A stretch of 64,000 nucleotides of DNA, from positions 62,001 to 126,000 of the forward strand of contig NZ_CADIJL010000014.1 in NCBI RefSeq assembly GCF_902859695.1, given 5' to 3'. The stretch's first letter is position 1. Every line of letters begins with the position of its first letter. Of the stretch, positions 1 to 64,000 are shown piece after piece. The notes below the pieces were generated by a model. That model worked only from the letters and a program-made list of their open reading frames with translations. It made no database searches and was not told where the DNA came from. A program made the translations under genes and the position numbers. Origin of the DNA: Achromobacter ruhlandii. Lineage in GTDB: Bacteria > Pseudomonadota > Gammaproteobacteria > Burkholderiales > Burkholderiaceae_B.

Positions 1-14
1 AGGATCAGTTTCAT
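1..14 (-). CDS. Possible start of an ABC transporter permease gene (partial)
   Basis: An ATG lies at 14-12 on the minus strand, 31 bases past the stop of the ABC ATPase gene, and opens a frame beginning MKLI before the window ends. BMP-type importers normally encode the permeases directly after the ATPase, so a permease start is the expectation. Only four codons are visible and no clear Shine-Dalgarno site precedes them, so this call rests on gene order. Confidence 0.3.
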
Positions 15-45
15 TCGAGAAATGCTCAGTAGAGGGGGCACGGCG

Positions 46-1575
46 TCAGGCGCGCGTGCCCGTCATGGCCAGCCCGACGGTGGCGGGCGTCCATTGCGCG
101 ACCGGCTTGTCGGCGACCAGCTTGCCGCCGCACAGCACCGCGATGCGGTCGGCCAGCGCGAAGATCTCTTCCAGGTCTTCCGACACCAGCAGGATGCCGG
201 CGCCGCGCCGGCGCGCGGCCAGCAACTGTTCGCGCACGTAGGCCACCGCGCCGATGTCCAGGCCCCAGGTGGGCTGGTCGGCGACGATGAAGCGCGGTTC
301 GCGCGCCAGGGTGCGGCCCAGGATCAGCTTCTGCATGTTGCCGCCCGACAGGCTGCGGGTGCGCACATCCAGCGAGGCGGCGCGCACGTCGAACTGCTTG
401 GCCAGCGCCGCCGCGTAGGCGCGGCCGGCCTTGGCGCGGATCAGCCCGAAGCGCGAGAAGCGCGGGTCCTTCAGGTCTTCGACGATGGCGTTTTCCCACA
501 GCGGGCTGTCGCCGATCATGCCTTCGCCGTGGCGATCCTCGGGAATGCGGCCCACGTGCGCGGCGGTCCAGCCGGCCGGCGTGGTGGGCGCGGCCGCGTG
601 TTCGGGGCCCAGGCGGATGGTGCCGTCGGCGGGCTGGCGCAGGCCGGTCAGCACCGACACGAGCGCCTGCTGGCCGTTGCCGGCGACGCCGGCGATGGCC
701 ACGATCTCATGCTTGTGCACCACCAGGTCCAGGCTGTCCAGGCGCGGCGCGCCGCCGCGCGGGTCGCGCACGGTGACCTGCGACAGCGTCACCACCGGCG
801 CGGCCTGGCCGGCCGCCGCCATGGCTTCGGCGTGCGGCATGGCGACCTTGCGGCCCACCATCAGCTCGGCCAGTTCGGCCGGCGTGGTGGCGGCGGTGTC
901 GCGCTCGGCCACCAGCTTGCCCTGGCGCAGCACCGCGACGCGGCGCGACACGGCCATGACCTCGTCCAGCTTGTGCGAAATGAAGATGACGGCCAGGCCC
1001 TCGTCGACGAAGCCGCGCAGCGTGGCGAACAGGTCCTGCACTTCCTGCGGCGTGAGGACGGCGGTGGGCTCGTCCAGGATCAGCACCTTGGCGCCGCGGT
1101 ACAGCGCCTTGAGGATCTCGACGCGCTGCTTCTCGCCCACCGACAGGCTGCCGACGCGCGCGTCCGGATCCACCCCCAGGCCGAAGCGCTGGCCCAGTTC
1201 CACCAGGCGGCGGCGCGCCTGGCCGCGGCCCGAGGCCAGCTTCCACAGCGACTCGGTGCCGACCATGATGTTGTCCAGCACGGTCAGGTTGTCGGCCAGC
1301 GTGAAGTGCTGGTGCACCATGCCGACCCCCGCCGCCAGCGCGGCGTCGGGCCGGCCCGGCGGCAAGGGTTGGCCGAAGACTTCGATACTGCCGGCGTCGG
1401 CCACGTAGTGGCCGAACAGGATCGACACCAGGGTCGATTTGCCGGCGCCGTTCTCGCCCAGCAGGGCCAGCACTTCGCCTTGCGCCAGCGTCAGCGAGAC
1501 ATCGTCATTGGCCGTCAGGCTGCCGAAGCGTTTGGTGATCCCTGCCAGCCGCAGGGCGAGAGGCGCTTGATTCAT
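46..1575 (-). CDS. BMP-family ABC transporter, double ATP-binding protein
   Basis: This 509-residue protein is the energising subunit of a nucleoside/purine-type (BMP family) importer. It carries two nucleotide-binding domains in tandem, as in sugar and nucleoside ABC ATPases. The first has Walker A GENGAGKS (about residues 40-47), signature LSVGEKQR (144-151) and Walker B LILDEP (about 165-170). The second has a degenerate Walker A (GVAGNGQQ, about 295) and signature LSGGNMQK (about 412), the usual asymmetry of this family. Its ATG overlaps the stop of the upstream binding-protein gene as ATGA (1572-1575), which indicates translational coupling. The permeases should follow outside the window. 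The transported compound cannot be read from the sequence; purines or nucleosides are a family-based guess. Confidence 0.93.
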   Translation of the reverse strand: MNQAPLALRLAGITKRFGSLTANDDVSLTLAQGEVLALLGENGAGKSTLVSILFGHYVADAGSIEVFGQPLPPGRPDAALAAGVGMVHQHFTLADNLTVLDNIMVGTESLWKLASGRGQARRRLVELGQRFGLGVDPDARVGSLSVGEKQRVEILKALYRGAKVLILDEPTAVLTPQEVQDLFATLRGFVDEGLAVIFISHKLDEVMAVSRRVAVLRQGKLVAERDTAATTPAELAELMVGRKVAMPHAEAMAAAGQAAPVVTLSQVTVRDPRGGAPRLDSLDLVVHKHEIVAIAGVAGNGQQALVSVLTGLRQPADGTIRLGPEHAAAPTTPAGWTAAHVGRIPEDRHGEGMIGDSPLWENAIVEDLKDPRFSRFGLIRAKAGRAYAAALAKQFDVRAASLDVRTRSLSGGNMQKLILGRTLAREPRFIVADQPTWGLDIGAVAYVREQLLAARRRGAGILLVSEDLEEIFALADRIAVLCGGKLVADKPVAQWTPATVGLAMTGTRA

Positions 1576-2603
1576 CGTGCCGACGACTTGGGTTCTTTGT
1601 CGTTGACCTGCACGCTGAAGCTGCCGTCCAGGATGGCCTTCTGCTTGGCCTGCACCTTGGCGATCAGGTCAGCGGGGATCTTGCTTTCGAAGGTGCCCAG
1701 AGGCGCCAGCGACGAACCCTTGTATTTCATCAGCGAGTATTGGCCGAAGTCGGCGGCCTTGAAGGTGCCGGCCTTGACCTGCTTGAGCGCCTCGTCGATG
1801 GTCGGCTCCATGCTCCACAGCGCCGAGGCCACCACGGTCTCGGGATACTGCGGCTGGGTGTCGATGACGTTGCCGATGGCCAGCTTGCCGCGTTCCTTGG
1901 CGGCGTCCGACACGCCGAAGCGCTCGGCGTACAGCACGTCCGCGCCCTTGTCGATCATGGCGAAGGCGGCTTCCTTGGCCTTCGGGGGATCGAACCACGA
2001 ACCGATGAAGGTCACGGTGAATTCGGTCTTGGGGTTGATTTCCTTGGCGCCCTCGATGAAGGCCTGCATCAGGCGGTTCACTTCGGGGATGGGGTAGCCG
2101 CCCACCAGGCCGATCTTGCCGGTCTTGCTCATGCCGGCGGCGATCATGCCGGTCAGGTAGGCCGGTTCCTGGATGTAGTTGTCGAACACCGAGAAGTTGG
2201 GCTGCTGCGGTTTGCCCGACGAACCCATCAGGAAGGCGGTCTGCGGGTAGTCCTTGGCCACCTTGCGGGCGGCGGCCTCGACCGCGAAGGCCTCGCCCAC
2301 CACCAGCTTGTTGCCCTGCTCGGCGTACTGGCGCATGACGCGCTCGTAGTCGGCGTTGGTGACGTTTTCCGAGAACGTGTATTCGATTTCACCCCGGTCG
2401 CGCGCGGCGGTCAGCGCCTTGTGGATGCGCGACACCCATTGCTGTTCCACCGGCACCGTGTAGATGGCGGCAACCTTGGTCTTGGCGGGCGCCTGGGCCT
2501 GGGCGCCAGCCGACAGCAGCAGCGCGCCGGCGGCGGCCGCGGCCAGCTTCAGCAGGCCACGGCGGGCGATGCCGCCGGCGGCCGGGAGGGAAAGGGATTT
2601 CAT
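1572..2603 (-). CDS. BMP-family ABC transporter substrate-binding protein
   Basis: This 343-residue periplasmic binding protein is the receptor of the BMP-type importer. It begins with a positively charged segment containing a twin arginine (ARRGLLKL) and an alanine-rich hydrophobic stretch ending AGAQAQA, so export is by Sec or possibly Tat. The mature part has BMP-family features such as VAAIYTVPVEQQWVSRIHKA near its start. I chose the ATG at 2603, not the longer frame from 2678, because AAGGAG precedes it at good spacing and it places the signal peptide at the N terminus. It is first in an operon with the ATPase. A sigma-54-type promoter and NtrC-like boxes upstream (2783-2903) suggest induction under nitrogen limitation. 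Confidence 0.92.
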   Translation of the reverse strand: MKSLSLPAAGGIARRGLLKLAAAAAGALLLSAGAQAQAPAKTKVAAIYTVPVEQQWVSRIHKALTAARDRGEIEYTFSENVTNADYERVMRQYAEQGNKLVVGEAFAVEAAARKVAKDYPQTAFLMGSSGKPQQPNFSVFDNYIQEPAYLTGMIAAGMSKTGKIGLVGGYPIPEVNRLMQAFIEGAKEINPKTEFTVTFIGSWFDPPKAKEAAFAMIDKGADVLYAERFGVSDAAKERGKLAIGNVIDTQPQYPETVVASALWSMEPTIDEALKQVKAGTFKAADFGQYSLMKYKGSSLAPLGTFESKIPADLIAKVQAKQKAILDGSFSVQVNDKEPKSSAR

Positions 2604-2782
2604 GCGCAAGTCTCCTTCGCGGGGATGGAAAGGGAATGGGAGGAATGGCGGCGATGTCCGGGCGTCGCGGTGCGGCACGCGTGGGCGGGCGGGGTCGAGG
2701 GCGTGGGATCGGTCATCGGATGGGGGAGCGCCGGGGCGGCGCGCCCCATCCGAATGGGCGGGTTCGCGGCCAGTCCTGGCGA

Positions 2783-2798
2783 AGCAAGTTGTATGCCA
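2783..2798 (-). promoter_or_regulatory. Sigma-54 type promoter for the BMP importer operon
   Basis: Read on the minus strand the site is TGGCATACAACTTGCT. It matches the sigma-54 consensus TGGCACRNNNNTTGCW at all positions but one (T for C in the -24 element), with exact -24/-12 spacing. It lies about 180 bases upstream of the binding-protein ATG. A nearly identical site precedes the amino-acid importer at 33811-33826, which strengthens the call. Activity is inferred. Confidence 0.68.
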
Positions 2799-2873
2799 TG
2801 CGGCATTCCCGCGACAAGTCGGGGGAATCCTGATGGCCGGGCGCGATTATAGGCACCCTGGCGGCCAAGCGTG

Positions 2874-2903
2874 GCACCAGCATGGTGCGCACCGTTGCGG
2901 TGC
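2874..2903 (-). promoter_or_regulatory. Two NtrC-like boxes (GCAC-N7-GTGC)
   Basis: Two palindromes lie head to tail upstream of the sigma-54 site: GCACCAGCATGGTGC (2874-2888) and GCACCGTTGCGGTGC (2889-2903). Both fit GCAC-N7-GTGC, the core of NtrC enhancer sites. The boxes sit roughly 80-100 bases upstream of the -24 element, an enhancer-like position. The second box could equally form an RNA hairpin. The remainder of the 2604-3053 gap holds no gene that I can support; it also carries the promoter of the divergent DedA gene. Confidence 0.6.
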
Positions 2904-3053
2904 GTGGACACTTTTCGGCGTGGAACAGCCTGTTGCGGCTGAAATGGGCCCGAAAGGCCCTGGAGGCCTATCGCCATGCGGCCATCGGCGCGGCCGCGGG
3001 CCTAAAATTCCCCGCATAGCGCCGCGCCCGTGCGCGGCAAGCCGGAATCCATC

Positions 3054-3968
3054 ATGCAAGACATTCAATTGCTGCTCGAGCAGTACGGCGGCTGGCTCGT
3101 CTTCGCCAACGTGCTGGTCGAGCAGGCGGGCCTGCCCGTGCCCGCCTATCCCATGCTGATCGCCGCCGGCGCCCTGGCCGGCGCGGCCGGCTGGCTGGTG
3201 CCGTGGCTGGCGGCCACTGTCGCCTGTCTGCTGGCCGACTCGCTCTGGTACGCGGCCGGCCAGCGCTACGGCTCGCGCCTGCTGGGTGTGATCTGCAGGA
3301 TGTCGCTGTCGCAGGACTCCTGCATCCGCCAGACCCAGCGCCTGTATCTGCGCATCGGCGTGCGCGCCCTGCTGGTCTGCAAGTTCCTGCCCGGCGCCGG
3401 CGCCCTGTCCACCGTGATGGCCGGCCTGACCGGCACGCCGTACCGCCGTTTCCTGGCCTATGACCTGGTGGGCGCCATGATCTGGGCGGGCTCGGCCCTG
3501 CTGCTGGGCGGGCTGTTCCACGGCGTGGTCAACGACGTGCTGGACGTGCTGGGCACTTACGGCCCCATGGGGCTGGCCCTGCTGGCGGCGGTGCTGGCGC
3601 TGTACATCATCGCCCGCGCCCTGCGGCGCTGGGTTCTCAAGCGCCACTTGCGCGTGATTCCGCGGCTGTCGGTGGACGAGCTGATGCAGTGGCGCCAGGA
3701 CGGCCGCCAGGCGCTGGTGTTCGACGTGCGCCCCGAGGCGGTGCGCGAGGAAGACCGCATCCCCGGCGCCATCGCCGTTGACCTGCGCGCGCCGCTGCCG
3801 GCGCTTGAAGCCGGCAGCGAGGAGGCCGATATCGTGGTCTATTGCGCCTGCCCCAACGAGGTTTCGGCCGCGATGCTGGCCGCGCGCCTGCGCGCCGCCG
3901 GCTACCCCAAGACCTGGGCGCTGCGCGGCGGGTACGAAGCCTGGGCGCGCCACGCGCACCCGGCCTGA
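3054..3968 (+). CDS. DedA-family membrane protein fused to a rhodanese domain
   Basis: The 304-residue protein has an N-terminal DedA/SNARE-associated membrane domain (about residues 1-200; FANVLVEQAGLPVPAYPMLI and the conserved KFLPGAGALSTVMAG segment) and a C-terminal cytoplasmic rhodanese domain (about 205-300). The rhodanese active-site loop starts at Cys264 (CACPNE), so the sulfurtransferase nucleophile is present. DedA proteins act in membrane-lipid or proton-linked homeostasis. The rhodanese part suggests a link to sulfur transfer or redox sensing, but no partner is visible. The start is the ATG at 3054; a GTG at 3030 is possible but would place charged residues before the membrane domain. 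Confidence 0.9.
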   Translation: MQDIQLLLEQYGGWLVFANVLVEQAGLPVPAYPMLIAAGALAGAAGWLVPWLAATVACLLADSLWYAAGQRYGSRLLGVICRMSLSQDSCIRQTQRLYLRIGVRALLVCKFLPGAGALSTVMAGLTGTPYRRFLAYDLVGAMIWAGSALLLGGLFHGVVNDVLDVLGTYGPMGLALLAAVLALYIIARALRRWVLKRHLRVIPRLSVDELMQWRQDGRQALVFDVRPEAVREEDRIPGAIAVDLRAPLPALEAGSEEADIVVYCACPNEVSAAMLAARLRAAGYPKTWALRGGYEAWARHAHPA

Positions 3969-4010
3969 CATCGTGCCGGGGGCGTGACGGCGGCAGCCAG
4001 TCGCAGGTCA

Positions 4011-4029
4011 CGCGGGCGCTCCGCCCGCG
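4011..4029. terminator. GC-rich hairpin after the DedA gene
   Basis: CGCGGGCG and CGCCCGCG form a perfect 8-base stem around a CTC loop, 42 bases after the DedA-rhodanese stop. There is no U-tract, so it may be a REP-like or mRNA-stabilising hairpin and not an intrinsic terminator. The rest of 3969-4194 shows no gene. Confidence 0.4.
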
Positions 4030-4194
4030 ATCGTTCCCCTCTACCTCCACCCACCTGGATGCGGGCCCTTGGCGGGCCGCGCCGGCGTCTGTCCGGGCCA
4101 TGGGCGCCCGCGCGGTTTCGGTCCGCGCCCGGCGCCGCCACGGGCGCATAATGGCTCCATCGGCCCGCGCCTTTGACGGGCCAGGGAGACAGGC

Positions 4195-5121
4195 ATGAAG
4201 TTGTTGTTCTTGGGCGCCGGTGGAACCGGCGGCTATTTCGGCGGCCGCGCCGCCCAGGCGGGCGCGGACGTGACCTTCCTGGTGCGCGAGGCCCGCGCCG
4301 CGCGCCTGCGCGAGCAGGGCCTGCGCATCGAAAGCCCGTTCGGCGACGCCACGCTGCAGCCGCAATTGGCCACCGCCGACACGCTGAAGGGCTTCTACGA
4401 CGTGGTGGTGCTCAGCTGCAAGGCCTATGACCTGCAAAGCGCCATCGACGCCATCCGCCCCGCCGTGGGCCCCGACACCGCGGTGCTGCCCATCATGAAC
4501 GGCGTGCTGCAGTACGACGTGCTGGACCGCGAATTCGAACCGCACCGCGTGCTGGGCGGCCTGTGCCAGATCAACGCCACGCTCGGCCCCGAAGGGCAGG
4601 TGATCCACCTGGGCAAGCACGCCAGCATCGTCTTCGGCGAACGCGCCGGCCCGGCCCGCAGCGCCCGCTGCGAGGCACTGGCAGAGGCCCTGGCCGGCGG
4701 CGAATACGTCAGCCGCCTGAGCGAAGACATCTACCAGGACATCTGGGAAAAATACGTGTTCCTGACGACGCTGGCCGCCGCCACCTGCCTGATGCGCGGC
4801 ACGGTCGGCCAGATCGCCGCCACCGACGACGGCGCCGACATCGTGCGCGGCCTGCTGCGCGAATCGCAGGCGGTTGCCGCCGCCAGCGGCCACGCGGTGC
4901 GGCCCGAGGCCGACGCCAACGCGCTCAAGATCCTGACCGATCCGTCCCAGGCCATGACCGCCTCGATGTTCCGCGACCTGCGCCAGGGCCTGCCGGTCGA
5001 GGCCGACCACATCGTCGGCGACATGGTGCGGCGCGCGCGCACGCTGGGGGTGGATGCCACCACGCTGCGCACGGCCTACGCGCATTTGCAGGTCTACCAG
5101 GCGCAGCGCGCCGCGGCCTGA
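4195..5121 (+). CDS. Ketopantoate reductase family protein (PanE/ApbA-like)
   Basis: The 308-residue cytoplasmic oxidoreductase has the PanE/ApbA fold. The N-terminal dinucleotide motif GAGGTGGYFGG occupies about residues 6-16, and a C-terminal helical domain contains the lysine of IWEKYVFLTTLAA, which corresponds to the catalytic Lys of the family. The founding activity is NADPH reduction of 2-dehydropantoate to pantoate for pantothenate and CoA synthesis. Alcaligenaceae usually hold several paralogues, so the substrate could be another 2-oxo acid. GGGAGACAGGC precedes the ATG as ribosome-binding site. It stands alone between the DedA gene and an NAD(P)-binding protein gene. Confidence 0.85.
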   Translation: MKLLFLGAGGTGGYFGGRAAQAGADVTFLVREARAARLREQGLRIESPFGDATLQPQLATADTLKGFYDVVVLSCKAYDLQSAIDAIRPAVGPDTAVLPIMNGVLQYDVLDREFEPHRVLGGLCQINATLGPEGQVIHLGKHASIVFGERAGPARSARCEALAEALAGGEYVSRLSEDIYQDIWEKYVFLTTLAAATCLMRGTVGQIAATDDGADIVRGLLRESQAVAAASGHAVRPEADANALKILTDPSQAMTASMFRDLRQGLPVEADHIVGDMVRRARTLGVDATTLRTAYAHLQVYQAQRAAA

Positions 5122-5286
5122 CGGCGTGGCCCGGGCTCATTGGTGCATGGATTGCAAAAAACTCTTCCGTGCCCGTGGGTTCCGGGATCCGATCCGGCCG
5201 AATAGTATGGGTTTGCCCGTGCTCCGGACCGTCCAGCGCCGCCTGTCGCGGCCATCGTCCGGGGCCCACCTACCAGGAGCAACACC

Positions 5287-5898
5287 ATGAAAATCGCATT
5301 GATCGGAATCACGGGCCGCGTCGGCTCGCGCGTGGCGGACGAGCTGCTCAAGCGCGGCCACCAGGTCACGGGCATTGCCCGCAACCTGGGCGACGTCAAC
5401 GCCCAGCCCGGCCTGACCGTCCAGCAGGGCGACGCCACCGACCCGCAGGCGCTGACGCCCCTGCTCAAGGGCCATGACGCCGTGGTCAGCGCCTCGCGCT
5501 TCGTGTCCGCCGACGCCAAGCCGCTGCTGGCGGCCGTGAAGGACGCCGGCGTGCCGCGCCTGCTGGTGGTCGGCGGCGCCGGCAGCCTGGAAGTGGCGCC
5601 CGGCAAGATGCTGATCGACACCCCGGAATTCCCTGACGCCTACAAGCCCGAGGCGCGCGCCGGCGTGGTGTTCCTGGACGCCTTGCGCCAGGAAAAGGTG
5701 CTGAACTGGACCTTCCTGTCGCCGTCGGCGCTGTTCGAGCCGGGCGAGCGCACCGGCGCCTTCCGCCTTGGCGATGACAGCCTGCTGGTCGATGCCGGCG
5801 GCAAGAGCTGGATCTCGATGGAAGACTACGCCATCGCCCTGGCCGACGAGATCGAGACGCCCAAGCACTCGCGCCGCCGCTTCACCGTGGGCTACTGA
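5287..5898 (+). CDS. NAD(P)-binding oxidoreductase (NmrA/YwnB-like)
   Basis: The 203-residue protein opens with a Rossmann segment (IGITGRVGSRVADELLKRGH) carrying the GxTGxxG dinucleotide signature of atypical short-chain dehydrogenases. It lacks the YxxxK catalytic pair, as expected for the NAD(P)H-binding YwnB/NmrA-like group that often senses redox state and does not catalyse a defined reaction. Full-length homologues are about this size. AGGAG lies just upstream of the ATG, and a strong intrinsic terminator follows at 5926-5963, so it appears monocistronic. The biological role is not known. Confidence 0.85.
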   Translation: MKIALIGITGRVGSRVADELLKRGHQVTGIARNLGDVNAQPGLTVQQGDATDPQALTPLLKGHDAVVSASRFVSADAKPLLAAVKDAGVPRLLVVGGAGSLEVAPGKMLIDTPEFPDAYKPEARAGVVFLDALRQEKVLNWTFLSPSALFEPGERTGAFRLGDDSLLVDAGGKSWISMEDYAIALADEIETPKHSRRRFTVGY

Positions 5899-5925
5899 TT
5901 CCGTCCGCTTCCCCCCGGATCGCCT

Positions 5926-5963
5926 GACGCGGCTCCTTGGACCCAAGGGGCCGCGTCGTTTTT
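5926..5963 (+). terminator. Intrinsic terminator
   Basis: A stem opening GACGCGGC and closing GCCGCGTC encloses inner pairs CCTTGG/CCAAGG and is followed by GTTTTT. It ends the transcript of the preceding oxidoreductase gene. Confidence 0.8.
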
Positions 5964-6059
5964 CAGGCGAAAGCCGCAATGGCGGCAGGGTCGAATCGGC
6001 CGGTTTTGTTTGTAAACTGGCAAACCGCCAGCCGGCGTCACGATCCCCGAGTAGTCAGT

Positions 6060-6512
6060 ATGAGCATGAAGTTCAAATCGTTGGCCCTTTGCCTGTTGCT
6101 GGCCGCCAGCTGTGTGGCGCCGGTACAGGCCGCCTCGCCGCAGTCCAACAAGGACATCGTGTTGGCGTTTTTCCGCATGATGTTCCAGGACCGCGAGATC
6201 GACGAGGCGGTGCGCCTGTATGTCGGCAAGAACTACATCCAGCACAACCCCTACATGCGCGACGGCGTCGAGCCGATGGTGGATTTCTTCCCGCACTACT
6301 TCGAGCAGCATCCGCAGGCCACGGTCGACATCAAGCGCGTCATCGCCGAGGGCGACCTGGTGATGATCCACAACCTGTGGCGCGAATCGCCCGAAGACCG
6401 CGGCCAGGCCGTGGTCGACATCTTCCGGGTCGAGAACGGCAAGATCGTCGAGCACTGGGACGTCAGCCAGGAAATCCCGGAAAATCCCGCCAACAAGAAC
6501 GGCATGTTCTGA
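6060..6512 (+). CDS. Exported SnoaL-like / NTF2-fold protein
   Basis: The 150-residue protein has a cleavable signal peptide (KFKSLALCLLLAASCVAPVQA) followed by a SnoaL-like alpha+beta domain (conserved segments QHNPYMRDG and VDIFRVENGKIVEHWD). The fold is shared by polyketide cyclases and scavenging enzymes; no specific reaction can be assigned. I start at ATG 6060 because the longer frame from 5937 crosses the terminator of the preceding gene and gives no signal peptide; an ATG at 6066 is also possible. It leads a tight three-gene cluster with the flavin reductase (12-base gap) and the deoxyribosyltransferase. Confidence 0.83.
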   Translation: MSMKFKSLALCLLLAASCVAPVQAASPQSNKDIVLAFFRMMFQDREIDEAVRLYVGKNYIQHNPYMRDGVEPMVDFFPHYFEQHPQATVDIKRVIAEGDLVMIHNLWRESPEDRGQAVVDIFRVENGKIVEHWDVSQEIPENPANKNGMF

Positions 6513-6524
6513 GACCGGTAAACC

Positions 6525-7094
6525 ATGTCCGCCATCGAACCCGTCGACCTGCCACGCGCCTACCTGCTGCTGAACCACGGCCCCACCGTGCTGGTCACCA
6601 GCGCCCATGGCGCCGAGCGCAACGTCATGGCCGCGGCCTGGGCCATGCCGCTGGATTTCAGCCCGCCCAAGATGCTGGTGGTGGTGGACAAGAATACCCA
6701 CACGCGCACGCTGATCGAGGCTTCCGGCGAATTCGCGCTGTGCATCCCCTCGCGCGCGCAGGCCCAGGCCACCCTGCAGGTTGGCTCGCATTCGGGGCGC
6801 GACGAAGACAAGTTCAAGGCCAGCGGCCTGGCCACCTTCGCCGCCAGCAAGATCGGCGCGCCGCTGATCGAAGGCTGCCTCGGCTGGCTCGAATGCAAGG
6901 TGGTGCCCGAGCCGCATAACCAGCAGGCCTACGACCTGTTCATCGGCGAGGTGGTGGCCGCCTGGGCCGCGCCCGACGTGTTCTCCGGCAACCGCTGGCA
7001 CTTCAATGACGACGCGCGCCGCTCGGTGCATTACGTCGCGGGCGGTTCGTTCTTCGCCACCGGCGAAGCGTTCTCGGTTGCCGATCCGGAGTAA
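6525..7094 (+). CDS. Flavin reductase family protein
   Basis: The 189-residue protein belongs to the FMN-binding split-barrel flavin reductase family (DIM6/NTAB type). It has the conserved segment NVMAAAWAMPLDFSPPK followed by VVVDKNTHTRTLIEASGEF and CIPS, the pattern surrounding the flavin-binding loop. Such enzymes reduce FMN or supply flavin to a two-component monooxygenase, but no oxygenase partner is adjacent. Only 12 bases separate it from the SnoaL-like gene and 4 bases from the next gene, so the three are probably cotranscribed. Confidence 0.87.
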   Translation: MSAIEPVDLPRAYLLLNHGPTVLVTSAHGAERNVMAAAWAMPLDFSPPKMLVVVDKNTHTRTLIEASGEFALCIPSRAQAQATLQVGSHSGRDEDKFKASGLATFAASKIGAPLIEGCLGWLECKVVPEPHNQQAYDLFIGEVVAAWAAPDVFSGNRWHFNDDARRSVHYVAGGSFFATGEAFSVADPE

Positions 7095-7098
7095 GCCC

Positions 7099-7605
7099 AT
7101 GCGCCGCGTCTACCTTGCCGGCTTCGACGTGTTCCTGCCCGACGCGGTGGCGCACGGCGAGCGGCTCAAGACGCTGGCGGCCGCGCATGGCTTCGAGGGG
7201 CTCTACCCGCTCGACAACACGCCGCCGGCCGGTCTGTCCGGCGCCGCGCTGGCGCAATGGATCTACCAGGCCAACGCGGCGATGATCCAGCGCGCCGACC
7301 TGGTGATGGCCAACCTCAACCCGTTCCGTGGCGCCGAACCCGATTCGGGCACGGCCTTCGAGGTCGGCTACGCCATCGCGTTGGGCAAGCCGGTGTGGGG
7401 CTATACGTCGCAGGCCGGCAGCGTGCGTGAGCAGGTCGCCGTGGGCGTGGCCGCCGACGATGCGGCGCGCGCGGTGGACGCGCAGGGCTACACGGTGGAG
7501 GACTTCGGCTTGAACCTGAACCTGATGCTGGCGTGCAGCGCCCGCATCGTGGTGGGCGACGCGGCCGACTGTCTGGCGCACATGGCGCACATGGCGCGCG
7601 GTTAG
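7099..7605 (+). CDS. Nucleoside 2-deoxyribosyltransferase
   Basis: The 168-residue protein has the nucleoside deoxyribosyltransferase signature: N-terminal VYLAGFDVFLPDA, central aspartates in ADLVMANLNPFRG, and PDSGTAFEVGYA, whose glutamate is the expected nucleophile. Members move the 2-deoxyribose between purine or pyrimidine bases or hydrolyse deoxynucleotides in salvage. I use the ATG at 7099, four bases after the flavin reductase stop; the longer frame overlaps that gene. Full length for the family. Confidence 0.88.
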   Translation: MRRVYLAGFDVFLPDAVAHGERLKTLAAAHGFEGLYPLDNTPPAGLSGAALAQWIYQANAAMIQRADLVMANLNPFRGAEPDSGTAFEVGYAIALGKPVWGYTSQAGSVREQVAVGVAADDAARAVDAQGYTVEDFGLNLNLMLACSARIVVGDAADCLAHMAHMARG

Positions 7606-7648
7606 CGCGCCAGCGGCGGCCCGTTGGCGCCCGCCGTCATCCCCGGCT

Positions 7649-8329
7649 TCAGGCCTCGCCGGCGCGGCCTGGCTTGCGGGCCGTGGCGCGATTGGCCCGG
7701 GCCTTGACGCTGGCGGTCGGCGTGCCCAGGTATCCCATCACCGCGTCCACCACCGCCCGTTCCAGTTGCCGCGGATCGAACCCGGCCGGCGGCTCCAGCG
7801 CCACCGCGTGCACCAGCGACTCCATGATGCGCAACACCACGTAGGTCGCCAGCTCGCGATCCTGCTGCGCGATTTCTTCGCGATGCAGCTCCAGCAGGTG
7901 GCGCATGCGGCGGTGGATGTCCTGGTCGGCGCGGCTGTGGTCGCGCGGCTGGTCAAAGAGCGGGAATTCGCGCTCCAGCACGCGGTGCAGCGCCGGCTCC
8001 AGCAGGTGCGCGCGCAGCGACGCGGCAACGATGGCAGCGACCCTTTCGCGCAGCGTGGCCGCGGGGTTGCCGTCCAGCACCTCGTCGATCAGCGCCAGCA
8101 TCTGCTGGTCGTGGCGGTCGTGCAGGGCCGCGATCAGCGCGTTCTTGTTGGGGAAGTACTGGTACAGCGAACCGACGCTGACGCCGGCGGTCTCGGCGAT
8201 GCGGTTGGTGTTGGTGCCGGCGTAGCCGTGCTCGGCCAGAACGCGAGCTGTCGCTTGCAAAATGATGTCGACGGTTTGCTGTGAACGTTGCTGGCGCGGC
8301 GATTTACGGGGCTGCGGGATGGATGTCAT
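7649..8329 (-). CDS. TetR/AcrR-family transcriptional regulator
   Basis: This 226-residue repressor has an N-terminal TetR helix-turn-helix (about residues 15-60; IAETAGVSVGSLYQYFPNKNALIAAL is the recognition helix region) and a divergent ligand-binding C-terminal domain. It is transcribed away from an MFS transporter gene with a 150-base intergenic region, the classic arrangement in which the regulator represses itself and the exporter. An AT-rich stretch around 8366-8385 in that gap is the likely promoter and operator core, although no clean palindrome is visible. The inducer is unknown. Confidence 0.9.
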   Translation of the reverse strand: MTSIPQPRKSPRQQRSQQTVDIILQATARVLAEHGYAGTNTNRIAETAGVSVGSLYQYFPNKNALIAALHDRHDQQMLALIDEVLDGNPAATLRERVAAIVAASLRAHLLEPALHRVLEREFPLFDQPRDHSRADQDIHRRMRHLLELHREEIAQQDRELATYVVLRIMESLVHAVALEPPAGFDPRQLERAVVDAVMGYLGTPTASVKARANRATARKPGRAGEA

Positions 8330-8479
8330 TGGGTTCGGGGAAAGCGAGTTTCAAACCTGAGCATCGGTTCATAAAATTTCGGTACGCAACGGGCATCGCG
8401 CCGAACTCCGGCCGATTATGCCATCGTCGATTGCGACGAGCGGGCCACCGGGTGCGTTTCCCACTTCCAAGGAATCCTC

Positions 8480-9688
8480 ATGTCGACTTCATCGACGGCC
8501 ACGGCGCTGCCCGCGGCCGGCGGGACCGCGCGTCCCGTTTTCATGCAGATATTGCCCCTGACGCTGGCGGTCTTCGTCGGCTTTTTCATGGTCGGCCTGC
8601 CCATGCCGGTGCTGCCGCTGTACGTCGACGGCGTGCTGGCGCAGGGGGCGCTGGTGGTCGGCATCGTGGCCGGCCTGCAGTTCGCGGCGGCGCTGCTGTC
8701 GCGTGCCTGGTCCGGTTCGCTGGCCGATCGGCGCGGCGCCAGGCGCGCGGTGGTCACCGGCTTCCTGCTGGGGTCGGTGGCGGGGCTGCTGTACCTGCTG
8801 GCCAACGCGCAGGCAGCGCAACCACGCGCGGCGCTGGCCGCGTTGATGGCCGGCCGCGCCCTCATGGGCTGCGCCGAAAGCCTGATCGTCACCGGCGCGC
8901 TGAGCTGGGGCGTGGGCCGCGTCGGGCCGCGGAACGCGGGCCGCGTGATGGCCTGGATCGGGGTGGCGATCTACGCCGCATTCGGGTTGGGCGCGCCCGC
9001 CGGCATGCGCTTGTACGGCGCGGCCGGTTTCGAAGGCATCGCCTGGGCCACGGTGCTCATCCCCGTGCTGGCGTTGGCGCTGGTGCTGCCACAGCGCGGC
9101 GTGCCGGCGGCCGGGGGCGCGCGCACGCCGTTCTACCGCGTGCTGGGCATGGTGATGCTGCCGGGCCTGGGGTTGGCGCTGACCAGCGTGGGATTTGGCG
9201 TCATCACCGCCTTCATCAGCCTGCTGTTCGCGCAGCGCGGCTGGGACGGCGCGGCGTGGATGTTCAGCCTGTTCGGCGTGGGCTTCATCGTGGCGCGGCT
9301 GTTCTTCGCCGGGCTGCCCGACAAGCTGGGCGGCGCGCGCGTGGCGTTGGTGTGCGTGCTGATCGAGGCGGCCGGCCAGTGGCTGATCTGGATGGGCCCG
9401 ACGCCGGCGTGGGCGTTTGCCGGCGCGCTGTTGAGCGGCGCGGGTTATTCGCTGGCGTTCCCGGCGTTCGGCGTGGAAGCGGTGCGCCGGGTGCCGCCGG
9501 CCAGCCGTGGCGCGGCCATGGGGGCGTATGTGGCGTTCCTGGACGTGGCGCTGGGCATTGCCAGTCCCGTTGCCGGCTGGCTGGCCGGCGTGCAGGGCTA
9601 CGGCGCGGTGTATGCGTTGGGGGGCGCGTGCGCGCTGGGCGCGGTGCTGGTGGCGATGGCGCTGCGCGGTCGCGTTGCCGTGCCATAG
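8480..9688 (+). CDS. MFS transporter, YfcJ/YhhS-like
   Basis: The 402-residue inner-membrane protein has about twelve hydrophobic segments and the MFS loop 2-3 motif SGSLADRRGARRAV, a variant of GxLADrxGrkxxl. It resembles the YfcJ/YhhS group of drug or metabolite exporters. The ATG follows AAGGAATCCTC. Divergent linkage to the TetR gene suggests ligand-induced efflux. A perfect GC hairpin lies at 9774-9799, before the convergent ribB gene. The substrate cannot be inferred. Confidence 0.88.
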   Translation: MSTSSTATALPAAGGTARPVFMQILPLTLAVFVGFFMVGLPMPVLPLYVDGVLAQGALVVGIVAGLQFAAALLSRAWSGSLADRRGARRAVVTGFLLGSVAGLLYLLANAQAAQPRAALAALMAGRALMGCAESLIVTGALSWGVGRVGPRNAGRVMAWIGVAIYAAFGLGAPAGMRLYGAAGFEGIAWATVLIPVLALALVLPQRGVPAAGGARTPFYRVLGMVMLPGLGLALTSVGFGVITAFISLLFAQRGWDGAAWMFSLFGVGFIVARLFFAGLPDKLGGARVALVCVLIEAAGQWLIWMGPTPAWAFAGALLSGAGYSLAFPAFGVEAVRRVPPASRGAAMGAYVAFLDVALGIASPVAGWLAGVQGYGAVYALGGACALGAVLVAMALRGRVAVP

Positions 9689-9773
9689 GGTGATTGCCGC
9701 CAGGCAACGGCAGCGCGCCGACGCCGACGGTTGGCGAGGCTGCCAGGTCGCGCGTATTTATTGATTGAGGGTG

Positions 9774-9799
9774 ACGGCGCCCGCCGATGCGGGCGCCGT
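9774..9799. terminator. Hairpin between convergent MFS and ribB genes
   Basis: ACGGCGCCCGC and GCGGGCGCCGT form a perfect 11-base stem with loop CGAT, located between two convergent genes. There is no U-tract on either strand, so termination efficiency is uncertain. Confidence 0.55.
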
Positions 9800-9805
9800 T
9801 GGCGT

Positions 9806-10525
9806 TCAGACCGTGGCGGCCATTTCCAGCACTTCGTCATCGACCGGCTGGGCCTGGCCGTCGCGCAGTTGCCGCAGGTGGTCGGCCAGTTCGGCGATGG
9901 TCAGGGCGACCAGGCCGTGCTGGGCGGCATAGCGCTCCAGCGCGGCGCCGCGCATCATGGTGCCGTCGGCGTTCATCAGTTCGCACAGCACGCCGGCGGG
10001 ACGCAGGCCGGCCAGCGTGGCCAGGTCGACCGAGCCTTCGGTGTGGCCACGGCGGGTCAGCACGCCGCCGGGCTGGGCGCGCAGCGGGAAGACGTGGCCG
10101 GGGCTGACGATGTCGTCGGCCTGCGCGGTGGGCGAGATGGCGGCGCGGATGGTGGTGACGCGGTCCACGGCCGACACGCCGGTGCTGACGCCTTCGCGCG
10201 CTTCGATCGAGACGGTGAAGGCGGTGGCGAAGCGGCTCTGGTTGCGCTGGACCATGGGGGCCAGGTCGAGGCGGTCGAGGGTTTCGCCGGGCAGGCACAG
10301 GCAGACGATGCCACTGCCGTCGCGGATCAACTGGGCCATGACGGGCACGGTCAGCTTGTCGGCGGCGACGATGAGGTCGGCTTCGTTTTCACGGTCGAAG
10401 TCATCCATGAGGATGACGGGACGGCCCAGGCGCAGGTGATGCAGGGCGCGTTGCAGGCGCGCGGCGAAGGGCTGGGCGGCCAGGCTGGGGATGGGGGACT
10501 GCGGGGTAAGGGTAACGTTGGACAT
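9806..10525 (-). CDS. ribB: 3,4-dihydroxy-2-butanone-4-phosphate synthase
   Basis: The 239-residue RibB converts ribulose 5-phosphate to 3,4-dihydroxy-2-butanone 4-phosphate and formate in riboflavin synthesis. The acidic metal-binding loop [12 protein letters not shown] (about residues 41-52) and the [12 protein letters not shown] segment with the catalytic His/Glu are both intact. It is a stand-alone DHBP synthase without the GTP cyclohydrolase II half of RibBA. An FMN riboswitch occupies the 5' leader at 10641-10788, so expression should fall when FMN is plentiful. A second riboflavin-pathway copy probably exists elsewhere in the genome, since no other rib gene is adjacent. Confidence 0.95.
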
Positions 10526-10640
10526 TGAAACGCTCTCGCGAAAAAGTGGGCGAAAAACGTTTCAGGGCTAATCGACAGCCGAACGCAAACCAATTGCCCG
10601 CGCGTGTGGGGCGCGGACAGGGGGCGTGTGACGGCACATC

Positions 10641-10788
10641 TTCTCTCATCCGGACTGTGACCGTCGGCCCTGGCATCTCACCAGATCTGCTGACCCCGGT
10701 GTCCTCCGTGAAGGACGCCGGGCGCTCGCGGGCTCGCCAAATCGCTTGGCATACCGCCGGTGGGGAATTTCGCCCCGCCCTGAAGACG
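10641..10788 (-). ncRNA. FMN riboswitch (RFN element) upstream of ribB
   Basis: On the minus strand the leader contains the hallmark RFN blocks in order: AGGGCGGGGCGAAATTCCCC, ACCGGCGGTA, then GGTCAGCAGATCTGGTGAGA and CCGACGGTCACAGTCCGGAT near the 3' end. It precedes the ribB ATG by about 115 bases. It binds FMN and controls ribB, probably by hiding the ribosome-binding site. Confidence 0.96.
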
Positions 10789-10905
10789 TACTGCTTGTTT
10801 GTCGTGTTAACGACATCGGGGATTTTACGCTGGTCTTGGGGGTGGTGCTGAATATGCTTATTGCGGGTGGGGTTTTGGGTTGGGGGGTGGGATTGGGTTC
10901 TTAAG

Positions 10906-11069
10906 GCGCCGGGGGTGGCGGGGCTTGGGGGGAGCGGGGCTACGATTGCGGTCCGGAGCGTTCGCTCCGGACTGCCCCTGCCTCAACCTCGTCCGCCTTC
11001 GGCTCCCTTCGGTTTCCGTTGGGCGCATCTACACGCCCCGCTCCCCCCAAGCCCCGCCACCCCCGGCGC
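10906..11069. repeat. Fold-back element with 35-bp perfect inverted repeats
   Basis: Bases 10906-10940 and 11035-11069 are exact reverse complements over 35 bases. They enclose 94 bases with a second hairpin (GTCCGGAGCG / CGCTCCGGAC, 10951-10972). The whole unit could fold into a large cruciform or RNA structure, like a REPIN or MITE. No transposase is nearby. It sits in the 650-base gene-free stretch 10789-11441; the plus-strand frames there are low-complexity and show no coding signature. Confidence 0.8.
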
Positions 11070-11163
11070 GGTCGGTTGTCACTTCACGGGCGTGGGGGCG
11101 GGTGGCTTGCTTGGCGTTTTGGCCAAGAGCCGGGCTGGGTCGGAGGGGGGTGCGGGGTCGCCA

Positions 11164-11190
11164 AAGGCGGCCGCGCGGGCGGCCTTCTTT
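11164..11190. terminator. Probable bidirectional intrinsic terminator
   Basis: AAAGGC is followed by stem GGCCGC / GCGGCC with loop GCGG, then TTCTTT. The A-rich 5' flank and T-rich 3' flank allow termination in both directions. It lies downstream of the SET-domain gene on the minus strand. Confidence 0.5.
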
Positions 11191-11441
11191 GGCATTTGGG
11201 TGTGTTGCGTCGGGGCGGTGCCGGGTTGGCTGCTGGGCCGGCGTGGTGGCGCAGCGGCTGGCGTTAGGGATGGGCGTCGCGTGGTCTTGGGATGGGTGGG
11301 CCGTAGATTCGGGCGGGGCGGGTATCGCCTCGGCCGCGGGCCGCATGGCGGTGGCGCGAGCGTGGTTTGGGGCGGGCTGGATACCGGGTGTTGGGCGAGC
11401 GCAGGCGTTGTGGCTGCGCTGTTGGCGCCCGCGCCGCTTGC

Positions 11442-11969
11442 TTACTTCGTGGTTTCCGTTTGCGCGGGCGCTTCGGCCTTTTTCTTTTTCTTCTTCTTTT
11501 CGGGCAGCGCCAGCATGGTGCCGCGGCACGGTGGGGTGCCGCAGAGGCACTTGTAGCCTTCCTTCAGGGCCTTGGTGATGCGGCCGTCCAGGACCAGGCC
11601 GTAGTCGTAGGAGAGTTCCGTGCCGCGCGGGATGTCTTGCAGCGCGACGATGTAGACGCGCTTGCCGTGCTTGCCTTCCTGGGCCTCGCAGTTGGGCTCA
11701 CAGGAGTGGTTGATCCAGCGGGCGTCGTTGCCCTGGTCGCCGCCGTCGATGACGCGGCCGGAGCTGAGGGCGAAGAAGAAGGTGTGGAAGGGATCGTCGG
11801 GGTTGGTGGGGTGGCGACGGTCGGCTTCCTTGGCGCTGATGCGGGCGCCGCCGTACTCGATGATGCGGGTGCCCGCGGGAATCTTGCGGGCGGCGAAGAC
11901 GCCGTTGCCGTGCAGCTTGGAGCGGCGCACGACGTACCAGGGCTTGATGGGGGTGTCTTCGGAGGTCAT
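11442..11969 (-). CDS. SET-domain protein lysine methyltransferase-like protein
   Basis: The 175-residue protein carries a complete SET domain. The GNGVFAARKIPAGTRI start and EYGG lie at about residues 20-42, the pseudoknot motif RWINHSCEPNC is at 84-94, and YDY is at 121-123. A post-SET cysteine cluster follows (Cys141, Cys143, Cys148), which in eukaryotic enzymes binds zinc together with the Cys of NHSCxPNC. The C terminus is a run of seven lysines followed by a polar tail. SET enzymes use S-adenosylmethionine to methylate lysines; the bacterial target is unknown. A short bacterial SET protein with a post-SET module is of eukaryotic type and could act on DNA-binding proteins. Confidence 0.88.
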   Translation of the reverse strand: MTSEDTPIKPWYVVRRSKLHGNGVFAARKIPAGTRIIEYGGARISAKEADRRHPTNPDDPFHTFFFALSSGRVIDGGDQGNDARWINHSCEPNCEAQEGKHGKRVYIVALQDIPRGTELSYDYGLVLDGRITKALKEGYKCLCGTPPCRGTMLALPEKKKKKKKAEAPAQTETTK

Positions 11970-12078
11970 TGAGTGGCGGCAGTGTGGCGGTGAGACGAAA
12001 CAGAATTATATCGGCGCGCTCATGACAGGATGACAGGCGTATAGTGAGCGCCGCCTCGTTTCTTTGTTTACCCGCACC

Positions 12079-12999
12079 ATGATTGTCCGTCCGCGTCCTT
12101 CCGCGCTGGGTTTGTTCTTTGTTTTGCGCGGTTCGATCATTCCCCGCATCTTCAGCCGCATCCTGGTCATTACGCTGCTGTCGTGCGTGGTGGTGTGGAT
12201 GTACCACCGCCAATGGTTCTCGCCCACGCACCTGTCGGCGGTGCCGTTCTCGCTGTTCGGGCTGGCGCTGTCGGTGTTCATGGGGTTTCGCAACAACGTC
12301 TGCTACGACCGCTGGTGGGAAGCGCGCAAGCAATGGGGCGACCTGATCGTGCAGGCCCGCAGCCTGGCGCGCGAGAGCGCGGTGCTGCTGGCGGCCAGCA
12401 CCGCCAATCCGGTGCAGGAAAGGCTGGTGCGGCGCTGCATCGGCTTCGGTTATGCGCTGGCGGCGCGGCTGCGCGACCAGGACGTGCTGGAAGCGGTGCG
12501 GCCCTGGGTGCAGCCGGATGAGCTGGACACGCTGGCCGGCAACCGCAATGTGCCCGACGCGCTGCTGCTGGCGATCAACCGCGACCTGGCGGCCTGCCTG
12601 CGGCGCGGGGAATTGACCGACATCCTCTATCAGGCGCTGACCCAGCGCGTGGCGCAGTGCGCGGCGATCCAAGCGGCCTGTGAGCGCATCAAGTACACAC
12701 CGACGCCGTTCGCCTATTCGCTGCTGCTGCATCGCACGGCCTGGCTGTTCTGCTTGCTGCTGCCGTTCGGGCTGGTGGGCACGCTGGAATACCTGATGCC
12801 GGTGGCGGTCACCATCATCGCCTATACCTTCTTCGGACTGGACGCGCTGGGCGACGAGCTGGAAGATCCGTTCGGCCTGGAGGAAAACGATCTGCCGCTG
12901 TCGGCGCTGGCGCGGGTGATCGAGATCGACCTGCTGGACGGGCTGGGCGTGCGGCCGCTGCCCGAGCCGGCGCAGCCGGTGGACTGCGTGCTGCGCTGA
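12079..12999 (+). CDS. Bestrophin-family (UPF0187) anion channel-like membrane protein
   Basis: The 306-residue protein has the bacterial bestrophin pattern: RGSIIPRIFSRILVITLLS at the N terminus, PFSLFGLALSVFMGFRNNVCYDRWWEARKQWG (the conserved FRxNxxYxRWWEAR motif, about residues 58-88), and the C-terminal segment GLDALGDELEDPFG. These homologues of KpBest form pentameric ion channels in the inner membrane. I start at ATG 12079; a TTG at 12064 in the same frame is less likely. A weak GC hairpin follows near 13011-13028 before the convergent lrp gene. Confidence 0.92.
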   Translation: MIVRPRPSALGLFFVLRGSIIPRIFSRILVITLLSCVVVWMYHRQWFSPTHLSAVPFSLFGLALSVFMGFRNNVCYDRWWEARKQWGDLIVQARSLARESAVLLAASTANPVQERLVRRCIGFGYALAARLRDQDVLEAVRPWVQPDELDTLAGNRNVPDALLLAINRDLAACLRRGELTDILYQALTQRVAQCAAIQAACERIKYTPTPFAYSLLLHRTAWLFCLLLPFGLVGTLEYLMPVAVTIIAYTFFGLDALGDELEDPFGLEENDLPLSALARVIEIDLLDGLGVRPLPEPAQPVDCVLR

Positions 13000-13137
13000 C
13001 CTCGCCGGGGGCGCCGCGCAGGCGGCGCGAAGCGCCTTGCGCGTGTCTGGGCGCGGGATGCGTTGTCTTGACCGGCCCCGGCGCACCTGCGCGCCCACGG
13101 TTCCTGCGCGCCGGCTCCGCTGCCCGGCAGCGCTCGT

Positions 13138-13608
13138 TCAGGTCGTCGGCCCGTTCAGCGGCAGCATGGTTTCCTTCAGGCGGCGCAATACGAAGCAGGA
13201 TTTGCTGTGGCGGATGCCGGGGATGCGATACAGCTGCTCGCGCAGCAGCCGCTCGTAGTCGCGGGTGTCGCGCACGGCGATGCGGATGTAGTAGTCGTAG
13301 TCGCCCGACACCAGGAAGGCTTCCAGCACTTCCGGAATCTGCGCCAGCGCCCGCCCGAATTCATACAGCGTTTCCTCGCTGTGGCTCTCCAGCGTGACGT
13401 GGACGATGACCGTGTCCATGAAGCCCAGGCTGGCCGGGTCGATGTCGACCGTGTAGCCGCGAATCACGCCGGCGGCCTCCATGCGCTTGATGCGGTTCCA
13501 ACAGGGCGTGGACGACAGGCCGACCGCCGCGCCGATGTCGTTGAGGCTGGCGCGGGCGTTCTCTTGCAGCACGCGCAGAATCGCCAAATCAAACTTGTCC
13601 AGGTTCAT
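13138..13608 (-). CDS. Lrp/AsnC-family transcriptional regulator
   Basis: The 156-residue regulator has an N-terminal winged helix (LDKFDLAILRVLQENARASLNDIGAAVGLSSTPCWNRIKRM) and a C-terminal RAM effector domain with GDYDYYIRIAVRD. I take the ATG at 13608, preceded by GGAGGAATCAAAGAAA; the longer frame runs into the divergent ilvB gene. It is transcribed away from the acetolactate synthase gene with 93 bases between the two ATGs, so control of that gene by branched-chain or other amino acids is the natural inference. Confidence 0.93.
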   Translation of the reverse strand: MNLDKFDLAILRVLQENARASLNDIGAAVGLSSTPCWNRIKRMEAAGVIRGYTVDIDPASLGFMDTVIVHVTLESHSEETLYEFGRALAQIPEVLEAFLVSGDYDYYIRIAVRDTRDYERLLREQLYRIPGIRHSKSCFVLRRLKETMLPLNGPTT

Positions 13609-13630
13609 TTTCTTTGATTCCTCCGATCCA

Positions 13631-13679
13631 AAGATAAATTTACTGCGTTTGCAGGCAATGCGTGGAAAAGAAGATAAAT
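13631..13679. promoter_or_regulatory. Divergent lrp/ilvB promoters with repeated AAGATAAAT sites
   Basis: AAGATAAAT occurs at 13631-13639 and 13671-13679, exactly 40 bases apart and in the same orientation, in an unusually AT-rich gap. Plus strand: TTGCAG (13649-13654) and GATAAA (13673-13678), 18-base spacer, for the synthase gene. Minus strand: TTGCCT and TATCTT, 16-base spacer, for lrp. Each -10 element overlaps one repeat, which would allow Lrp to control both genes. Confidence 0.5.
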
Positions 13680-13701
13680 ATTCTTCCGAATTCCCAATAA
13701 G

Positions 13702-15522
13702 ATGGATAGCATGAACGATCGCCTGCACCCCTCCGTCGCCGCCGCGCTTGCCGCCCCTGAAACTCCCCCCGCCAATGGGGCCAGGATTCTGCTGGAAACG
13801 CTGATTGCGCACGGCGTGGACACCGTGTTCGGCTATCCCGGCGGCGCCGTGCTGCCGTTGTATGACGCGCTCTATGCCGAGCCGCGCCTGCGCCACGTGC
13901 TGGTGCGCCACGAACAGGCCGCCGTGCATGCCGCCGAGGGCTACGCCCGCACCACCGGCCGCACCGGCGTGGTGTTCGTGACCTCCGGCCCCGGCATGGC
14001 CAACACCACCTCGGGCCTGCTGGACGCCATGTGCGACTCGATCCCGGTGCTGTGCATCAGCGGCCAGGTCGCCACCAGCGCCATCGGCACCGACGCCTTC
14101 CAGGAATGCGACGCCATCGGCATCTCGCGTTCCGTGACCAAGTGGAACACCCAGGTGCGCTCGGTGGACGACGTCGCCGCCGTCACCGCCCGCGCCTTCG
14201 AACTGACGCGCCAGGGCCGGCCCGGCCCGGTGCTGCTGGACTTCCCCAAGGACGTGCAACTGGCCGTGCCGCGCGACGCGGACGGCGACGACGACACCCC
14301 GTCGCAGCAGAAGCTGGCGGCGCTACGCGCGCGGCGCCAGTCGGGCAAGCTGGCGCCCAAGCTGCCGCAGTCGGCGGTGCGCCGCGCCGCCGCGCTGATC
14401 GCCCAGGCCAAACGCCCCATCTTCTATGGCGGCGGCGGGCTGGTGAACGCCGGCCCCGAGGCCTGCGCCGCCTTCACCGAGCTGGTGCGCGCCAGCGGCG
14501 CGCCCTGCACCCTGACGCTGATGGGCCTGGGGGCGTTCCCGGCTTCCGATCCGCAGTTCGTCGGCATGCTGGGCATGCACGGCACGGTCGAGGCCAACCT
14601 GGCCATGCACAACGCCGACCTGGTGGTCTGCATCGGCGCCCGCTTCGACGACCGCATCACCGGCAAGCTGTCCGAGTTCTGCCCGCATGCGCGCAAGATC
14701 CATATCGACATCGACCCCGCCTCCATCAACAAGGTGGTGCGCGTGGACGTGGCCCTGGTGGGCGACTGCCTGCCGCTGGTGCGCGCCCTGCAGGCCGAGC
14801 TGGGCGGGCCGCTGGACCCGGCGCGTCTGGCGCCGTGGTGGGCGCGGGTGCAGGCCTGGCGCGCGCAGGACTGCCTGGGCTACACCCCGGCGGCCGACGC
14901 CATCCTGCCGCAGCACCTGATGTCGCGCCTGAACGCGGCGCTGGCGGGTCGCGACGCCATCGTCTCGACCGACGTCGGCCAGCACCAGATGTGGGCCGCG
15001 CAGTATCTGCGCTTCGACCAGCCGTACCGCTGGCTCACCTCCGGCGGCGCCGGCACCATGGGCTACGGCGTGCCGGCCGCCATCGGCGCGCAGGTCGCGC
15101 ATCCGGACAAGACCGTGGTGTGCGTCAGCGGCGACGCCTCGGTGCTGATGAACATCCAGGAACTCTCCACCGCCATGCAGCACCAGGCGCCCGTCAAGGT
15201 CGTGCTGTGCAACAACGGCTACATGGGCATGGTGCGCCAGTGGCAGGAACTGATCCACGGCGGCCGCTACAGCCACAGCTACAACGCCTCGCTGCCCGAC
15301 TTCGTGGCGCTGGCGCGCGCCTTCGGCTGGGGCGCGGCGCGGGTCGAGGACCCGGCGCAACTGGACGCGGCGCTGGCCGAGTGCCTGGCGCACGACGGCC
15401 CCTACTTCCTCGATGTGGCGGTGACGGCGCAGGAGAACTGCTTCCCGATGATGCCGGCCGGCCACGGCCATCACAAGATGATGCTGGCCGAAGGCGTCTG
15501 GTACCAGGACGAGACGACCTGA
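13702..15522 (+). CDS. ilvB: Acetolactate synthase large subunit (biosynthetic type)
   Basis: The 606-residue thiamine-diphosphate enzyme condenses two pyruvates, or pyruvate with 2-oxobutyrate, in branched-chain amino-acid synthesis. Visible features are the activating glutamate in [15 protein letters not shown] (about residues 73-87), the FAD-domain segment, and the ThDP motif [12 protein letters not shown]...NN near residue 475. Length and motifs match IlvB/IlvI large subunits. No small regulatory subunit gene follows; a terminator lies 55 bases downstream. An ilvBHC operon elsewhere is likely to be the main pathway, so this copy may be an Lrp-regulated paralogue. Catabolic AlsS-type enzymes are an alternative but usually shorter. 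Confidence 0.9.
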
Positions 15523-15577
15523 GCCGGCGGCGATTGCCGGGCAGGCGGACATCCCTGCCGGGACCGCCGGAATGATG

Positions 15578-15607
15578 AAGGGGCCCTTTGCGGGCCCCTT
15601 CGTTTTT
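15578..15607 (+). terminator. Intrinsic terminator
   Basis: AAGGGGCCC / GGGCCCCTT forms a long GC stem around TTTGC, followed by CGTTTTT. It ends the acetolactate synthase transcript; its A-rich 5' flank also suits the convergent SDR operon. Confidence 0.85.
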
Positions 15608-15627
15608 GCCGCACGGCCAGCGCGCTG

Positions 15628-16428
15628 TCAGAACTGGATCGACAGGCCGCCGTCCACCACCAGCACGTGGCCGTTCACGTACGACGCCGCCTTGGACGCC
15701 AGGAACACCGCCGCGCCGGCGATCTCCTCCGGCTCGCCCCAGCGCCCGGTCGGGTTGCGGGCCGCGATGCGCGGGCCGACCGCCGGGTCGGCCACCATCT
15801 GCGCATTGGTCTCGGTGGCGAACGTGCCCGGCGCGATCGCGTTGCTGGTGATGCCGCGCCCGCCGAACTCCGCCGCCAGCGCCCGCACCATGCCGGTCAG
15901 GCCCTGCTTGGCGGCCGGATAGACGGCGTCGCCGGCGCGCGCCAGCTCGCCCACCACCGAGGTGATGGCGATCAGGCGGCCGCCGCCCTGGCGCGCCATG
16001 CGTTCGGCGGCGTGCTTGGCCAGCAGGATGCCGGCCACCAGGTCGGTGTCGATCAGCTCGCGGATCTCGGCGGCGCTGGTGTCGGCCAGCGTCTTGCGGT
16101 TGCGCGCGCCGACGTTGTTCACCAGGATGTCCAGGCGGCCGTGCTCGCGGTCGATGCGCTCGAAGGCCCGCGCCATGGCGGCGTCGTCGCTGACGTCGAA
16201 GGCCAGCGCGTGCGCGTCCAGGCCGTCGGCGCGCAACGCGGCGGCGGTGCTTTCCGCGGCCTGCTCGTTGCGGCCGTTGATCAGCACGCGCGCGCCGCAG
16301 CCTGCCAGCGCGCGGGCGATACAGAAGCCCAGCCCGCGGGCCGAGCCGGTCACCAGCGCGACCTGGCCGCTCAGGTCGAAGTTGCGCAGATAGGGCAAGG
16401 AAGTCGTCATGGTTGCGGCTCGGTTCAT
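15628..16428 (-). CDS. SDR-family oxidoreductase, gluconate 5-dehydrogenase-like
   Basis: The 266-residue classical short-chain dehydrogenase has TGSARGLG (cofactor binding, about residues 28-35), NNVG, a catalytic Ser in ITSVVGE and YPAAK with the catalytic Tyr/Lys. The C terminus is the typical VNGHVLVVDGGLS. It resembles gluconate 5-dehydrogenases and 3-oxoacyl reductases; the substrate is open. The ATG at 16428 overlaps the permease stop as ATGA and is chosen for that coupling; ATG 16410 is an alternative. As last gene of an SsuABC-type operon it may oxidise or reduce the imported compound. Confidence 0.88.
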   Translation of the reverse strand: MNRAATMTTSLPYLRNFDLSGQVALVTGSARGLGFCIARALAGCGARVLINGRNEQAAESTAAALRADGLDAHALAFDVSDDAAMARAFERIDREHGRLDILVNNVGARNRKTLADTSAAEIRELIDTDLVAGILLAKHAAERMARQGGGRLIAITSVVGELARAGDAVYPAAKQGLTGMVRALAAEFGGRGITSNAIAPGTFATETNAQMVADPAVGPRIAARNPTGRWGEPEEIAGAAVFLASKAASYVNGHVLVVDGGLSIQF

Positions 16429-17279
16429 TCGCGGAATTCGGGCGCCCAGTGCAGCAGCCGCCGTTCCAGCCAGGTGACGCAGTACACCAGCGCGATGCCG
16501 ACGATGGACAACAGCGTGACCGCCGCGAACATGTCGGTGGCGTTCAGTGTAGCCAGCGCGGTGATCATCAGGTAGCCCATGCCGGTGGTGGAGCCGACGA
16601 ACTCGGCCAGCACCACGCCGATCAGCGCGAAGCTGATGGCGTTGGGCAGCGCGGCGAAGGTCCAGGCGGCGGCGGTCGGGATGCGCACGCGCCACAGGAT
16701 CTGGCGAGGCGATCCGCCCAGCGTGCGGCAGAAGTCCACCAGTTCGCGCTCGACGCTGCGCCCGCCCTTGTAGGTGTTGAAGAACACCAGGAAGAACACC
16801 ACGAACCACGAGGTCACCACCTTGGACGCCAGCCCCAGCCCGAAGAACATGGTGATGAGCGGCACGAAGGCGATGCGCGGCATCGAGTTGAAGGCCACGA
16901 TGAACGGGTTGAACACGTCCGCCAGGAAGCGGCTGCGGCTGAGCGTCATGCCGACGATGAAGCCGCTGCCCACGCCCACCACCAGCCCGACCAGCGTGGC
17001 CTGCAGCGTCAGCCACAGGTGCGGCCAGACCGAGCGCGGCCCGGGCTGCAGCCATTCCCACAGCCGCACCGCCACGCGCGACGGCTGGCTGATGAAGAAC
17101 GGATCGAACAGCGTGTTCTGGGTGAACCACGGGATGCGCGTCAGCGTTTCCCAGGAACCGAGGATGAGGGCAAGGATCAGCACTTGCCACAAGGTGATGC
17201 GCAGGCGCCGCCGCGCGCTGGCGCGGCGGTCCAGCCGCAACTGGTCCTGCAGGGTATCGGTGAATTCGGGAGCGGTCAT
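16425..17279 (-). CDS. ABC transporter permease, SsuC/TauC type
   Basis: The 284-residue inner-membrane permease has about six hydrophobic segments and the EAA cytoplasmic loop (CRTLGGSPRQILWRVRIPTAAAWTFAALPNAISFA) characteristic of nitrate/sulfonate/taurine importers. It starts 7 bases after the ATPase stop and its stop overlaps the SDR start. It forms the channel with the adjacent ATPase and binding protein. Confidence 0.92.
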   Translation of the reverse strand: MTAPEFTDTLQDQLRLDRRASARRRLRITLWQVLILALILGSWETLTRIPWFTQNTLFDPFFISQPSRVAVRLWEWLQPGPRSVWPHLWLTLQATLVGLVVGVGSGFIVGMTLSRSRFLADVFNPFIVAFNSMPRIAFVPLITMFFGLGLASKVVTSWFVVFFLVFFNTYKGGRSVERELVDFCRTLGGSPRQILWRVRIPTAAAWTFAALPNAISFALIGVVLAEFVGSTTGMGYLMITALATLNATDMFAAVTLLSIVGIALVYCVTWLERRLLHWAPEFRE

Positions 17280-17286
17280 GGCGGAA

Positions 17287-18057
17287 TCAGGCGGCGGCGC
17301 GGAACTGCTGGCCCAGCACGCTCCAGAGGCTTTGCACGTGGGTGACGAACTGCGGCGTCTCGCGCAGGGTGAAGACGTCGCGCGGATGCGGGATGGCGAT
17401 GCGCTCGTCCAGCAGGACGCGGCTGGGCGGGCCGGACAGCACCACCACGCGGTCGGACAGCAGGATGGCCTCGTCCAGGTCGTGCGTGACCAGCACCACG
17501 GTCTGGCCCAGCTTGCGCCAGATCTCCATCAGCTCGCGGTGCAGGTGGGTCTTGGTGTGCGTATCGAGCGCGCCGAACGGCTCGTCCAGCAGCAGGATGC
17601 GCGGCTCCACCGCCAGGCTCATCAGCAGCGCCACGCGCCGCCGCATGCCGCCCGACAGCTGGTGCGGAAAGGCGTCGGCGAAGGCCGTCAGGTGGCCCAG
17701 CTCCAGCAGCTCGGCCACCCGGCTGGCGATGCGCGCGGCCGGCACGCCCTGGAACTTCAGGCCCAGCGCTACGTTCTTCCTGACGCTGAACCACGGCAGC
17801 AGCGTGTCCTTCTGGAAGATGTAGCCCAGCGCCGGCGGCACCTGGCCGTCGACCACCCGTCCGTCCACCACGATGCGGCCGGTGGTGGGCGGCAGGAAGC
17901 CGGCGATCATGTTCAGCAGCGTGCTCTTGCCGCAGCCCGAGGGGCCGACGATCGACACGAACTCGCCCGCCGCGATCTCCAGGCTGACTTCGCCCACCGC
18001 GTGGGTGGTGCCCTGGCGCGTCTGGTAGGCCTTGCCCACCCGGTCCAGCGTGATCAT
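17287..18057 (-). CDS. ABC transporter ATP-binding protein, SsuB/TauB type
   Basis: The 256-residue ATPase has Walker A GPSGCGKST, signature LSGGMRRRVALLMSLAVEPRILLLDEPFGALD with Walker B, and the switch histidine in VLVTHDLDEA. I start at ATG 18057, two bases after the stop of the binding-protein gene, since this gives the standard N terminus MITLDRVGKAYQ. It energises the SsuC-like permease. Confidence 0.93.
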   Translation of the reverse strand: MITLDRVGKAYQTRQGTTHAVGEVSLEIAAGEFVSIVGPSGCGKSTLLNMIAGFLPPTTGRIVVDGRVVDGQVPPALGYIFQKDTLLPWFSVRKNVALGLKFQGVPAARIASRVAELLELGHLTAFADAFPHQLSGGMRRRVALLMSLAVEPRILLLDEPFGALDTHTKTHLHRELMEIWRKLGQTVVLVTHDLDEAILLSDRVVVLSGPPSRVLLDERIAIPHPRDVFTLRETPQFVTHVQSLWSVLGQQFRAAA

Positions 18058-18059
18058 CG

Positions 18060-19115
18060 CTAGCTCCGCGCGCGGCGCACGAAGCGCATGTCGACGCACT
18101 TGTCGTACGGCACCGTCTTGATCTCGTCGTTCGAGAACTGGCGGCCGTCGCCCATGATGGCGGTCATGCGGTTGTAGGCGTCCTCGGTGATGACGTTGTC
18201 CCCCAGGAACACCGTGTCCTTGTACACGCCCAGCGTCTTCTCGATGGCGGCGCGCGGGAAGGCGTTCAGGTAATCGTCGTAGATCACGTCGGCGATCTCG
18301 GCGGCGCTGTGGGCGGTGATGAAGTTCTGTGCCTTCACCAGGCCGGTGACGAAGGCCTGCACGGTTTCCGGCCGCTTCTGGATGGTGTCATGCAGCGTCA
18401 GCGCGGCGATGCCCGGCACGTCGCCGCCCATGAATTCGTTCCACGAGGCCTCGGTGGTGGCGTCGAAGATCGGCACGCCCCAGCCTTCCTGCCGGGCCTG
18501 TTCCATCATCGACATGGTGGCCATGCTGGCGGCCACCGAGCCGGTCTTGAGCGCGCCCAGCATGGTGGCCAGGTCGCCCAGGGGGCGGATGTCGACCTTG
18601 TCGGCCACGCCGGCCTTCTGCATCAGGTACAGCGCCATCAGCCAGGTGCTGGACTGCGGCTGGGTCGCGCCCACGCGCTTGCCGGCCAGGTCCTTGAGCG
18701 ACTTGATCTTGCCGCTGTCGAAATCCTCGCGCCGCACGATGACGTTGGCGTAGGTCAGCTTGCGGTCGAAGCCGAACACCAGCGCGGCCGGCTTGCCGGC
18801 CAGCGTCAGCGCCGGCGCGGCGGTGGCGGCCGTGGCGCCGAACGCGATCTGGCCGGCCGCCAGCAACTGGTTGGTGCGCGGGCCGCTCTGCGAATTCAGG
18901 TACTCGACCTCCAGCCCCGCTTCGCCGAAGTAACCCTTCTTGAGCGCCACGTAGCCGGCCGCGAAGAACGGGTCGATGCTGCCCTGCCCGTAGACCACGC
19001 GGCCCAGCTTGGGCTGGGCGAAGGCGACGCGGCCGCCGATCAGGGTGACGCCGGCCAGCGCCCCGGTTGCGGCCAGCACGCGGCGGCGGGTGGTGAAGTG
19101 GGGGCTCGTGCTCAT
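18060..19115 (-). CDS. ABC transporter substrate-binding protein, SsuA/ThiY-like
   Basis: The 351-residue periplasmic protein has a signal with consecutive arginines (TTRRRVLAATGALAGVTLIG) that could be Tat-dependent, and an NMT1/SsuA-like domain (YGQGSIDPFFAAGYVALKKGYFGEAGLEVEYL). Such receptors bind sulfonates, nitrate, thiamine precursors or aromatic acids; nothing here fixes the ligand. The ATG at 19115 follows GAGGAAGAC. It heads the operon binding protein, ATPase, permease, SDR. Confidence 0.92.
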   Translation of the reverse strand: MSTSPHFTTRRRVLAATGALAGVTLIGGRVAFAQPKLGRVVYGQGSIDPFFAAGYVALKKGYFGEAGLEVEYLNSQSGPRTNQLLAAGQIAFGATAATAAPALTLAGKPAALVFGFDRKLTYANVIVRREDFDSGKIKSLKDLAGKRVGATQPQSSTWLMALYLMQKAGVADKVDIRPLGDLATMLGALKTGSVAASMATMSMMEQARQEGWGVPIFDATTEASWNEFMGGDVPGIAALTLHDTIQKRPETVQAFVTGLVKAQNFITAHSAAEIADVIYDDYLNAFPRAAIEKTLGVYKDTVFLGDNVITEDAYNRMTAIMGDGRQFSNDEIKTVPYDKCVDMRFVRRARS

Positions 19116-19189
19116 GTCTTCCTCGGTCTCGATCGGGTGTGGTTGTTTGGCGTCAACAATACCGCAGCGGCGCCTGCCGTCCAACAATG

Positions 19190-19214
19190 GAAAACGCCCG
19201 GTTGCCCGGGCGTT
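19190..19214 (-). terminator. Intrinsic terminator of topB
   Basis: AACGCCCGG / CCGGGCGTT forms a 9-base stem. On the minus strand it is followed by TTTTCC, 35 bases after the topB stop. Confidence 0.75.
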
Positions 19215-19248
19215 CTCGTCGTGCCACGCAAGTGTAGACCGTGGCGGC

Positions 19249-21900
<2,652 letters not shown>

Positions 21901-21962
21901 GTGTATCCAGTGGCGGCAGTCCCGCCGTAGTAGCGCGGATAATAAGATCGGAGTTTCGCGAG

Positions 21963-24620
21963 ATGCAAGTCGGCATTGAACGGCAAGTGGGATCGGAACT
22001 TCACGCATGGCGTCAATTCCTGGCGCGCAGCACCCTCTGGCTGGGGGTCCTGCTGCTCGGCAGCGCCGCCATCTGCTGGGTCGCGGCGAACTGGCAGGAC
22101 ATGACAAAAATCCAGCGCTTCGCCGGCACGCAGGGCCTGCTGGCCCTGACCGCGCTGGCGGCCGCCTGGACCGGTTTGCGTCTGCGCGCCACCCCTGGCG
22201 TGCGCCGCAGCATTCCCGGCGCGCTGCTGGCCCTGGCCGGCATCCTGCTCGGCGCCCTGCTCGCGTTATTAGGCCAAACTTACCAGACTGGCGCCGATAC
22301 CTGGGAATTGTTCGCCTGGTGGGCGGTCCTGCTGCTGCCGTGGGCATTGGTGGCGGCCAGCCAGGCCGTCTGGCTGCTGTGGGCGCTGGTGACCAACGTC
22401 GCCCTGGTCCTGTGGCTGGGCGAGCGCGCCTTCACCTGGTGGCTGATCTTCGGCGGTCCCCAGATCGCCAGCCTGATCGTGGCCGCCTGGAACCTGCTGT
22501 TGCTGCTGGGCTGGGAACTGGCGGCGCGCCGCTGGCGCGCCAGCACCTTGGTCGGACCGCGGGTCCTGGCGGCGCTGGTGATCAGCGCGCTGGTGACGGC
22601 GCTGGTGTTCGGCCCGATGGTGACGGTGCTGGTGATCGGCAACGGCCTGTCGCGCGGCCTGGGCTCCGTCAACAGCCTGGCCTGGATCGCGGTGACGCTG
22701 GGCCTGGGTTTCTATTACCAGCGCGGCCGCCGCGACCTGGTCATCCTGGCCATGCTGGTGGCCGGCGTCATCTGCGTCTCGCTGCGGGTGGTAGGCGAAT
22801 GGCTGCTGCGGCTGGAGCCTGGTATCTGGGCGGCCCTGCCGCTGGCGGCGCTGCTGATGGCCGAGGCCGTCTGGGCGGCGCGCTGGCTGCGCGGACTGGC
22901 CGCCGGGCCGCGGGCGGCGGTCGCGGCCCCGGCCGATGCCGAGCCCGCCGCCGCCTCGGCCGGCAACGCGGTCGATCCCGGCGAGGCCGGCGAACCCGTG
23001 GCGCAACTGGCGCCGCCCGCCGTGCCGCACACCGAGCCGCCCTGGTACGTGCAATGCATCCTGGCGCTGAGCGCCTGGCTGTCGACGGTGCTGTTGCTGG
23101 CGTTCGTCGCCTTCTCGGGCATGATCAATTCAGAGGAAGGCGCGCTGGTGGCCGGCCTGGTGCTGTGCGCCGCCGGCGTGGCCGTGCTGCGCAGCGACGC
23201 CGGCCCGTTCTGGCGCCAGTGCGGCACCGCCATGGCCTTCGCCGGGCAGATCCTCATCATCTACGGCATGTCCAGCTCGACCTCGTTCGCCAGCGCCTGC
23301 CTGTTCGTGCTGCTGATGGCCACGGCGGTGTACGCGCTGGGGCCGGACGTGATTCTGCGCTTCCTGAGCGGCGGGCTGATCGCCCTGGCCGGCGCCGGCC
23401 TGATCTGGCGCATCCTGGCGCCCGAGCTGCTGCGCGAGGACATGATCGACTCCCTGCTGTATCTCGACATGGCCCGCGCCGCCTTCATCTGGCTGCCCAT
23501 CGCCGTGACCGGCGCCTGGGCCACGGCGGTGATCCTGACCCTGGCGCACCGGCTGGGCGGCAAGCGCGGCCATGCGCTGCAACCGCTGGCCTGGGCCTTT
23601 CTGCTGTCGGTGCAGGGCATGGTGTGGCTGGCCAGCGGCCTGTCGGTGCTGCAACTGCCGGCCATGTGGCAACTGCACGCGCAGACCGCCGTGCTGGTAT
23701 GCGCGGGCGCGCTGCTGCCAGCGGCGGCGGCAATGGCGGTGCTGTGGCCGCGCCGCCAGGTGCTGACGGGCGGCGTCACCTGGGGTGTGCCCATCGCCCT
23801 GCTGCTGCTGGCCCTGTTCTGGCTGCCCAGCCCCGGCGTGGGCTTCGCGCTGGCCTGGCTGCTGCTGGGCTTCGGCCTGAACCAGCCGCGGGTGGCGCTG
23901 TTCGGCGTCTTCAGCCTGCTGGCTTACCTGGGCGTCTATTACTACCAGCTGGACGTGCCGCTGCTGCAGAAGTCCTTGTGGCTGGGCGGCGGCGCCGTGC
24001 TGCTGTTCGTGCTGCGGGGGCTGGTGTGGCTGGTGCCGCGCTTGATGCGCACCCAGGAGCCGTCGCGCCGCGCGCCGCTGCCGCCGGTCTCGCCGGCCCT
24101 GCGCTGGCGCACCCTGGCGATCCTGGGCGGCCTGGCGCTGGTGCTGGTGGTGGCCAACGGCAGTATCTGGCAGCGCGAAAAACTGCTGGCCAACGGCAGG
24201 CTGGTGATCCTGGAATTGGCGCCGGTCGACCCGCGCTCGCTGATGCAGGGCGACTACATGGCGCTCAACTTCGCCGCCGGGCGCGAAGTCACGCGGCTGC
24301 GGTTGAGCGGCGAGCGCCGGGACACGGAGGACGCCGTCATGGGCGAAGCGTCCGACGGCTACGTCATGCTGACCGGCGATTCGCGCGGCGTGTACCAGCC
24401 CGTGCGCATCCAGACCGACGCCAAGCCGCATGGCGACGGCGAAGTGCCGCTGCGCTATCGCGTGCGCGACAACCAGGTGCGTATCGTCACCAATGCCTAT
24501 TTCTTCCCTGAAGGCCAGGCCAAGCGCTATGAGGTCGCCAAGTTCGGCGAACTGCGCGTGGCCGAGAACGGCGAGGCCCTGCTGGTGCGCATGCTGGGCG
24601 AGGATCTGCAGCCGTTGTAG
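21963..24620 (+). CDS. Large membrane protein with DUF2157, DUF4401 and GDYXXLXY domains
   Basis: The 885-residue protein combines three uncharacterised domains usually encoded together: an N-terminal DUF2157 (about residues 5-170, QFLARSTLWLGVLLLGSAAICW), a multi-spanning DUF4401 region (about 350-690) and a C-terminal periplasmic GDYXXLXY domain with RSLMQGDYMALNF (about 755-768). Around twenty hydrophobic segments are visible. In many genomes the last two domains are separate proteins, so this is a natural fusion. It starts 62 bases from the divergent topB ATG. Function unknown. Confidence 0.88.
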   Translation: MQVGIERQVGSELHAWRQFLARSTLWLGVLLLGSAAICWVAANWQDMTKIQRFAGTQGLLALTALAAAWTGLRLRATPGVRRSIPGALLALAGILLGALLALLGQTYQTGADTWELFAWWAVLLLPWALVAASQAVWLLWALVTNVALVLWLGERAFTWWLIFGGPQIASLIVAAWNLLLLLGWELAARRWRASTLVGPRVLAALVISALVTALVFGPMVTVLVIGNGLSRGLGSVNSLAWIAVTLGLGFYYQRGRRDLVILAMLVAGVICVSLRVVGEWLLRLEPGIWAALPLAALLMAEAVWAARWLRGLAAGPRAAVAAPADAEPAAASAGNAVDPGEAGEPVAQLAPPAVPHTEPPWYVQCILALSAWLSTVLLLAFVAFSGMINSEEGALVAGLVLCAAGVAVLRSDAGPFWRQCGTAMAFAGQILIIYGMSSSTSFASACLFVLLMATAVYALGPDVILRFLSGGLIALAGAGLIWRILAPELLREDMIDSLLYLDMARAAFIWLPIAVTGAWATAVILTLAHRLGGKRGHALQPLAWAFLLSVQGMVWLASGLSVLQLPAMWQLHAQTAVLVCAGALLPAAAAMAVLWPRRQVLTGGVTWGVPIALLLLALFWLPSPGVGFALAWLLLGFGLNQPRVALFGVFSLLAYLGVYYYQLDVPLLQKSLWLGGGAVLLFVLRGLVWLVPRLMRTQEPSRRAPLPPVSPALRWRTLAILGGLALVLVVANGSIWQREKLLANGRLVILELAPVDPRSLMQGDYMALNFAAGREVTRLRLSGERRDTEDAVMGEASDGYVMLTGDSRGVYQPVRIQTDAKPHGDGEVPLRYRVRDNQVRIVTNAYFFPEGQAKRYEVAKFGELRVAENGEALLVRMLGEDLQPL

Positions 24621-24641
24621 GAATCACAGGTCGGCGGCGCT

Positions 24642-24667
24642 CCACCCGGCGTGATGTGGCCGGGTGG
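24642..24667. terminator. Hairpin between convergent genes
   Basis: CCACCCGGC and GCCGGGTGG form a perfect 9-base stem with an 8-base loop, placed between the DUF2157 gene and gluQ. No U-tract is present. Confidence 0.5.
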
Positions 24668-24753
24668 CCGTCGGCCATGCATCGGAACGGACGTCTCGGC
24701 ACGCGCGGTTGCACTGCCCGTGACGGCCGCCGGCTCCTGCCGGCCATGCCGGA

Positions 24754-25635
24754 TCAGGGCAGCGGAAAGCGCGCGGCCCAGCGCGCCGTCGCCTCGCGCA
24801 GGAAGGCCGCCGGGTCCGGCGCGTCCAGCGGCGCGAAGCCCAGCGCGCGCCAGGCGCCTTGCAGCGACGCCAGCGGCGCGCTCGTGTCGATGGCCGGGGC
24901 GCCGTTCTGCTTGGACAGCTTCAGGCCGCTGGCAGGGTCCAGGATCAGCGGAACGTGCAGATAGCGCACCGGCGGCAGGCCTAGCAGCCGGCCCAGCACG
25001 CGTTGGCGCGCCGTGGAGCTGAGCAGGTCGGCGCCGCGCACCACGTCGGTCACGCCCTGCGCGCCGTCGTCCACCACCACCGCCAGTTGATAGGCCCACA
25101 GGCCATCCGCGCGCTTCACGGCGATGTCGCCCACCGCCCGCGCCACGTCCTGCTCCTGCGGCCCCAGCCAGCGGTCCTCGAAACGCTCCACCCCTTCCGG
25201 CATGATCACGCGCCAGGCGCGCGCCTCGCGTCCCGGCGCCAGGCCGTGGCGGCAGGTGCCGGGGTATGGGCGTTCACCGTCCGCGCCCGGCGCCGCCTGG
25301 CCACGCAGCGCCGAATCGGCGATCTCGCGGCGGGTGCAGCCGCAGCCATAGACCAGCCCGCGCGCGGCCAGCGCGTCGAAGGCCGCCTGATAGGCGTCGC
25401 CGCGTTGCGATTGCCAGACGATGTCGCCATCCCAGCGCAGGCCCAGGGCCTCCAATTGGCCCATGATGATCTCGGCCGCGCCGGGCACCGTGCGCGGCGT
25501 GTCCACGTCCTCGATGCGCAGCAGCCAACGGCCGTGGTGGGCGCGCGCATCCAGCCAGCTGGCCAGCGCGGCCACCAGCGAGCCCGCGTGCAACGGGCCG
25601 CTGGGGCTGGGGGCGAAGCGGCCGGTGTAGGTCAC
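24754..25635 (-). CDS. gluQ: Glutamyl-Q tRNA(Asp) synthetase
   Basis: The 293-residue GluQRS is a GluRS catalytic-domain paralogue that charges glutamate onto queuosine 34 of tRNA-Asp. It has the class I signature [12 protein letters not shown] at the N terminus, the zinc site CGC...YPGTC typical of YadB proteins, and KLSKQNG in place of KMSKS. The anticodon-binding domain is absent, as expected. I place the start at GTG 25635, giving the usual beginning [13 protein letters not shown]; a TTG at 25689 would add 18 residues without a ribosome-binding site. Confidence 0.92.
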
Positions 25636-25728
25636 GGGATGGCGAAGCGGAGCAAGGGGGTTGCGGCGTGGCGACGCCGCGCGCAGCAAGCGCGCGCGTC
25701 GCGGGGATACGAACGCCGGCCGGCGCCG

Positions 25729-26187
25729 TCAGTGCAGCAAGCGCGTGCCGTCTTCGTCCAGCAGCTCTTCCAGGACCAGGTTGTCGATCTCGGCTTCCTG
25801 GCTCCAGAGAACCATGAGGGCGATGATCTTGATCTTGGAGAGCGGCACGGGCGATTCCGGCGCCGCCAGACCCCGGTCGATGACGATCTCGCGCAAGGGC
25901 GCGGGCAGCACGCCGGCCGATTCCAGGAAGGCGATGAAGCCAATGGATTCGGAGCCGAGCTGCTGGTATTCGTTATCGGTGTAGATCCGGGTACCGGTGG
26001 CGGGGGCTTGGGCGAGATCGACGCAGCGTTCGGTGGTTTCGGCCAGGCCGTAGAGCCAGCCGAGCGCGTCATCGATGTCCTCGTGCTCGAACCCGGCGGC
26101 GGCCAGCCGTTTGGCCAGCACGTCAGCGGCGGGACAGGCTTGCGGCGTGTAGTAATTCTCGTACAGGTAAACCAGGATATCGAACAT
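25729..26187 (-). CDS. smg: Smg family protein (DUF494)
   Basis: The 152-residue acidic cytoplasmic protein matches the Smg/DUF494 family from its start (MFDILVYLYENYY) to ELLDEDGTRLLH. The usual neighbour dprA (smf) is not here; gluQ follows after 93 bases and topB lies further on. ATG 26187 is chosen because the upstream part of the frame lies in an AT-rich promoter-like stretch. The molecular role of Smg remains unknown. Confidence 0.9.
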   Translation of the reverse strand: MFDILVYLYENYYTPQACPAADVLAKRLAAAGFEHEDIDDALGWLYGLAETTERCVDLAQAPATGTRIYTDNEYQQLGSESIGFIAFLESAGVLPAPLREIVIDRGLAAPESPVPLSKIKIIALMVLWSQEAEIDNLVLEELLDEDGTRLLH

Positions 26188-26381
26188 ATGGCGCAGTCTT
26201 GTGCCTGTTTGCACAGTCGGCCCGCATATCGGCAGACCAGCAAACATGAATTTTACTTTACGCTGATTTATTTGCCCGGGCAACCGCCGGAAAGACTGGG
26301 AACGGGGGGCGTAGTGGCCTTGCGACAGTCATGAAAACCGCGCGGAAAGGCTGACAGAATAAGGGGTTGCGCGATGCGTCC

Positions 26382-26406
26382 GGGGCGGACTTCCGGGGTC
26401 CGCCCC
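26382..26406. terminator. Hairpin downstream of the TRAP permease gene
   Basis: GGGGCGGAC (26382-26390) pairs with GTCCGCCCC (26398-26406). The T-rich flank is on the plus strand (CTCTTTAAT), so for the minus-strand TRAP gene it is more likely a stabilising hairpin. The gap 26188-26425 has no gene. Confidence 0.45.
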
Positions 26407-26425
26407 TCTTTAATACCCCTACGCC

Positions 26426-28450
26426 TCAGACGGTTTTCGGCGCCGTTTCCAGTTTCAGCTGCGCCAGCTGGCGGATGAACACCGGAATGCAGATGGCCAG
26501 TCCGATCAGCCCGCTGGTCAGCCCCGGCAGGATGGTCAGCAGCGCGCCCAGCGTGCACAGCCAGCGTTCCCAGCTTTTCATGCCCACCAGCATGTAGCGC
26601 GAGAACGCCGCCGACAGCAGCACCAGCCCCACCATGCAGCCGAACAGCGTCACGAAGAAGTCGTACCACGTGAAGCCCTGCACCGAGATCAGCAGCGACG
26701 GCGAGAACACGAACACGAACGGCACGATCAGCTTGGTGATGCCCAGCCGGAACGCCGTGTTGCCGGTCTTGAAGGGATCGCTGCCCGCCATGCCCGCCGC
26801 CGCGTAGGCCGCCAGCGCCACCGGCGGCGTGATGTCGGCCAGGATGCCGAAATAGAACACGAAGAAGTGCGCCGCGATCGGCTGCACCCCCAGCTGCACC
26901 AGCGTCGGCGCGGCCACCGCCACCATGATCAGGTAGTTGGCGGTGGTGGGAATGCCGCAACCCATCAGGATGCAGACGATGCCCGTCATGATCAGCGCCG
27001 CGACCAGCGTCAGCGACTGGGCGTTGGCGATGGTCTCGGGAATGATCGCGCCCGCCACGCCGGCGATCGATTGCGCCGCCGAGATCACGATGTACGAGAT
27101 CTTGAAGCCCACGCCCGTCAGCGTCACCACGCCGATCACGATGCCCACGGTGCCGGCCGCCGCGCCCACCGCCAGCGCGTACTTGGCGCCGGTCTCGAAG
27201 GCTTCGTACAGATCGCGCCAGTGCAGCCGCTGGAACGGATTGAGCAGGCCCACGATGATGCAGCCCGTGATGCCGGCAAACGCCGCCAGGTACGGCGTGC
27301 GGCCGCTGGCCAGCACGCCGATCAGCAGAATCAGCGGAATCAGCGTCGGCCAGCGCATCTTGAACGACTGCTTCAGCTTGGGCATTTCCTCGGCCGTCAG
27401 CCCGCGCAGGCCCTCGCGCTTGGCCTCGAAGTGCACCTGCATGAACATGCCGAAGAAATACAGAAAGGCCGGGAAGATGCCCGCAATCGCGATCTGCTGG
27501 TACGGAATGCCCAGGAACTCGATCATCAGGAACGCCGCCGCGCCCATGATCGGCGGCGTGATCTGTCCGCCCGTGCTGCTGGCCGCCTCCACCCCCGCCG
27601 CGAAGTGGCGCGGATAGCCGATGCGGATCATCGCCGGAATGGTCAGCGAGCCTACCGTCACGGCGTTGGCCACCGACGACCCCGACAGCATGCCGAACAT
27701 GGCCGACCCGAACACCGACACCTTGGCCGGGCCGCCCGCATAGCGTCCGGCGATGGTGGACGCCACGTCCAGGAACAGCTGGCCCAGGCCGATGCGCGTG
27801 GCCAGCACGCCGAACAGCACGAAGTGGAACACGTAGGTGGCCACCACGCCCACCGCCACGCCGTACACGCCCTGGCTGGTCAGGTACATGTGGTTGACGA
27901 TCTGCGACCACGTATTGCCCGCGTGCTGCAGCAGCCCGGGGAAATACGGCCCGAAGGCGGCGTAGGCCATGAACACCAGCGCGATGATCGGCAGCGGCCA
28001 GCCCATGGCGCGGCGCGTGGCCTCCAGCAACCCGATCAACAGAATCGAGCCCATCAGCACGTCGATCGGCAGCGGGTTGCCGACGCGGAACGCCAGGTCC
28101 TCGAAAATGTAGGGGATGTACAGCACCGACAGCGCCAGCGCGATGGCGATGATCCAGTCATACAGCGGCACGCCGCCCGGCGCGTACCAGGTGGACTTCG
28201 GCTCGCGCTGGTAGTGCGCCTTGGAAAAGCCGAACACCAGGAAGATCAGGCTCAGCACGAAGGCCAGGTGCACGCCGCGATGCGTGGCTTCGCGCAGCAG
28301 GCCGAAGCCGGCGGTGTAGTAGTGGAACAGCGACAGCGCCACCAGCAGGCCCGAGACGATCCAGGTGGCGCTCTTGTGCAGCGGCCGGAAGCGGATCTCG
28401 GAATCGTACTTTTCCGCCAGCTGCTGTGTTTTCTCGTGGTCTATTTCCAT
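26426..28450 (-). CDS. TRAP transporter fused permease (DctQ-DctM type, TAXI system)
   Basis: The 674-residue membrane protein is the 4TM/12TM fused permease of a TAXI-type TRAP transporter: a short N-terminal DctQ-like part (about residues 25-180) and a long DctM-like part containing GMLSGSSVANAVTVGSLTIP and EAASSTGGQITPPIMGAAAF, the conserved loops of the family. It drives sodium- or proton-coupled uptake of a small acid delivered by the adjacent binding protein. A perfect hairpin sits in the 102-base gap to that gene. The substrate is unknown; glutamate and other carboxylates are known for TAXI systems. Confidence 0.94.
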   Translation of the reverse strand: MEIDHEKTQQLAEKYDSEIRFRPLHKSATWIVSGLLVALSLFHYYTAGFGLLREATHRGVHLAFVLSLIFLVFGFSKAHYQREPKSTWYAPGGVPLYDWIIAIALALSVLYIPYIFEDLAFRVGNPLPIDVLMGSILLIGLLEATRRAMGWPLPIIALVFMAYAAFGPYFPGLLQHAGNTWSQIVNHMYLTSQGVYGVAVGVVATYVFHFVLFGVLATRIGLGQLFLDVASTIAGRYAGGPAKVSVFGSAMFGMLSGSSVANAVTVGSLTIPAMIRIGYPRHFAAGVEAASSTGGQITPPIMGAAAFLMIEFLGIPYQQIAIAGIFPAFLYFFGMFMQVHFEAKREGLRGLTAEEMPKLKQSFKMRWPTLIPLILLIGVLASGRTPYLAAFAGITGCIIVGLLNPFQRLHWRDLYEAFETGAKYALAVGAAAGTVGIVIGVVTLTGVGFKISYIVISAAQSIAGVAGAIIPETIANAQSLTLVAALIMTGIVCILMGCGIPTTANYLIMVAVAAPTLVQLGVQPIAAHFFVFYFGILADITPPVALAAYAAAGMAGSDPFKTGNTAFRLGITKLIVPFVFVFSPSLLISVQGFTWYDFFVTLFGCMVGLVLLSAAFSRYMLVGMKSWERWLCTLGALLTILPGLTSGLIGLAICIPVFIRQLAQLKLETAPKTV

Positions 28451-28477
28451 AGCCGTGTTTCTCAGGTGAATCGCGAA

Positions 28478-28500
28478 CAGGGCCGCCCGAGGCGGCCCTG
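28478..28500 (-). promoter_or_regulatory. Intercistronic hairpin in the TAXI-TRAP operon
   Basis: CAGGGCCGCC and GGCGGCCCTG form a perfect 10-base stem with loop CGA between the binding-protein and permease genes. Without a U-tract it more likely protects the upstream mRNA, giving excess binding protein, than terminates. Confidence 0.55.
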
Positions 28501-28552
28501 TGCAAGCGCGGCGCCGGCGGCCGCGCGCTTCCCGATGGGAATGGATCGGCGC

Positions 28553-29512
28553 TTACTTCAGCAGGCCGATTTCCTTGTAGAACTTCTCGGCGCCCGGGTG
28601 GAACGGGATGCCGGCGCCCTTGACCGCGTTATCGCGGGTGATGAGCTTGCCCTTGGCGTGGCCGTTGTCCAGGGTCTTGCGGGTGGCGTCGCTGTACAGC
28701 GCCTTGGTGACGTCATACACCACCTGCTCGGACAGCTTGGCCGACGTCACCATCTGCGCGTTGACCGAGATGGTCTTGACCTCGGGCAGATTCTGGTAGG
28801 TGTTGGCGGCGATGGTGTCCGGCGTGAAGAATTCCTGCTTGGCGCGCAATGCGTCGATTTCCGGGCCGACCAGCGACACCAGTTCGATGTTGCCGGAAGA
28901 CGCCAGTTCGGCGATGGCGCCAGCCGGCGCGCCGCCCACGAAGAAGAACGCATCCAGGCCGCCATCCTTGAGCTTGTCGCCGGCCTGGTTGGGCTTGAGG
29001 TACTCGGCCTTGACGTCCTTGTCGGTCATGCCATAGGCGCCCAGGATCAGGCGCACGTCCACCAGCGTGCCGGAGCCCGGCTCGTCCATCGACACGCGCT
29101 TGCCCTTCAGGTCGGCCACGCTCTTGATGCCCGCGCCCTTGCGCGTCACCAGGTGGATGCTCTCCGGATACAGCGTGGCGATCAGGCGCAGGTCCTGCGC
29201 CTTGGGCTTGCCTTCGAAGGTGCCGGTGCCGCTGTAGGCCCAGAAGGCCACGTCCGACTGCGTGAAGCCGGCTTCGAACGAACCGCCCATGATGCCGTTG
29301 ATGTTGGCCACCGAACCGTTGGAGGCGACCGCGGTGGCGATCAGCTTGCCGGGTTGGGACACGGCGTTGGCGATGATGCCGCCGATGGGGTAGTAGGTGC
29401 CGGCGGTGCCGCCGGTGCCGATACGGAAGAACTGCTGGGCTTGCGCGGCCCCGGTCGCGCCGACAGCGGCGGCGGCCATGGCCAGGGTGGCGATCCAATT
29501 CCTGAGTTTCAT
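28553..29512 (-). CDS. TAXI-family TRAP transporter solute-binding protein
   Basis: The 319-residue periplasmic receptor has a signal peptide (LRNWIATLAMAAAAVGATGAAQA) and the TAXI signature FRIGTGGTAGTYYPIGGIIA just after it. GGAGAAGC precedes the ATG. It is first in the operon with the fused permease and diverges from a D-threonine aldolase-like gene, which may act on the imported compound. Confidence 0.94.
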   Translation of the reverse strand: MKLRNWIATLAMAAAAVGATGAAQAQQFFRIGTGGTAGTYYPIGGIIANAVSQPGKLIATAVASNGSVANINGIMGGSFEAGFTQSDVAFWAYSGTGTFEGKPKAQDLRLIATLYPESIHLVTRKGAGIKSVADLKGKRVSMDEPGSGTLVDVRLILGAYGMTDKDVKAEYLKPNQAGDKLKDGGLDAFFFVGGAPAGAIAELASSGNIELVSLVGPEIDALRAKQEFFTPDTIAANTYQNLPEVKTISVNAQMVTSAKLSEQVVYDVTKALYSDATRKTLDNGHAKGKLITRDNAVKGAGIPFHPGAEKFYKEIGLLK

Positions 29513-29710
29513 GCGAGCTTCTCCGTTATGAGTGGAAGTAACCTATTGTTGTGTTGAAATTCTGGCACGCCACCCGCCCTGCGCCAATGGCCTGGAAGCT
29601 ATCGTTTACCAGGGGTTGCCGCAGTGCGGAAACGTCAACGGTCCGGCGTGGGCCATCGCGCGCGGCGGCGGTTCACGGTTACGCCGCAGGTTTGATCACG
29701 GAGCTATTCG

Positions 29711-30850
29711 ATGTCCCAAGAAGTCATACGCGGCATTGTGCTGCCCCCGCCCGCCCAGGCCGGCGATCCCCTAGCCAGCGTCGACACGCCCAGCCTGGTG
29801 CTGGATCTGGCCGCGTTCGAGGCCAACCTGCGCGCCATGCAGGCCTGGGCCGACCGCCACGAGGTCGCGCTGCGGCCCCACGCCAAGGCCCACAAATGCC
29901 CCGAGGTCGCGCGCCGCCAGCTGGCGCTGGGCGCGCGCGGCATCTGTTGCCAGAAGGTCAGCGAGGCCGTGCCCTTCGTGGCCGCCGGCATCACCGACAT
30001 CCACATCAGCAACGAAGTGGTCGGCCCGGCCAAGCTGCGCCTCTTGGCCCAGCTGGCGCGCGCCGCCAAGCTCAGCGTCTGCGTCGACAACGCCGCCAAC
30101 CTGGCGCGGATCTCGCAGGCCATGGCCGCGGCCGGCGCCGAGATCGACGTGCTGGTGGAAGTGGACGTGGGCCAGGGCCGCTGCGGCGTGTCCGACGACG
30201 CCACCGTGCTGGCGCTGGCGCAGCAGGCGCGCGACCTGCCGGGCGTGACCTTCGTCGGCCTGCAGGCCTACCACGGCTCGGTGCAGCACTTGCGCACCCG
30301 CGAAGAACGCGCCGCGGTCTGCCGCCAGGCCGCGCGCATCGCCGCGTCGTATCAACTGCTGCTGCGCGAGAGCGGCATCGCCTGCGACATCATCACCGGG
30401 GGCGGCACCGGCAGCGTCGAGTTCGACGCCGCCAGCGGCGTCTACACCGAACTGCAGGCCGGCTCCTACGCCTTCATGGACGGCGACTACGGCGCCAACG
30501 AATGGGACGGCGCGCTCGCCTTCCAGAACAGCCTGTTCGTGCTGTCCACCGTGATGAGCACGCCGGCGCCCGACCGCGTCATCCTCGACGCCGGCCTGAA
30601 GTCCACCACCGCCGAATGCGGCCCGCCCGCGATCCACGGCGCCCAGGGCCTGCAATACGCCGCCATCAACGACGAACACGGCGTGGTGCGCGTCGCATCC
30701 GGCGCGCAGCCGCCCGCGCTGGGCGACACGCTGCTGCTGGTGCCCTCGCACGTCGATCCCACCTTCAACCTGCACGACGGGCTGGTGGTGTATCGCGACG
30801 GCATCGTGCAGGACATCTGGGAGATCTCGGCGCGCGGGTTCTCGCGCTGA
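29711..30850 (+). CDS. D-threonine aldolase / D-3-hydroxyaspartate aldolase-like PLP enzyme
   Basis: The 379-residue enzyme belongs to the fold-type III alanine-racemase-like DSD1/D-threonine aldolase family. The PLP lysine is expected at Lys59 (RPHAKAHK), the phosphate-binding GGGTGS is central, and the C-terminal metal site HVDPT lies at residues 347-351, where D-threonine aldolases bind Mn or Zn. The family cleaves D-3-hydroxy amino acids to glycine plus an aldehyde, or dehydrates hydroxyaspartate. It diverges from the TAXI transporter and faces an amino-acid importer, so a role in using an imported D-hydroxy amino acid is plausible. Confidence 0.88.
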   Translation: MSQEVIRGIVLPPPAQAGDPLASVDTPSLVLDLAAFEANLRAMQAWADRHEVALRPHAKAHKCPEVARRQLALGARGICCQKVSEAVPFVAAGITDIHISNEVVGPAKLRLLAQLARAAKLSVCVDNAANLARISQAMAAAGAEIDVLVEVDVGQGRCGVSDDATVLALAQQARDLPGVTFVGLQAYHGSVQHLRTREERAAVCRQAARIAASYQLLLRESGIACDIITGGGTGSVEFDAASGVYTELQAGSYAFMDGDYGANEWDGALAFQNSLFVLSTVMSTPAPDRVILDAGLKSTTAECGPPAIHGAQGLQYAAINDEHGVVRVASGAQPPALGDTLLLVPSHVDPTFNLHDGLVVYRDGIVQDIWEISARGFSR

Positions 30851-30883
30851 TGGCGGGGGCGGGCCGTCGGCAACGGCCCGCGC

Positions 30884-31601
<718 letters not shown>

Positions 31602-31621
<20 letters not shown>

Positions 31622-32258
31622 GCAACTTCCTTTCCAGCAGCAGGCTGAGGCGCGACAGGGGCCAGCACAGCGCGAAATAGATCAGCGCGGCGCAGGCATA
31701 GACAGTGAAGGGGCTGAAGGTGGCGTTGGTGATCACCGTGCTGGCCTTGGACAGCTCGGTGAAACCAATGATGGAGGTGAGCGCCGTGCTCTTGACGATC
31801 TGCACCGCGAAGCCGACGGTCGGCGCCACCGCGATGCGCAGCGCCTGCGGCAGCACCACGTAGCGCATCTGCTGCACATAGCCCAGCGCCAGGCTGGCCG
31901 AGGCTTCCCACTGGCCTTTCGGAATCGCTTCCACGCAGCCGCGCCAGATCTCGGCCAGGAACGCGCCCGACCACAGCGTCAGCGCCGCGCCCGCGGCCAG
32001 CCACGGCGGAACCTCGACCCCGGCCAGCGACAAGCCGAAGAACGCCAGGAACAACTGCATCAGCAGCGGCGTGCCCTGGAACAGTTCGATATACGCCCAG
32101 CTCACGCGCCGCAGCAGCGCCACGCGCGAGGTCCGCATCATCAGCGCCAGCATGCCCATCAGCGCGCCGCCGGCAAACGCCACCAGCGACAGCACGATGG
32201 TCCAGCGCGCCGCCAGCAGCAGGTTGCGGACAATGTCCCAGGTGGTGAACTCGATCAT
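31602..32258 (-). CDS. Amino acid ABC transporter permease (second)
   Basis: The 218-residue permease is of the HisM/GlnP type with about five membrane spans, PLLMQLFLAFFG and the EAA loop EASASLALGYVQQMRYVVLPQALR. ATG 32258 overlaps the stop of the first permease as ATGA, indicating coupling; the longer frame is a shadow of that gene. It pairs with the other permease as a heterodimer. Confidence 0.92.
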
Positions 32259-32923
32259 CGCGCCGCCTTGCGGAACAACCGCCTGCCCGTCATGCGCAGA
32301 AACTGGCGCAACAACACCGCCAGCACCAGATAGATGCCGGTGGTCACGAAATACACCTCGAACGCGCGGAAATTGCGCGACTGGATGAAGTTGGCCGCGA
32401 ACGTCAGGTCCTCGGCCGCGATCTGCGAGCACACCGCCGACCCCAGCATCACGATCACGATCTGCGACGACAGCGCCGGCCAGATGCGCGCCAATGCGGG
32501 TTTCAGCACCACATGGCGGAACACCTGCAAGCGCGTCATCGCCAGGCTGGCGCCGGCCTCGTACTGGCCCTTGGGCGTGGCGTCGATGCCGGCGCGGATG
32601 ATCTCGGCGCTGTAGGCGCCCAGGTTCAGCGCCATCGCCAGGCAGGCCGCCTGCATCTCGCTGAACTGCACGCCCAGCGACGGCAGCCCGAAGAACACGA
32701 AAAACAACTGGATCAGGAACGGCGTGTTGCGCACCACCTCCACATAGGCGGTGACCGGCGCGCGCAGCCAGCGCGGCCCCTGCGTGCGGGCCCAGGCGCA
32801 GGCGATGCCCAGCGCCACGCCCGCCACCGCGCCAAACGCGATCAGCTCGACCGTCACGCCAATGCCCTTGATGAGCACCGGCGTGTAGTCGAACACGGAA
32901 GCGAAGTCGAATTGATAAGCCAT
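32255..32923 (-). CDS. Amino acid ABC transporter permease (first)
   Basis: The 222-residue permease is of the HisQ/GlnP type: VRNTPFLIQLFFVFFGLP and EAGASLAMTRLQVFRHVVLKPALARIWP (EAA loop). It starts 28 bases after the binding-protein stop, is coupled to the next permease, and shares the nitrogen-type promoter. Confidence 0.92.
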   Translation of the reverse strand: MAYQFDFASVFDYTPVLIKGIGVTVELIAFGAVAGVALGIACAWARTQGPRWLRAPVTAYVEVVRNTPFLIQLFFVFFGLPSLGVQFSEMQAACLAMALNLGAYSAEIIRAGIDATPKGQYEAGASLAMTRLQVFRHVVLKPALARIWPALSSQIVIVMLGSAVCSQIAAEDLTFAANFIQSRNFRAFEVYFVTTGIYLVLAVLLRQFLRMTGRRLFRKAAR

Positions 32924-32951
32924 GAACAGCGCTCCGGCGCGCGCGCCTGCC

Positions 32952-33734
32952 TTACAGATCCTTGGGCAGATCGGCGCCCAGCCACTTCTTGGAGATCGCC
33001 GTCAGCGAGCCGTCGCGCTTGGCATTGGCCAGGATCTCGTTGACCTTGGCGCGCAGCTTCGGCTCGTCCTTGTTCAGGCCGATGTAGCAGGGCGAATCCT
33101 TGATCAGGAACTTGGTCTCGGGCTTCTTCGGCGGGTTGCGCGCCAGGATCGCGGCCGCCACCACGTTGCCCGTGGCGATCAGCGGCACCTGGCCCGACAG
33201 GAAGGCGGTGATGGTGCCGTTGTTGTCTTCATAGCGCTTGAGCGTGGCCGTGGGCGGCGCGATCTTGGTCAGCTCGATGTCCTCGACCGCGCCGCGCGTC
33301 ACGCCGATGGTCTTGCCCGCCAGGTCGGCGGCCGACGCCACCTTCACATCGGCCGGCCCGAACACGCCATTGAAGAACGGCGCATACGCGTCGGAGAAAT
33401 CGATCGCCTTCTCGCGCTCCGGATTCTTGCCCAGGCTGGAGATCACCAGATCCACCTTGCGGGTCTGCAGGTACGGCACGCGGTTGGCGCTGGTCACCGG
33501 CACCAGCTCCAGCTTCACGCCCAGCTGCTTGGCGATCAGCGCGGCCGTGTCGATGTCGTAGCCCAGCGGCTTCATGTCGGCGCCGACCGAGCCGAACGGC
33601 GGGAAGTCCTGCGGCACGGCGACCTTGAGGGTGCCGCGCTTGACGATATCGTCCAGGGTGTCGGCATGCGTGAGCGGCGCGGCCAGCAGCGTGGCGGCGG
33701 TGCAGAGGGACAGCAACAGGGTTCTACGGTTCAT
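32952..33734 (-). CDS. Amino acid ABC transporter substrate-binding protein
   Basis: The 260-residue periplasmic protein has a signal peptide (NRRTLLLSLCTAATLLAAPLTHA) and a family 3 solute-binding domain (GTLKVAVPQDFPPFGSVGADMKPLGYDIDTAALIAKQLGVKLELVPVTSANRVPYL). The exact amino acid cannot be predicted. ATG 33734 is taken because it begins the signal peptide and follows GGAGAGTTCCTC. A consensus sigma-54 promoter lies 77 bases upstream with NtrC-like boxes beyond it. Confidence 0.93.
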   Translation of the reverse strand: MNRRTLLLSLCTAATLLAAPLTHADTLDDIVKRGTLKVAVPQDFPPFGSVGADMKPLGYDIDTAALIAKQLGVKLELVPVTSANRVPYLQTRKVDLVISSLGKNPEREKAIDFSDAYAPFFNGVFGPADVKVASAADLAGKTIGVTRGAVEDIELTKIAPPTATLKRYEDNNGTITAFLSGQVPLIATGNVVAAAILARNPPKKPETKFLIKDSPCYIGLNKDEPKLRAKVNEILANAKRDGSLTAISKKWLGADLPKDL

Positions 33735-33810
33735 GAGGAACTCTCCAGGGCGCGCCGCCCCGGGAGCGGGGTCGAGCGTTGCACACCAATTCGGTATACA
33801 AAACTGGAAA

Positions 33811-33826
33811 AGCAAGTTCCGTGCCA
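33811..33826 (-). promoter_or_regulatory. Sigma-54 promoter for the amino-acid importer
   Basis: On the minus strand the site reads TGGCACGGAACTTGCT, a full match to TGGCACRNNNNTTGCW with correct spacing. It lies 77 bases before the binding-protein ATG. Confidence 0.82.
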
Positions 33827-33867
33827 TTTTGCGGCGCCGTGGCGCGCGCCTATTGCTCCTTGCCCAT

Positions 33868-33904
33868 CGCACCAGGGTGGTGCATCATGCGCCGTTGCGG
33901 CGCA
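33868..33904 (-). promoter_or_regulatory. NtrC-like enhancer boxes
   Basis: GCACCAGGGTGGTGC (33869-33883) fits GCAC-N7-GTGC and nearly the full NtrC palindrome. A weaker palindrome, GCGCCGTTGCGGCGC, follows at about 33889-33903. They lie about 45-75 bases upstream of the -24 element. The same paired layout occurs at 2874-2903. Confidence 0.65.
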
Positions 33905-33980
33905 TGCGTGGCACCGGATCGGCACCACGGCGAGCGCCGGGGCGGGAATAGCCCCGCCACCGGCTCCTGCGGGACAGTCG

Positions 33981-34946
33981 TCAGTCCACCTGCGCGCCCG
34001 ACTGCTTGACCGCCTTGCCCCACTTGTCGACCTCGCCGGCGATGAACGCGCCGGTGGCTTCGGGCTTCATCGGCATCGGCTCCGCGCCGCGGTCGCGGAA
34101 GAACTTCTGCATCTCGGGCGTGCCCAGCACGTGGCCGATCTGCTGGCTCAGGTAGTTGGTAATGGCCGGCGGCGTATCACGGGGCGCCAGCACCGCCGCC
34201 CAGCCGATCGCCTCGAAACCCGGATAACCGCTCTCGGCCACCGTCGGCACGTCCGGCAGTTGCGGCAGGCGCTTGGCCGTCGTCACCGCCAGCGCCACCG
34301 CCTTCTTGCTCTGCACGTGCGGCAGCCCCGCCGTCACCGAATCCACCATCAGCGGCACCTGGTGCCCCAGGAAATCCGCCTGCGCCGGGCCGCTGCCCTT
34401 GTACGGAATATGGCGGATGTCGATATTGGCCGCCGCCTTGAACATCTCGGCCGACAGATGCTGCGTGCCGCCAATGCCCGCGCTGGCATACGCCAGCTCG
34501 CCCGGATTGGCGCGCGCCTGCTTGACCAGCTGCTGCAGCGACGTGATGCCCGAAGCCGGCGTCGCCAGGAACATCAGCGGCACCGAGAACACCCCCGACA
34601 CCGGCGCGAAATCCTTGGTCAGGCTGTAGTTGATGGTCTTGTACAGCGTCTGGTTCACCGCCGCGGCCGAGCCCGCGATCACCAGCGTGTAACCGTCCGG
34701 CGTCGCGCGCGCGGCCTGTTCCATGCCGATATTGCTGCCAGCGCCGGCGCGGTTCTCCACCACGATCGGCTGCTTGACCGCCGTGCCCAGCTTCTCGGCC
34801 AGCGCGCGGGCGAAGATATCGGTGGCCTGCCCCGGCGGGAACGGCACGATCAGGCGGATGGGACGGTCGGGATACTCGGCATGCGCGGCCGTCGCGGCCG
34901 CCGCCAGCACCAGGCCGGCGGCAAGACTGGAAAGAATTCGTGTCAT
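33981..34946 (-). CDS. Bug-family tripartite tricarboxylate transporter binding protein
   Basis: The 321-residue periplasmic protein has a signal peptide ([18 protein letters not shown]) followed by [25 protein letters not shown], the Bug/TctC hallmark with the ligand-binding loop, and later [20 protein letters not shown]. Orphan Bug genes without TctA/TctB neighbours are abundant in Bordetella and Achromobacter, as here. Ligand unknown (small carboxylates or amides are typical). Confidence 0.94.
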
Positions 34947-35090
34947 GATCGGTCAGTAAAAAGCGACAAAGCGCGGCGTCCGGCGCCGGCCCTGTTGCAT
35001 AAAATAGAGAGCCCCGCGCAAGCGGCCCTTTTGGGGCGGCCGTGGGGCGGATCGGCTGGGGGTGCGTCACGATAGCATTCCCCCGCCGGT

Positions 35091-35109
35091 GCTAAATTCG
35101 GCATTTAGC
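35091..35109. promoter_or_regulatory. Palindrome upstream of argD
   Basis: GCTAAAT and ATTTAGC form a perfect 7-base inverted repeat around TCGGC, 51 bases upstream of the argD ATG. It could be an operator or leader hairpin. The 34947-35159 gap otherwise shows only promoter-like AT-rich patches (for example around 34997-35007). Confidence 0.35.
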
Positions 35110-35159
35110 GTTTCCCCTTCTTTTTCAACCCCTGTTCTCTCCTTTCAGCAGGAACCGCC

Positions 35160-36353
35160 ATGGAATTCAGCCAGTACAACGTCAACGCCCTCATGGAGAT
35201 CACCTCCCGTCCGGACCTCGTGTTCGTGCGCGGCCAGGGGTCCTGGCTGGAGGATCACGCGGGCAAGCGATACCTGGACTTCGTCCAGGGCTGGGCCGTC
35301 AACACCCTGGGCCACAGCGCCCCGGAAATGCAGAAGGCCCTGCTGGACCAGTCCAAGCTGCTGATGAACCCGTCGCCGGCGTTCTACAACCTGCCCTCCA
35401 TCGAACTGGCCACCCGCCTGACCGGCGCCTCGGTCTTCGACCGCGTCTTCTTCGCCAACAGCGGCGGCGAAGCCAACGAAGGCGCCATCAAGCTGGCGCG
35501 CAAATGGGGCCAGGTCAACAAGAAAGGCGCCTACAAGATCATCACCATGAACCACGGCTTCCACGGCCGCACCCTGGCCACGATGTCGGCGTCGGGCAAG
35601 CCGGGCTGGGACAAGATGTTCGCGCCGCAGGTGGAAGGTTTCCCGAAGGCCGAGATCAATGATCTGGAATCGGTGCGTAAGCTGATCGACGACCAGACCG
35701 TCGCCATCATGCTCGAACCCGTCCAGGGCGAAGCCGGCGTCATCCCGGCGACGAAGGAATTCATGCAGGGCCTGCGCAAGCTGGCGGATGAGCACAAGCT
35801 GCTGTTTATTGTTGATGAAGTGCAGACGGGGATGGGGCGTACGGGGACGTTGTTCGCTTACCAACAATCCGATGTGGTGCCGGACATCATGACGCTGGCG
35901 AAGGGGATTGGTGGTGGGGTGCCGCTGGCTGCTTTGTTGGCCCGTCAGGAAGTTTGCGTGTTCTCGCATGGGGACCAGGGTGGCACGTATAACGGGAATC
36001 CGTTGATGGCGGCAGTGGGGGTGGCGGTGTTTGACGCCCTGGCTGCGCCGGGCTTCATGGAATCGGTGAATGCGCGTGCCAAGCAACTGTCCGAAGGGCT
36101 GCTGGCTTTGTCGGCCAAGTATGGGATGAAGGGCGAGCGCGGGATGGGCCTGCTGCGCGCACTGATCATGGATCGCGATGACGGCCCCGCCATCGTCGAA
36201 GCTGCGCGGAATTTGACGCCGAATGGGCTGCTGCTGAATGCGCCGCGGGGGAATTTGCTGCGGTTTATGCCGGCGTTGAATGTGACGGTTGAGGAAATCG
36301 ATACGATGCTTACGCAGTTGGATGGGTTGATTGCGCAGGTGCGTAAGGCCTGA
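35160..36353 (+). CDS. argD: Acetylornithine transaminase / class III aminotransferase
   Basis: The 397-residue PLP enzyme interconverts N-acetylornithine and N-acetylglutamate semialdehyde in arginine synthesis. Motifs are FFANSGGEANEGAIKLARKW, HGFHGRT, the metal/PLP aspartate in IVDEVQTGMGRTG, and the PLP lysine in LAKGIGGG. AGGAA precedes the ATG. Codon style changes near 35800: the first half uses mostly C-ending codons, the second many GGG, GGT, TTG and TTT codons, though the protein stays intact. Closely related succinylornithine or 4-aminobutyrate aminotransferases are alternatives. Confidence 0.9.
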   Translation: MEFSQYNVNALMEITSRPDLVFVRGQGSWLEDHAGKRYLDFVQGWAVNTLGHSAPEMQKALLDQSKLLMNPSPAFYNLPSIELATRLTGASVFDRVFFANSGGEANEGAIKLARKWGQVNKKGAYKIITMNHGFHGRTLATMSASGKPGWDKMFAPQVEGFPKAEINDLESVRKLIDDQTVAIMLEPVQGEAGVIPATKEFMQGLRKLADEHKLLFIVDEVQTGMGRTGTLFAYQQSDVVPDIMTLAKGIGGGVPLAALLARQEVCVFSHGDQGGTYNGNPLMAAVGVAVFDALAAPGFMESVNARAKQLSEGLLALSAKYGMKGERGMGLLRALIMDRDDGPAIVEAARNLTPNGLLLNAPRGNLLRFMPALNVTVEEIDTMLTQLDGLIAQVRKA

Positions 36354-36375
36354 TCTACTTTACCTGGCAATAATC

Positions 36376-36402
36376 AAAGGGTCGCTTGCGACCCTTTTGT
36401 TT
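36376..36402. terminator. Bidirectional terminator between argD and the nuclease operon
   Basis: AAAGGGTCGC / GCGACCCTTT with a TT loop is followed by TGTTT on the plus strand and preceded by AATCAAA, so it can end both argD and the convergent minus-strand operon. Confidence 0.88.
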
Positions 36403-36441
36403 GCGCGATCGTGTACTTTGGATTTTCAGTGTCAATTACGC

Positions 36442-37794
36442 TCACTGGTTCAAGTGCTTTTTGGTGAGCACGTCCAGTAGAGTTCCGCCTGGCGAGAGAC
36501 TGATAGATGCATGGCGATGAGCTAGCGCGACGGGAACAACTGAGTTTTCATAAAGATCGAACTCTAGGTGGCGGATCAGCGAAAATGCCCGCGCAAGCCA
36601 GTGATCGTAGTTGGTAGGATCAGCCTTCATGCCAGAAAACTGCTTGCGATTGTGCTTGTTCGAAAATGGGTAGGCTAAGCAAACGTCAAAGATCCTGCCA
36701 CTATCCGTCTTATATATGAAATCCTGCCCGTAATAGGTTTCGTGGCCGAAATTATCGGTCAACGGCGCGATGCCATTAATGAACTTCGCACGGTAATCGT
36801 CCGAGACGGGGCAAAAGGTGCCGTTTCTGAGGTGTGGTGAAAGAGCGCGGGCATGCTCCATGACCATGCCGTCTTTTTGAAGTCCCATAATCAAAGGGGA
36901 CGGGAGATTCGCCGCAGTGCACCGTTCGAATAGTTTGTTATAGAACGCCTGAATTGAGGCATGGTATCGCGCAGGTTGACCAAACAGGGCGAGAGGTCCG
37001 TCCACCATAATCGCAGCGCCTGCAACGGTCGAAAGGCTGTTGTCTGCCATTACTTTCAGGAGCGTAGCCAGTTGGAGGTGTTCGACCGCGTTCATGAAGC
37101 GCGTGATCGCTGATGAGTTATCTCCTTGGTCAGATATTTGCTCGTGGATGCGAAGAGAATCTGTGACATAAACAACCGTGTGGCAACTCGTGCACTTTCT
37201 TTCGTCTTCCCCAGCCTTGAAAAAATGAGGGCCAGCCGCTCCGCATGACGGACACCGTTCAATAGCAATTTGCCCATCCTCTAGGTGATAGAGCATGTCT
37301 TTGACTGAGAAACCTCCTCTAGGGATTTGCGTTCGTTCGTCGGTGAGCTGCTCGTACACCGCTCGACGAAATCCGTCCTGTACTTGCATGCCCTTATATC
37401 TTACGTTCGAGCCAGGCAAAGTAAACGCGACAGCACGAGCTTTGTTGTGCAAGCTCGCCGCTGCGTACGGGTCAACAAATGGGATCCCTGGTTTTACTAG
37501 CCCGTTATAGTCCCCCATATCGAATGCCATAAAGCTCGTCTTCACGTAGCCGATCTGGGTTGAAGGAAACTTCTTGTCGATCGGTTCGGAATAGGTGCTT
37601 CCATCTGAGGCAATAACTAACTTAGGCAGCTCATTGCACATGGGTGCTCGTTGAAAATTACCTGCAATTTCTTTGGCGGCTTGTTCTCCTGGCTGTGTTA
37701 AATAAGCGCATTCCGCAAGAAATTTTCTGACGTCGTCATTTTTGACGATGTCTATATGACCTCGCTTACTCGCCTGTTGTCCTTCATAGGGCAT
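36442..37794 (-). CDS. NurA-domain nuclease-like protein with internal zinc ribbon
   Basis: This 450-residue protein shows the NurA pattern: an N-terminal metal-binding aspartate in IASDGST (Asp64), a central VDGPLALFG (Asp265), and a C-terminal HRHASISLS segment (about residues 427-436). NurA is a 5'-3' exonuclease that works inside a HerA hexamer on DNA ends. Unusually, a CPSC...CTSC zinc ribbon (Cys181-Cys204) lies between the catalytic segments. ATG 37794 is chosen over the TTG at 37818: GGAGAACGT precedes it and it begins 13 bases after the HerA stop. It is third in a Dam-HerA-NurA operon that is AT-richer than its surroundings. The family call is from motifs and partner. Confidence 0.78.
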   Translation of the reverse strand: MPYEGQQASKRGHIDIVKNDDVRKFLAECAYLTQPGEQAAKEIAGNFQRAPMCNELPKLVIASDGSTYSEPIDKKFPSTQIGYVKTSFMAFDMGDYNGLVKPGIPFVDPYAAASLHNKARAVAFTLPGSNVRYKGMQVQDGFRRAVYEQLTDERTQIPRGGFSVKDMLYHLEDGQIAIERCPSCGAAGPHFFKAGEDERKCTSCHTVVYVTDSLRIHEQISDQGDNSSAITRFMNAVEHLQLATLLKVMADNSLSTVAGAAIMVDGPLALFGQPARYHASIQAFYNKLFERCTAANLPSPLIMGLQKDGMVMEHARALSPHLRNGTFCPVSDDYRAKFINGIAPLTDNFGHETYYGQDFIYKTDSGRIFDVCLAYPFSNKHNRKQFSGMKADPTNYDHWLARAFSLIRHLEFDLYENSVVPVALAHRHASISLSPGGTLLDVLTKKHLNQ

Positions 37795-37807
37795 ACGTTC
37801 TCCGTGC

Positions 37808-39877
37808 TCAATCGGCAATAGAAGTAATTGCAGCGAGCTGTTCCTTCAACTCGGCGGGCGTGAAACGGTTGATCTGAACAGGAACGACGAATGGCGATGA
37901 TAATGTCTTGATGCGAGCAAAGCCTACATCCTGTGCAGACTTTAATGAGGTGACAAAATCAGAAAAGTCGTAGAACTTAGCAAGCGCTTTTAATTCGTCA
38001 TCATTGTTTAGATGCGTTACGAACCAATTCTCAGTATTCGCAAGGATATTCGGATGAATCGAGGATGGCTCTTGCGTTGCATAAACAAAGGCAATTTTCG
38101 CCTTTGCCCCTTCTTTGGCGATACGCGGCCATGTCGTCGTGAGCTCCTCCTTTTTACCGATGAGGTTGTGCGCCTCTTCAACGTAAATCACGATGTTCTG
38201 TAGATGTTGGCCCGAATTGTACGCCCGGAAGGATGTGTCGAAAATATGTTGCGCAATTCGCTTGGAGAGAACGGAACGAACTTCAACGGGTCCCACGGAA
38301 AGGTCGAGTATTACGATCTTCCCTGCCCATAAGTGATCAACGACTTCTTTCACGACGTCGCCCTGACGCCTGGATGAATGATACTCCTTGCAGCCGATCA
38401 GTGCTCTATAGCCGCGAATCGACGTGCCGGTGGCGTTTTCCCTCGCAAGCACATTTAGATAGGACTCCATCATCGGATCTACCCAAGGGTTTCCCGATGA
38501 GCTTGTAAAGCCCTTTTGGGGCTTGCTATCAGCCCTTTGTTGCTCACGTAGCTCATAATTCAAGCGACGGATGGTGATAAAGAAATCAACTGCGTCCTTA
38601 TGCGAAAGAGCGCAATAGCCTTTGCCGACTGCTTTGAGACCTGAACACCCCGCCCCTTTTGCCGCTTCCAGAAGCTCATTGTTTGCAGGGAACCTAACCA
38701 CAGAGTTAACTGGCACAGGAAAGCCGGCTGCATAGAGGATTGTTTGAAAGACTGCTACGCGCTGCTCCCAACGCTTGTGGTTCGAAAGATCAGTGGCATC
38801 GGGTTCTTCGAGTCCAGAATCAAGGAACTGTTGCAAATCGGTCTGGCCCCGGAAGGGGTCGTTGATCAACAGTTTTGAGATCAGATTTAGAGCTTCGGCT
38901 GGCTGTTCATAGAAGTTGGTCCGCAGGTCGAGGAACCCCGGTGTATCGATAGCCCGATAGCGAACGCATTGGCCCTCAAAGACCTCAGCAATGGAGCTTC
39001 CATCGTCTTGTTGGTTTGCATTGGAATATTCGCCGTTGAGATCAAAAATAATCTGACCAATACTGACTCCGTCCCGCTTTCCGGCGATAGCCACCGAAGC
39101 GACCGTAGTCTTGACGGTGTTCGACTTCCCTGTACGCGTCATACCTAATACGGCGGTACGTCTTGCCAAAAAGTCCGAGGGCTGAATAAGGAACGGTACT
39201 TTGGGCTCGACGCTACTTCTATGTAGCCTTGAGGTTGACGTGTAGCGTACGGTTCCGATGGAAATTGAGCTTGGCGCCGATTTGAAGCCGGCTGCCTTGG
39301 CGTCGGCTGCCATGCTCTTCAAGCGATCTGCGTTGACGTGATTGACGATCTTGTCGAGGGCATCGGCTCGAGGCTTGTAGACACGCAGGCGAGTCGACGC
39401 AAAGTAATTCTCGACATCGCTGCCTAACTTAATTTCACCGTCGTCGTCCAGAAAGAACGTGCCCAAGATGCGGCACTCTAGACCGCCATACTGCAGTTCG
39501 CTTTGGGTCATCGGATCGAACCCATCCGTCTCGCTCGAAGGATATCGTTCGTTGACTTCGCGGCGCTGGTTGTGTTCGATTCGTGTCTGTAACATCTCTC
39601 CATCAGATGGTAGACGGGCTGGACCAACGACTCGCAAAAGCACCAACTCATTATCAAAGTGGGGGGTGCCCGCCGGATTCTGTGGATTTATCGCAGTCGC
39701 TACCAAGAAGCTATTATGTGGAATACCAGCCACACGAGCCTTCCAATTGTCATTGGTTAGCACGGCTGCCTTTTGGAAATCGATTCCATATACATAACCA
39801 ACATGGTTGGTGTCGAAATCACCTACAAGTGATATGAGCTTATTTGGAAGAACTGCGTTCTCGAAGACGTTGGACAT
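37808..39877 (-). CDS. HerA-like hexameric ATPase (FtsK/HerA superfamily)
   Basis: The 689-residue protein has an N-terminal HAS-barrel-like region, Walker A GMTRTGKSN (residues 245-253), Walker B with YVEEAHN (about 565-571) and a downstream FVYATQEPSSIHP sensor region, all typical of HerA/DUF87 translocases. HerA pumps DNA to a nuclease partner; the next gene encodes that partner type (NurA). GGAGAG precedes the ATG. It lies between an adenine methyltransferase gene and the NurA gene, with gaps of 29 and 13 bases, so the three are one transcript. Anti-phage or DNA-end processing roles are inferred from context. Confidence 0.88.
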   Translation of the reverse strand: MSNVFENAVLPNKLISLVGDFDTNHVGYVYGIDFQKAAVLTNDNWKARVAGIPHNSFLVATAINPQNPAGTPHFDNELVLLRVVGPARLPSDGEMLQTRIEHNQRREVNERYPSSETDGFDPMTQSELQYGGLECRILGTFFLDDDGEIKLGSDVENYFASTRLRVYKPRADALDKIVNHVNADRLKSMAADAKAAGFKSAPSSISIGTVRYTSTSRLHRSSVEPKVPFLIQPSDFLARRTAVLGMTRTGKSNTVKTTVASVAIAGKRDGVSIGQIIFDLNGEYSNANQQDDGSSIAEVFEGQCVRYRAIDTPGFLDLRTNFYEQPAEALNLISKLLINDPFRGQTDLQQFLDSGLEEPDATDLSNHKRWEQRVAVFQTILYAAGFPVPVNSVVRFPANNELLEAAKGAGCSGLKAVGKGYCALSHKDAVDFFITIRRLNYELREQQRADSKPQKGFTSSSGNPWVDPMMESYLNVLARENATGTSIRGYRALIGCKEYHSSRRQGDVVKEVVDHLWAGKIVILDLSVGPVEVRSVLSKRIAQHIFDTSFRAYNSGQHLQNIVIYVEEAHNLIGKKEELTTTWPRIAKEGAKAKIAFVYATQEPSSIHPNILANTENWFVTHLNNDDELKALAKFYDFSDFVTSLKSAQDVGFARIKTLSSPFVVPVQINRFTPAELKEQLAAITSIAD

Positions 39878-39906
39878 GCTCTCTCCACTGATGCGCTTGA
39901 TGTTTG

Positions 39907-40878
39907 CTATGTTCGAGATGCGGTGGCTGCCACCGAGAGGGGGAAGCGCAGAGCATTGGCTCCGCTGGCGCGTGATTTGCGAGGTTCTTTAATACTCAAC
40001 CCTACGTGACCATTTTTGCCACTGGTCGCGGCCGGCAGTCGTTTCATGTTTGTGAAGACGAGTTCTCGGCCGATGAAAGCACAACCGCCTAAAGGATGTG
40101 TCGAGTATGTGTTGTCGATCACGCGCGCCTTGCTCGTCACCGTTGAGTAAAGATCACGGACTTCTTGAGCATCGTCATACGACAACAGCCAAGGTCGGTT
40201 TAGCTCGCTGAGGAAATTGCGCAGGTTCGCGTGCTCGTCCTCGTCGAAGGTGTAGCCATATAGCTGTTCGGCTTTATGATAATAAGGCGGGTCCAAATAG
40301 AACAGCGCGCCTTTGTTCGAGGAAAACTGCTCACAGAAATCGGCCCAATTTTGATTGCCTACCGTCACTTTGCCGCGTAATTCGGAAAGTGAACGTATCC
40401 GCTCGGATAGGCGTTGGCGATTGAAGCGTACTCCGATATTGATGCTCTTTTGGCCCCAACCCCCAAGTGGTCCGGACTTGTGAATGATTCCATTGAATGA
40501 TGTCCGATTAAGGTAGAGGCACTTCAGAGCAGCATCGCGCTGAGTTTTTGGTTTGAGGGCCTTCTGTCTTTTCCATTCTTCTACAGAAAGGGGAATTTCC
40601 AGTACTTGATTCGCCAGCCATTCAGCGCCAATCTTAGAGAAGACGGTAGACCAAAGCTGTGAGATCAGAGGGTCCGCGTCGTTGATGGCAATCTCATCTA
40701 CCAATCCATCTTCGAGCAAGGCAATAGAAACGCTCGCCCCGCCACAAAAGGGTTCGACGAAAAGACGAGGTTGCCCAACGTTGAGCGCAATGGCTTTCGC
40801 AATGAAATCGCGGAACCTCGCTTTACTACCAGGATATCGCAGGATGCTTCTTGTGTTAGTGGCCAAAAAATTCTCCAC
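39907..40878 (-). CDS. D12-class DNA adenine N6-methyltransferase (Dam-like)
   Basis: The 323-residue methyltransferase has the S-adenosylmethionine motif FVEPFCGGAS (residues 40-49), the catalytic DPPY (196-199) and YPGSKARF near the N terminus, the Dam/MboIIA-type order. The last 35 residues are basic and outside the usual domain. It starts at GTG 40878 with AAGGCGAGG upstream; no ATG is available nearby. As first gene before HerA and NurA it could mark self DNA so that the nuclease spares it. Its recognition sequence is unknown. Confidence 0.92.
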   Translation of the reverse strand: MENFLATNTRSILRYPGSKARFRDFIAKAIALNVGQPRLFVEPFCGGASVSIALLEDGLVDEIAINDADPLISQLWSTVFSKIGAEWLANQVLEIPLSVEEWKRQKALKPKTQRDAALKCLYLNRTSFNGIIHKSGPLGGWGQKSINIGVRFNRQRLSERIRSLSELRGKVTVGNQNWADFCEQFSSNKGALFYLDPPYYHKAEQLYGYTFDEDEHANLRNFLSELNRPWLLSYDDAQEVRDLYSTVTSKARVIDNTYSTHPLGGCAFIGRELVFTNMKRLPAATSGKNGHVGLSIKEPRKSRASGANALRFPLSVAATASRT

Positions 40879-41264
40879 CCTCGCCTTTTGTTGAAACAGC
40901 TACACGAATTTTCGCGGGATGAGCCGATGCATTTCTCTACAACATGATTCGCCCGATACGTTACCAGATTGCGTACCGCTTTCGACGGATTAATGGCCTT
41001 CGAACTCGCGATTAGATCAAAGCCAGCATGGTCGAAAGAAAAATAAGACCGCCTCCCCTTACTGTATGCATGCCTTGCCCCCGCGGAGTGAAATCATGCG
41101 AAGCGCGACTTTTCCATTCCTTAGAGCTGCTCACCTTCATGAGATTTGCCGCGATGATGAGGATGTCTTCGCTCAGGTGCGACGGGTCTACGGCTTGTTG
41201 GGAAATTATCGTGAAGTACACTAGATAATATTTATGAATGTGGTTCGGGGGGGCAGGCCATATT
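40879..41264. other. Gene-free spacer in the defence island
   Basis: This 386-base AT-rich gap separates the Dam-HerA-NurA operon from the AbiC-like pair and must contain the promoter of the former. Short frames exist on both strands (41012-41221 minus, 41028-41228 plus), but they lie over each other, lack recognisable motifs and have no convincing ribosome-binding site. Confidence 0.5.
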
Positions 41265-42005
41265 CTAATATAGGTTGAATTCTAATCCAATCTCTTTCAA
41301 TGTGTCGTTAAGCTCGGAGTGTGTCGTGAGGAAATTAGCATAAGGACCCGTTGTAAATTGGGCTGCGATTAAAATTAGTCGAAGCTGCGAAAAGTCGGTG
41401 AAATTAACGAGGGTTTGGAAATGGCTTTTTCGATCGGTCAAAGAAAATCCTTCGGTATCGCTTAGCCTGTCAGTTACCAGCTTTACGGCGAGATAGAAAG
41501 ACCGAAGCGTTCCCCAAACGCAATCCTTGTAGTCCACTTCTTCTAAATATTCTGCTATATCTTCATTGGGCGCACCTCCTTCTCGTAAGGCCTCTATTTT
41601 TTCTTCAAGTTGCAAGATTGCTTCAGTGCCGTATATTTTATGGCTATCTTCATTTGCATTAGACCTTATGGATAGATTGCTGATTTGCGATTTTTGAGCG
41701 TCTATTACGTTGAAGAAGAGAAGGTTAAAAGAGCGAAATTTCTCATATTGTTTGGTGTTTCTAATTTCTGTTCTAAGGTCTTGGTTTGCCTGGTTTTGAA
41801 GATTTAAAGATTGAATAAGACATAATAGTGCGATGAAGCTTAAGAGGGGGTTTAGCATACCTCCAAAATAATCTCCGAACTGACCCCATTTGTCGGTTTC
41901 AGAGGATATGCTATATCCTAGCTTAATATAAAAGTGGTAGGCGTAAGCGCCTGTGGTAAGAAGTACAGCTCCTGATGCGGTTGCAATTAAGATCTTATAT
42001 CTCAC
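41265..42005 (-). CDS. Putative phage abortive-infection protein (AbiC-like membrane protein)
   Basis: The 246-residue protein has two N-terminal membrane segments (ILIATASGAVLLTTGAYAYHF; LNPLLSFIALLCLIQSL) linked by WGQFGDYFGGMLNPLLSF. This is the hallmark of the putative AbiC family, in which a membrane anchor precedes a cytoplasmic helical domain (QKSQISNLSIRS, TLRSFYLAVKL). Lactococcal AbiC blocks phage by killing or arresting the host. The GTG start overlaps the stop of the preceding gene (GTGA, 42002-42005), so both proteins are made together. Family assignment is by motif memory; function is inferred. Confidence 0.7.
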   Translation of the reverse strand: MRYKILIATASGAVLLTTGAYAYHFYIKLGYSISSETDKWGQFGDYFGGMLNPLLSFIALLCLIQSLNLQNQANQDLRTEIRNTKQYEKFRSFNLLFFNVIDAQKSQISNLSIRSNANEDSHKIYGTEAILQLEEKIEALREGGAPNEDIAEYLEEVDYKDCVWGTLRSFYLAVKLVTDRLSDTEGFSLTDRKSHFQTLVNFTDFSQLRLILIAAQFTTGPYANFLTTHSELNDTLKEIGLEFNLY

Positions 42006-42823
42006 TCTTGGTATCCTTCTATGAGATACTTAATTACGGGTCCATCGATGAGATTTATTGGTCTAACTAAGATGTTCAAGTAAACCCAATCCTTGTCTTC
42101 TAATCCGTTGTTGTAATCGAGATTGTTTGAAAAGGCTTTCTTTGCTTTGAAACTTACCGCTTTGTAGCCGGAAGCAAAACTAAAAGGCAAAGTGTGGTTA
42201 GCACCTTCCTCTTGCAGTCGGCCATTCCCCGTATGTATGTTGAGACGCGTAATCATTGCCGATAGGACGAATTTTTGCTTTCCTTCGACTGCTTTGAAGA
42301 ACTTAGCGGTATTCTGGTCGAAGCGCGCAAGCATCGTCTGGTCATCTCGATTGCGTCTGAAGCGGAGTTTTACGTCGTAATCAAACTTTATCGGGACTTC
42401 GTGAATGTTCTTTACCGACGATTTTCGTAGTTGATTTGTTAGAGCCTCAGAAACTTCACCAAGCCCTTCAACAATTTTTTGAGCTTTCGGACTTAGATCT
42501 TTAGAATCAACGTTCATCGCTTCATTCAAGTAAAAAGCAATGAGTTCGGAGAAGGTCTCCCGGCCAATTCGATTGAATGAGGACTGCAAGTCACCATCGT
42601 GAATTTCAAGCTGGAAAACGTGTCCGTACGATCCCTTGAAGCTCTGTTTTAGTAAAGTTCGAACCTTGCTTTTATGGTTTAAGCGTTCCGGGACCTGCTT
42701 GGTCAGTATGGACTCTGAAATATAGCGGATTGCATCGGATGACCCTTGCAAGGTGTCCAATCCGGTTTTCATGTCGACTTCATGCTGAGGAGTTTCAATC
42801 ACCACGTCTAAGTTGTACGCCAC
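42002..42823 (-). CDS. Uncharacterised protein paired with the AbiC-like gene
   Basis: The 273-residue soluble protein begins VAYNLDVVIETPQHEVDMKTGLDTLQGSSDAIRYISESIL and ends with a barrel-like FKAKKAFSNNLDYNNGLEDKDWVYLNILVRP segment. It resembles a family of hypothetical proteins found in accessory regions (possibly DUF7946), but I cannot name a function. I start at GTG 42823, preceded by GGAG nine bases upstream; a TTG at 42838 is the alternative. It overlaps the AbiC-like gene by four bases, which argues for a two-component system, perhaps sensor plus membrane effector. Codon use is AT-rich. Confidence 0.65.
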   Translation of the reverse strand: MAYNLDVVIETPQHEVDMKTGLDTLQGSSDAIRYISESILTKQVPERLNHKSKVRTLLKQSFKGSYGHVFQLEIHDGDLQSSFNRIGRETFSELIAFYLNEAMNVDSKDLSPKAQKIVEGLGEVSEALTNQLRKSSVKNIHEVPIKFDYDVKLRFRRNRDDQTMLARFDQNTAKFFKAVEGKQKFVLSAMITRLNIHTGNGRLQEEGANHTLPFSFASGYKAVSFKAKKAFSNNLDYNNGLEDKDWVYLNILVRPINLIDGPVIKYLIEGYQE

Positions 42824-43242
42824 GACTCTTTGCTCCAAGTTGGCCCATTAGTAAACGAAAGTTTCTTTTTACTACGAAAAATCTTTTTCCGAAAGAGCGC
42901 TATTTTTTATCGGCTAACCACCGTCATCTGTCATTGATGTATCGGTGGCTAGCACTATCTCGGCGTTCAAGGAATGGCGTATTTCTAGGGTCATGACGTA
43001 AATCGGTTTGATCTCTGAGCCCTGAAAAAGCTGCCTGTCTTTTGAAGATACGCAGTTGATCTCACCTTACCGCTTCGGCTTCGAATTCGGTTTTCAGGTG
43101 GTACGCCCACGAAGATTCCGCGCTAGAGGAAAATGGAGTTTCGAGATGACGATGTCTTCGATGTCAAAACCGTCACGCCCGACATACAAAGCGAAAGCTC
43201 TGCCGTATACTCCCTCCACTATCGACCAACGGTAGCCCCGGT

Positions 43243-43442
43243 TTGGAAGCCGGCAATGTCTTTGGCGGACCGCCGCCGCTTGGCGGCTTTTTCACGTCCG
43301 TATGCCTCTGCACGTCCCTATGGGCGGGCCCTGGCGAGGGTGCGTTCGCGCACGCCGGTTTCCAAAGACGCCGGTCTTCCAACCTTGCCTTGCGCCCGCC
43401 CACCCCATTTGGAAGTGGGGAGCGGGCTTCATCAGTCTTTGG
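43243..43442 (+). ncRNA. C4-type antisense RNA-like structured leader
   Basis: Two short segments, CCAAAGAC (43362-43369) and CTTCCAAC (43376-43383), are complementary to elements on both sides: upstream TTGGAAG (43243-43249) and GTCTTTGG (43258-43265), downstream TTGGAAG (43409-43415) and GTCTTTGG (43435-43442). The last overlaps the GGAG ribosome-binding site of the gene at 43451. TGGGCGGGC (43321-43329) pairs with GCCCGCCCA (43394-43402), closing a loop around the antisense core. This layout is that of phage P1/P7 C4 RNA and its bacterial relatives, which block translation of a following gene. An intrinsic terminator sits within it at 43272-43292. Confidence 0.6.
43272..43292 (+). terminator. 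Intrinsic terminator inside the C4-like leader
   Basis: GCCGCC / GGCGGC with loop GCTT is directly followed by TTTTT. It separates the upstream complementary element from the antisense core and may limit read-through into the downstream gene. Confidence 0.75.
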
Positions 43443-43450
43443 AGCCTGTC

Positions 43451-43783
43451 ATGCAATCCCACCCCCTCACCCAAAACCCCTGGCTGGTCGACACCGACCC
43501 TGAACACGCCCCGGTTCCCCTCTCCCACCTCTACAACATCGAACGCGCCCGCTACGCGATCCAGACCATCGCCCGCCTGGTCGGCAACAGCGCCTCGGAA
43601 CCCGCCGCCACCGGCAGCCAGCCGCTGGACGCATGGACGGTGGCCGCCTTGATGGGCGGCGTGGAGGGCCTGTGCGATCACCTCGGCACCCTGACCGACG
43701 CCATGCTGGAATCGGCCCGTGCCTACGCCGATGACGCCGCGTTCGACGCCGCCACGCATAACGCGCCGCGCTCGATCCAGTAA
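43451..43783 (+). CDS. Small protein downstream of a C4-like RNA
   Basis: The 110-residue protein (starting MQSHPLTQNPWLVDTDPEHA, ending NAPRSIQ) is mostly helical, with ARYAIQTIARLVGNSA and a central VAALMGGVEGLCDHLGTLTDAML helix pair. It resembles short Bordetella/Pseudomonas hypothetical proteins of unknown function; position makes it the analogue of icd/ant genes controlled by C4 RNA. ATG 43451 follows TTTGGAG at suitable spacing; the longer frame from 43133 reads through the structured RNA and is rejected. GC-rich codon use. Confidence 0.65.
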   Translation: MQSHPLTQNPWLVDTDPEHAPVPLSHLYNIERARYAIQTIARLVGNSASEPAATGSQPLDAWTVAALMGGVEGLCDHLGTLTDAMLESARAYADDAAFDAATHNAPRSIQ

Positions 43784-43854
43784 CCCGAAAAAGACCAACG
43801 GCCTGCCGCGCAACGCGTCAGGCCAGTTCCAGGCCACCAAGCATCAGGCCTCCC

Positions 43855-44290
43855 TCACGCCGCCCGCCGGAACGCCCGTCGATACCCCATCGGGCTCGTC
43901 CCCACGATCCCCGTGAAATGCTCCCGCGGCCACACCGCTGACCCGAACCCCACCTCCATCGCCACCCGCTCCACCGGCAGGTCCGTCGTCTCCAGCATCC
44001 CGCGCGCACGATTCACGCGGGCCTGGATCACCCATTGCAGCGGACTCACCCCCAGCAGTTCCTGAAACCGCCGGTTCAAGGTGCGCACGCTGACCGCGGC
44101 CTGGGCGGCCAGCGCGGCGACGGTCAGGTTCTCGGCCAGCCGGTGTTCTATCCAGTGCAGCAGCGGCGTCAGGTCGGTGTGCGAGGCCGGCGTGGGCCGG
44201 ACGATGAATTGCGCCTGGCCGCCGGCGCGTTCCAGCGGCACGACGGCCAGGCGAGCGCTGTTGGCCGCGCCGGTGCTGATCATTCTGCTG
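43855..44290 (-). pseudogene. Truncated GlxA-family AraC regulator (C-terminal part)
   Basis: The reading frame encodes the linker SARLAVVPLERAGGQAQFI and a complete AraC helix-turn-helix pair (WIEHRLAENLTVAALAAQAAVSVRTLNRRF ... GTSPMGYRRAFRRAA) of GlxA/FtrA regulators. These normally have about 180 further N-terminal residues forming a DJ-1/PfpI domain. That domain is missing: the preceding residues of the frame (MTALHGRGQNGFITTSRMI) are unrelated. The gene is therefore a 5'-deleted remnant, although the DNA-binding part could still be expressed. Confidence 0.72.
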
Positions 44291-44434
44291 GTGGTGATGA
44301 AGCCGTTCTGACCTCGTCCGTGAAGCGCAGTCATTCGCTTCGTCCGAAACCCACGGCCTGCACGCGCATGGATACGTTGAAGCCCTTCAAAATGGGTTTC
44401 AGTCTATCCACGATAGTGATACGTGTGCATTGCC

Positions 44435-44860
44435 ATGAATGCCCTGTTTGTCGAACGGCCCGAGTTCTCGCGCGACCGCGAGAAGTTCCTGGACGATGAC
44501 GCATTTCGCGCGCTGCAATGCATGATGCTGAAAATGCCGGAGGCGGGCGTGGTGCTCGAAGGCACGGGCGGGCTGCGCAAGCTGCGCTACGCCGATCCCC
44601 ACCGTAGCCGGGGCAAGCGCAGCGGCCTGCGGGTGATCTATTACTGGTGCGATGCCGAACGGCAATTCTGGCTGTTCCGGCTGTACGTCAAGGTGGACGT
44701 GGACGAAGACACCGTCGGCCGCCGAATCGTGTCAGGCAAGCAACTGGCGCGGGCGCTGGGCAAGGCGGGACGATCCCTTGAGGCCGCGACGCGGCAATCA
44801 CGCAAGCGTTCGTCGCATTATCGGGCGCCGAAGCATTCGGCGAAGGTGGGCCTGGACTGA
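44435..44860 (+). CDS. RelE/HigB-like toxin, C terminus altered, no intact antitoxin
   Basis: The first about 90 residues (FVERPEFSRDREKFLDDDAFRALQ, GVVLEGTGGLRKLRYADPHRSRGKRSGLRVIYYWCDAERQFWLFRLY) match RelE/HigB-type mRNA interferases, in which the GxRVIYY strand is conserved. After WLFRLY the expected YxKDExxDLT ending is replaced by about 50 basic residues, suggesting a frameshift or fusion, and no HTH antitoxin gene follows. A CTATC-N3-GATAG palindrome at 44404-44416 may be the old operator. ATG 44435 is used. It is probably a decaying type II module. Confidence 0.6.
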   Translation: MNALFVERPEFSRDREKFLDDDAFRALQCMMLKMPEAGVVLEGTGGLRKLRYADPHRSRGKRSGLRVIYYWCDAERQFWLFRLYVKVDVDEDTVGRRIVSGKQLARALGKAGRSLEAATRQSRKRSSHYRAPKHSAKVGLD

Positions 44861-45181
44861 ACGGACGAAAGGCATTGCGCGAGACCGGCGCGGGGCTTTC
44901 GATCCCGCCCCAGCGTGATTGCCGCCGATGCGCGGAGTACCCATACAACACGTCATTCATCCGATTTTCGTGCGCATCCCGCCGAATCTCGGATCGTTCC
45001 TATGTCGTGCACGAACGGAGCGCGACTAAAAATGAAGTCCTGCATGGCGCTTTGCGAAGCGCGCAATTGCCGATCTCAGATATCGCCGGCGATCCGTGGC
45101 GGGTGACGGGATGTGGGTGTTTCGGCAGTCATCAAGACGATTGCGCCGCCCTCCCTCCAAGCCGTCTTCAACCAAGTACGA
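44861..45181. other. Upstream region of the CdiA-like gene
   Basis: This 321-base gap lies before the large exoprotein gene and must carry its promoter. A hairpin GCGCTT / AAGCGC with loop TGCG lies at 45047-45062. An in-frame GTG at 45113 could extend the exoprotein by 23 residues. No separate gene is supported. Confidence 0.45.
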
Positions 45182-48100
45182 ATGATGTCCAAGCTCCGTT
45201 CCCTGATGGCGTGGTCCGTGGTCTTCACGCAGGTCTGGTCGCCGGTGCTGGCGCAGACCCTGCCGATCTCGGTGGACAGAAGCGTGCCGGGCGCCAAGCC
45301 CTTCGTGAGCGTCAGCCATGGCGTGCCGGTGGTCAACATCGCGCCGCCTTCGGTCGGCGGCGTGTCGAACAACCGCTACGCGCAATTCAACGTCGGCCCG
45401 TCCGGCGTGGTGCTCAACAACAGCGGCGGCGCCAGCCCGTCGCAACTGGCCGGGCAAGTGGACGGCAACCCCATGCTGGGCAATCGGCATGCGGGCACCA
45501 TTCTTAACCAGGTCACGGCGCCCAATCCGTCGCAATTGCTCGGCACGTTGGAAGTGGCGGGCAACCGGGCCAACGTCATCGTCGCCAACCCCGCGGGCAT
45601 TACCTGCAATGGCTGCGGATTCCTGAACGCGGACCGCGCCACCCTGACCACCGGCAAGCCGCGCGTCGGGCCAGATGGGGGCATCGGCTTTGATGTGACG
45701 GGAGGCCGGCTCGCGGTCGAAGGGGAAGGCCTGAACGGCATGAACCTGAGCCAGTTGGACCTGATCGCGCGCACGCTGGAAATCAACGCGGGCATCTGGG
45801 CGAACCGTCTGAACGTGACGGCCGGCGCATCGCGGGTCGACTACGGCTCTGGCGCCGTGTCCGCGCAGGTGGGTGATGGCCCCGCACCCGCCGTGGCGCT
45901 GGACACGGCCGCGCTGGGCGGCATGTACGCCAACAGCATCCGCCTGATCGGCACCGAGGCCGGCGTGGGCGTGAACATCGGCGGCAATCTCGCCGCGTTG
46001 ACGGGCGCGCTGTCGGTCGACGTGAACGGTGATGTCCGTATCCAGCCGTCGGGGCATATGCAGGCCGCCACCGACTTGGCGGTACGTAGCGCGGGCGATG
46101 TCGTCAACGCGGGCGCGGTTGCCGCGGCCGGCGCATTGGCCTTGGATGCCGCAGGCAGGATCGCCAACGACGGGGCCATGTCCTCGGGCGCCGGCAGCCG
46201 TCTCGTGGCTGGCCGTTTCGACAACGGGGGGGCGGTGACCGCCGGCCTGCAAGCGGATGGCTCGCTGCGGCCGGCCACGCTGGATGTGCAAGCCGCGCGC
46301 ATCGGCAACACGGGCACCCTGCTGGCGGGCGGCGATGTCCTGTTGCGCGGCGACACCCTCGATCTGTCGAACGGTCAGTCGGCGGCCAGCGGCGTATTGG
46401 CGTTGGACGCCACGGGCGCGCTCGTCAACCGAGGCGGCGCGCTATATGGCGCATCGGTCTCGCTGCATGCCGGCAGCCTGGACAACACGCTTGGCAAGCT
46501 CACCAGCGGTGGCGCGCTCAACGGCCACGTGGCAGGCGCTATCGATAACGGTGGCGGCACGATCGCTGGCGGGGATACGGTGGCGCTGGACGGCGACGTG
46601 GTCGTCAACGGGACTGGCGGCGTGGTGTCGGGCCGTGCCGTGGCGATCAGCGGCACCCGCCGAATCGACAACCAGGAAGGCGTGATCCAGGCCCGCGACA
46701 CCGCCCGCATCGATGGCGGCGGCGCGTTCCACAACCGGGGCGGCAAGCTGCTGGGCGGCGATATCGCGCTGCAAGCGGCCGATGTCGATAACCGCGATGG
46801 CGTCTTGCAGGCGCAAGGCACGCTGGCGGTCGCCAGCGTGGGCGCGCTGCGCAACCAGGGCGGCCGCGTCTATGGCGGCGTGGTTGGCATCGATGCCGGC
46901 AGCCTGGTCAATGCCGCAGGCAAGCTCGCCAGCGCTGGCGCCTTGGACCTTGCCATCTCGGGCCGCCTCGACAACGCGGACGGCAGCCTGCTCGCCCAGG
47001 GGCGCGCCACGCTGGGCGCGGCGGACATGTTCAACGAACGTGGCCACGTCGCGGCCGACAGGTTGGCGTTGGACATCCTTGGCGACCTGCGCAACCAGGA
47101 TGGCAGCGTCTACGGCGGCGTGGCCGACATCCGCGCCGCGGGCGTGGACAATGCGCGAGGCAAGATTCTTGGCGCTGACGAACTTACGCTGAATGCCGGT
47201 GGCAAGATCGATAACGCTGGCGGCACCTTCGCCGCCGAGGGCGTGGCCTTGCTGCGCGCGCAGGAGGTGGCGAACGCAAACGGCCTGATGGCAGCCAGCG
47301 ACCTCACCCTGCAGACGCAAGGCGTGCTCGACAACCGTGCCGGCCGGATCCAGGGAGAGGATGCGCTGGTCCTGCGCGCGGGCCGTGTGGACAATCGCGA
47401 CACGCTGGCCGGCGGTATCGCGAGCGCTGTTGCCGGCGCCACGGACACTGACGCGGCCGATACCGATTCCCTCCCCGTTCGCCTTGGGTTGGCGGGGGCG
47501 CGCGTCGCGCTGGTGACGGATGCCCTCGACAACCAGTCCGGCCGCATCGGCGCCGGCCGCGAGCTGGACCTGACTGCCGGCACGCTCGACAACAACGGCG
47601 GCAGGCTCGCCTCCCAAGGCGATGCGCGGTTTCAGGTCGGCGACCTGCGCAATGGCGAGGGCGAGCTGGCCACGGCCGGGTCGCTGGCCTTGGCCACCGG
47701 CGCGCTGCGCAATGACGGCAAGCTGCACGCGGGGCAAGACTTGCGGATCACCGCCGACGCGCTCACCAATGGCGCGGCGGGGGAACTCATCGGCCTGCGC
47801 GGCGTCGACCTCGCCATCAGCGGAGATCTGGCCAATGCCGGCCTGATCGACGGAGGCGACAGCCACATCCGGGCGGGCAGCCTGCGCAACAGCGGGCGCC
47901 TCTTCGGCGACCGCATCGCCATCCAGGCGCCGGCGTTGTTGAACGATGCCGACGCCGTCATCGCCTCGCGTGGCGATATGGACCTGGGCGCGGGCACGCT
48001 GACCAACCGCGAGCATGCCCTGCTGTACGCGGCGGACGACCTGCGGATCGGGCGCGATCTGGATATCGCGGGTCTGGCGACGGGCCAGGCGGACACGGTA

Positions 48101-51100
48101 TCGAACATATCCGCCACCATCGAGGCCGGCGGTGACGCCCGCATCGCCGCCGACCGCATCGAAAACCTCAATCCGCACTTCACCAGCGAACAGGTCCAGG
48201 TCAGCCATGCCGACCGCAAGATCTACTACCGGCTGGAGAACGGCACCGAACTGCTGGACGGTGCCACCACGTGGCTGTGCGATTCGGTCACCACTTCATG
48301 CGGAAAGGACCCGGCGTTCCTGAACGACGACCCCGACCGCAGCCTGTTGCTGCCGTCGGCCAAGTATCCGGAGTCGCGCTACGGTCCGCCGTTCGACTAC
48401 GTGCCCCGGGTCAAGGGTGAAGAGGGCGTGGACGCACCTATTCCCCCGGCCTATGCGTGGGTACGGTCAGGGGGCGTACTGTCGGCACGCGTTCCTGTCC
48501 CTCGCTACCACGCCGGCGATCGCGTCTGGCAAGTGTTCGACGTGGAAGAACCGGTGCCCGTCCCTGCCCCACGGCAAGGCCAGTGCAATACCGACGATTG
48601 CGCAAAGGCAGCCGCCGCAGCGCGGGAAGAGGCGCAGGCGATCAACAAGGCGCGCCACGACGAACTGCAAGCCAGAATCCGCGCCTTCAACGCCGACTTC
48701 AACAACCGCCTGGTCCGCAACTTCTTCTACTACATCGTGCGCGAGGACGTCAGCGAGACCCGCGTCACTTCCTCGGACCCGGCCAGCATCGTGGCGGGCG
48801 GCGATGCCATTTTCACGGGCGCCGTCTTCAACGACAAGAGCCGCATCATCGCCGGCGGCATGCTGGGCGTGAACGGTCCGGCCATCGACAACCGGGGCGC
48901 GCAGGGCGAGCGGCGGGTCGAGCGCGTCGGTGTCGAGGTCCACACCGTCACCCGCAGGCGCCATCGCAACGAGTCCCAGGCGCCGTACCAGGACACCGCC
49001 GGCTCCGAGCGCCGGGACGTGCCGGTAGGGGCCGTCACGGACCACGCCGTCCCTGGTGACACTGCGCTCACCGCGCCGCCGACGAGGCCCGCCCTCAATC
49101 CCCCAAGCTTTGCGCCGCCGTCCCGGCGGCCCGTCGCACGCATCATCGACATCGGCGCTCCGGGCAGCCAGACGGTGCGCGTGGTCACCCTGCCGCCCGT
49201 ATTGCCGGCCAACAAGCTCTATCAGGTGATCACCGCGCCGGACGCGCCGGCCCTGGTCGTCACCGACCGCCAGTTCACTGGCTCGCGCAGTGCCGTCTCC
49301 AGCGACATGCTGCTGCGCCGTCTCAACCAGGACCCGGGCCTGACACTCAAGCGCCTGGGCGATGGCTTCTACGAACAGCGCCAGGTGGCCGAGCAGATCA
49401 TGCTGGCCACCGGCAGCCGCTTTGTCGGCGACTACGCCGACAATGAATCGCAGTACAAGGCGCTGCTCGCGGCCGGCGCCGATTTTGCCGGCCGATTCGA
49501 CCTGACGCTGGGCACCGCCCTTACCGAAGACCAGATGCGCCGCCTGACCGGCGACATCGTCTGGCTGGTCGAGACCACCGTCACGCTGCCCGACGGCTCG
49601 CGCCAGACAGTGCTTGCGCCCCAGGTCTACCTGGCCGTCAAGCCAGGCGACCTGCGCGGCGACGGCACCCTGATCGCCGGCCGCGATACCCGCATCGACG
49701 TGGCCGGCGACCTGACCAACAGCGGCACGCTGGGGGCGCGCCGCGCCCTGGTCGTCAACGCCGGCGACGTGCGCAATGCCGTCGGCGCCATGCAGGCCGG
49801 CAGCATCGACCTGAGCGCCCGCAACGACATCCACGACCTGGCGGGGCTAATCAAGGGCGGCGCCATCGCGCTCAAGGCGGGCCGCGACATCACCCTGTCG
49901 GCCTCGACCCGATCCCGCGTCAGCGGCGGCGTCTCCAGCACCCGCATCGATGGCGTGTCGCGCATCGACGCCGGCACGCTCGACATCCAGGCCGGGCGCG
50001 ACCTCTCGGCCCAGGCCGCCGTCATCGACGCCACGGGCGATGCGCGCATCCAGGCCGGCAACGACATCAACCTGACCAGCGCCGAGACCCGCTACGCCGA
50101 ATCCTTCCGCTACGACAGCCGCAACCGCGCCGAGCTGCGCGCCGCGACCGATGTCGGCACGCGCATCGCCGCGGGCGGCGACGTGACGCTGCTCGCCGGC
50201 AACGATGTCAACGCCCGCGCCGCCGATGTCTCGGCGTCGGGCGCCCTGGGCGTGAACGCGCAGCGCGATATCAACGTGCTGGCGGGAGACTCGGCCGGCT
50301 ACACGTACAACGAGACCTACTTCAAGGAAAAGGGATTCCTGTCCAGCAAGAAAACCCATCGCAAGAGCGAGACGGAATGGACGCAAGGCGTGAGCTCGAC
50401 CTTCGGCGGCGACACGGTCGCGATGCTGGCCGGGCGTGACATCACTGTCCTTGGCTCGAACGTCCTGGGCGACCACGACGTCGGGATCGCTGTCGGCAGG
50501 GACTTGCAGGTTTTGGCCAAGGACGAAACCTACAAGGACTACCAGTACGAAAAGGTCAAGAAGTCGGGCTTCGGTGGCGGGGGCGGATTCAGCATCGGCT
50601 ACAGCACGCAACAGCGCACCGATTGGATGCGCGGCGCCAGCGGGGGCTATTCGGCCAGCACGGTGGGCAGCGCCGGCGGCAACCTCGGTATCGATGCGGG
50701 ACGCAATGTCGATGTCATGGCCAGCAACCTGCTGGCCCAGGATGGCAACATTTCCGTGGCCGGCAGCAACGTGGCGATCCTCGCCGGTGTCGGCGACGCG
50801 CGGCAACACGAATACCACGAGCTCAAGCAGTCCGGCCTGACCATCGGCGTGGCTGGCGGCATGCTGGGCGCGGCCCAGCAGGTCCAGGGAACCTTGCAGC
50901 AAGCTGGCGAGGCCAAGGATGGCCGCCTGGCCGCCGTCAAGGTCGGGCAGGCGGCCTATCAGGTCGTGCAGGCCAATCGGATGATGGAGGCGGCGAAGGC
51001 CGACAACGCACGGGCGGCGCAAAAGGAAGCTGCCAGCGCCCAGATCCAGATCAGCCTGGGCGCCAGCAAATCCGTCAGTGAAACCCGGCGCACCCAGGAC

Positions 51101-53665
51101 ACCGCCTTTGCCTCGTCCGTCATGGCCGGGGGCGATCTTTCCCTTGTGGCCGCGGGCGAAAAAGACGCCGCCGGCACGGGCAACGTGTCCCTCATCGGCA
51201 GCGATCTGGCCGGCAGGAACGTCCTGCTGGCGGCCACCAATGACTTGATGCTGCAAAGCCAGGCCGAGACCGCCACCGAAGTCTCCACCAGCAAGAACAG
51301 CGGCTGGAAGGTCGGCGTTGGCATCGGCGTGTCCGATAGCGGTAGCGGCGGCGGCGTCAACATCTTTGCCAGCGGCTACGTGGGCAGTGGCAAGGCCCGC
51401 GGCAACGGCACGACCCATCGCGAGACGCAGGTCAGCGCGCGAGACAACCTCGCGCTGCTTTCCGGCCGGGACACCCTGTTGGAGGGCGCCCAGGCGCGCG
51501 CAGACCGCATCCGCGCCGATATCGGCCGCAACCTGACGCTGGCGAGCCAGCAGGATTCAGACCGCTACGACGCCAGGCAGAAGCAGGTCAACGCCGGAGG
51601 GAGCTTCAGTTTTGGTTCGATGACAGGCAGTGCCTATCTGGGCGCGAGTGTCGGCAAGACCAAGTCCAACTACGACAGCGTCGTCGAACAGACGGGGCTG
51701 TATGCGGGCACGGGCGGTTACGACATCCACGTGGGCAGGCACACCCAATTGGATGGCTCGGTCATCGCCAGCGACGCCGATGCGGCGAAAAACGGATTGT
51801 CCACCGAGACGCTGGGATTCCGCGATATCCACAACACGGCGCAATACAAGTCGACCACGGTCGGCATCAACCTGGGCATGTCGGGTGCGTTCGACAAGCC
51901 GAACAAAGGCGCCGCGCTGGGCGCCGGGCCATCGGGGTTGAGTTTCGCCAGCACCAGCGGCAGCGAATCCGGCACGACCCGCGCGGCGGTGTCGGCGGGC
52001 ACGCTGGCGGTGCGTTCGGACGCGGGAACGGGACGGGATAGCACGGCCGGGCTGAGCCGGGATACGGCCGGGGCGAACGGCAGTATTGGGAAGATCTTCG
52101 ACAAGGACAAGGTCCGCGAGCAACTGGAGTTCCAGCAGGCGTTTGGGCAGTTGGGGATGCAGATTGCGGGGGATGTTGCCGATAGGCTCACGGCGGACGA
52201 TCAACAACTCTGGGGCGAGGGCAAGCCTGGGCGCATGGCGCTGCATGCGGCCATCGCCGGGATTGGCGCGGCGCTGGGCGGTGGCGATGTGGCCGGCGCC
52301 CTCTCGGGCACGCTGGCCGGTGACGCGGCCTCTGACCTCTTGCGCGATCAGGTCAATCAGGCGGTTGCTGGTTTGCCGGTGGATGCGCGCGATCAGGTGT
52401 CCAAGGTCATTCTGAACGTCGTGGTGAGCGCGGCGGGGGGCGCGACCGGCGGTATGAGCGGCGCCTCGGGTGCGTCGTTGGCCGATATGTACAACCGGCA
52501 ACTGCATCCTGACGAAGGTTCGTTGATCCGAAAAAGCGCAAAGCGCTACGCCGAAAAGAATGGGATATCCGTTTCCCAGGCCGAGGCAGAACTCACCGCG
52601 CAGGCGTTGCGGCAGACCGATTCCTGGGCTGCTGAACACTATGACGAGAACCAGAAGGCCCGTGCGTTCTTGGCGGAAATCGCATCGGGGACCCAGGGAC
52701 CGGGTTTTGTCTATTTCGATGGCAACGCGGACGCCTCGTACGGGCATGCACTGGTATTTGCCGGAGGTATCAAGGAAAACGCTGATCTGGCCGAACTCTA
52801 CGATCGCGCAGGGGCCTGGCGGCAAGCAGGGAAGCGCTCGCCGCGCAATGTACTGACGGGCTCGAACCTCGCGTTGGTTGAAGCGGCGCAAGACGTCGAT
52901 AGTTTTTCGACTCATCCCGATGACGTTGCCAAGCTGATCCGAACTCTGCAGGACGAGCGTGAGATCGCGCAACGCGCGGAAAAGTACCCGTTGGTCGGGG
53001 TGTTTGATAGCACGCTGGCGACGATCGATCTCATCCAGCGTGGCGGTGAATATGACTTACGGTCACTGCCGATAGAGGATCGCATAGGGGTCGGCTTGGC
53101 ATTGAGTGCCGGCCTGGATGGGACGCTCTCGATTGGCCAACTGCGCGGCATCGTGGCGAAGGGCAAGGCGTCGATAGCGTCAACGATCGGCCTCAAAGCG
53201 ACGGGAAATCCGCTGGCCGATGCAGAAACGGCCGCACTCGATCGCATTGCACGGAACCCCAAAGGGCCTGATCACGAAAACAAGGCTCCCAATAGCGCTG
53301 TCAACGCACAAGCGCTTATTGATTTGAAAGCAGGAAAGCTCCCTGGTACACCCGGAAAGGACCCCGGTTCGCCAAGAAGTATGCCAGCCAGTGCCAACCC
53401 CAACGCTACCGCAGAGCATTTTGCGGAGCAGATATTTGACGGGGCCAGGATCGACAAGTTGTTATTGGACGACTGCCCTGGTTGCTGGCGGGCTGAGGCT
53501 GCAGATGGCACATGGGTTACTTATCGTCCTGGGGGTCAAGCTAGCGCAAGAACATCCCCAACCACTGCGACGGTAGAAGTCAATAACGACACCATTAATG
53601 CATTGAATGTAGACAAAAAAGGCAATCCTCATATTTTAAAGCTTAAGTTCCCCATAAAAAAGTGA
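45182..53665 (+). CDS. CdiA/FhaB-like two-partner-secretion exoprotein with polymorphic toxin C terminus
   Basis: A 2827-residue secreted protein. A signal region (KLRSLMAWSVVFTQVWSPVLAQ) is followed by a TPS domain (VPVVNIAPPSVGGVSNNRYAQFNV; ANPAGITCNGCGFLNADRATLTTG), then long filamentous-haemagglutinin repeats (LDNxxG, RDITV-type strands). A pre-toxin region with YNRQLHPDE follows. The constant part appears to end at GTLSIGQLRGIVAKG (near residue 2661), since a second, different toxin tail begins after the same sequence at 55441-55455. The last about 165 residues, ending HILKLKFPIKK, are then the delivered toxin, of no family I recognise. The TpsB/CdiB transporter is not in the window. Nine bases separate it from the immunity gene. 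I start at ATG 45182; GTG 45113 is possible. Confidence 0.9.
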   Translation: MMSKLRSLMAWSVVFTQVWSPVLAQTLPISVDRSVPGAKPFVSVSHGVPVVNIAPPSVGGVSNNRYAQFNVGPSGVVLNNSGGASPSQLAGQVDGNPMLGNRHAGTILNQVTAPNPSQLLGTLEVAGNRANVIVANPAGITCNGCGFLNADRATLTTGKPRVGPDGGIGFDVTGGRLAVEGEGLNGMNLSQLDLIARTLEINAGIWANRLNVTAGASRVDYGSGAVSAQVGDGPAPAVALDTAALGGMYANSIRLIGTEAGVGVNIGGNLAALTGALSVDVNGDVRIQPSGHMQAATDLAVRSAGDVVNAGAVAAAGALALDAAGRIANDGAMSSGAGSRLVAGRFDNGGAVTAGLQADGSLRPATLDVQAARIGNTGTLLAGGDVLLRGDTLDLSNGQSAASGVLALDATGALVNRGGALYGASVSLHAGSLDNTLGKLTSGGALNGHVAGAIDNGGGTIAGGDTVALDGDVVVNGTGGVVSGRAVAISGTRRIDNQEGVIQARDTARIDGGGAFHNRGGKLLGGDIALQAADVDNRDGVLQAQGTLAVASVGALRNQGGRVYGGVVGIDAGSLVNAAGKLASAGALDLAISGRLDNADGSLLAQGRATLGAADMFNERGHVAADRLALDILGDLRNQDGSVYGGVADIRAAGVDNARGKILGADELTLNAGGKIDNAGGTFAAEGVALLRAQEVANANGLMAASDLTLQTQGVLDNRAGRIQGEDALVLRAGRVDNRDTLAGGIASAVAGATDTDAADTDSLPVRLGLAGARVALVTDALDNQSGRIGAGRELDLTAGTLDNNGGRLASQGDARFQVGDLRNGEGELATAGSLALATGALRNDGKLHAGQDLRITADALTNGAAGELIGLRGVDLAISGDLANAGLIDGGDSHIRAGSLRNSGRLFGDRIAIQAPALLNDADAVIASRGDMDLGAGTLTNREHALLYAADDLRIGRDLDIAGLATGQADTVSNISATIEAGGDARIAADRIENLNPHFTSEQVQVSHADRKIYYRLENGTELLDGATTWLCDSVTTSCGKDPAFLNDDPDRSLLLPSAKYPESRYGPPFDYVPRVKGEEGVDAPIPPAYAWVRSGGVLSARVPVPRYHAGDRVWQVFDVEEPVPVPAPRQGQCNTDDCAKAAAAAREEAQAINKARHDELQARIRAFNADFNNRLVRNFFYYIVREDVSETRVTSSDPASIVAGGDAIFTGAVFNDKSRIIAGGMLGVNGPAIDNRGAQGERRVERVGVEVHTVTRRRHRNESQAPYQDTAGSERRDVPVGAVTDHAVPGDTALTAPPTRPALNPPSFAPPSRRPVARIIDIGAPGSQTVRVVTLPPVLPANKLYQVITAPDAPALVVTDRQFTGSRSAVSSDMLLRRLNQDPGLTLKRLGDGFYEQRQVAEQIMLATGSRFVGDYADNESQYKALLAAGADFAGRFDLTLGTALTEDQMRRLTGDIVWLVETTVTLPDGSRQTVLAPQVYLAVKPGDLRGDGTLIAGRDTRIDVAGDLTNSGTLGARRALVVNAGDVRNAVGAMQAGSIDLSARNDIHDLAGLIKGGAIALKAGRDITLSASTRSRVSGGVSSTRIDGVSRIDAGTLDIQAGRDLSAQAAVIDATGDARIQAGNDINLTSAETRYAESFRYDSRNRAELRAATDVGTRIAAGGDVTLLAGNDVNARAADVSASGALGVNAQRDINVLAGDSAGYTYNETYFKEKGFLSSKKTHRKSETEWTQGVSSTFGGDTVAMLAGRDITVLGSNVLGDHDVGIAVGRDLQVLAKDETYKDYQYEKVKKSGFGGGGGFSIGYSTQQRTDWMRGASGGYSASTVGSAGGNLGIDAGRNVDVMASNLLAQDGNISVAGSNVAILAGVGDARQHEYHELKQSGLTIGVAGGMLGAAQQVQGTLQQAGEAKDGRLAAVKVGQAAYQVVQANRMMEAAKADNARAAQKEAASAQIQISLGASKSVSETRRTQDTAFASSVMAGGDLSLVAAGEKDAAGTGNVSLIGSDLAGRNVLLAATNDLMLQSQAETATEVSTSKNSGWKVGVGIGVSDSGSGGGVNIFASGYVGSGKARGNGTTHRETQVSARDNLALLSGRDTLLEGAQARADRIRADIGRNLTLASQQDSDRYDARQKQVNAGGSFSFGSMTGSAYLGASVGKTKSNYDSVVEQTGLYAGTGGYDIHVGRHTQLDGSVIASDADAAKNGLSTETLGFRDIHNTAQYKSTTVGINLGMSGAFDKPNKGAALGAGPSGLSFASTSGSESGTTRAAVSAGTLAVRSDAGTGRDSTAGLSRDTAGANGSIGKIFDKDKVREQLEFQQAFGQLGMQIAGDVADRLTADDQQLWGEGKPGRMALHAAIAGIGAALGGGDVAGALSGTLAGDAASDLLRDQVNQAVAGLPVDARDQVSKVILNVVVSAAGGATGGMSGASGASLADMYNRQLHPDEGSLIRKSAKRYAEKNGISVSQAEAELTAQALRQTDSWAAEHYDENQKARAFLAEIASGTQGPGFVYFDGNADASYGHALVFAGGIKENADLAELYDRAGAWRQAGKRSPRNVLTGSNLALVEAAQDVDSFSTHPDDVAKLIRTLQDEREIAQRAEKYPLVGVFDSTLATIDLIQRGGEYDLRSLPIEDRIGVGLALSAGLDGTLSIGQLRGIVAKGKASIASTIGLKATGNPLADAETAALDRIARNPKGPDHENKAPNSAVNAQALIDLKAGKLPGTPGKDPGSPRSMPASANPNATAEHFAEQIFDGARIDKLLLDDCPGCWRAEAADGTWVTYRPGGQASARTSPTTATVEVNNDTINALNVDKKGNPHILKLKFPIKK

Positions 53666-53674
53666 GGTAACACC

Positions 53675-54139
53675 ATGGGTAATGTTTATCCCGATTACGC
53701 AGCACGTATCCAATATGATTTCTATCTATTGACCTTAGATGACTATTCACCCAGTTGGTTCGCTGGCACTTCTCCTGGTGCATGGCAGTACGCCGTTGAC
53801 ATTATATATAGATGCTTGAAAGTTGGTTATTGGAATCTTTGGAGTGAGGGGTGGATGAAAGCACGCCAATTGCGGAATTACGAAGATTTTTGCAGCAAAC
53901 TGGCCCAATTCAATCCACATAAGCTTTCGAATGAAGGGGCGATATATTGGCTATCACCTCTAATTTACTCCTCCGATTTGGGCGAGCAATTGGTTAAAGA
54001 ATATGATTTGGCTACGTTAGAAAGCTATGAGGCAGGGAAAGAATATTCTGTCTGCAAACCATTTATCGATGAAATCGAGAAAACTTTTGCTGAAAACAAT
54101 ATTCCTTGGGGTAAGAAACTTTTTCCGGTGCAGGCGTAG
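53675..54139 (+). CDS. CdiI-type immunity protein, copy 1
   Basis: The 154-residue acidic soluble protein (MGNVYPDYAARIQYDFYLL ... KKLFPVQA) begins nine bases after the toxin stop, with GAGGTAACACC as ribosome-binding site, exactly where an immunity gene is expected. It has no signal peptide or membrane segment, so it should neutralise the toxin in the cytoplasm. Two paralogues follow at 54754 and 56442. Base composition is much more AT-rich than the exoprotein core, a common mark of exchanged toxin/immunity cassettes. Confidence 0.82.
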   Translation: MGNVYPDYAARIQYDFYLLTLDDYSPSWFAGTSPGAWQYAVDIIYRCLKVGYWNLWSEGWMKARQLRNYEDFCSKLAQFNPHKLSNEGAIYWLSPLIYSSDLGEQLVKEYDLATLESYEAGKEYSVCKPFIDEIEKTFAENNIPWGKKLFPVQA

Positions 54140-54212
54140 GGATGCGGGCAGGAAGCACTTTTGCGGCGGGGGCACATAATATCAAGGAAAGACCTCCTGG
54201 AGAGTGGTTTTG

Positions 54213-54500
54213 ATGCATTTAATGAAAACGGACTTCACTGCCTTTGGGGTGCTGGTAATTTCTGTGCTATCGCTGGGCCTCACGTGGTTTTTATTTGGAC
54301 GAAAAGAAATAAAAGGATCGCTTGGGGGATTCATGTATTGGTTCAAGTCTTCCCTGGTAAGTGGGTTGCTCGTGTTCATGTGGATGTGCATACGTTGGCC
54401 AGGGGTGAGCAAATGGCCGTTGGCATTATTGTCTCTTGGGCTTGCAGGATTTATTACCTTATGTAGATCGGATGCGATCCTTCTATTATTTTTTTGGTAG
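54213..54500 (+). CDS. Small membrane protein within the immunity array
   Basis: The 95-residue protein starts MHLMKTDFTAFGVLVISVLSLG and has about three hydrophobic segments, with a basic loop FGRKEIKGSLGG. It resembles nothing I can name. ATG 54213 is preceded by GGAGA; GTG 54204 is in the same frame. Its position between two immunity paralogues suggests it may be immunity for another toxin. Confidence 0.55.
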   Translation: MHLMKTDFTAFGVLVISVLSLGLTWFLFGRKEIKGSLGGFMYWFKSSLVSGLLVFMWMCIRWPGVSKWPLALLSLGLAGFITLCRSDAILLLFFW

Positions 54501-54540
54501 CGGGCGCAGCTGCTGTCAATTTTCAGTGGGGGATGGGGGT

Positions 54541-54744
54541 ATGATTTTTCGATCTTTCATTCGCAAGGGGGATCTCAAACGCTGGCTACGAGGGTCGTTA
54601 TTGTGCGTTGGCGCGACATTTGTCTGGCTTGGGTTGGGATTTGATATTTTTGTTTTTACGTTGATCGGAATGGTTGTCGAGTCGGTTGGAATGTACGCAG
54701 CGAAGGTGGCCATGACCAATGCTAAGCCGTCCCGGGAAAAGTGA
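54541..54744 (+). CDS. Small two-span membrane protein within the immunity array
   Basis: The 67-residue protein (MIFRSFIRKGDLKRWLRGSLL ... NAKPSREK) has one or two hydrophobic helices (LLCVGATFVWLGLGFDIFVFTLIGMVVESVGMY). ATG 54541 follows GGGGGATGGGGGT. It ends nine bases before the second immunity paralogue and could be cotranscribed. Unknown function; the tail of a lost membrane-toxin or immunity cassette is possible. Confidence 0.5.
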   Translation: MIFRSFIRKGDLKRWLRGSLLCVGATFVWLGLGFDIFVFTLIGMVVESVGMYAAKVAMTNAKPSREK

Positions 54745-54753
54745 GGTGGCACC

Positions 54754-55218
54754 ATGAGTAATATTTCTCCCAAGTACGCAGCAATTATCCAATCTGATTT
54801 CTATCGATTGACGTTAGATGACTATTCGCCTTGCGGACTCGTTGGCACTTCTCCTGGTGCATGGCAGTACGCCGTTGACGTTATATATAGATGCTTGAAA
54901 GTTGGTTATTGGAATCTTTGGAATGAGGGGTGGATGAAAGCACGCCAATTGCGGAATTACGAAGATTTTTGCAACAAACTGGCCCAATTCAATCCACATA
55001 AGCTCTCGAACGAAGGGGCGATATATTGGCTATCACCTCTAATTTACTCCTCCGATTTGGGCGAGCAATTGGTTAAAAAATATGATTTGGCTGCGTTAGA
55101 AAGCTATGAGGCAGGGAAAGAATATTCTGTTTGCAAACCATTTATCGATGAAATCGAGAAAACTTTTTCTGAAAACAATATTCCTTGGGGTAAGAAACTC
55201 TTTCCGGTGCAGGCGTAA
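54754..55218 (+). CDS. CdiI-type immunity protein, copy 2 (paralogue)
   Basis: The 154-residue paralogue of the protein at 53675 has the same length and nearly identical residues from about 33 to the end (GTSPGAWQYAVD ... FPVQA). Differences cluster in the first 32 residues (MSNISPKYAAIIQSDFYRL, DDYSPCGLVG). GAGGTGGCACC precedes the ATG. No toxin gene stands directly before it, so it is an orphan immunity gene. The clustered variation may set toxin specificity. Confidence 0.78.
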   Translation: MSNISPKYAAIIQSDFYRLTLDDYSPCGLVGTSPGAWQYAVDVIYRCLKVGYWNLWNEGWMKARQLRNYEDFCNKLAQFNPHKLSNEGAIYWLSPLIYSSDLGEQLVKKYDLAALESYEAGKEYSVCKPFIDEIEKTFSENNIPWGKKLFPVQA

Positions 55219-55239
55219 GGATGCGGGCAGGAAGCTTTT

Positions 55240-55815
55240 TTGCGGTGGACGGCCACGCGTCCATCATCGGCAATGATCTGGCCGGCAGCAGTGTCTTGCT
55301 GGGGGCCACCAATGACTTGATGCTGCAACGCTAGGTCGAGACCTCCCACCGAAGTTTCCCGATAGAGGGCCGGATCGGGATTGGTCTGGCATTGAATGCC
55401 GGCCTGGAAGGGACGCTCTCAACCGGCCAACTGCGCGGCATCGTGGCGAAGGGCAGGACAAATGACGTCCGTGAAATCGGGATAACGAGCAGAGCAACTA
55501 ACAGAGCTACACACGAGGTCTACAAAGAGGGCCTGTGCGGCAATGAAAAGCCAGCTGTGTTTGATCCAGAATTGGCGAAACTCATCCGCTTTATCGCCCG
55601 AATGCCAGTGTTGGAAGTGGTAGCAGTGCTGCCGCAGTTCGGCAAGAGCTTGCTACCGGTCAACCCGTGGATAACGACTTTCACTCGCAAAAAGCCATAA
55701 ACAGCATTCGTTCACTTGAGCCTTGGTTGTCGAAGAACCCGAGTGCTGCTCCAGAAGACCGAGCAGCAGCGGAAAATATAATCAAGGATCTGCGCCACGC
55801 TTTGGGAGGTCAGTG
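55240..55815 (+). pseudogene. Broken second CdiA C-terminus (orphan toxin cassette)
   Basis: 55242-55335 repeats a piece of the FHA region (compare 51187-51281: IIGNDLAGSSVLLGATNDLMLQ) and ends in a stop. From about 55361 it continues with GRIGIGLALNAGLEGTLSTGQLRGIVAKG, the copy of 53081-53164. A different tail follows: RTNDVREIGITSRATNRA, and after a frameshift near 55570 the second frame reads YRPNASVGSGSSAAAVRQEL and ...KDLRHALGGQ, stopping at 55816. This is a displaced, disrupted alternative toxin of a type common in Burkholderiales polymorphic toxins, with its immunity gene following. Confidence 0.75.
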
Positions 55816-56181
55816 ATGATGGGGCGTGAAGAGTTCATTCGTTGTTTGTTGTCGGTGGTGTCCGACCGTGCACAAACGGCTTACCAAGATGTTATTGATG
55901 AGTGGCAGCCAGAAGAGCCACCAGTCACTGAGCTGTTTGCTGCGCTTGGCTATCAAATTGCTGAGGATTTTCGTTGTGCTGACACGGATGCCAATTTACG
56001 AACGTTTTCATTGATTGAGAAAGCGATGGAGAGTGGCGACCAAGAATTAATAACAGCCGTCGCAACAGGACTTATTGAAGCTCTAGTAACTCGAGCTGCT
56101 CAGGTTGAAGGCCTATGGGCGCAAGTGGCGCCAGTACTAGGGCCGAGATCATTGCACCACGCAAAGTGTTGGTTAAGTTAG
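55816..56181 (+). CDS. Immunity protein of the orphan toxin cassette
   Basis: The 121-residue acidic protein (MMGREEFIRCLLSVVSDRAQ ... HHAKCWLS) starts inside the toxin stop (TGATG), so it was translationally coupled to the broken toxin. The segments YQIAEDFRCAD and ESGDQELITAVATGLIEALV are typical of a small immunity-like family (possibly DUF7674). It is intact while its toxin is not, as expected if it still protects against neighbours carrying that toxin. A second ATG at 55819 is an alternative start. Confidence 0.72.
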   Translation: MMGREEFIRCLLSVVSDRAQTAYQDVIDEWQPEEPPVTELFAALGYQIAEDFRCADTDANLRTFSLIEKAMESGDQELITAVATGLIEALVTRAAQVEGLWAQVAPVLGPRSLHHAKCWLS

Positions 56182-56329
56182 TGCCCGCTGCCGGATACTC
56201 GGTCTCAGCGTTTCCGCGTCTGTAGGTCCAATCAAATAGAACGGAATTTCGAGGAAATTGATGTTTAACGACCCTGCTTGGGTTGCCTATCGGCCCGCTG
56301 ATTAGGCTTGCGCTAAAAATCCCCTCGAC

Positions 56330-56431
56330 CACCGCGACGGTAGAGATCAATAACGATGCCATTAAGGCACTGAATGCAGATAAAAAAGGCAATCCTCATA
56401 TTTTAAAGCTTAAGTTCCCCGTAAAAAAGTG
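56330..56431 (+). pseudogene. Scar of the first toxin's 3' end
   Basis: These bases repeat 53564-53665, the last about 34 codons and stop of the CdiA-like gene, with a few substitutions (TATVEINNDAIKALNADKKG followed by NPHILKLKFPVKK). They have no upstream coding sequence, and the third immunity paralogue follows at the same distance. It shows the immunity copy arrived by duplication of a toxin-immunity junction. 56182-56329 holds no recognisable gene. Confidence 0.82.
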
Positions 56432-56441
56432 AGGTAACACC

Positions 56442-56906
56442 ATGGGTAATATTTATCCCCATTACGCAGCACGTATCCAATATGAATTCTATCTATTGAC
56501 CTTAGATGACTATCCACCCATTTGGTTCGCTGGCACTTCTCCTGGTGCATGGCAGTACGCCGTTGACATTATATATAGATGCTTGAAAGTTGGTTATTGG
56601 AATCTCTGGAATGAGGGGTGGATGAAAGCACGCCAATTGCGGAATTACGAAGATTTTTGCAGCAAACTGGCCCAATTCAATCCACATAAGCTTTCGAACG
56701 AAGGGATGATGTATTGGCTAGCACCTCTAATTTACTCCTCCGATTTGGGCGAGCAATTGGTTAAAAAATATGATTTGGCTACGTTAGAAAGCTATGAGGC
56801 AGGGAAAGAATATTCTGTCTGCAAACCATTTATCGATGAAATCGAGAAAACTTTTGCTGAAAACAATATTCCTTGGGGTAAGAAACTTTTTCCGGTGCAG
56901 GCGTAG
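56442..56906 (+). CDS. CdiI-type immunity protein, copy 3 (paralogue)
   Basis: The 154-residue protein differs from copy 1 at roughly ten positions (for example GNIYPHYAARIQYEF and DDYPPIWFAG), again mainly near the N terminus plus a GMMYWLAP segment. The same GAGGTAACACC ribosome-binding site and preceding toxin-tail scar are retained. All three copies share the downstream sequence GGATGCGGGCAGGAAGC, so the duplicated unit extends past the stop. The following 56907-57166 stretch has no supported gene. Confidence 0.8.
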   Translation: MGNIYPHYAARIQYEFYLLTLDDYPPIWFAGTSPGAWQYAVDIIYRCLKVGYWNLWNEGWMKARQLRNYEDFCSKLAQFNPHKLSNEGMMYWLAPLIYSSDLGEQLVKKYDLATLESYEAGKEYSVCKPFIDEIEKTFAENNIPWGKKLFPVQA

Positions 56907-57166
56907 GGATGCGGGCAGGAAGCACTTTTGCGGCGGGCATGGTGGTCGTCTATCGTCGGCCAAAAACGCTGCAACCGACTTTTGCAGTCGATTGAAGGTG
57001 GCACCAGGGTTGCTCATCCCACATAGCCACCGGTCTGATTTGCCACGGATGTAGATCAGACCCCCTGCACAAACGCCAGCCTATATGGATCGCCCGACTG
57101 TGGTTTTATCCTTCGGGTTATCAACCTGGAATTCATCGCCGTTCCCCGAGCCGCAGAGCCCATCCC

Positions 57167-57553
57167 ATGCCAACCCGCGACCGCCTCAAAACCTGGGCCC
57201 GGCGCATCAAGCGCGATGGCCTGACCCTCTGGTTCGCCGGCAAGCATCCCCGCACGCCCTGGCACGCCAAGGCGCTGGGCGTGTTCGTGGTGGCCTACGC
57301 GCTGAGTCCGATCGACCTGATTCCCGATTTCATCCCGGTGTTGGGTTATCTGGATGACGTGCTGTTGCTGCCGGGCCTGATCTGGCTGGCCATCAAGCTG
57401 TTGCCGCCAGATGTGCTGCGGGAATGCCGCAACCAGGCGGACGCGTGGATCCAGGCCAAGCGCGAAAAGCCGCGCAGCCGGGTGGGCGCGGTGGTGATCG
57501 TGGTGTTGTGGATGGCGGTGGTGACGGCAGTCGGCTACTGGCTATGGCGCTGA
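57167..57553 (+). CDS. YkvA family membrane protein (DUF1232)
   Basis: The 128-residue protein has the DUF1232 core YALSPIDLIPDFIPVLGYLDDVLLLP (about residues 43-68), followed by a C-terminal transmembrane helix (VGAVVIVVLWMAVVTAVGYWLW). The family is widespread and uncharacterised. It marks the return to GC-rich core DNA after the toxin region. It ends 13 bases from the convergent next gene. Confidence 0.88.
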   Translation: MPTRDRLKTWARRIKRDGLTLWFAGKHPRTPWHAKALGVFVVAYALSPIDLIPDFIPVLGYLDDVLLLPGLIWLAIKLLPPDVLRECRNQADAWIQAKREKPRSRVGAVVIVVLWMAVVTAVGYWLWR

Positions 57554-57566
57554 CGCGGCACGCGCT

Positions 57567-58268
57567 TCACTCTTCCAGAAATCCCAGCGTGCGCAACTCC
57601 GCGATCGCGCCCAGCTCCTCGTCACGCCGCTTCTTCGGCGCGCCCATTGATGCGGCCAGCAGCATGGCCGGCCTGTCGGATTCGTCGAAGCCGCGCAGCA
57701 CGCTGTCGGCAACGGGAAACGCCTTGGCGAAGCTGGCATCCAGCGCCTGCTGCCCACGATAGCGCCCGCGCTTGTCCAGGATCACCTGCGTTTGCGGATC
57801 GCGCCGGATCAGGTGCAGTGGCACGCCTTCGCAGCGCAGCCCCAGCAGCCTGGCGTCGCTGATGTCCAGCGCCCAATCGGTCTCGGCATAGAACGTGGCG
57901 CGGGCGGTCTCGAACTGCCGCAGGCGATCCGCATCCGTGCAGAACGCTTCGGGCGTCAGGTTCAAGTTGATCTTGCCGATCTTGCCCTTCAACGTGACCC
58001 GGCGAAGGAACGCGGCCCACACCAGCAGGATGGGGTTGGTGGACAGGTCTTCGACCACCACGTCCTCGAACACGCACGGCTTGATCTCTGAATTCACGAC
58101 GCGGCATTGCGACAGCGTCACGTTCCGCACGCGCGACATGCGTTGCGGATACTTGACCATGGATAGGCCGCAGTTGTCGAAGGCGCAGTTGTGCAAGTGC
58201 AGGTCGTGGAAGTGCGCGTTGCCCTTGTCCACGGCCATGCGCAATTCCTGGCCTTCGATCTTTTGCAT
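57567..58268 (-). CDS. Hypothetical protein with pentapeptide-like segment
   Basis: The 233-residue protein starts MQKIEGQELRMAVDKGNAHF and contains a run of short strands (DLHLHNCAFDNCGLSMV; NVTLSQCRVVNSEIKPCVFEDVVVEDL) that looks like a right-handed beta-helix of pentapeptide or Immunity-type proteins, then a mixed C-terminal domain (PVADSVLRGFDESDRPAMLLA). No signal peptide. It ends near the YkvA stop and begins 12 bases after the LysE stop, so it may be cotranscribed with LysE. Role unknown. Confidence 0.72.
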   Translation of the reverse strand: MQKIEGQELRMAVDKGNAHFHDLHLHNCAFDNCGLSMVKYPQRMSRVRNVTLSQCRVVNSEIKPCVFEDVVVEDLSTNPILLVWAAFLRRVTLKGKIGKINLNLTPEAFCTDADRLRQFETARATFYAETDWALDISDARLLGLRCEGVPLHLIRRDPQTQVILDKRGRYRGQQALDASFAKAFPVADSVLRGFDESDRPAMLLAASMGAPKKRRDEELGAIAELRTLGFLEE

Positions 58269-58280
58269 GGAGCGTGCGTG

Positions 58281-58913
58281 TCAGTTGCGGCTGGCGGTGG
58301 CCAGGCGCAGCGCCAGGGCCAGGAACACCGACCCCAGCACGTACTGCGGCCAGCGCGACAGGCGTTGGCGGCCGGCCCAGCGCCGGCTGAGCTGGTGCGC
58401 GGCCAGGATGACGGCGCCGTTGATGAACAGGCCGATGACGTTGAGGATGGTGGCCAGCACCAGGATCTGCAGGGCCACCGAGCCGTCCTGCGGGCGCACG
58501 AACTGCGGGAACAGCGCCAGCACGAACAGCGCCATCTTGGGGTTGAGCAGGTTGGTCAGCAGGCCTTGCAGGAAGACTTCGCGCACGGGCGAGCGGGCCC
58601 GGGCGGCATCGGGCATGTGCGACACGGGGCGCGAGCGGAACGCGCGCACGGCCAGGTACAGCAGGTAGAGCGCGCCGGCGAAGCGCACCGCGTCGTAGGC
58701 CATGGGCACCGCCACGAATAGCTGCGACAGGCCGAAGGCCGCCAGCAGCGCGTGGCAGTAGGTGCCGGCCTGGATGCCGGCCAGCGAGGCGAAGCCGGCG
58801 ACCCTGCCCTGCGCGGCGCTGCGCGAGGCGATCAGCAGCATGTCGGGGCCGGGCGTCATGGCCAGCGCGACGCAGGCGCCGCCAAAGAGGACGAGGGTGG
58901 CGGGGTCGAGCAT
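58281..58913 (-). CDS. LysE/RhtB-family amino acid exporter
   Basis: The 210-residue inner-membrane protein has six hydrophobic segments and the LysE signature ALAMTPGPDMLLIASRSAAQGRVAGFASLAGIQAG near the N terminus, then FLQGLLTNLLNPKMALFVLALFPQF. Such proteins export amino acids or their analogues. AAGGACC precedes the ATG. No LysR regulator is adjacent. Confidence 0.93.
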   Translation of the reverse strand: MLDPATLVLFGGACVALAMTPGPDMLLIASRSAAQGRVAGFASLAGIQAGTYCHALLAAFGLSQLFVAVPMAYDAVRFAGALYLLYLAVRAFRSRPVSHMPDAARARSPVREVFLQGLLTNLLNPKMALFVLALFPQFVRPQDGSVALQILVLATILNVIGLFINGAVILAAHQLSRRWAGRQRLSRWPQYVLGSVFLALALRLATASRN

Positions 58914-58952
58914 GGAAGGTCCTTCGAGGGATGCGGGCCGGCGAGACGCCGA

Positions 58953-59477
58953 TTATTGAGCCGGCGGGGGCAGGCTGCAACCGGTGTAGAACGTTTGGCA
59001 GCTGGCGCCAGCGCCTTTCTCGCAGCTCTCCAAAGCGCGCATGCGGGCCAGTTCCTCGCTGGCGGCGGTGGCGGAATTGACCAGCACGCCGCTGCCTTGG
59101 GGCGACGGGCCATAGGCCACTGCCACGCACTGGTCGTGATAGGTGGTGTTGATGACGCAGCGCGCGCCGCCCTTGGTGGCGCATTGGCCCAGCGCGTCTT
59201 TTTCGGCCTTGGCCTTGCTGGCCCGGTCGGCCGAGATGCCGATCGCGCCGGAGAGCGCGTCATAGGCCACGGCGCCCCAGCGCTGGGCGTCGCGCGAGGC
59301 GGGGGTGGACGCGGCGCCCGCGGCGGGCGCGATCTCCACGGGGATCGGCACGCATTGCTGGCCGGGCGTGCCGACGCTGGGTGCGTAGCCGTCGGGGCAG
59401 CCTTGTTCGGCTTGCGCCAGGGCGGCGTGCGAGAAATTCAGGGCGACGAGGAAGGAGGCAGTGATCAGGGTACGCAT
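58953..59477 (-). CDS. Exported DUF4189 domain protein
   Basis: The 174-residue secreted protein has a signal peptide (TLITASFLVALNFSHAALAQA) and a C-terminal DUF4189 domain (WGAVAYDALSGAIGISADRASKAKAEKDAL ... CVAVAYG), with several cysteines that probably form disulfides (GQCATKGGARC; SCQTFYTGC). Function is not established. It begins 8 bases after the isochorismatase-like gene, so the two are likely cotranscribed. Confidence 0.87.
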   Translation of the reverse strand: MRTLITASFLVALNFSHAALAQAEQGCPDGYAPSVGTPGQQCVPIPVEIAPAAGAASTPASRDAQRWGAVAYDALSGAIGISADRASKAKAEKDALGQCATKGGARCVINTTYHDQCVAVAYGPSPQGSGVLVNSATAASEELARMRALESCEKGAGASCQTFYTGCSLPPPAQ

Positions 59478-59485
59478 GGGTCAAC

Positions 59486-60094
59486 TCATTCTTTGTGGTG
59501 CAGCCCGGGCCCGGCGGCGGTGGCCAGCAAGGACAGGGCATCGTCCAGGGAAAGCACCGTGGTGCGCGACTCGAAGGCGGTCGCGAACAGGTGGTCGTGC
59601 ACGACCGGGTCGGGGTCGTAGCAACAGTCCTTGACGGTCAGCAGGCGGTAGTCGGCGTCGCTGGCGTGGGCGATGGACGACAGCATGACGCCGGTGGACG
59701 CGACGCCCACCATGATCAGGGTGTCGATGCCCTGCGCCGATAGCCGGGGTTGCAGGTCGGTGCCGAAGAACACGCTGGCGCGGTGGGCGAGGATGATGGG
59801 TTCGTCGTTGCGCCGGCCGAGTTCGGGCGAGACGCGATCATGCACGAAGCGGCCCAACTGGCGGATGCCCTGCCCGTTCTTGTTGAGCGGGCTGACTTCC
59901 GGGTAGCCGGGACTGAAATGGATCTTGGCGAAGTAGATGCTCACACCGGCGCGGCGGGCGGCGTCGCATAGCTGCCGCGTGTTGGCCAGCAGCGTGGGGG
60001 CGACCGACGGAAACAGGTCCATGATGTCGGTCTGGTAGTGCATGACCAGCAGGGCGCTGCGCGCCGGGGTGATGGCCAGGGGCTGGGAGGTCAT
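59486..60094 (-). CDS. Isochorismatase-like hydrolase lacking canonical catalytic residues
   Basis: The 202-residue protein has the isochorismatase/cysteine hydrolase fold, but LLVMHYQTDI replaces the usual VIDMQxDF (Asp to His) and VGVASTGVMLSSIAHA lacks the nucleophilic Cys. This matches a recognisable MHYQ/TGVxLS subfamily whose chemistry is unclear; true isochorismatases also lack the Cys. I start at ATG 60094 with GGAGCG upstream. A partial copy of its C terminus lies at 61377-61490. Confidence 0.82.
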   Translation of the reverse strand: MTSQPLAITPARSALLVMHYQTDIMDLFPSVAPTLLANTRQLCDAARRAGVSIYFAKIHFSPGYPEVSPLNKNGQGIRQLGRFVHDRVSPELGRRNDEPIILAHRASVFFGTDLQPRLSAQGIDTLIMVGVASTGVMLSSIAHASDADYRLLTVKDCCYDPDPVVHDHLFATAFESRTTVLSLDDALSLLATAAGPGLHHKE

Positions 60095-60207
60095 GGTTCG
60101 CTCCGTGAAGAGGGTCTGCATGACCTGTCAGTGTAGCGGCAGTCGCGGGAGGGGTTGGGCGGGCGGCGGCGCGGGCCGGGGGGCCGGCGCGCCTGCCGCG
60201 TCATCGT

Positions 60208-61110
60208 TTACTTCTCGGTGTACTTCTTGCCTGCTTCGTCGTAGACGTAGCTGACCGCGTCGGCGGGGCCCAGTTTGCGGGTCTTGCCCGGGCCGGAGAT
60301 TTCGGTGCCGCTGGGGGTGACGGTCAGGCGCGGCATGTCGCTGCCGTTCTGCGCGGTGAAGGTCAGCTTGCCGGTCTTGGCGACGCAGGGCATGACGTCG
60401 CCGTCGGCGCAGGCGGCGCTGTTGTCGTCGCCGGTGAGAATGCTGCCCAGGTAGGTCCAGACCTTGTCCTTGAGCTCGTCGCGCGGGCCGGGGTTGAAGA
60501 CGAACAGGGCGTAGCCTTCGAAGCTGGTGCCGTTGTCAAAGCCCTGGGTCGGCACGGCCAGCAGCAGCTTGCCTTCCGGGGTCCGGTAGTCGAGCGGCTT
60601 GCGGCCGGGGTCCACGGCTTCGGCCCGTTCGTAGGCGCCGAACATGCCGATGGTGTGCTCCATGCCGCGGAACTTCCAGGGGCGTTCGGCGCTGGAGCCG
60701 GTCAGGGTGAAGGTGGCTTCGGCCAGGTTGACCTGGGTTTCGGGGCCGGCTTCGTCTTCGCCGGGCTTGCCGTATTTTTCGCGGGTGTCCCAGGTGAACC
60801 CGGTGAAGTATTGCGTGCCGTTCAGTTCGAAGGCGTGGCCGAACCAGTAGGTGGCGACGCTGCCGTTGGCGACTTCGTACGAGTCGGCGCCCTTGCCGTC
60901 GATCTGGTAGATGGCGTACATCACCGTGGGGGCATCGGGCGGGGTGACGGCGGTGGCGGCGCCCTGGACGGCATCTAGGCGCGGCTTGGTGGCGGCGGGC
61001 TCGGCGGCTACGGCCGGGGCGAATACCGCGGCCAGGGCGGTGGTGCACAGGCCGGCGACGGCGGTACGCAGGTGGCGGGAGGAAAAGTGGGCGCTCAGAC
61101 GGGTGTACAT
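60208..61110 (-). CDS. Periplasmic protein of unknown function
   Basis: The 300-residue exported protein has a signal peptide (LRTAVAGLCTTALAAVFAPAVAA). The mature part includes PTVMYAIYQIDGKGADSYEVANGSVATYWFG, an immunoglobulin-like or lipocalin-like beta-rich composition, and GDVMPCVAKTGKLTF with two cysteines. I cannot assign a family. ATG 61110 is chosen over the longer frame because it begins the signal peptide. A decayed copy of part of this gene lies at 62380-62460. Confidence 0.72.
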   Translation of the reverse strand: MYTRLSAHFSSRHLRTAVAGLCTTALAAVFAPAVAAEPAATKPRLDAVQGAATAVTPPDAPTVMYAIYQIDGKGADSYEVANGSVATYWFGHAFELNGTQYFTGFTWDTREKYGKPGEDEAGPETQVNLAEATFTLTGSSAERPWKFRGMEHTIGMFGAYERAEAVDPGRKPLDYRTPEGKLLLAVPTQGFDNGTSFEGYALFVFNPGPRDELKDKVWTYLGSILTGDDNSAACADGDVMPCVAKTGKLTFTAQNGSDMPRLTVTPSGTEISGPGKTRKLGPADAVSYVYDEAGKKYTEK

Positions 61111-61376
61111 GTTGGATATCTTCTTGTCGGACTCGTGAAAAGTGCCTTGTGCTTGCCTGCCCTTGCAATGGGTTGCAAGAGGGTACCCTCCCGGGAGACG
61201 GCCCGGATCTTCAGTACCGCCAGCGGCTTGGCGCAATGTGCGGCGCCATGTTAGTGGGCCGTCCGGTTGCGCGTCGGACAGCAGTTTGCCAATTGTGTCG
61301 GACTGCAATAACCGGGCATGGCTCAGGGAGCGCGCGCCAGTACTGGCCGCCGGCATCCGTGTGCATCCCGGTGTTG

Positions 61377-61490
61377 TCAGGCCCGCAACGACAAGGCGTG
61401 ATCCCGCGACAGCACGTTCGTGCGCGAGGCGAAGGCCGTGGCAAAAAGAGGCTCTTGTACGACCGGGTCAGGATCCCGTAGCCAGCCTAG
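61377..61490 (-). pseudogene. Remnant of a second isochorismatase-like gene (C-terminal piece)
   Basis: The minus-strand frame reads RDPDPVVQEPLFATAFASRT followed by NVLSRDHALSLRA, closely matching YDPDPVVHDHLFATAFESRT and TVLSLDDALSLLA of the gene at 59486. The rest of the gene is absent; the lipoprotein gene starts immediately beyond. Confidence 0.78.
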
Positions 61491-61933
61491 AAGAACGGCA
61501 TACGCGCCTTCATCATGTCGCAAGAGTCGCGATCGCCGGTTTCGAAACGGCTCCCGTAGATGATGCCATCGGCATTCACGTTCAAGTAAACGGTACACCT
61601 GGTCGTGGGCCGTGGCACGTAGTGGTATGTTGTCATCGAGAACGGCGTCCTACCTTGCGGGGTTTCAAGCACGCCTTCGGTTTTCTTCTCGATCCTGGTG
61701 GAGCTGTTGTAGGGCTCGGATTCCCATACCCACAAGCTTGCTCCCTTTAAGGGGTCGTCTTCCCTTTCCGCACTAAGGGGCTTGAGGTAGTTCCTGGACT
61801 TCGGCGGCCCCAGCCGCGCCTCGACCTTCGACACCGGCATGCCATGCAGTGTGTCGAGCACATTCTCCATGGGGAGAAAGATCGTGCAGCCGCTGATTAT
61901 TCCGAGTAATGCCAACCCCGCAATTCGCTTCAT
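61487..61933 (-). CDS. Small putative lipoprotein
   Basis: The 148-residue protein has a lipoprotein signal (MKRIAGLALLGIISGC, lipobox Cys16). A SmpA/OmlA-like start follows (MENVLDTLHGMPVSKVEARLGPPKSRN), then a beta-rich domain with two cysteines (RCTVYLNVNADGIIYG; DSCDMM). AGAGAAAACCAG precedes the ATG. It is less GC-rich than its neighbours and sits inside a decayed duplication, so it may have been inserted there. Confidence 0.75.
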   Translation of the reverse strand: MKRIAGLALLGIISGCTIFLPMENVLDTLHGMPVSKVEARLGPPKSRNYLKPLSAEREDDPLKGASLWVWESEPYNSSTRIEKKTEGVLETPQGRTPFSMTTYHYVPRPTTRCTVYLNVNADGIIYGSRFETGDRDSCDMMKARMPFF

Positions 61934-62379
61934 CTGGTTTTCTCTGGATGGACAATGATCGTCTGCGTCCTTGAATCAATGCACCGTGTTGCGTATTTTC
62001 TGAGTAGAAGTGCCCCGATTATGCACAGAAAAAAGTGGGTGACTGACGGCGCAGGCTTGTCGCATGTGATTGACTTATTTCACCGCATTTCCCGGCGCGT
62101 ATAGACACGTAGATTATCGGCATTGCGCCGGATTAAAGCACGCCAATCTCAGTCCATCGGCAGTCTGTAGCGGGCGCAGTTGTGCTGATCAAGCACGCGA
62201 AGCTCTTACACCAGCAGCGGGCGGAAGGCTTGTGCATCATCTTCGGACAAAGCCAACGCCGCCATGGCGGCATCAATCGTGTCGCGTTCACGGACCACGT
62301 GGCTGATCGCTTCGTGGCGCCGCCGTGGCGGTAGGACATGCGCTTGATCGCCTGTTGGGCGCACTAGGAATCGGCGCGC
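61934..62379. other. Non-coding stretch with degraded coding traces
   Basis: No intact gene is supported. On the minus strand, codons 62206-62313 read EAISHVVRERDTIDAAMAAL followed by ALSEDDAQAFRPLLV, which looks like a genuine C terminus of a lost protein, but the upstream frame is disrupted. Confidence 0.45.
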
Positions 62380-62525
62380 TTGCCGTCGATCTGGTAGGTG
62401 TAATAGAGCACGGTGGCCGCGTCGTCCGGGGGCCCGCTGGCGGCATGTCGCCTGGTGCGGCGCCACCTTAGTGGGGCCGGGTGGCATGCGCCGGACAACT
62501 ATTTGCCAAGTGTGCCGGACTGCAA
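62380..62525 (-). pseudogene. Decayed duplicate of the 60208-61110 gene and its upstream region
   Basis: 62382-62438 (minus) encodes ATVLYYTYQIDGKRADS, matching PTVMYAIYQIDGKGADS of the gene at 60208. 62459-62525 matches its upstream sequence at 61241-61310 (compare CGGCGCCA, TTAGTGGG, TTTGCCAA, CGGACTGCAA in both). About 300 bases between these two parts are deleted in the copy. Confidence 0.7.
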
Positions 62526-62551
62526 GCTGCGGGGCGGATGGGCTGGATCCG

Positions 62552-63883
62552 CTATCTGTCCGTCTGGTCCACCACCACCCGCGCCACCGCTTCCAGCGCT
62601 CGCCGCAATGTCTCCAGGTCGACGGAGCCCAGCGCCAGCCGGATCGCGTGCGGCACGTGCGCGACGGCGAAGGGATGAGCCGTGGAGACGGCGATGCGTT
62701 CGCGCATCAGCGCCATGGCGATGGCGTCGGCGCGCACTTCCGGCGCCAGCGGCAGCCAGACGAAGTATGACGAGGGATGGGCGACCGGATGCAGCGGCCC
62801 CAGGATCTGCGCGGCGATGCGTTGGCGCTGCGCGGCATCGCGGCACTTCTCGGTCTCGAGCCGCCGCACGGTGCCGTCTTCGAACCAGCCCTGGACGATC
62901 GCCGTCAGGGTGGCGGGCGTGTTCCAGGTGGTGGCGCGGATGGCGCGTTCCAGCTTGGGAATCCAGGCTGGCGGCGCGCTGACCGAGCCGACGCGCAGGC
63001 CGGTGGCGACGCTTTTGGACAGGCTCGACACGTAGAGCGTGGCCTCGGGCGCCAGGGCCGCCAGCGGCGGCGGCGCGTCTTCGGCGAGGAAGGCGTAGGC
63101 GCCGTCCTCGATCAGCATCAGGCCGTGGCGGCGCGCCAATGCCACCAAGGCCTCGCGCCAGGCCATGCCGGCGACCCAGCCTAGCGGGTTGTGCAGGGTC
63201 GGCATGGTGTAGACCGCCTGCACGCGCCGCCGGCGGCAGAGGTCGGCCAGCGCATCCAGGTCCATGCCGTCGTCGGCGGCGGGCACGGGCGCCAGTTCCA
63301 GCCGCGAGAACTCCGCCGCCAGCTTGAAGCCGGGGTAGGTCAGCGCGTCCACGGCCACCACGTCGCCCGGTTCGAACAGCGCCATGGCGGCGATGGTCAG
63401 GCCGTGCTGCGCGCCGCTGACGAGCAGGGTCGAGGCGGCGCTTGCCGTAAGGCCCCGATGGGCCAGGTGCGCGGCGGCGGCGGCGCGTTCGGGGTCGCTA
63501 CCGCCATGCGGGCGGTAGCGCAGCAAGGCGTCGGCGTCGCCTTTGGCGGCCAGCCGGCGCAAGGCGCTGCGGTACAGCGCGGCCTGGCCCGGCAGGGTCG
63601 GCGAATTGAAGGTCAGTTCGGTGGTGTCGTCGTTCCAGGCGCGCAGGTCGATGCCGTGGCCGCGCGGCAGCGCCTCTTTGACGAAGGTGCCGCGGCCGGA
63701 TTCGCCGCTGACCAGGCCCATGGTCTGCAGCTCGGCGTAGACGCGGGTGGCCGTCATCAGCGCCAGGCCTTCGCGCGCCGCCAGTTCGCGGTGCGTGGGC
63801 AGGCGCGTGCCGGGCGGCAGGCGGCCGCCGCGGATGTCGGCCGCCAGTTGATCCACCAACTGCTTGTAGCGCGACGCGGGCAT
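62552..63883 (-). CDS. MocR/GntR-type regulator with aminotransferase domain
   Basis: The 443-residue protein combines an N-terminal GntR winged helix (MPASRYKQLVDQLAADIRGGRLPPGTRLPTHRELAAREGLALMTATRVYAELQ) with a C-terminal class I aminotransferase-fold domain, including the PLP-lysine region YVSSLSKSVATGLRVG. MocR regulators use PLP or its adducts as effector and usually control an adjacent divergent gene. A promoter-like sequence on the plus strand at 63911-63938 points to such a target just outside the window. Confidence 0.92.
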   Translation of the reverse strand: MPASRYKQLVDQLAADIRGGRLPPGTRLPTHRELAAREGLALMTATRVYAELQTMGLVSGESGRGTFVKEALPRGHGIDLRAWNDDTTELTFNSPTLPGQAALYRSALRRLAAKGDADALLRYRPHGGSDPERAAAAAHLAHRGLTASAASTLLVSGAQHGLTIAAMALFEPGDVVAVDALTYPGFKLAAEFSRLELAPVPAADDGMDLDALADLCRRRRVQAVYTMPTLHNPLGWVAGMAWREALVALARRHGLMLIEDGAYAFLAEDAPPPLAALAPEATLYVSSLSKSVATGLRVGSVSAPPAWIPKLERAIRATTWNTPATLTAIVQGWFEDGTVRRLETEKCRDAAQRQRIAAQILGPLHPVAHPSSYFVWLPLAPEVRADAIAMALMRERIAVSTAHPFAVAHVPHAIRLALGSVDLETLRRALEAVARVVVDQTDR

Positions 63884-63910
63884 GGCGAAAGCGTATCCAG
63901 GACGATTATT

Positions 63911-63938
63911 TTGATGGGCAGATTATCCGGCCTAGGAT
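63911..63938 (+). promoter_or_regulatory. Putative sigma-70 promoter divergent from the MocR gene
   Basis: TTGATG and TAGGAT are separated by 16 bases, close to the consensus -35 and -10 elements, in an AT-rich patch between the MocR ATG and the window end. It would transcribe rightwards. Confidence 0.5.
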
Positions 63939-63948
63939 GGCGTCACAC

Positions 63949-63971
63949 AACGCCGCGCGGCGGCGTTTTTC
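63949..63971 (+). terminator. Terminator-like hairpin after the divergent promoter
   Basis: AACGCCGC / GCGGCGTT with loop GCG is followed by TTTC. It lies about 10 bases after the promoter's -10 element, so it would fall at the very start of the transcript; it may instead be part of an operator or attenuator. Confidence 0.4.
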
Positions 63972-64000
63972 AATGTCTGCTTCTGTCTTGCCGGGCCATG

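Follow-up and report, generated by a model that had tools for sequence, protein, structure and literature searches.

Phosphorothioate-based defence in thermophiles depends on TdpABC, whose restriction half is TdpAB, and such a machine can tell modified self from unmodified foreign DNA. HerA-NurA of T. kodakarensis exonucleolytically cleaves both strands of double-stranded DNA and an antiviral role has been suggested for it, and HerA-NurA has been argued not to produce the overhang needed for resection (PMC12977600). HerA is also coupled to other effectors, as in SIR2-HerA and DUF4297-HerA, the latter of which is reported to degrade the DNA of both host and phage (PMC11291478). In Thermus, the ICETh1 operon encodes a IIG enzyme (TthHB27I/Tth111II), a NurA-like nuclease, the HerA/FtsK protein TdtA and an N4/N6 methylase. 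DNA donation requires TdtA, NurA and the IIG enzyme, while loss of the linked methylase has a minor effect.

Operon layout and protein families

The locus analysed here lies in a 64,000-nucleotide stretch of Achromobacter ruhlandii DNA, the whole of which is called the window. It comprises the following features:

35160-36353: aminotransferase gene, left border of the variable segment
36396..43201, no strand assigned: variable segment with the operon and two further genes, a hotspot in the genus
36442..37794, minus strand: NurA-family nuclease gene (450 aa; D64, E238, D265; zinc ribbon C181 C184 C201 C204)
37808..39877, minus strand: HerA-family translocase gene (ORF; 689 aa; Walker A 245-253, EE 567-568)
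39907..40878, minus strand: predicted D12-class DNA adenine methyltransferase gene (ORF; 323 aa, GTG start; DPPY motif, RYPG subgroup)

The methyltransferase, HerA and NurA genes were confirmed as one tight operon in low-GC DNA. The nuclease ORF in full covers 36442-37818 on the minus strand, but its probable start by alignment is the ATG at 37794, which leaves gaps of 29 and 13 bases between the operon genes. ORFs and the alignment-placed start thus agree with the three closely packed minus-strand genes described in the initial annotation. Its AT-rich setting is likewise borne out by a GC content of about 48-54% across the operon and 41-54% across the island, compared with 62-72% in both flanks, and the motifs that it had listed (DPPY, GMTRTGKSN, YVEEAHN, CPSC/CTSC and Asp64) were all found in the translated ORFs. 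The search for att-like repeats at the island ends returned few short two-copy repeats, none linking both ends, and promoter and terminator scans of the locus revealed no excess over shuffled sequence.

The methyltransferase matches PF02086 (D12) with an E-value of 4.9e-21, its residues D196, P197 and P198 are unchanged across 28 aligned homologs, and its profile matches the structures of DpnM and Dam. The PF02086 match and the DPPY motif predict a D12 DNA adenine methyltransferase, as had been proposed from the letters. The methyltransferases of trio loci fall into four classes, defined by motif patterns. Sliding identity along 21 close methyltransferase pairs did not reveal strong specificity switching. 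A mild identity minimum near residue 150 is common to several D12 pairs, and the other dips are N-terminal.

HerA matches DUF87/HerA in Pfam (E 1.2e-10), and K251, E567 and E568 are invariant in 64 homologs, pointing to a DUF87/HerA core with intact Walker motifs. In Foldseek, the monomeric AlphaFold model (pLDDT 90, pTM 0.87) has TdpAB chains as top matches, with SIR2-HerA and DUF4297-HerA among the next-best, and the best sequence-profile match in the PDB is TdpA (E 1.2e-34). The earlier assignment as a HerA-like ATPase is therefore upheld by family, Walker residues and structure matches. A mostly helical segment at about residues 330-510, between Walker A and the EE pair, evolves fast; the segment was chosen after inspection of the data, and the 11 of 11 pairs in its favour are our reading of a table whose twelfth listed pair was not computed. 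Neither HerA nor NurA yielded an identifiable target-recognition domain.

The nuclease had been called NurA-like, and here the assignment stands by family and fold but not by the protein's own profile match. Neither the protein alone nor a genome-wide search gave a match to PF09376, and the failure of PF09376 to detect the window's own NurA in its genome is a limit of that model. The same model is matched by 32 of 81 family members (best E 5.6e-31; relatives being the best 80 of 161). When the NurA profile was searched against PDB sequences, zinc-ribbon and other partial matches only were obtained, the best at E 0.0092, and this weakness made a fold search necessary. The AlphaFold model (pLDDT 88, pTM 0.87) matches TdpAB chain G with Z 20.0, S. 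solfataricus NurA with Z 13.4 and other NurAs with about 11.5, in a search in which unrelated RNase-H-fold entries reach Z 9.3. The modelled structure thus points to a NurA RNase-H-like fold and, together with the family matches, confirms the third protein as a predicted NurA. Misassignment was ruled out by the PF09376 matches of the relatives and the predicted fold. A 72-row alignment shows no variation at Asp64, the four cysteines, Glu238 or Asp265; in the 81-row alignment, Asp64 and Cys204 fall slightly short of invariance. We take D64, E238 and D265 to be the counterparts of known NurA catalytic residues. The inserted CPSC/CTSC zinc ribbon noted before is present, and sits between the first two conserved acidic residues (D64, E238).

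Comparison with described systems

Among solved structures, the chains of TdpAB (8wet, 8wfd) are the nearest relatives of both HerA and NurA of the window, so that relatives of TdpA and TdpB lie side by side, by structure for both and also by profile for TdpA. Chain G of 8wfd is presumably TdpB. The restriction half therefore has a precedent. As in TdpABC, a restriction complex is paired with a DNA-modifying enzyme; in contrast to TdpABC, the modifier is a predicted base methyltransferase, and NurA has 450 residues with a zinc ribbon compared with 358 resolved in chain G of 8wfd. The NurA profile did not match the TdpB sequence at E-values up to 1, and the five island proteins, two of which are without an assigned family, gave no Pfam match to a sulfur-transfer family (TdpC).

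Archaeal and Deinococcus HerA-NurA pairs belong to the same two protein families and have the same predicted folds, but the window pair differs by its linked methyltransferase, its zinc-ribbon insert and its sporadic occurrence. By gene content, the locus can be likened to the Thermus ICETh1 operon, which also combines HerA/FtsK, a NurA-like nuclease and a methylase. That operon differs by its IIG enzyme and integrase, its role in transjugation and a NurA-like protein of 377 aa, and no ICETh1-type integrase or IIG enzyme was matched among the five island proteins. SIR2-HerA and DUF4297-HerA share the coupling of HerA to an effector, but the effector is SIR2 or DUF4297 instead of NurA, and these two-gene systems as described contain no methyltransferase. 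Membership in either was rejected, as no SIR2 or DUF4297 match was obtained with the five island proteins. The best PADLOC model for the methyltransferase is the B component of PD-Lambda-5 (PD-Lambda-5_B, E 1.9e-66); membership in that system was rejected as well, because only B was matched and no PD-Lambda-5_A match was found among the five island proteins. These proteins also gave no recognisable match to a type I, II or III endonuclease.

The gene set had been put forward as undescribed, which holds in part. No description of a methyltransferase-HerA-NurA defence system was found in the openly available papers searched, and one may exist elsewhere, in subscription papers or on bioRxiv. On the other side, the restriction half is nearest to TdpAB, and a similar gene set has been published for Thermus ICETh1, with a role in DNA transfer.

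Conservation and genomic setting of the trio

The genomic neighbourhoods of relatives show that the three genes tend to travel together. A predicted methyltransferase of the D12 or N4/N6 type adjoins the HerA-NurA pair in 75 of 93 bacterial and archaeal NurA-family loci, a set biased to closer relatives because these were the best 80 of 161, and from which short copies of places already counted (L001-L004, L094) were left out. Near the pair, methyltransferase genes reach 0.224 per kb (74 hits in 330 kb), compared with 0.011 per kb farther out (8 hits in 720 kb); L011, near-identical to L009, was left out of this count. The near and far zones of both counts were set after viewing the neighbour table, and the density models were built from the methyltransferases of these same loci, with other families uncounted both near and far. 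Six loci have other kinds of methyltransferase candidate, recognised by motif only, far from the pair. Chance neighbourhood was ruled out by the near-to-far density, as measured with models from the same loci.

NurA and methyltransferase divergence are correlated in each of three groups: r is 0.61 among 25 loci, 0.70 among 20 and 0.97 among 17, with p 0.0005 every time (Mantel test, 2000 permutations). The methyltransferase gene switched side or orientation at least seven times on the NurA tree, yet is still adjacent; this was a quick tree with a long-branch warning, and short or duplicate rows were dropped from tree and Mantel tests. The expectation that the trio is kept together in other genomes is thus supported by both adjacency and shared divergence.

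In 18 of the 93 loci, no D12 or N4/N6-type methyltransferase is in range. Six or seven of these stop at contig edges, while five cyanobacterial loci and one from Helicobacter (L081) offer 6 to 9 kb on each side without such a gene. At L021, type I genes follow the HerA-NurA pair instead of a methyltransferase. At loci that lack one, the methyltransferase may act from another site, have a substitute or not be needed at all. Other NurA proteins served as a weak control, with a methyltransferase in none of four loci and a HerA-like gene in one of the four.

Of 37 same-genus genomes, all have the left flank of the variable segment and 31 have the right flank, which in several is present only as a short or distant piece. 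With the window's own genome included each time, the NurA family occurs in one of the 37, in 4 of 274 genomes of a class sample and in 1 of 398 of a phylum sample. Other cargo occupies the same site in 20 relatives, and in 7 of the 10 of these cargo loci that were tested the largest cargo protein matches a PADLOC model with an E-value of 1e-10 or lower; the cargo searches covered 65 of 93 listed cargo ORFs and two window proteins. The genus site is a hotspot, with defence genes making up much of its variable cargo. The operon runs on into the Septu gene PtuA in five Bacteroidota loci (E 2.1e-207 or better; neighbour search of 87 of 140 listed ORFs). In two near-identical Vibrio phages the trio sits next to the integrase, and a D12 gene is nearby in five of six viral-contig HerA loci. 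Plasmid and phage records are few, numbering 5 and 2 for NurA and 6 and 2 for HerA. A role in defence gains support from the hotspot, the phage and viral-contig copies and the Septu coupling in five loci.

Proposed function and rival explanations

We consider it fairly probable that the locus encodes a restriction-modification-like anti-invader system in which a translocating nuclease, HerA-NurA, serves as the restriction half, and we infer its roles to be defence and self-protection. By analogy, it would best be read as the base-methylation counterpart of Tdp, working like TdpABC but with base methylation instead of phosphorothioation. Six HerA and two NurA subunits would assemble into a single machine; double-stranded DNA would enter it and be pumped through the HerA ring, with the NurA dimer cutting both strands. 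The methyltransferase would mark host DNA, and marked DNA would not be taken up, would stall translocation or would escape cutting, whereas unmarked phage or plasmid DNA would be destroyed. Candidate readers of the mark are the fast-evolving helical HerA segment, the NurA zinc ribbon and the methyltransferase, which could itself be bound in as a subunit.

The frequent and co-diverging methyltransferase linkage fits self-marking better than abortive infection, in which a restrained HerA-NurA would destroy all DNA once a phage trigger frees it and the methyltransferase would merely limit self-damage or act as an antitoxin. DUF4297-HerA offers a model for this, as it is reported to degrade host and phage DNA (PMC11291478), and the Septu coupling in five loci, the loci without a methyltransferase in range and the fast-evolving HerA segment, which could be a phage-sensing face, are in keeping with it; no such trigger is known, however, and abortive infection is an unlikely explanation. 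Still less likely is DNA transfer or element mobility, with HerA pumping DNA into another cell, NurA preparing ends and the methyltransferase protecting the DNA that is passed on, on the model of transjugation in Thermus. What recommends it is the similar ICETh1 gene set, with TdtA, NurA and the IIG enzyme required for donation, and the location of some copies on plasmids or phages. However, the five island proteins show no integrase or relaxase match, defence genes abound at the hotspot in the host genus, the Septu coupling points elsewhere, and within a comparison set of solved structures without TdtA, TdpA is the nearest relative of HerA.

DNA repair would have HerA and NurA process ends and the methyltransferase tag or regulate, in line with a role long proposed for HerA-NurA. 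We regard it as very improbable, given the sporadic occurrence in the genus, class and phylum samples, the lack of an Mre11 or Rad50 family match among the five island proteins and the argument (PMC12977600) that HerA-NurA does not make the resection overhang.

Beyond this locus, methylation-guarded HerA-NurA could represent a widespread unnamed class of restriction-modification, although we lean slightly against so broad a claim. In such a class, a ring-shaped translocating nuclease would replace the site-specific endonuclease, a base-methyl mark supplied by D12 and N4/N6 methyltransferases would be the stop signal, and the fast-evolving helical HerA segment, probably at the DNA entrance, would gate entry. 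If true, this would be a new class of methylation-guarded immunity across bacteria and archaea, joining the puzzle of HerA-NurA purpose with the Tdp finding on modified self versus foreign DNA. It raises the testable question whether a moving ring translocase can read a base-methyl mark, and would provide a function for many genes annotated merely as NurA, DUF87 or DNA methylase.

Gene identities in the low-GC operon

The operon comprises three closely packed minus-strand genes with intergenic gaps of 29 and 13 bases:

39907-40878, minus strand: D12 methyltransferase, open reading frame, first in transcription order
37808-39877, minus strand: HerA-type ATPase, open reading frame, second in transcription order
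36442-37794, minus strand: NurA-type nuclease, start shifted to the alignment-supported ATG, third in transcription order

The GC content is approximately 48-54% across the operon versus 62-72% on both sides of the island, the variable segment (36396-43201) that holds it. Open reading frames and GC profile thus bear out the compact low-GC gene cluster described in the initial annotation, and its methyltransferase and HerA assignments are equally borne out. The methyltransferase matches PF02086 in Pfam (E 4.9e-21), its family profile matches the DpnM and Dam structures, and its top PADLOC model is PD-Lambda-5_B (E 1.9e-66). HerA matches DUF87 in Pfam (E 1.2e-10), and its Walker A lysine and EE pair are invariant among 64 aligned homologs. 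TdpA is the top match of the HerA sequence profile (E 1.2e-34, versus 3e-19), and a structure search with the AlphaFold model (pLDDT 90, pTM 0.87) places chains of TdpAB, the solved HerA-NurA-like complex of the Tdp defence system, at the top (E 2.7e-27, versus 5.8e-20 for SIR2-HerA).

The proposed NurA similarity of the third protein stands by family and by fold: the window nuclease itself has no Pfam NurA match, but 32 of 81 family members match PF09376 and the predicted fold matches NurAs. All 72 aligned rows share D64, E238, D265 and the four cysteines, and D64 and C204 are nearly invariant in an 81-row alignment that includes truncated and more distant rows. The AlphaFold model of the window nuclease (pLDDT 88, pTM 0.87), which was additionally compared by Foldseek, matches TdpAB chain G with Z 20.0, S. 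solfataricus NurA with Z 13.4 and other NurAs with about 11.5, against a background of up to Z 9.3 for RNase-H-fold proteins from other families. Since both HerA and NurA are best matched by TdpAB chains, this complex is the nearest of the solved structures for both.

Conservation and variation of the trio

A NurA alignment search of genome contigs yielded 206 candidate stretches and 161 relatives; the best 80 of these 161 were combined with the window and with loci from plasmids, phages, viral contigs and additional genomes to give 93 loci. In this set, HerA, whole or in part, adjoins NurA in 88 loci, and three of the remaining five start at a contig end. A methyltransferase from one of two families adjoins the pair in 75 of the 93 loci (32 D12 and 43 N4/N6-type), which bears out the expected co-occurrence of the trio in other genomes. 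By motif class, eight of them checked against Pfam, these comprise 30 D12 enzymes with RYPG, 2 Dam-like D12, 23 linear and 18 circularly permuted N4/N6-type enzymes and 2 unclassed ones. The most frequent gene order is methyltransferase-HerA-NurA; elsewhere the methyltransferase follows NurA in either orientation. Within about 2 kb of the pair, the density of methyltransferase genes of these two families is roughly 20-fold higher than at greater distance (74 hits over 330 kb, from 73 of 92 loci, versus 8 over 720 kb), a test that is biased because its models derive from the methyltransferases of these same loci. Four strong-PF09376 NurA loci, from genomes also holding the window's NurA family, lack a methyltransferase, a weak control because three of the four have no HerA-like gene. 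When viral contigs were searched with HerA, six loci came up, and a D12 gene lay close by in five of them; a host-order relative carries the pair with an N4/N6-type gene.

In a quick tree built from 86 NurA rows, methyltransferase class largely tracks the NurA clades, with at least four changes of class and at least seven of position. NurA divergence correlates with that of the methyltransferase (r 0.61, 0.70 and 0.97 in three groups) and of HerA (0.97, 0.83 and 0.97). Carriers of the NurA family include archaea and numerous bacterial phyla, such as Pseudomonadota, Bacteroidota, Actinomycetota, Chloroflexota, Cyanobacteriota, Campylobacterota and Bacillota, along with several candidate phyla. 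It is rare within any group: a class sample gave 4 of 274, a phylum sample 1 of 398 and the relatives 2 of 61, with the window's genome among the carriers in all three.

Eighteen of the 93 loci have no methyltransferase of the two families beside the pair. A contig edge lies near it in L033, L051, L059, L067, L082 and L089, the contig of L022 stops shortly past NurA, and in L047 and L074 NurA is short or partial and HerA absent. Five cyanobacterial loci (L005, L006, L010, L038, L044) and Helicobacter L081 have no such methyltransferase within 6-9 kb on either side. HsdR- and HsdM-like genes directly follow NurA in L021, and a distant N4/N6-type gene lies 4.9 kb off in L016 and 3.5 kb off in L028. 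In all three annotated records among the cyanobacterial loci, HerA is preceded by a small XRE-type helix-turn-helix regulator. One Vibrio phage (L011, 1309-3502) has its HerA annotated as two frames, while the gene is whole in its near twin L009; on a Deferribacter plasmid (L008, 5108-8906) it is interrupted by an IS200/IS605 element.

A defence-rich insertion hotspot

All 37 host-genus genomes have the left flank of the island and 31 have the right flank, several of them just a short or distant piece; the NurA family is found in one. The interval, which runs from an aminotransferase gene to the conserved right flank, is a hotspot: 20 same-genus relatives with both flanks hold differing cargo in 2.8-17.9 kb as fetched, much of it at lower GC than the flanks. 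Much of this cargo consists of defence genes. The largest cargo protein was taken from each of ten of these loci: seven of the ten have PADLOC hits with E values no higher than 1e-10, three to LmuB of Lamassu and one each to HamB of Hachiman, Tmn, HEC-06 and a type II endonuclease, and three have no PADLOC match. The 65 cargo proteins examined include defence reverse transcriptases and Mrr-type nucleases, as well as a transposase, a TonB receptor and an AraC regulator. The island in the window also has two more low-GC genes on the minus strand (41265-42838), whose products are 246 aa, with an N terminus that appears hydrophobic by eye, and 278 aa long; they have no match in PADLOC or NCBIfam and none above the Pfam cut-off, and are perhaps another small defence cassette.

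Defence genes also adjoin the trio elsewhere. In five Bacteroidota loci (L052, L053, L061, L065, L066) the NurA gene leads into a PtuA gene of Septu (E at most 2.1e-207), which gives the appearance of a single composite operon of trio and Septu; in L053, the sole locus tested singly, PtuB follows PtuA (E 5.8e-114). A large UvrD-like helicase gene and then a gene for about 270-290 aa lie downstream of NurA in L027, L028 and L030, the latter encoding a PD-(D/E)XK nuclease in L028. In two near-identical Vibrio phages the trio sits beside an integrase.

Proposed mechanism and relation to known systems

Tdp is a phosphorothioate-based defence of thermophiles, in which TdpAB destroys DNA that lacks the modification and is restrained where the modification is present. 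The operon is not classed as TdpABC, since its modifying enzyme is a methyltransferase and since TdpC, the phosphorothioating enzyme, was not identified among the Pfam matches of the five island proteins, two of which have no assigned family. Membership in PD-Lambda-5, SIR2-HerA or DUF4297-HerA was rejected, since among the five island proteins PD-Lambda-5 is matched by its B component alone and no SIR2 or DUF4297 effector is matched.

Published work describes DUF4297-HerA (PMC11291478), PD-Lambda-5 cloned in an mrr-region-deleted host (PMC9519451) and HerA/FtsK capture systems with other partners (PMC10853773, PMC12839542), and places HerA-NurA under repair (PMC5797428). It also describes a Thermus operon of a IIG enzyme, a NurA-like nuclease, TdtA and an N4/N6 methylase, which acts in DNA donation with a minor methylase effect (PMC5365140, PMC7767461). 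A published account of the methyltransferase-HerA-NurA trio as a defence system was not found in the passages covered. According to PMC12977600, T. kodakarensis HerA-NurA contains six HerA and two NurA, uses a flexible four-helix bundle as DNA entry point and cleaves both strands regardless of the end. The window's HerA-NurA would be a similar machine with a methyl mark as its guard.

One HerA segment may bear on how such a mark is read. All 11 close HerA pairs compared show an identity dip at residues ~330-510 (bin means 0.59-0.74 versus 0.82-0.98 elsewhere), most strongly in Helicobacter L063/L075 (0.29-0.60 per bin), where NurA and methyltransferase are 91-92% identical. Given that it is flanked by Walker A on one side and the EE pair on the other and is mostly helical in the AlphaFold model, this segment probably corresponds to the bundle of helices through which DNA enters. 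Its fast evolution is a possible clue to the mark reader, or alternatively may reflect an arms race against inhibitors made by phages; among close pairs the methyltransferases have milder dips, located elsewhere, which argues against simple co-switching of the target site.

The trio itself is thus confirmed, and its interpretation as a methylation-guarded, restriction-like HerA-NurA system is supported as the reading that we infer. Abortive infection as a rival reading of the trio appears improbable. We consider it fairly likely that the operon is a restriction-modification-like anti-invader system, and as such a counterpart to the restriction machine of Tdp that uses base methylation.
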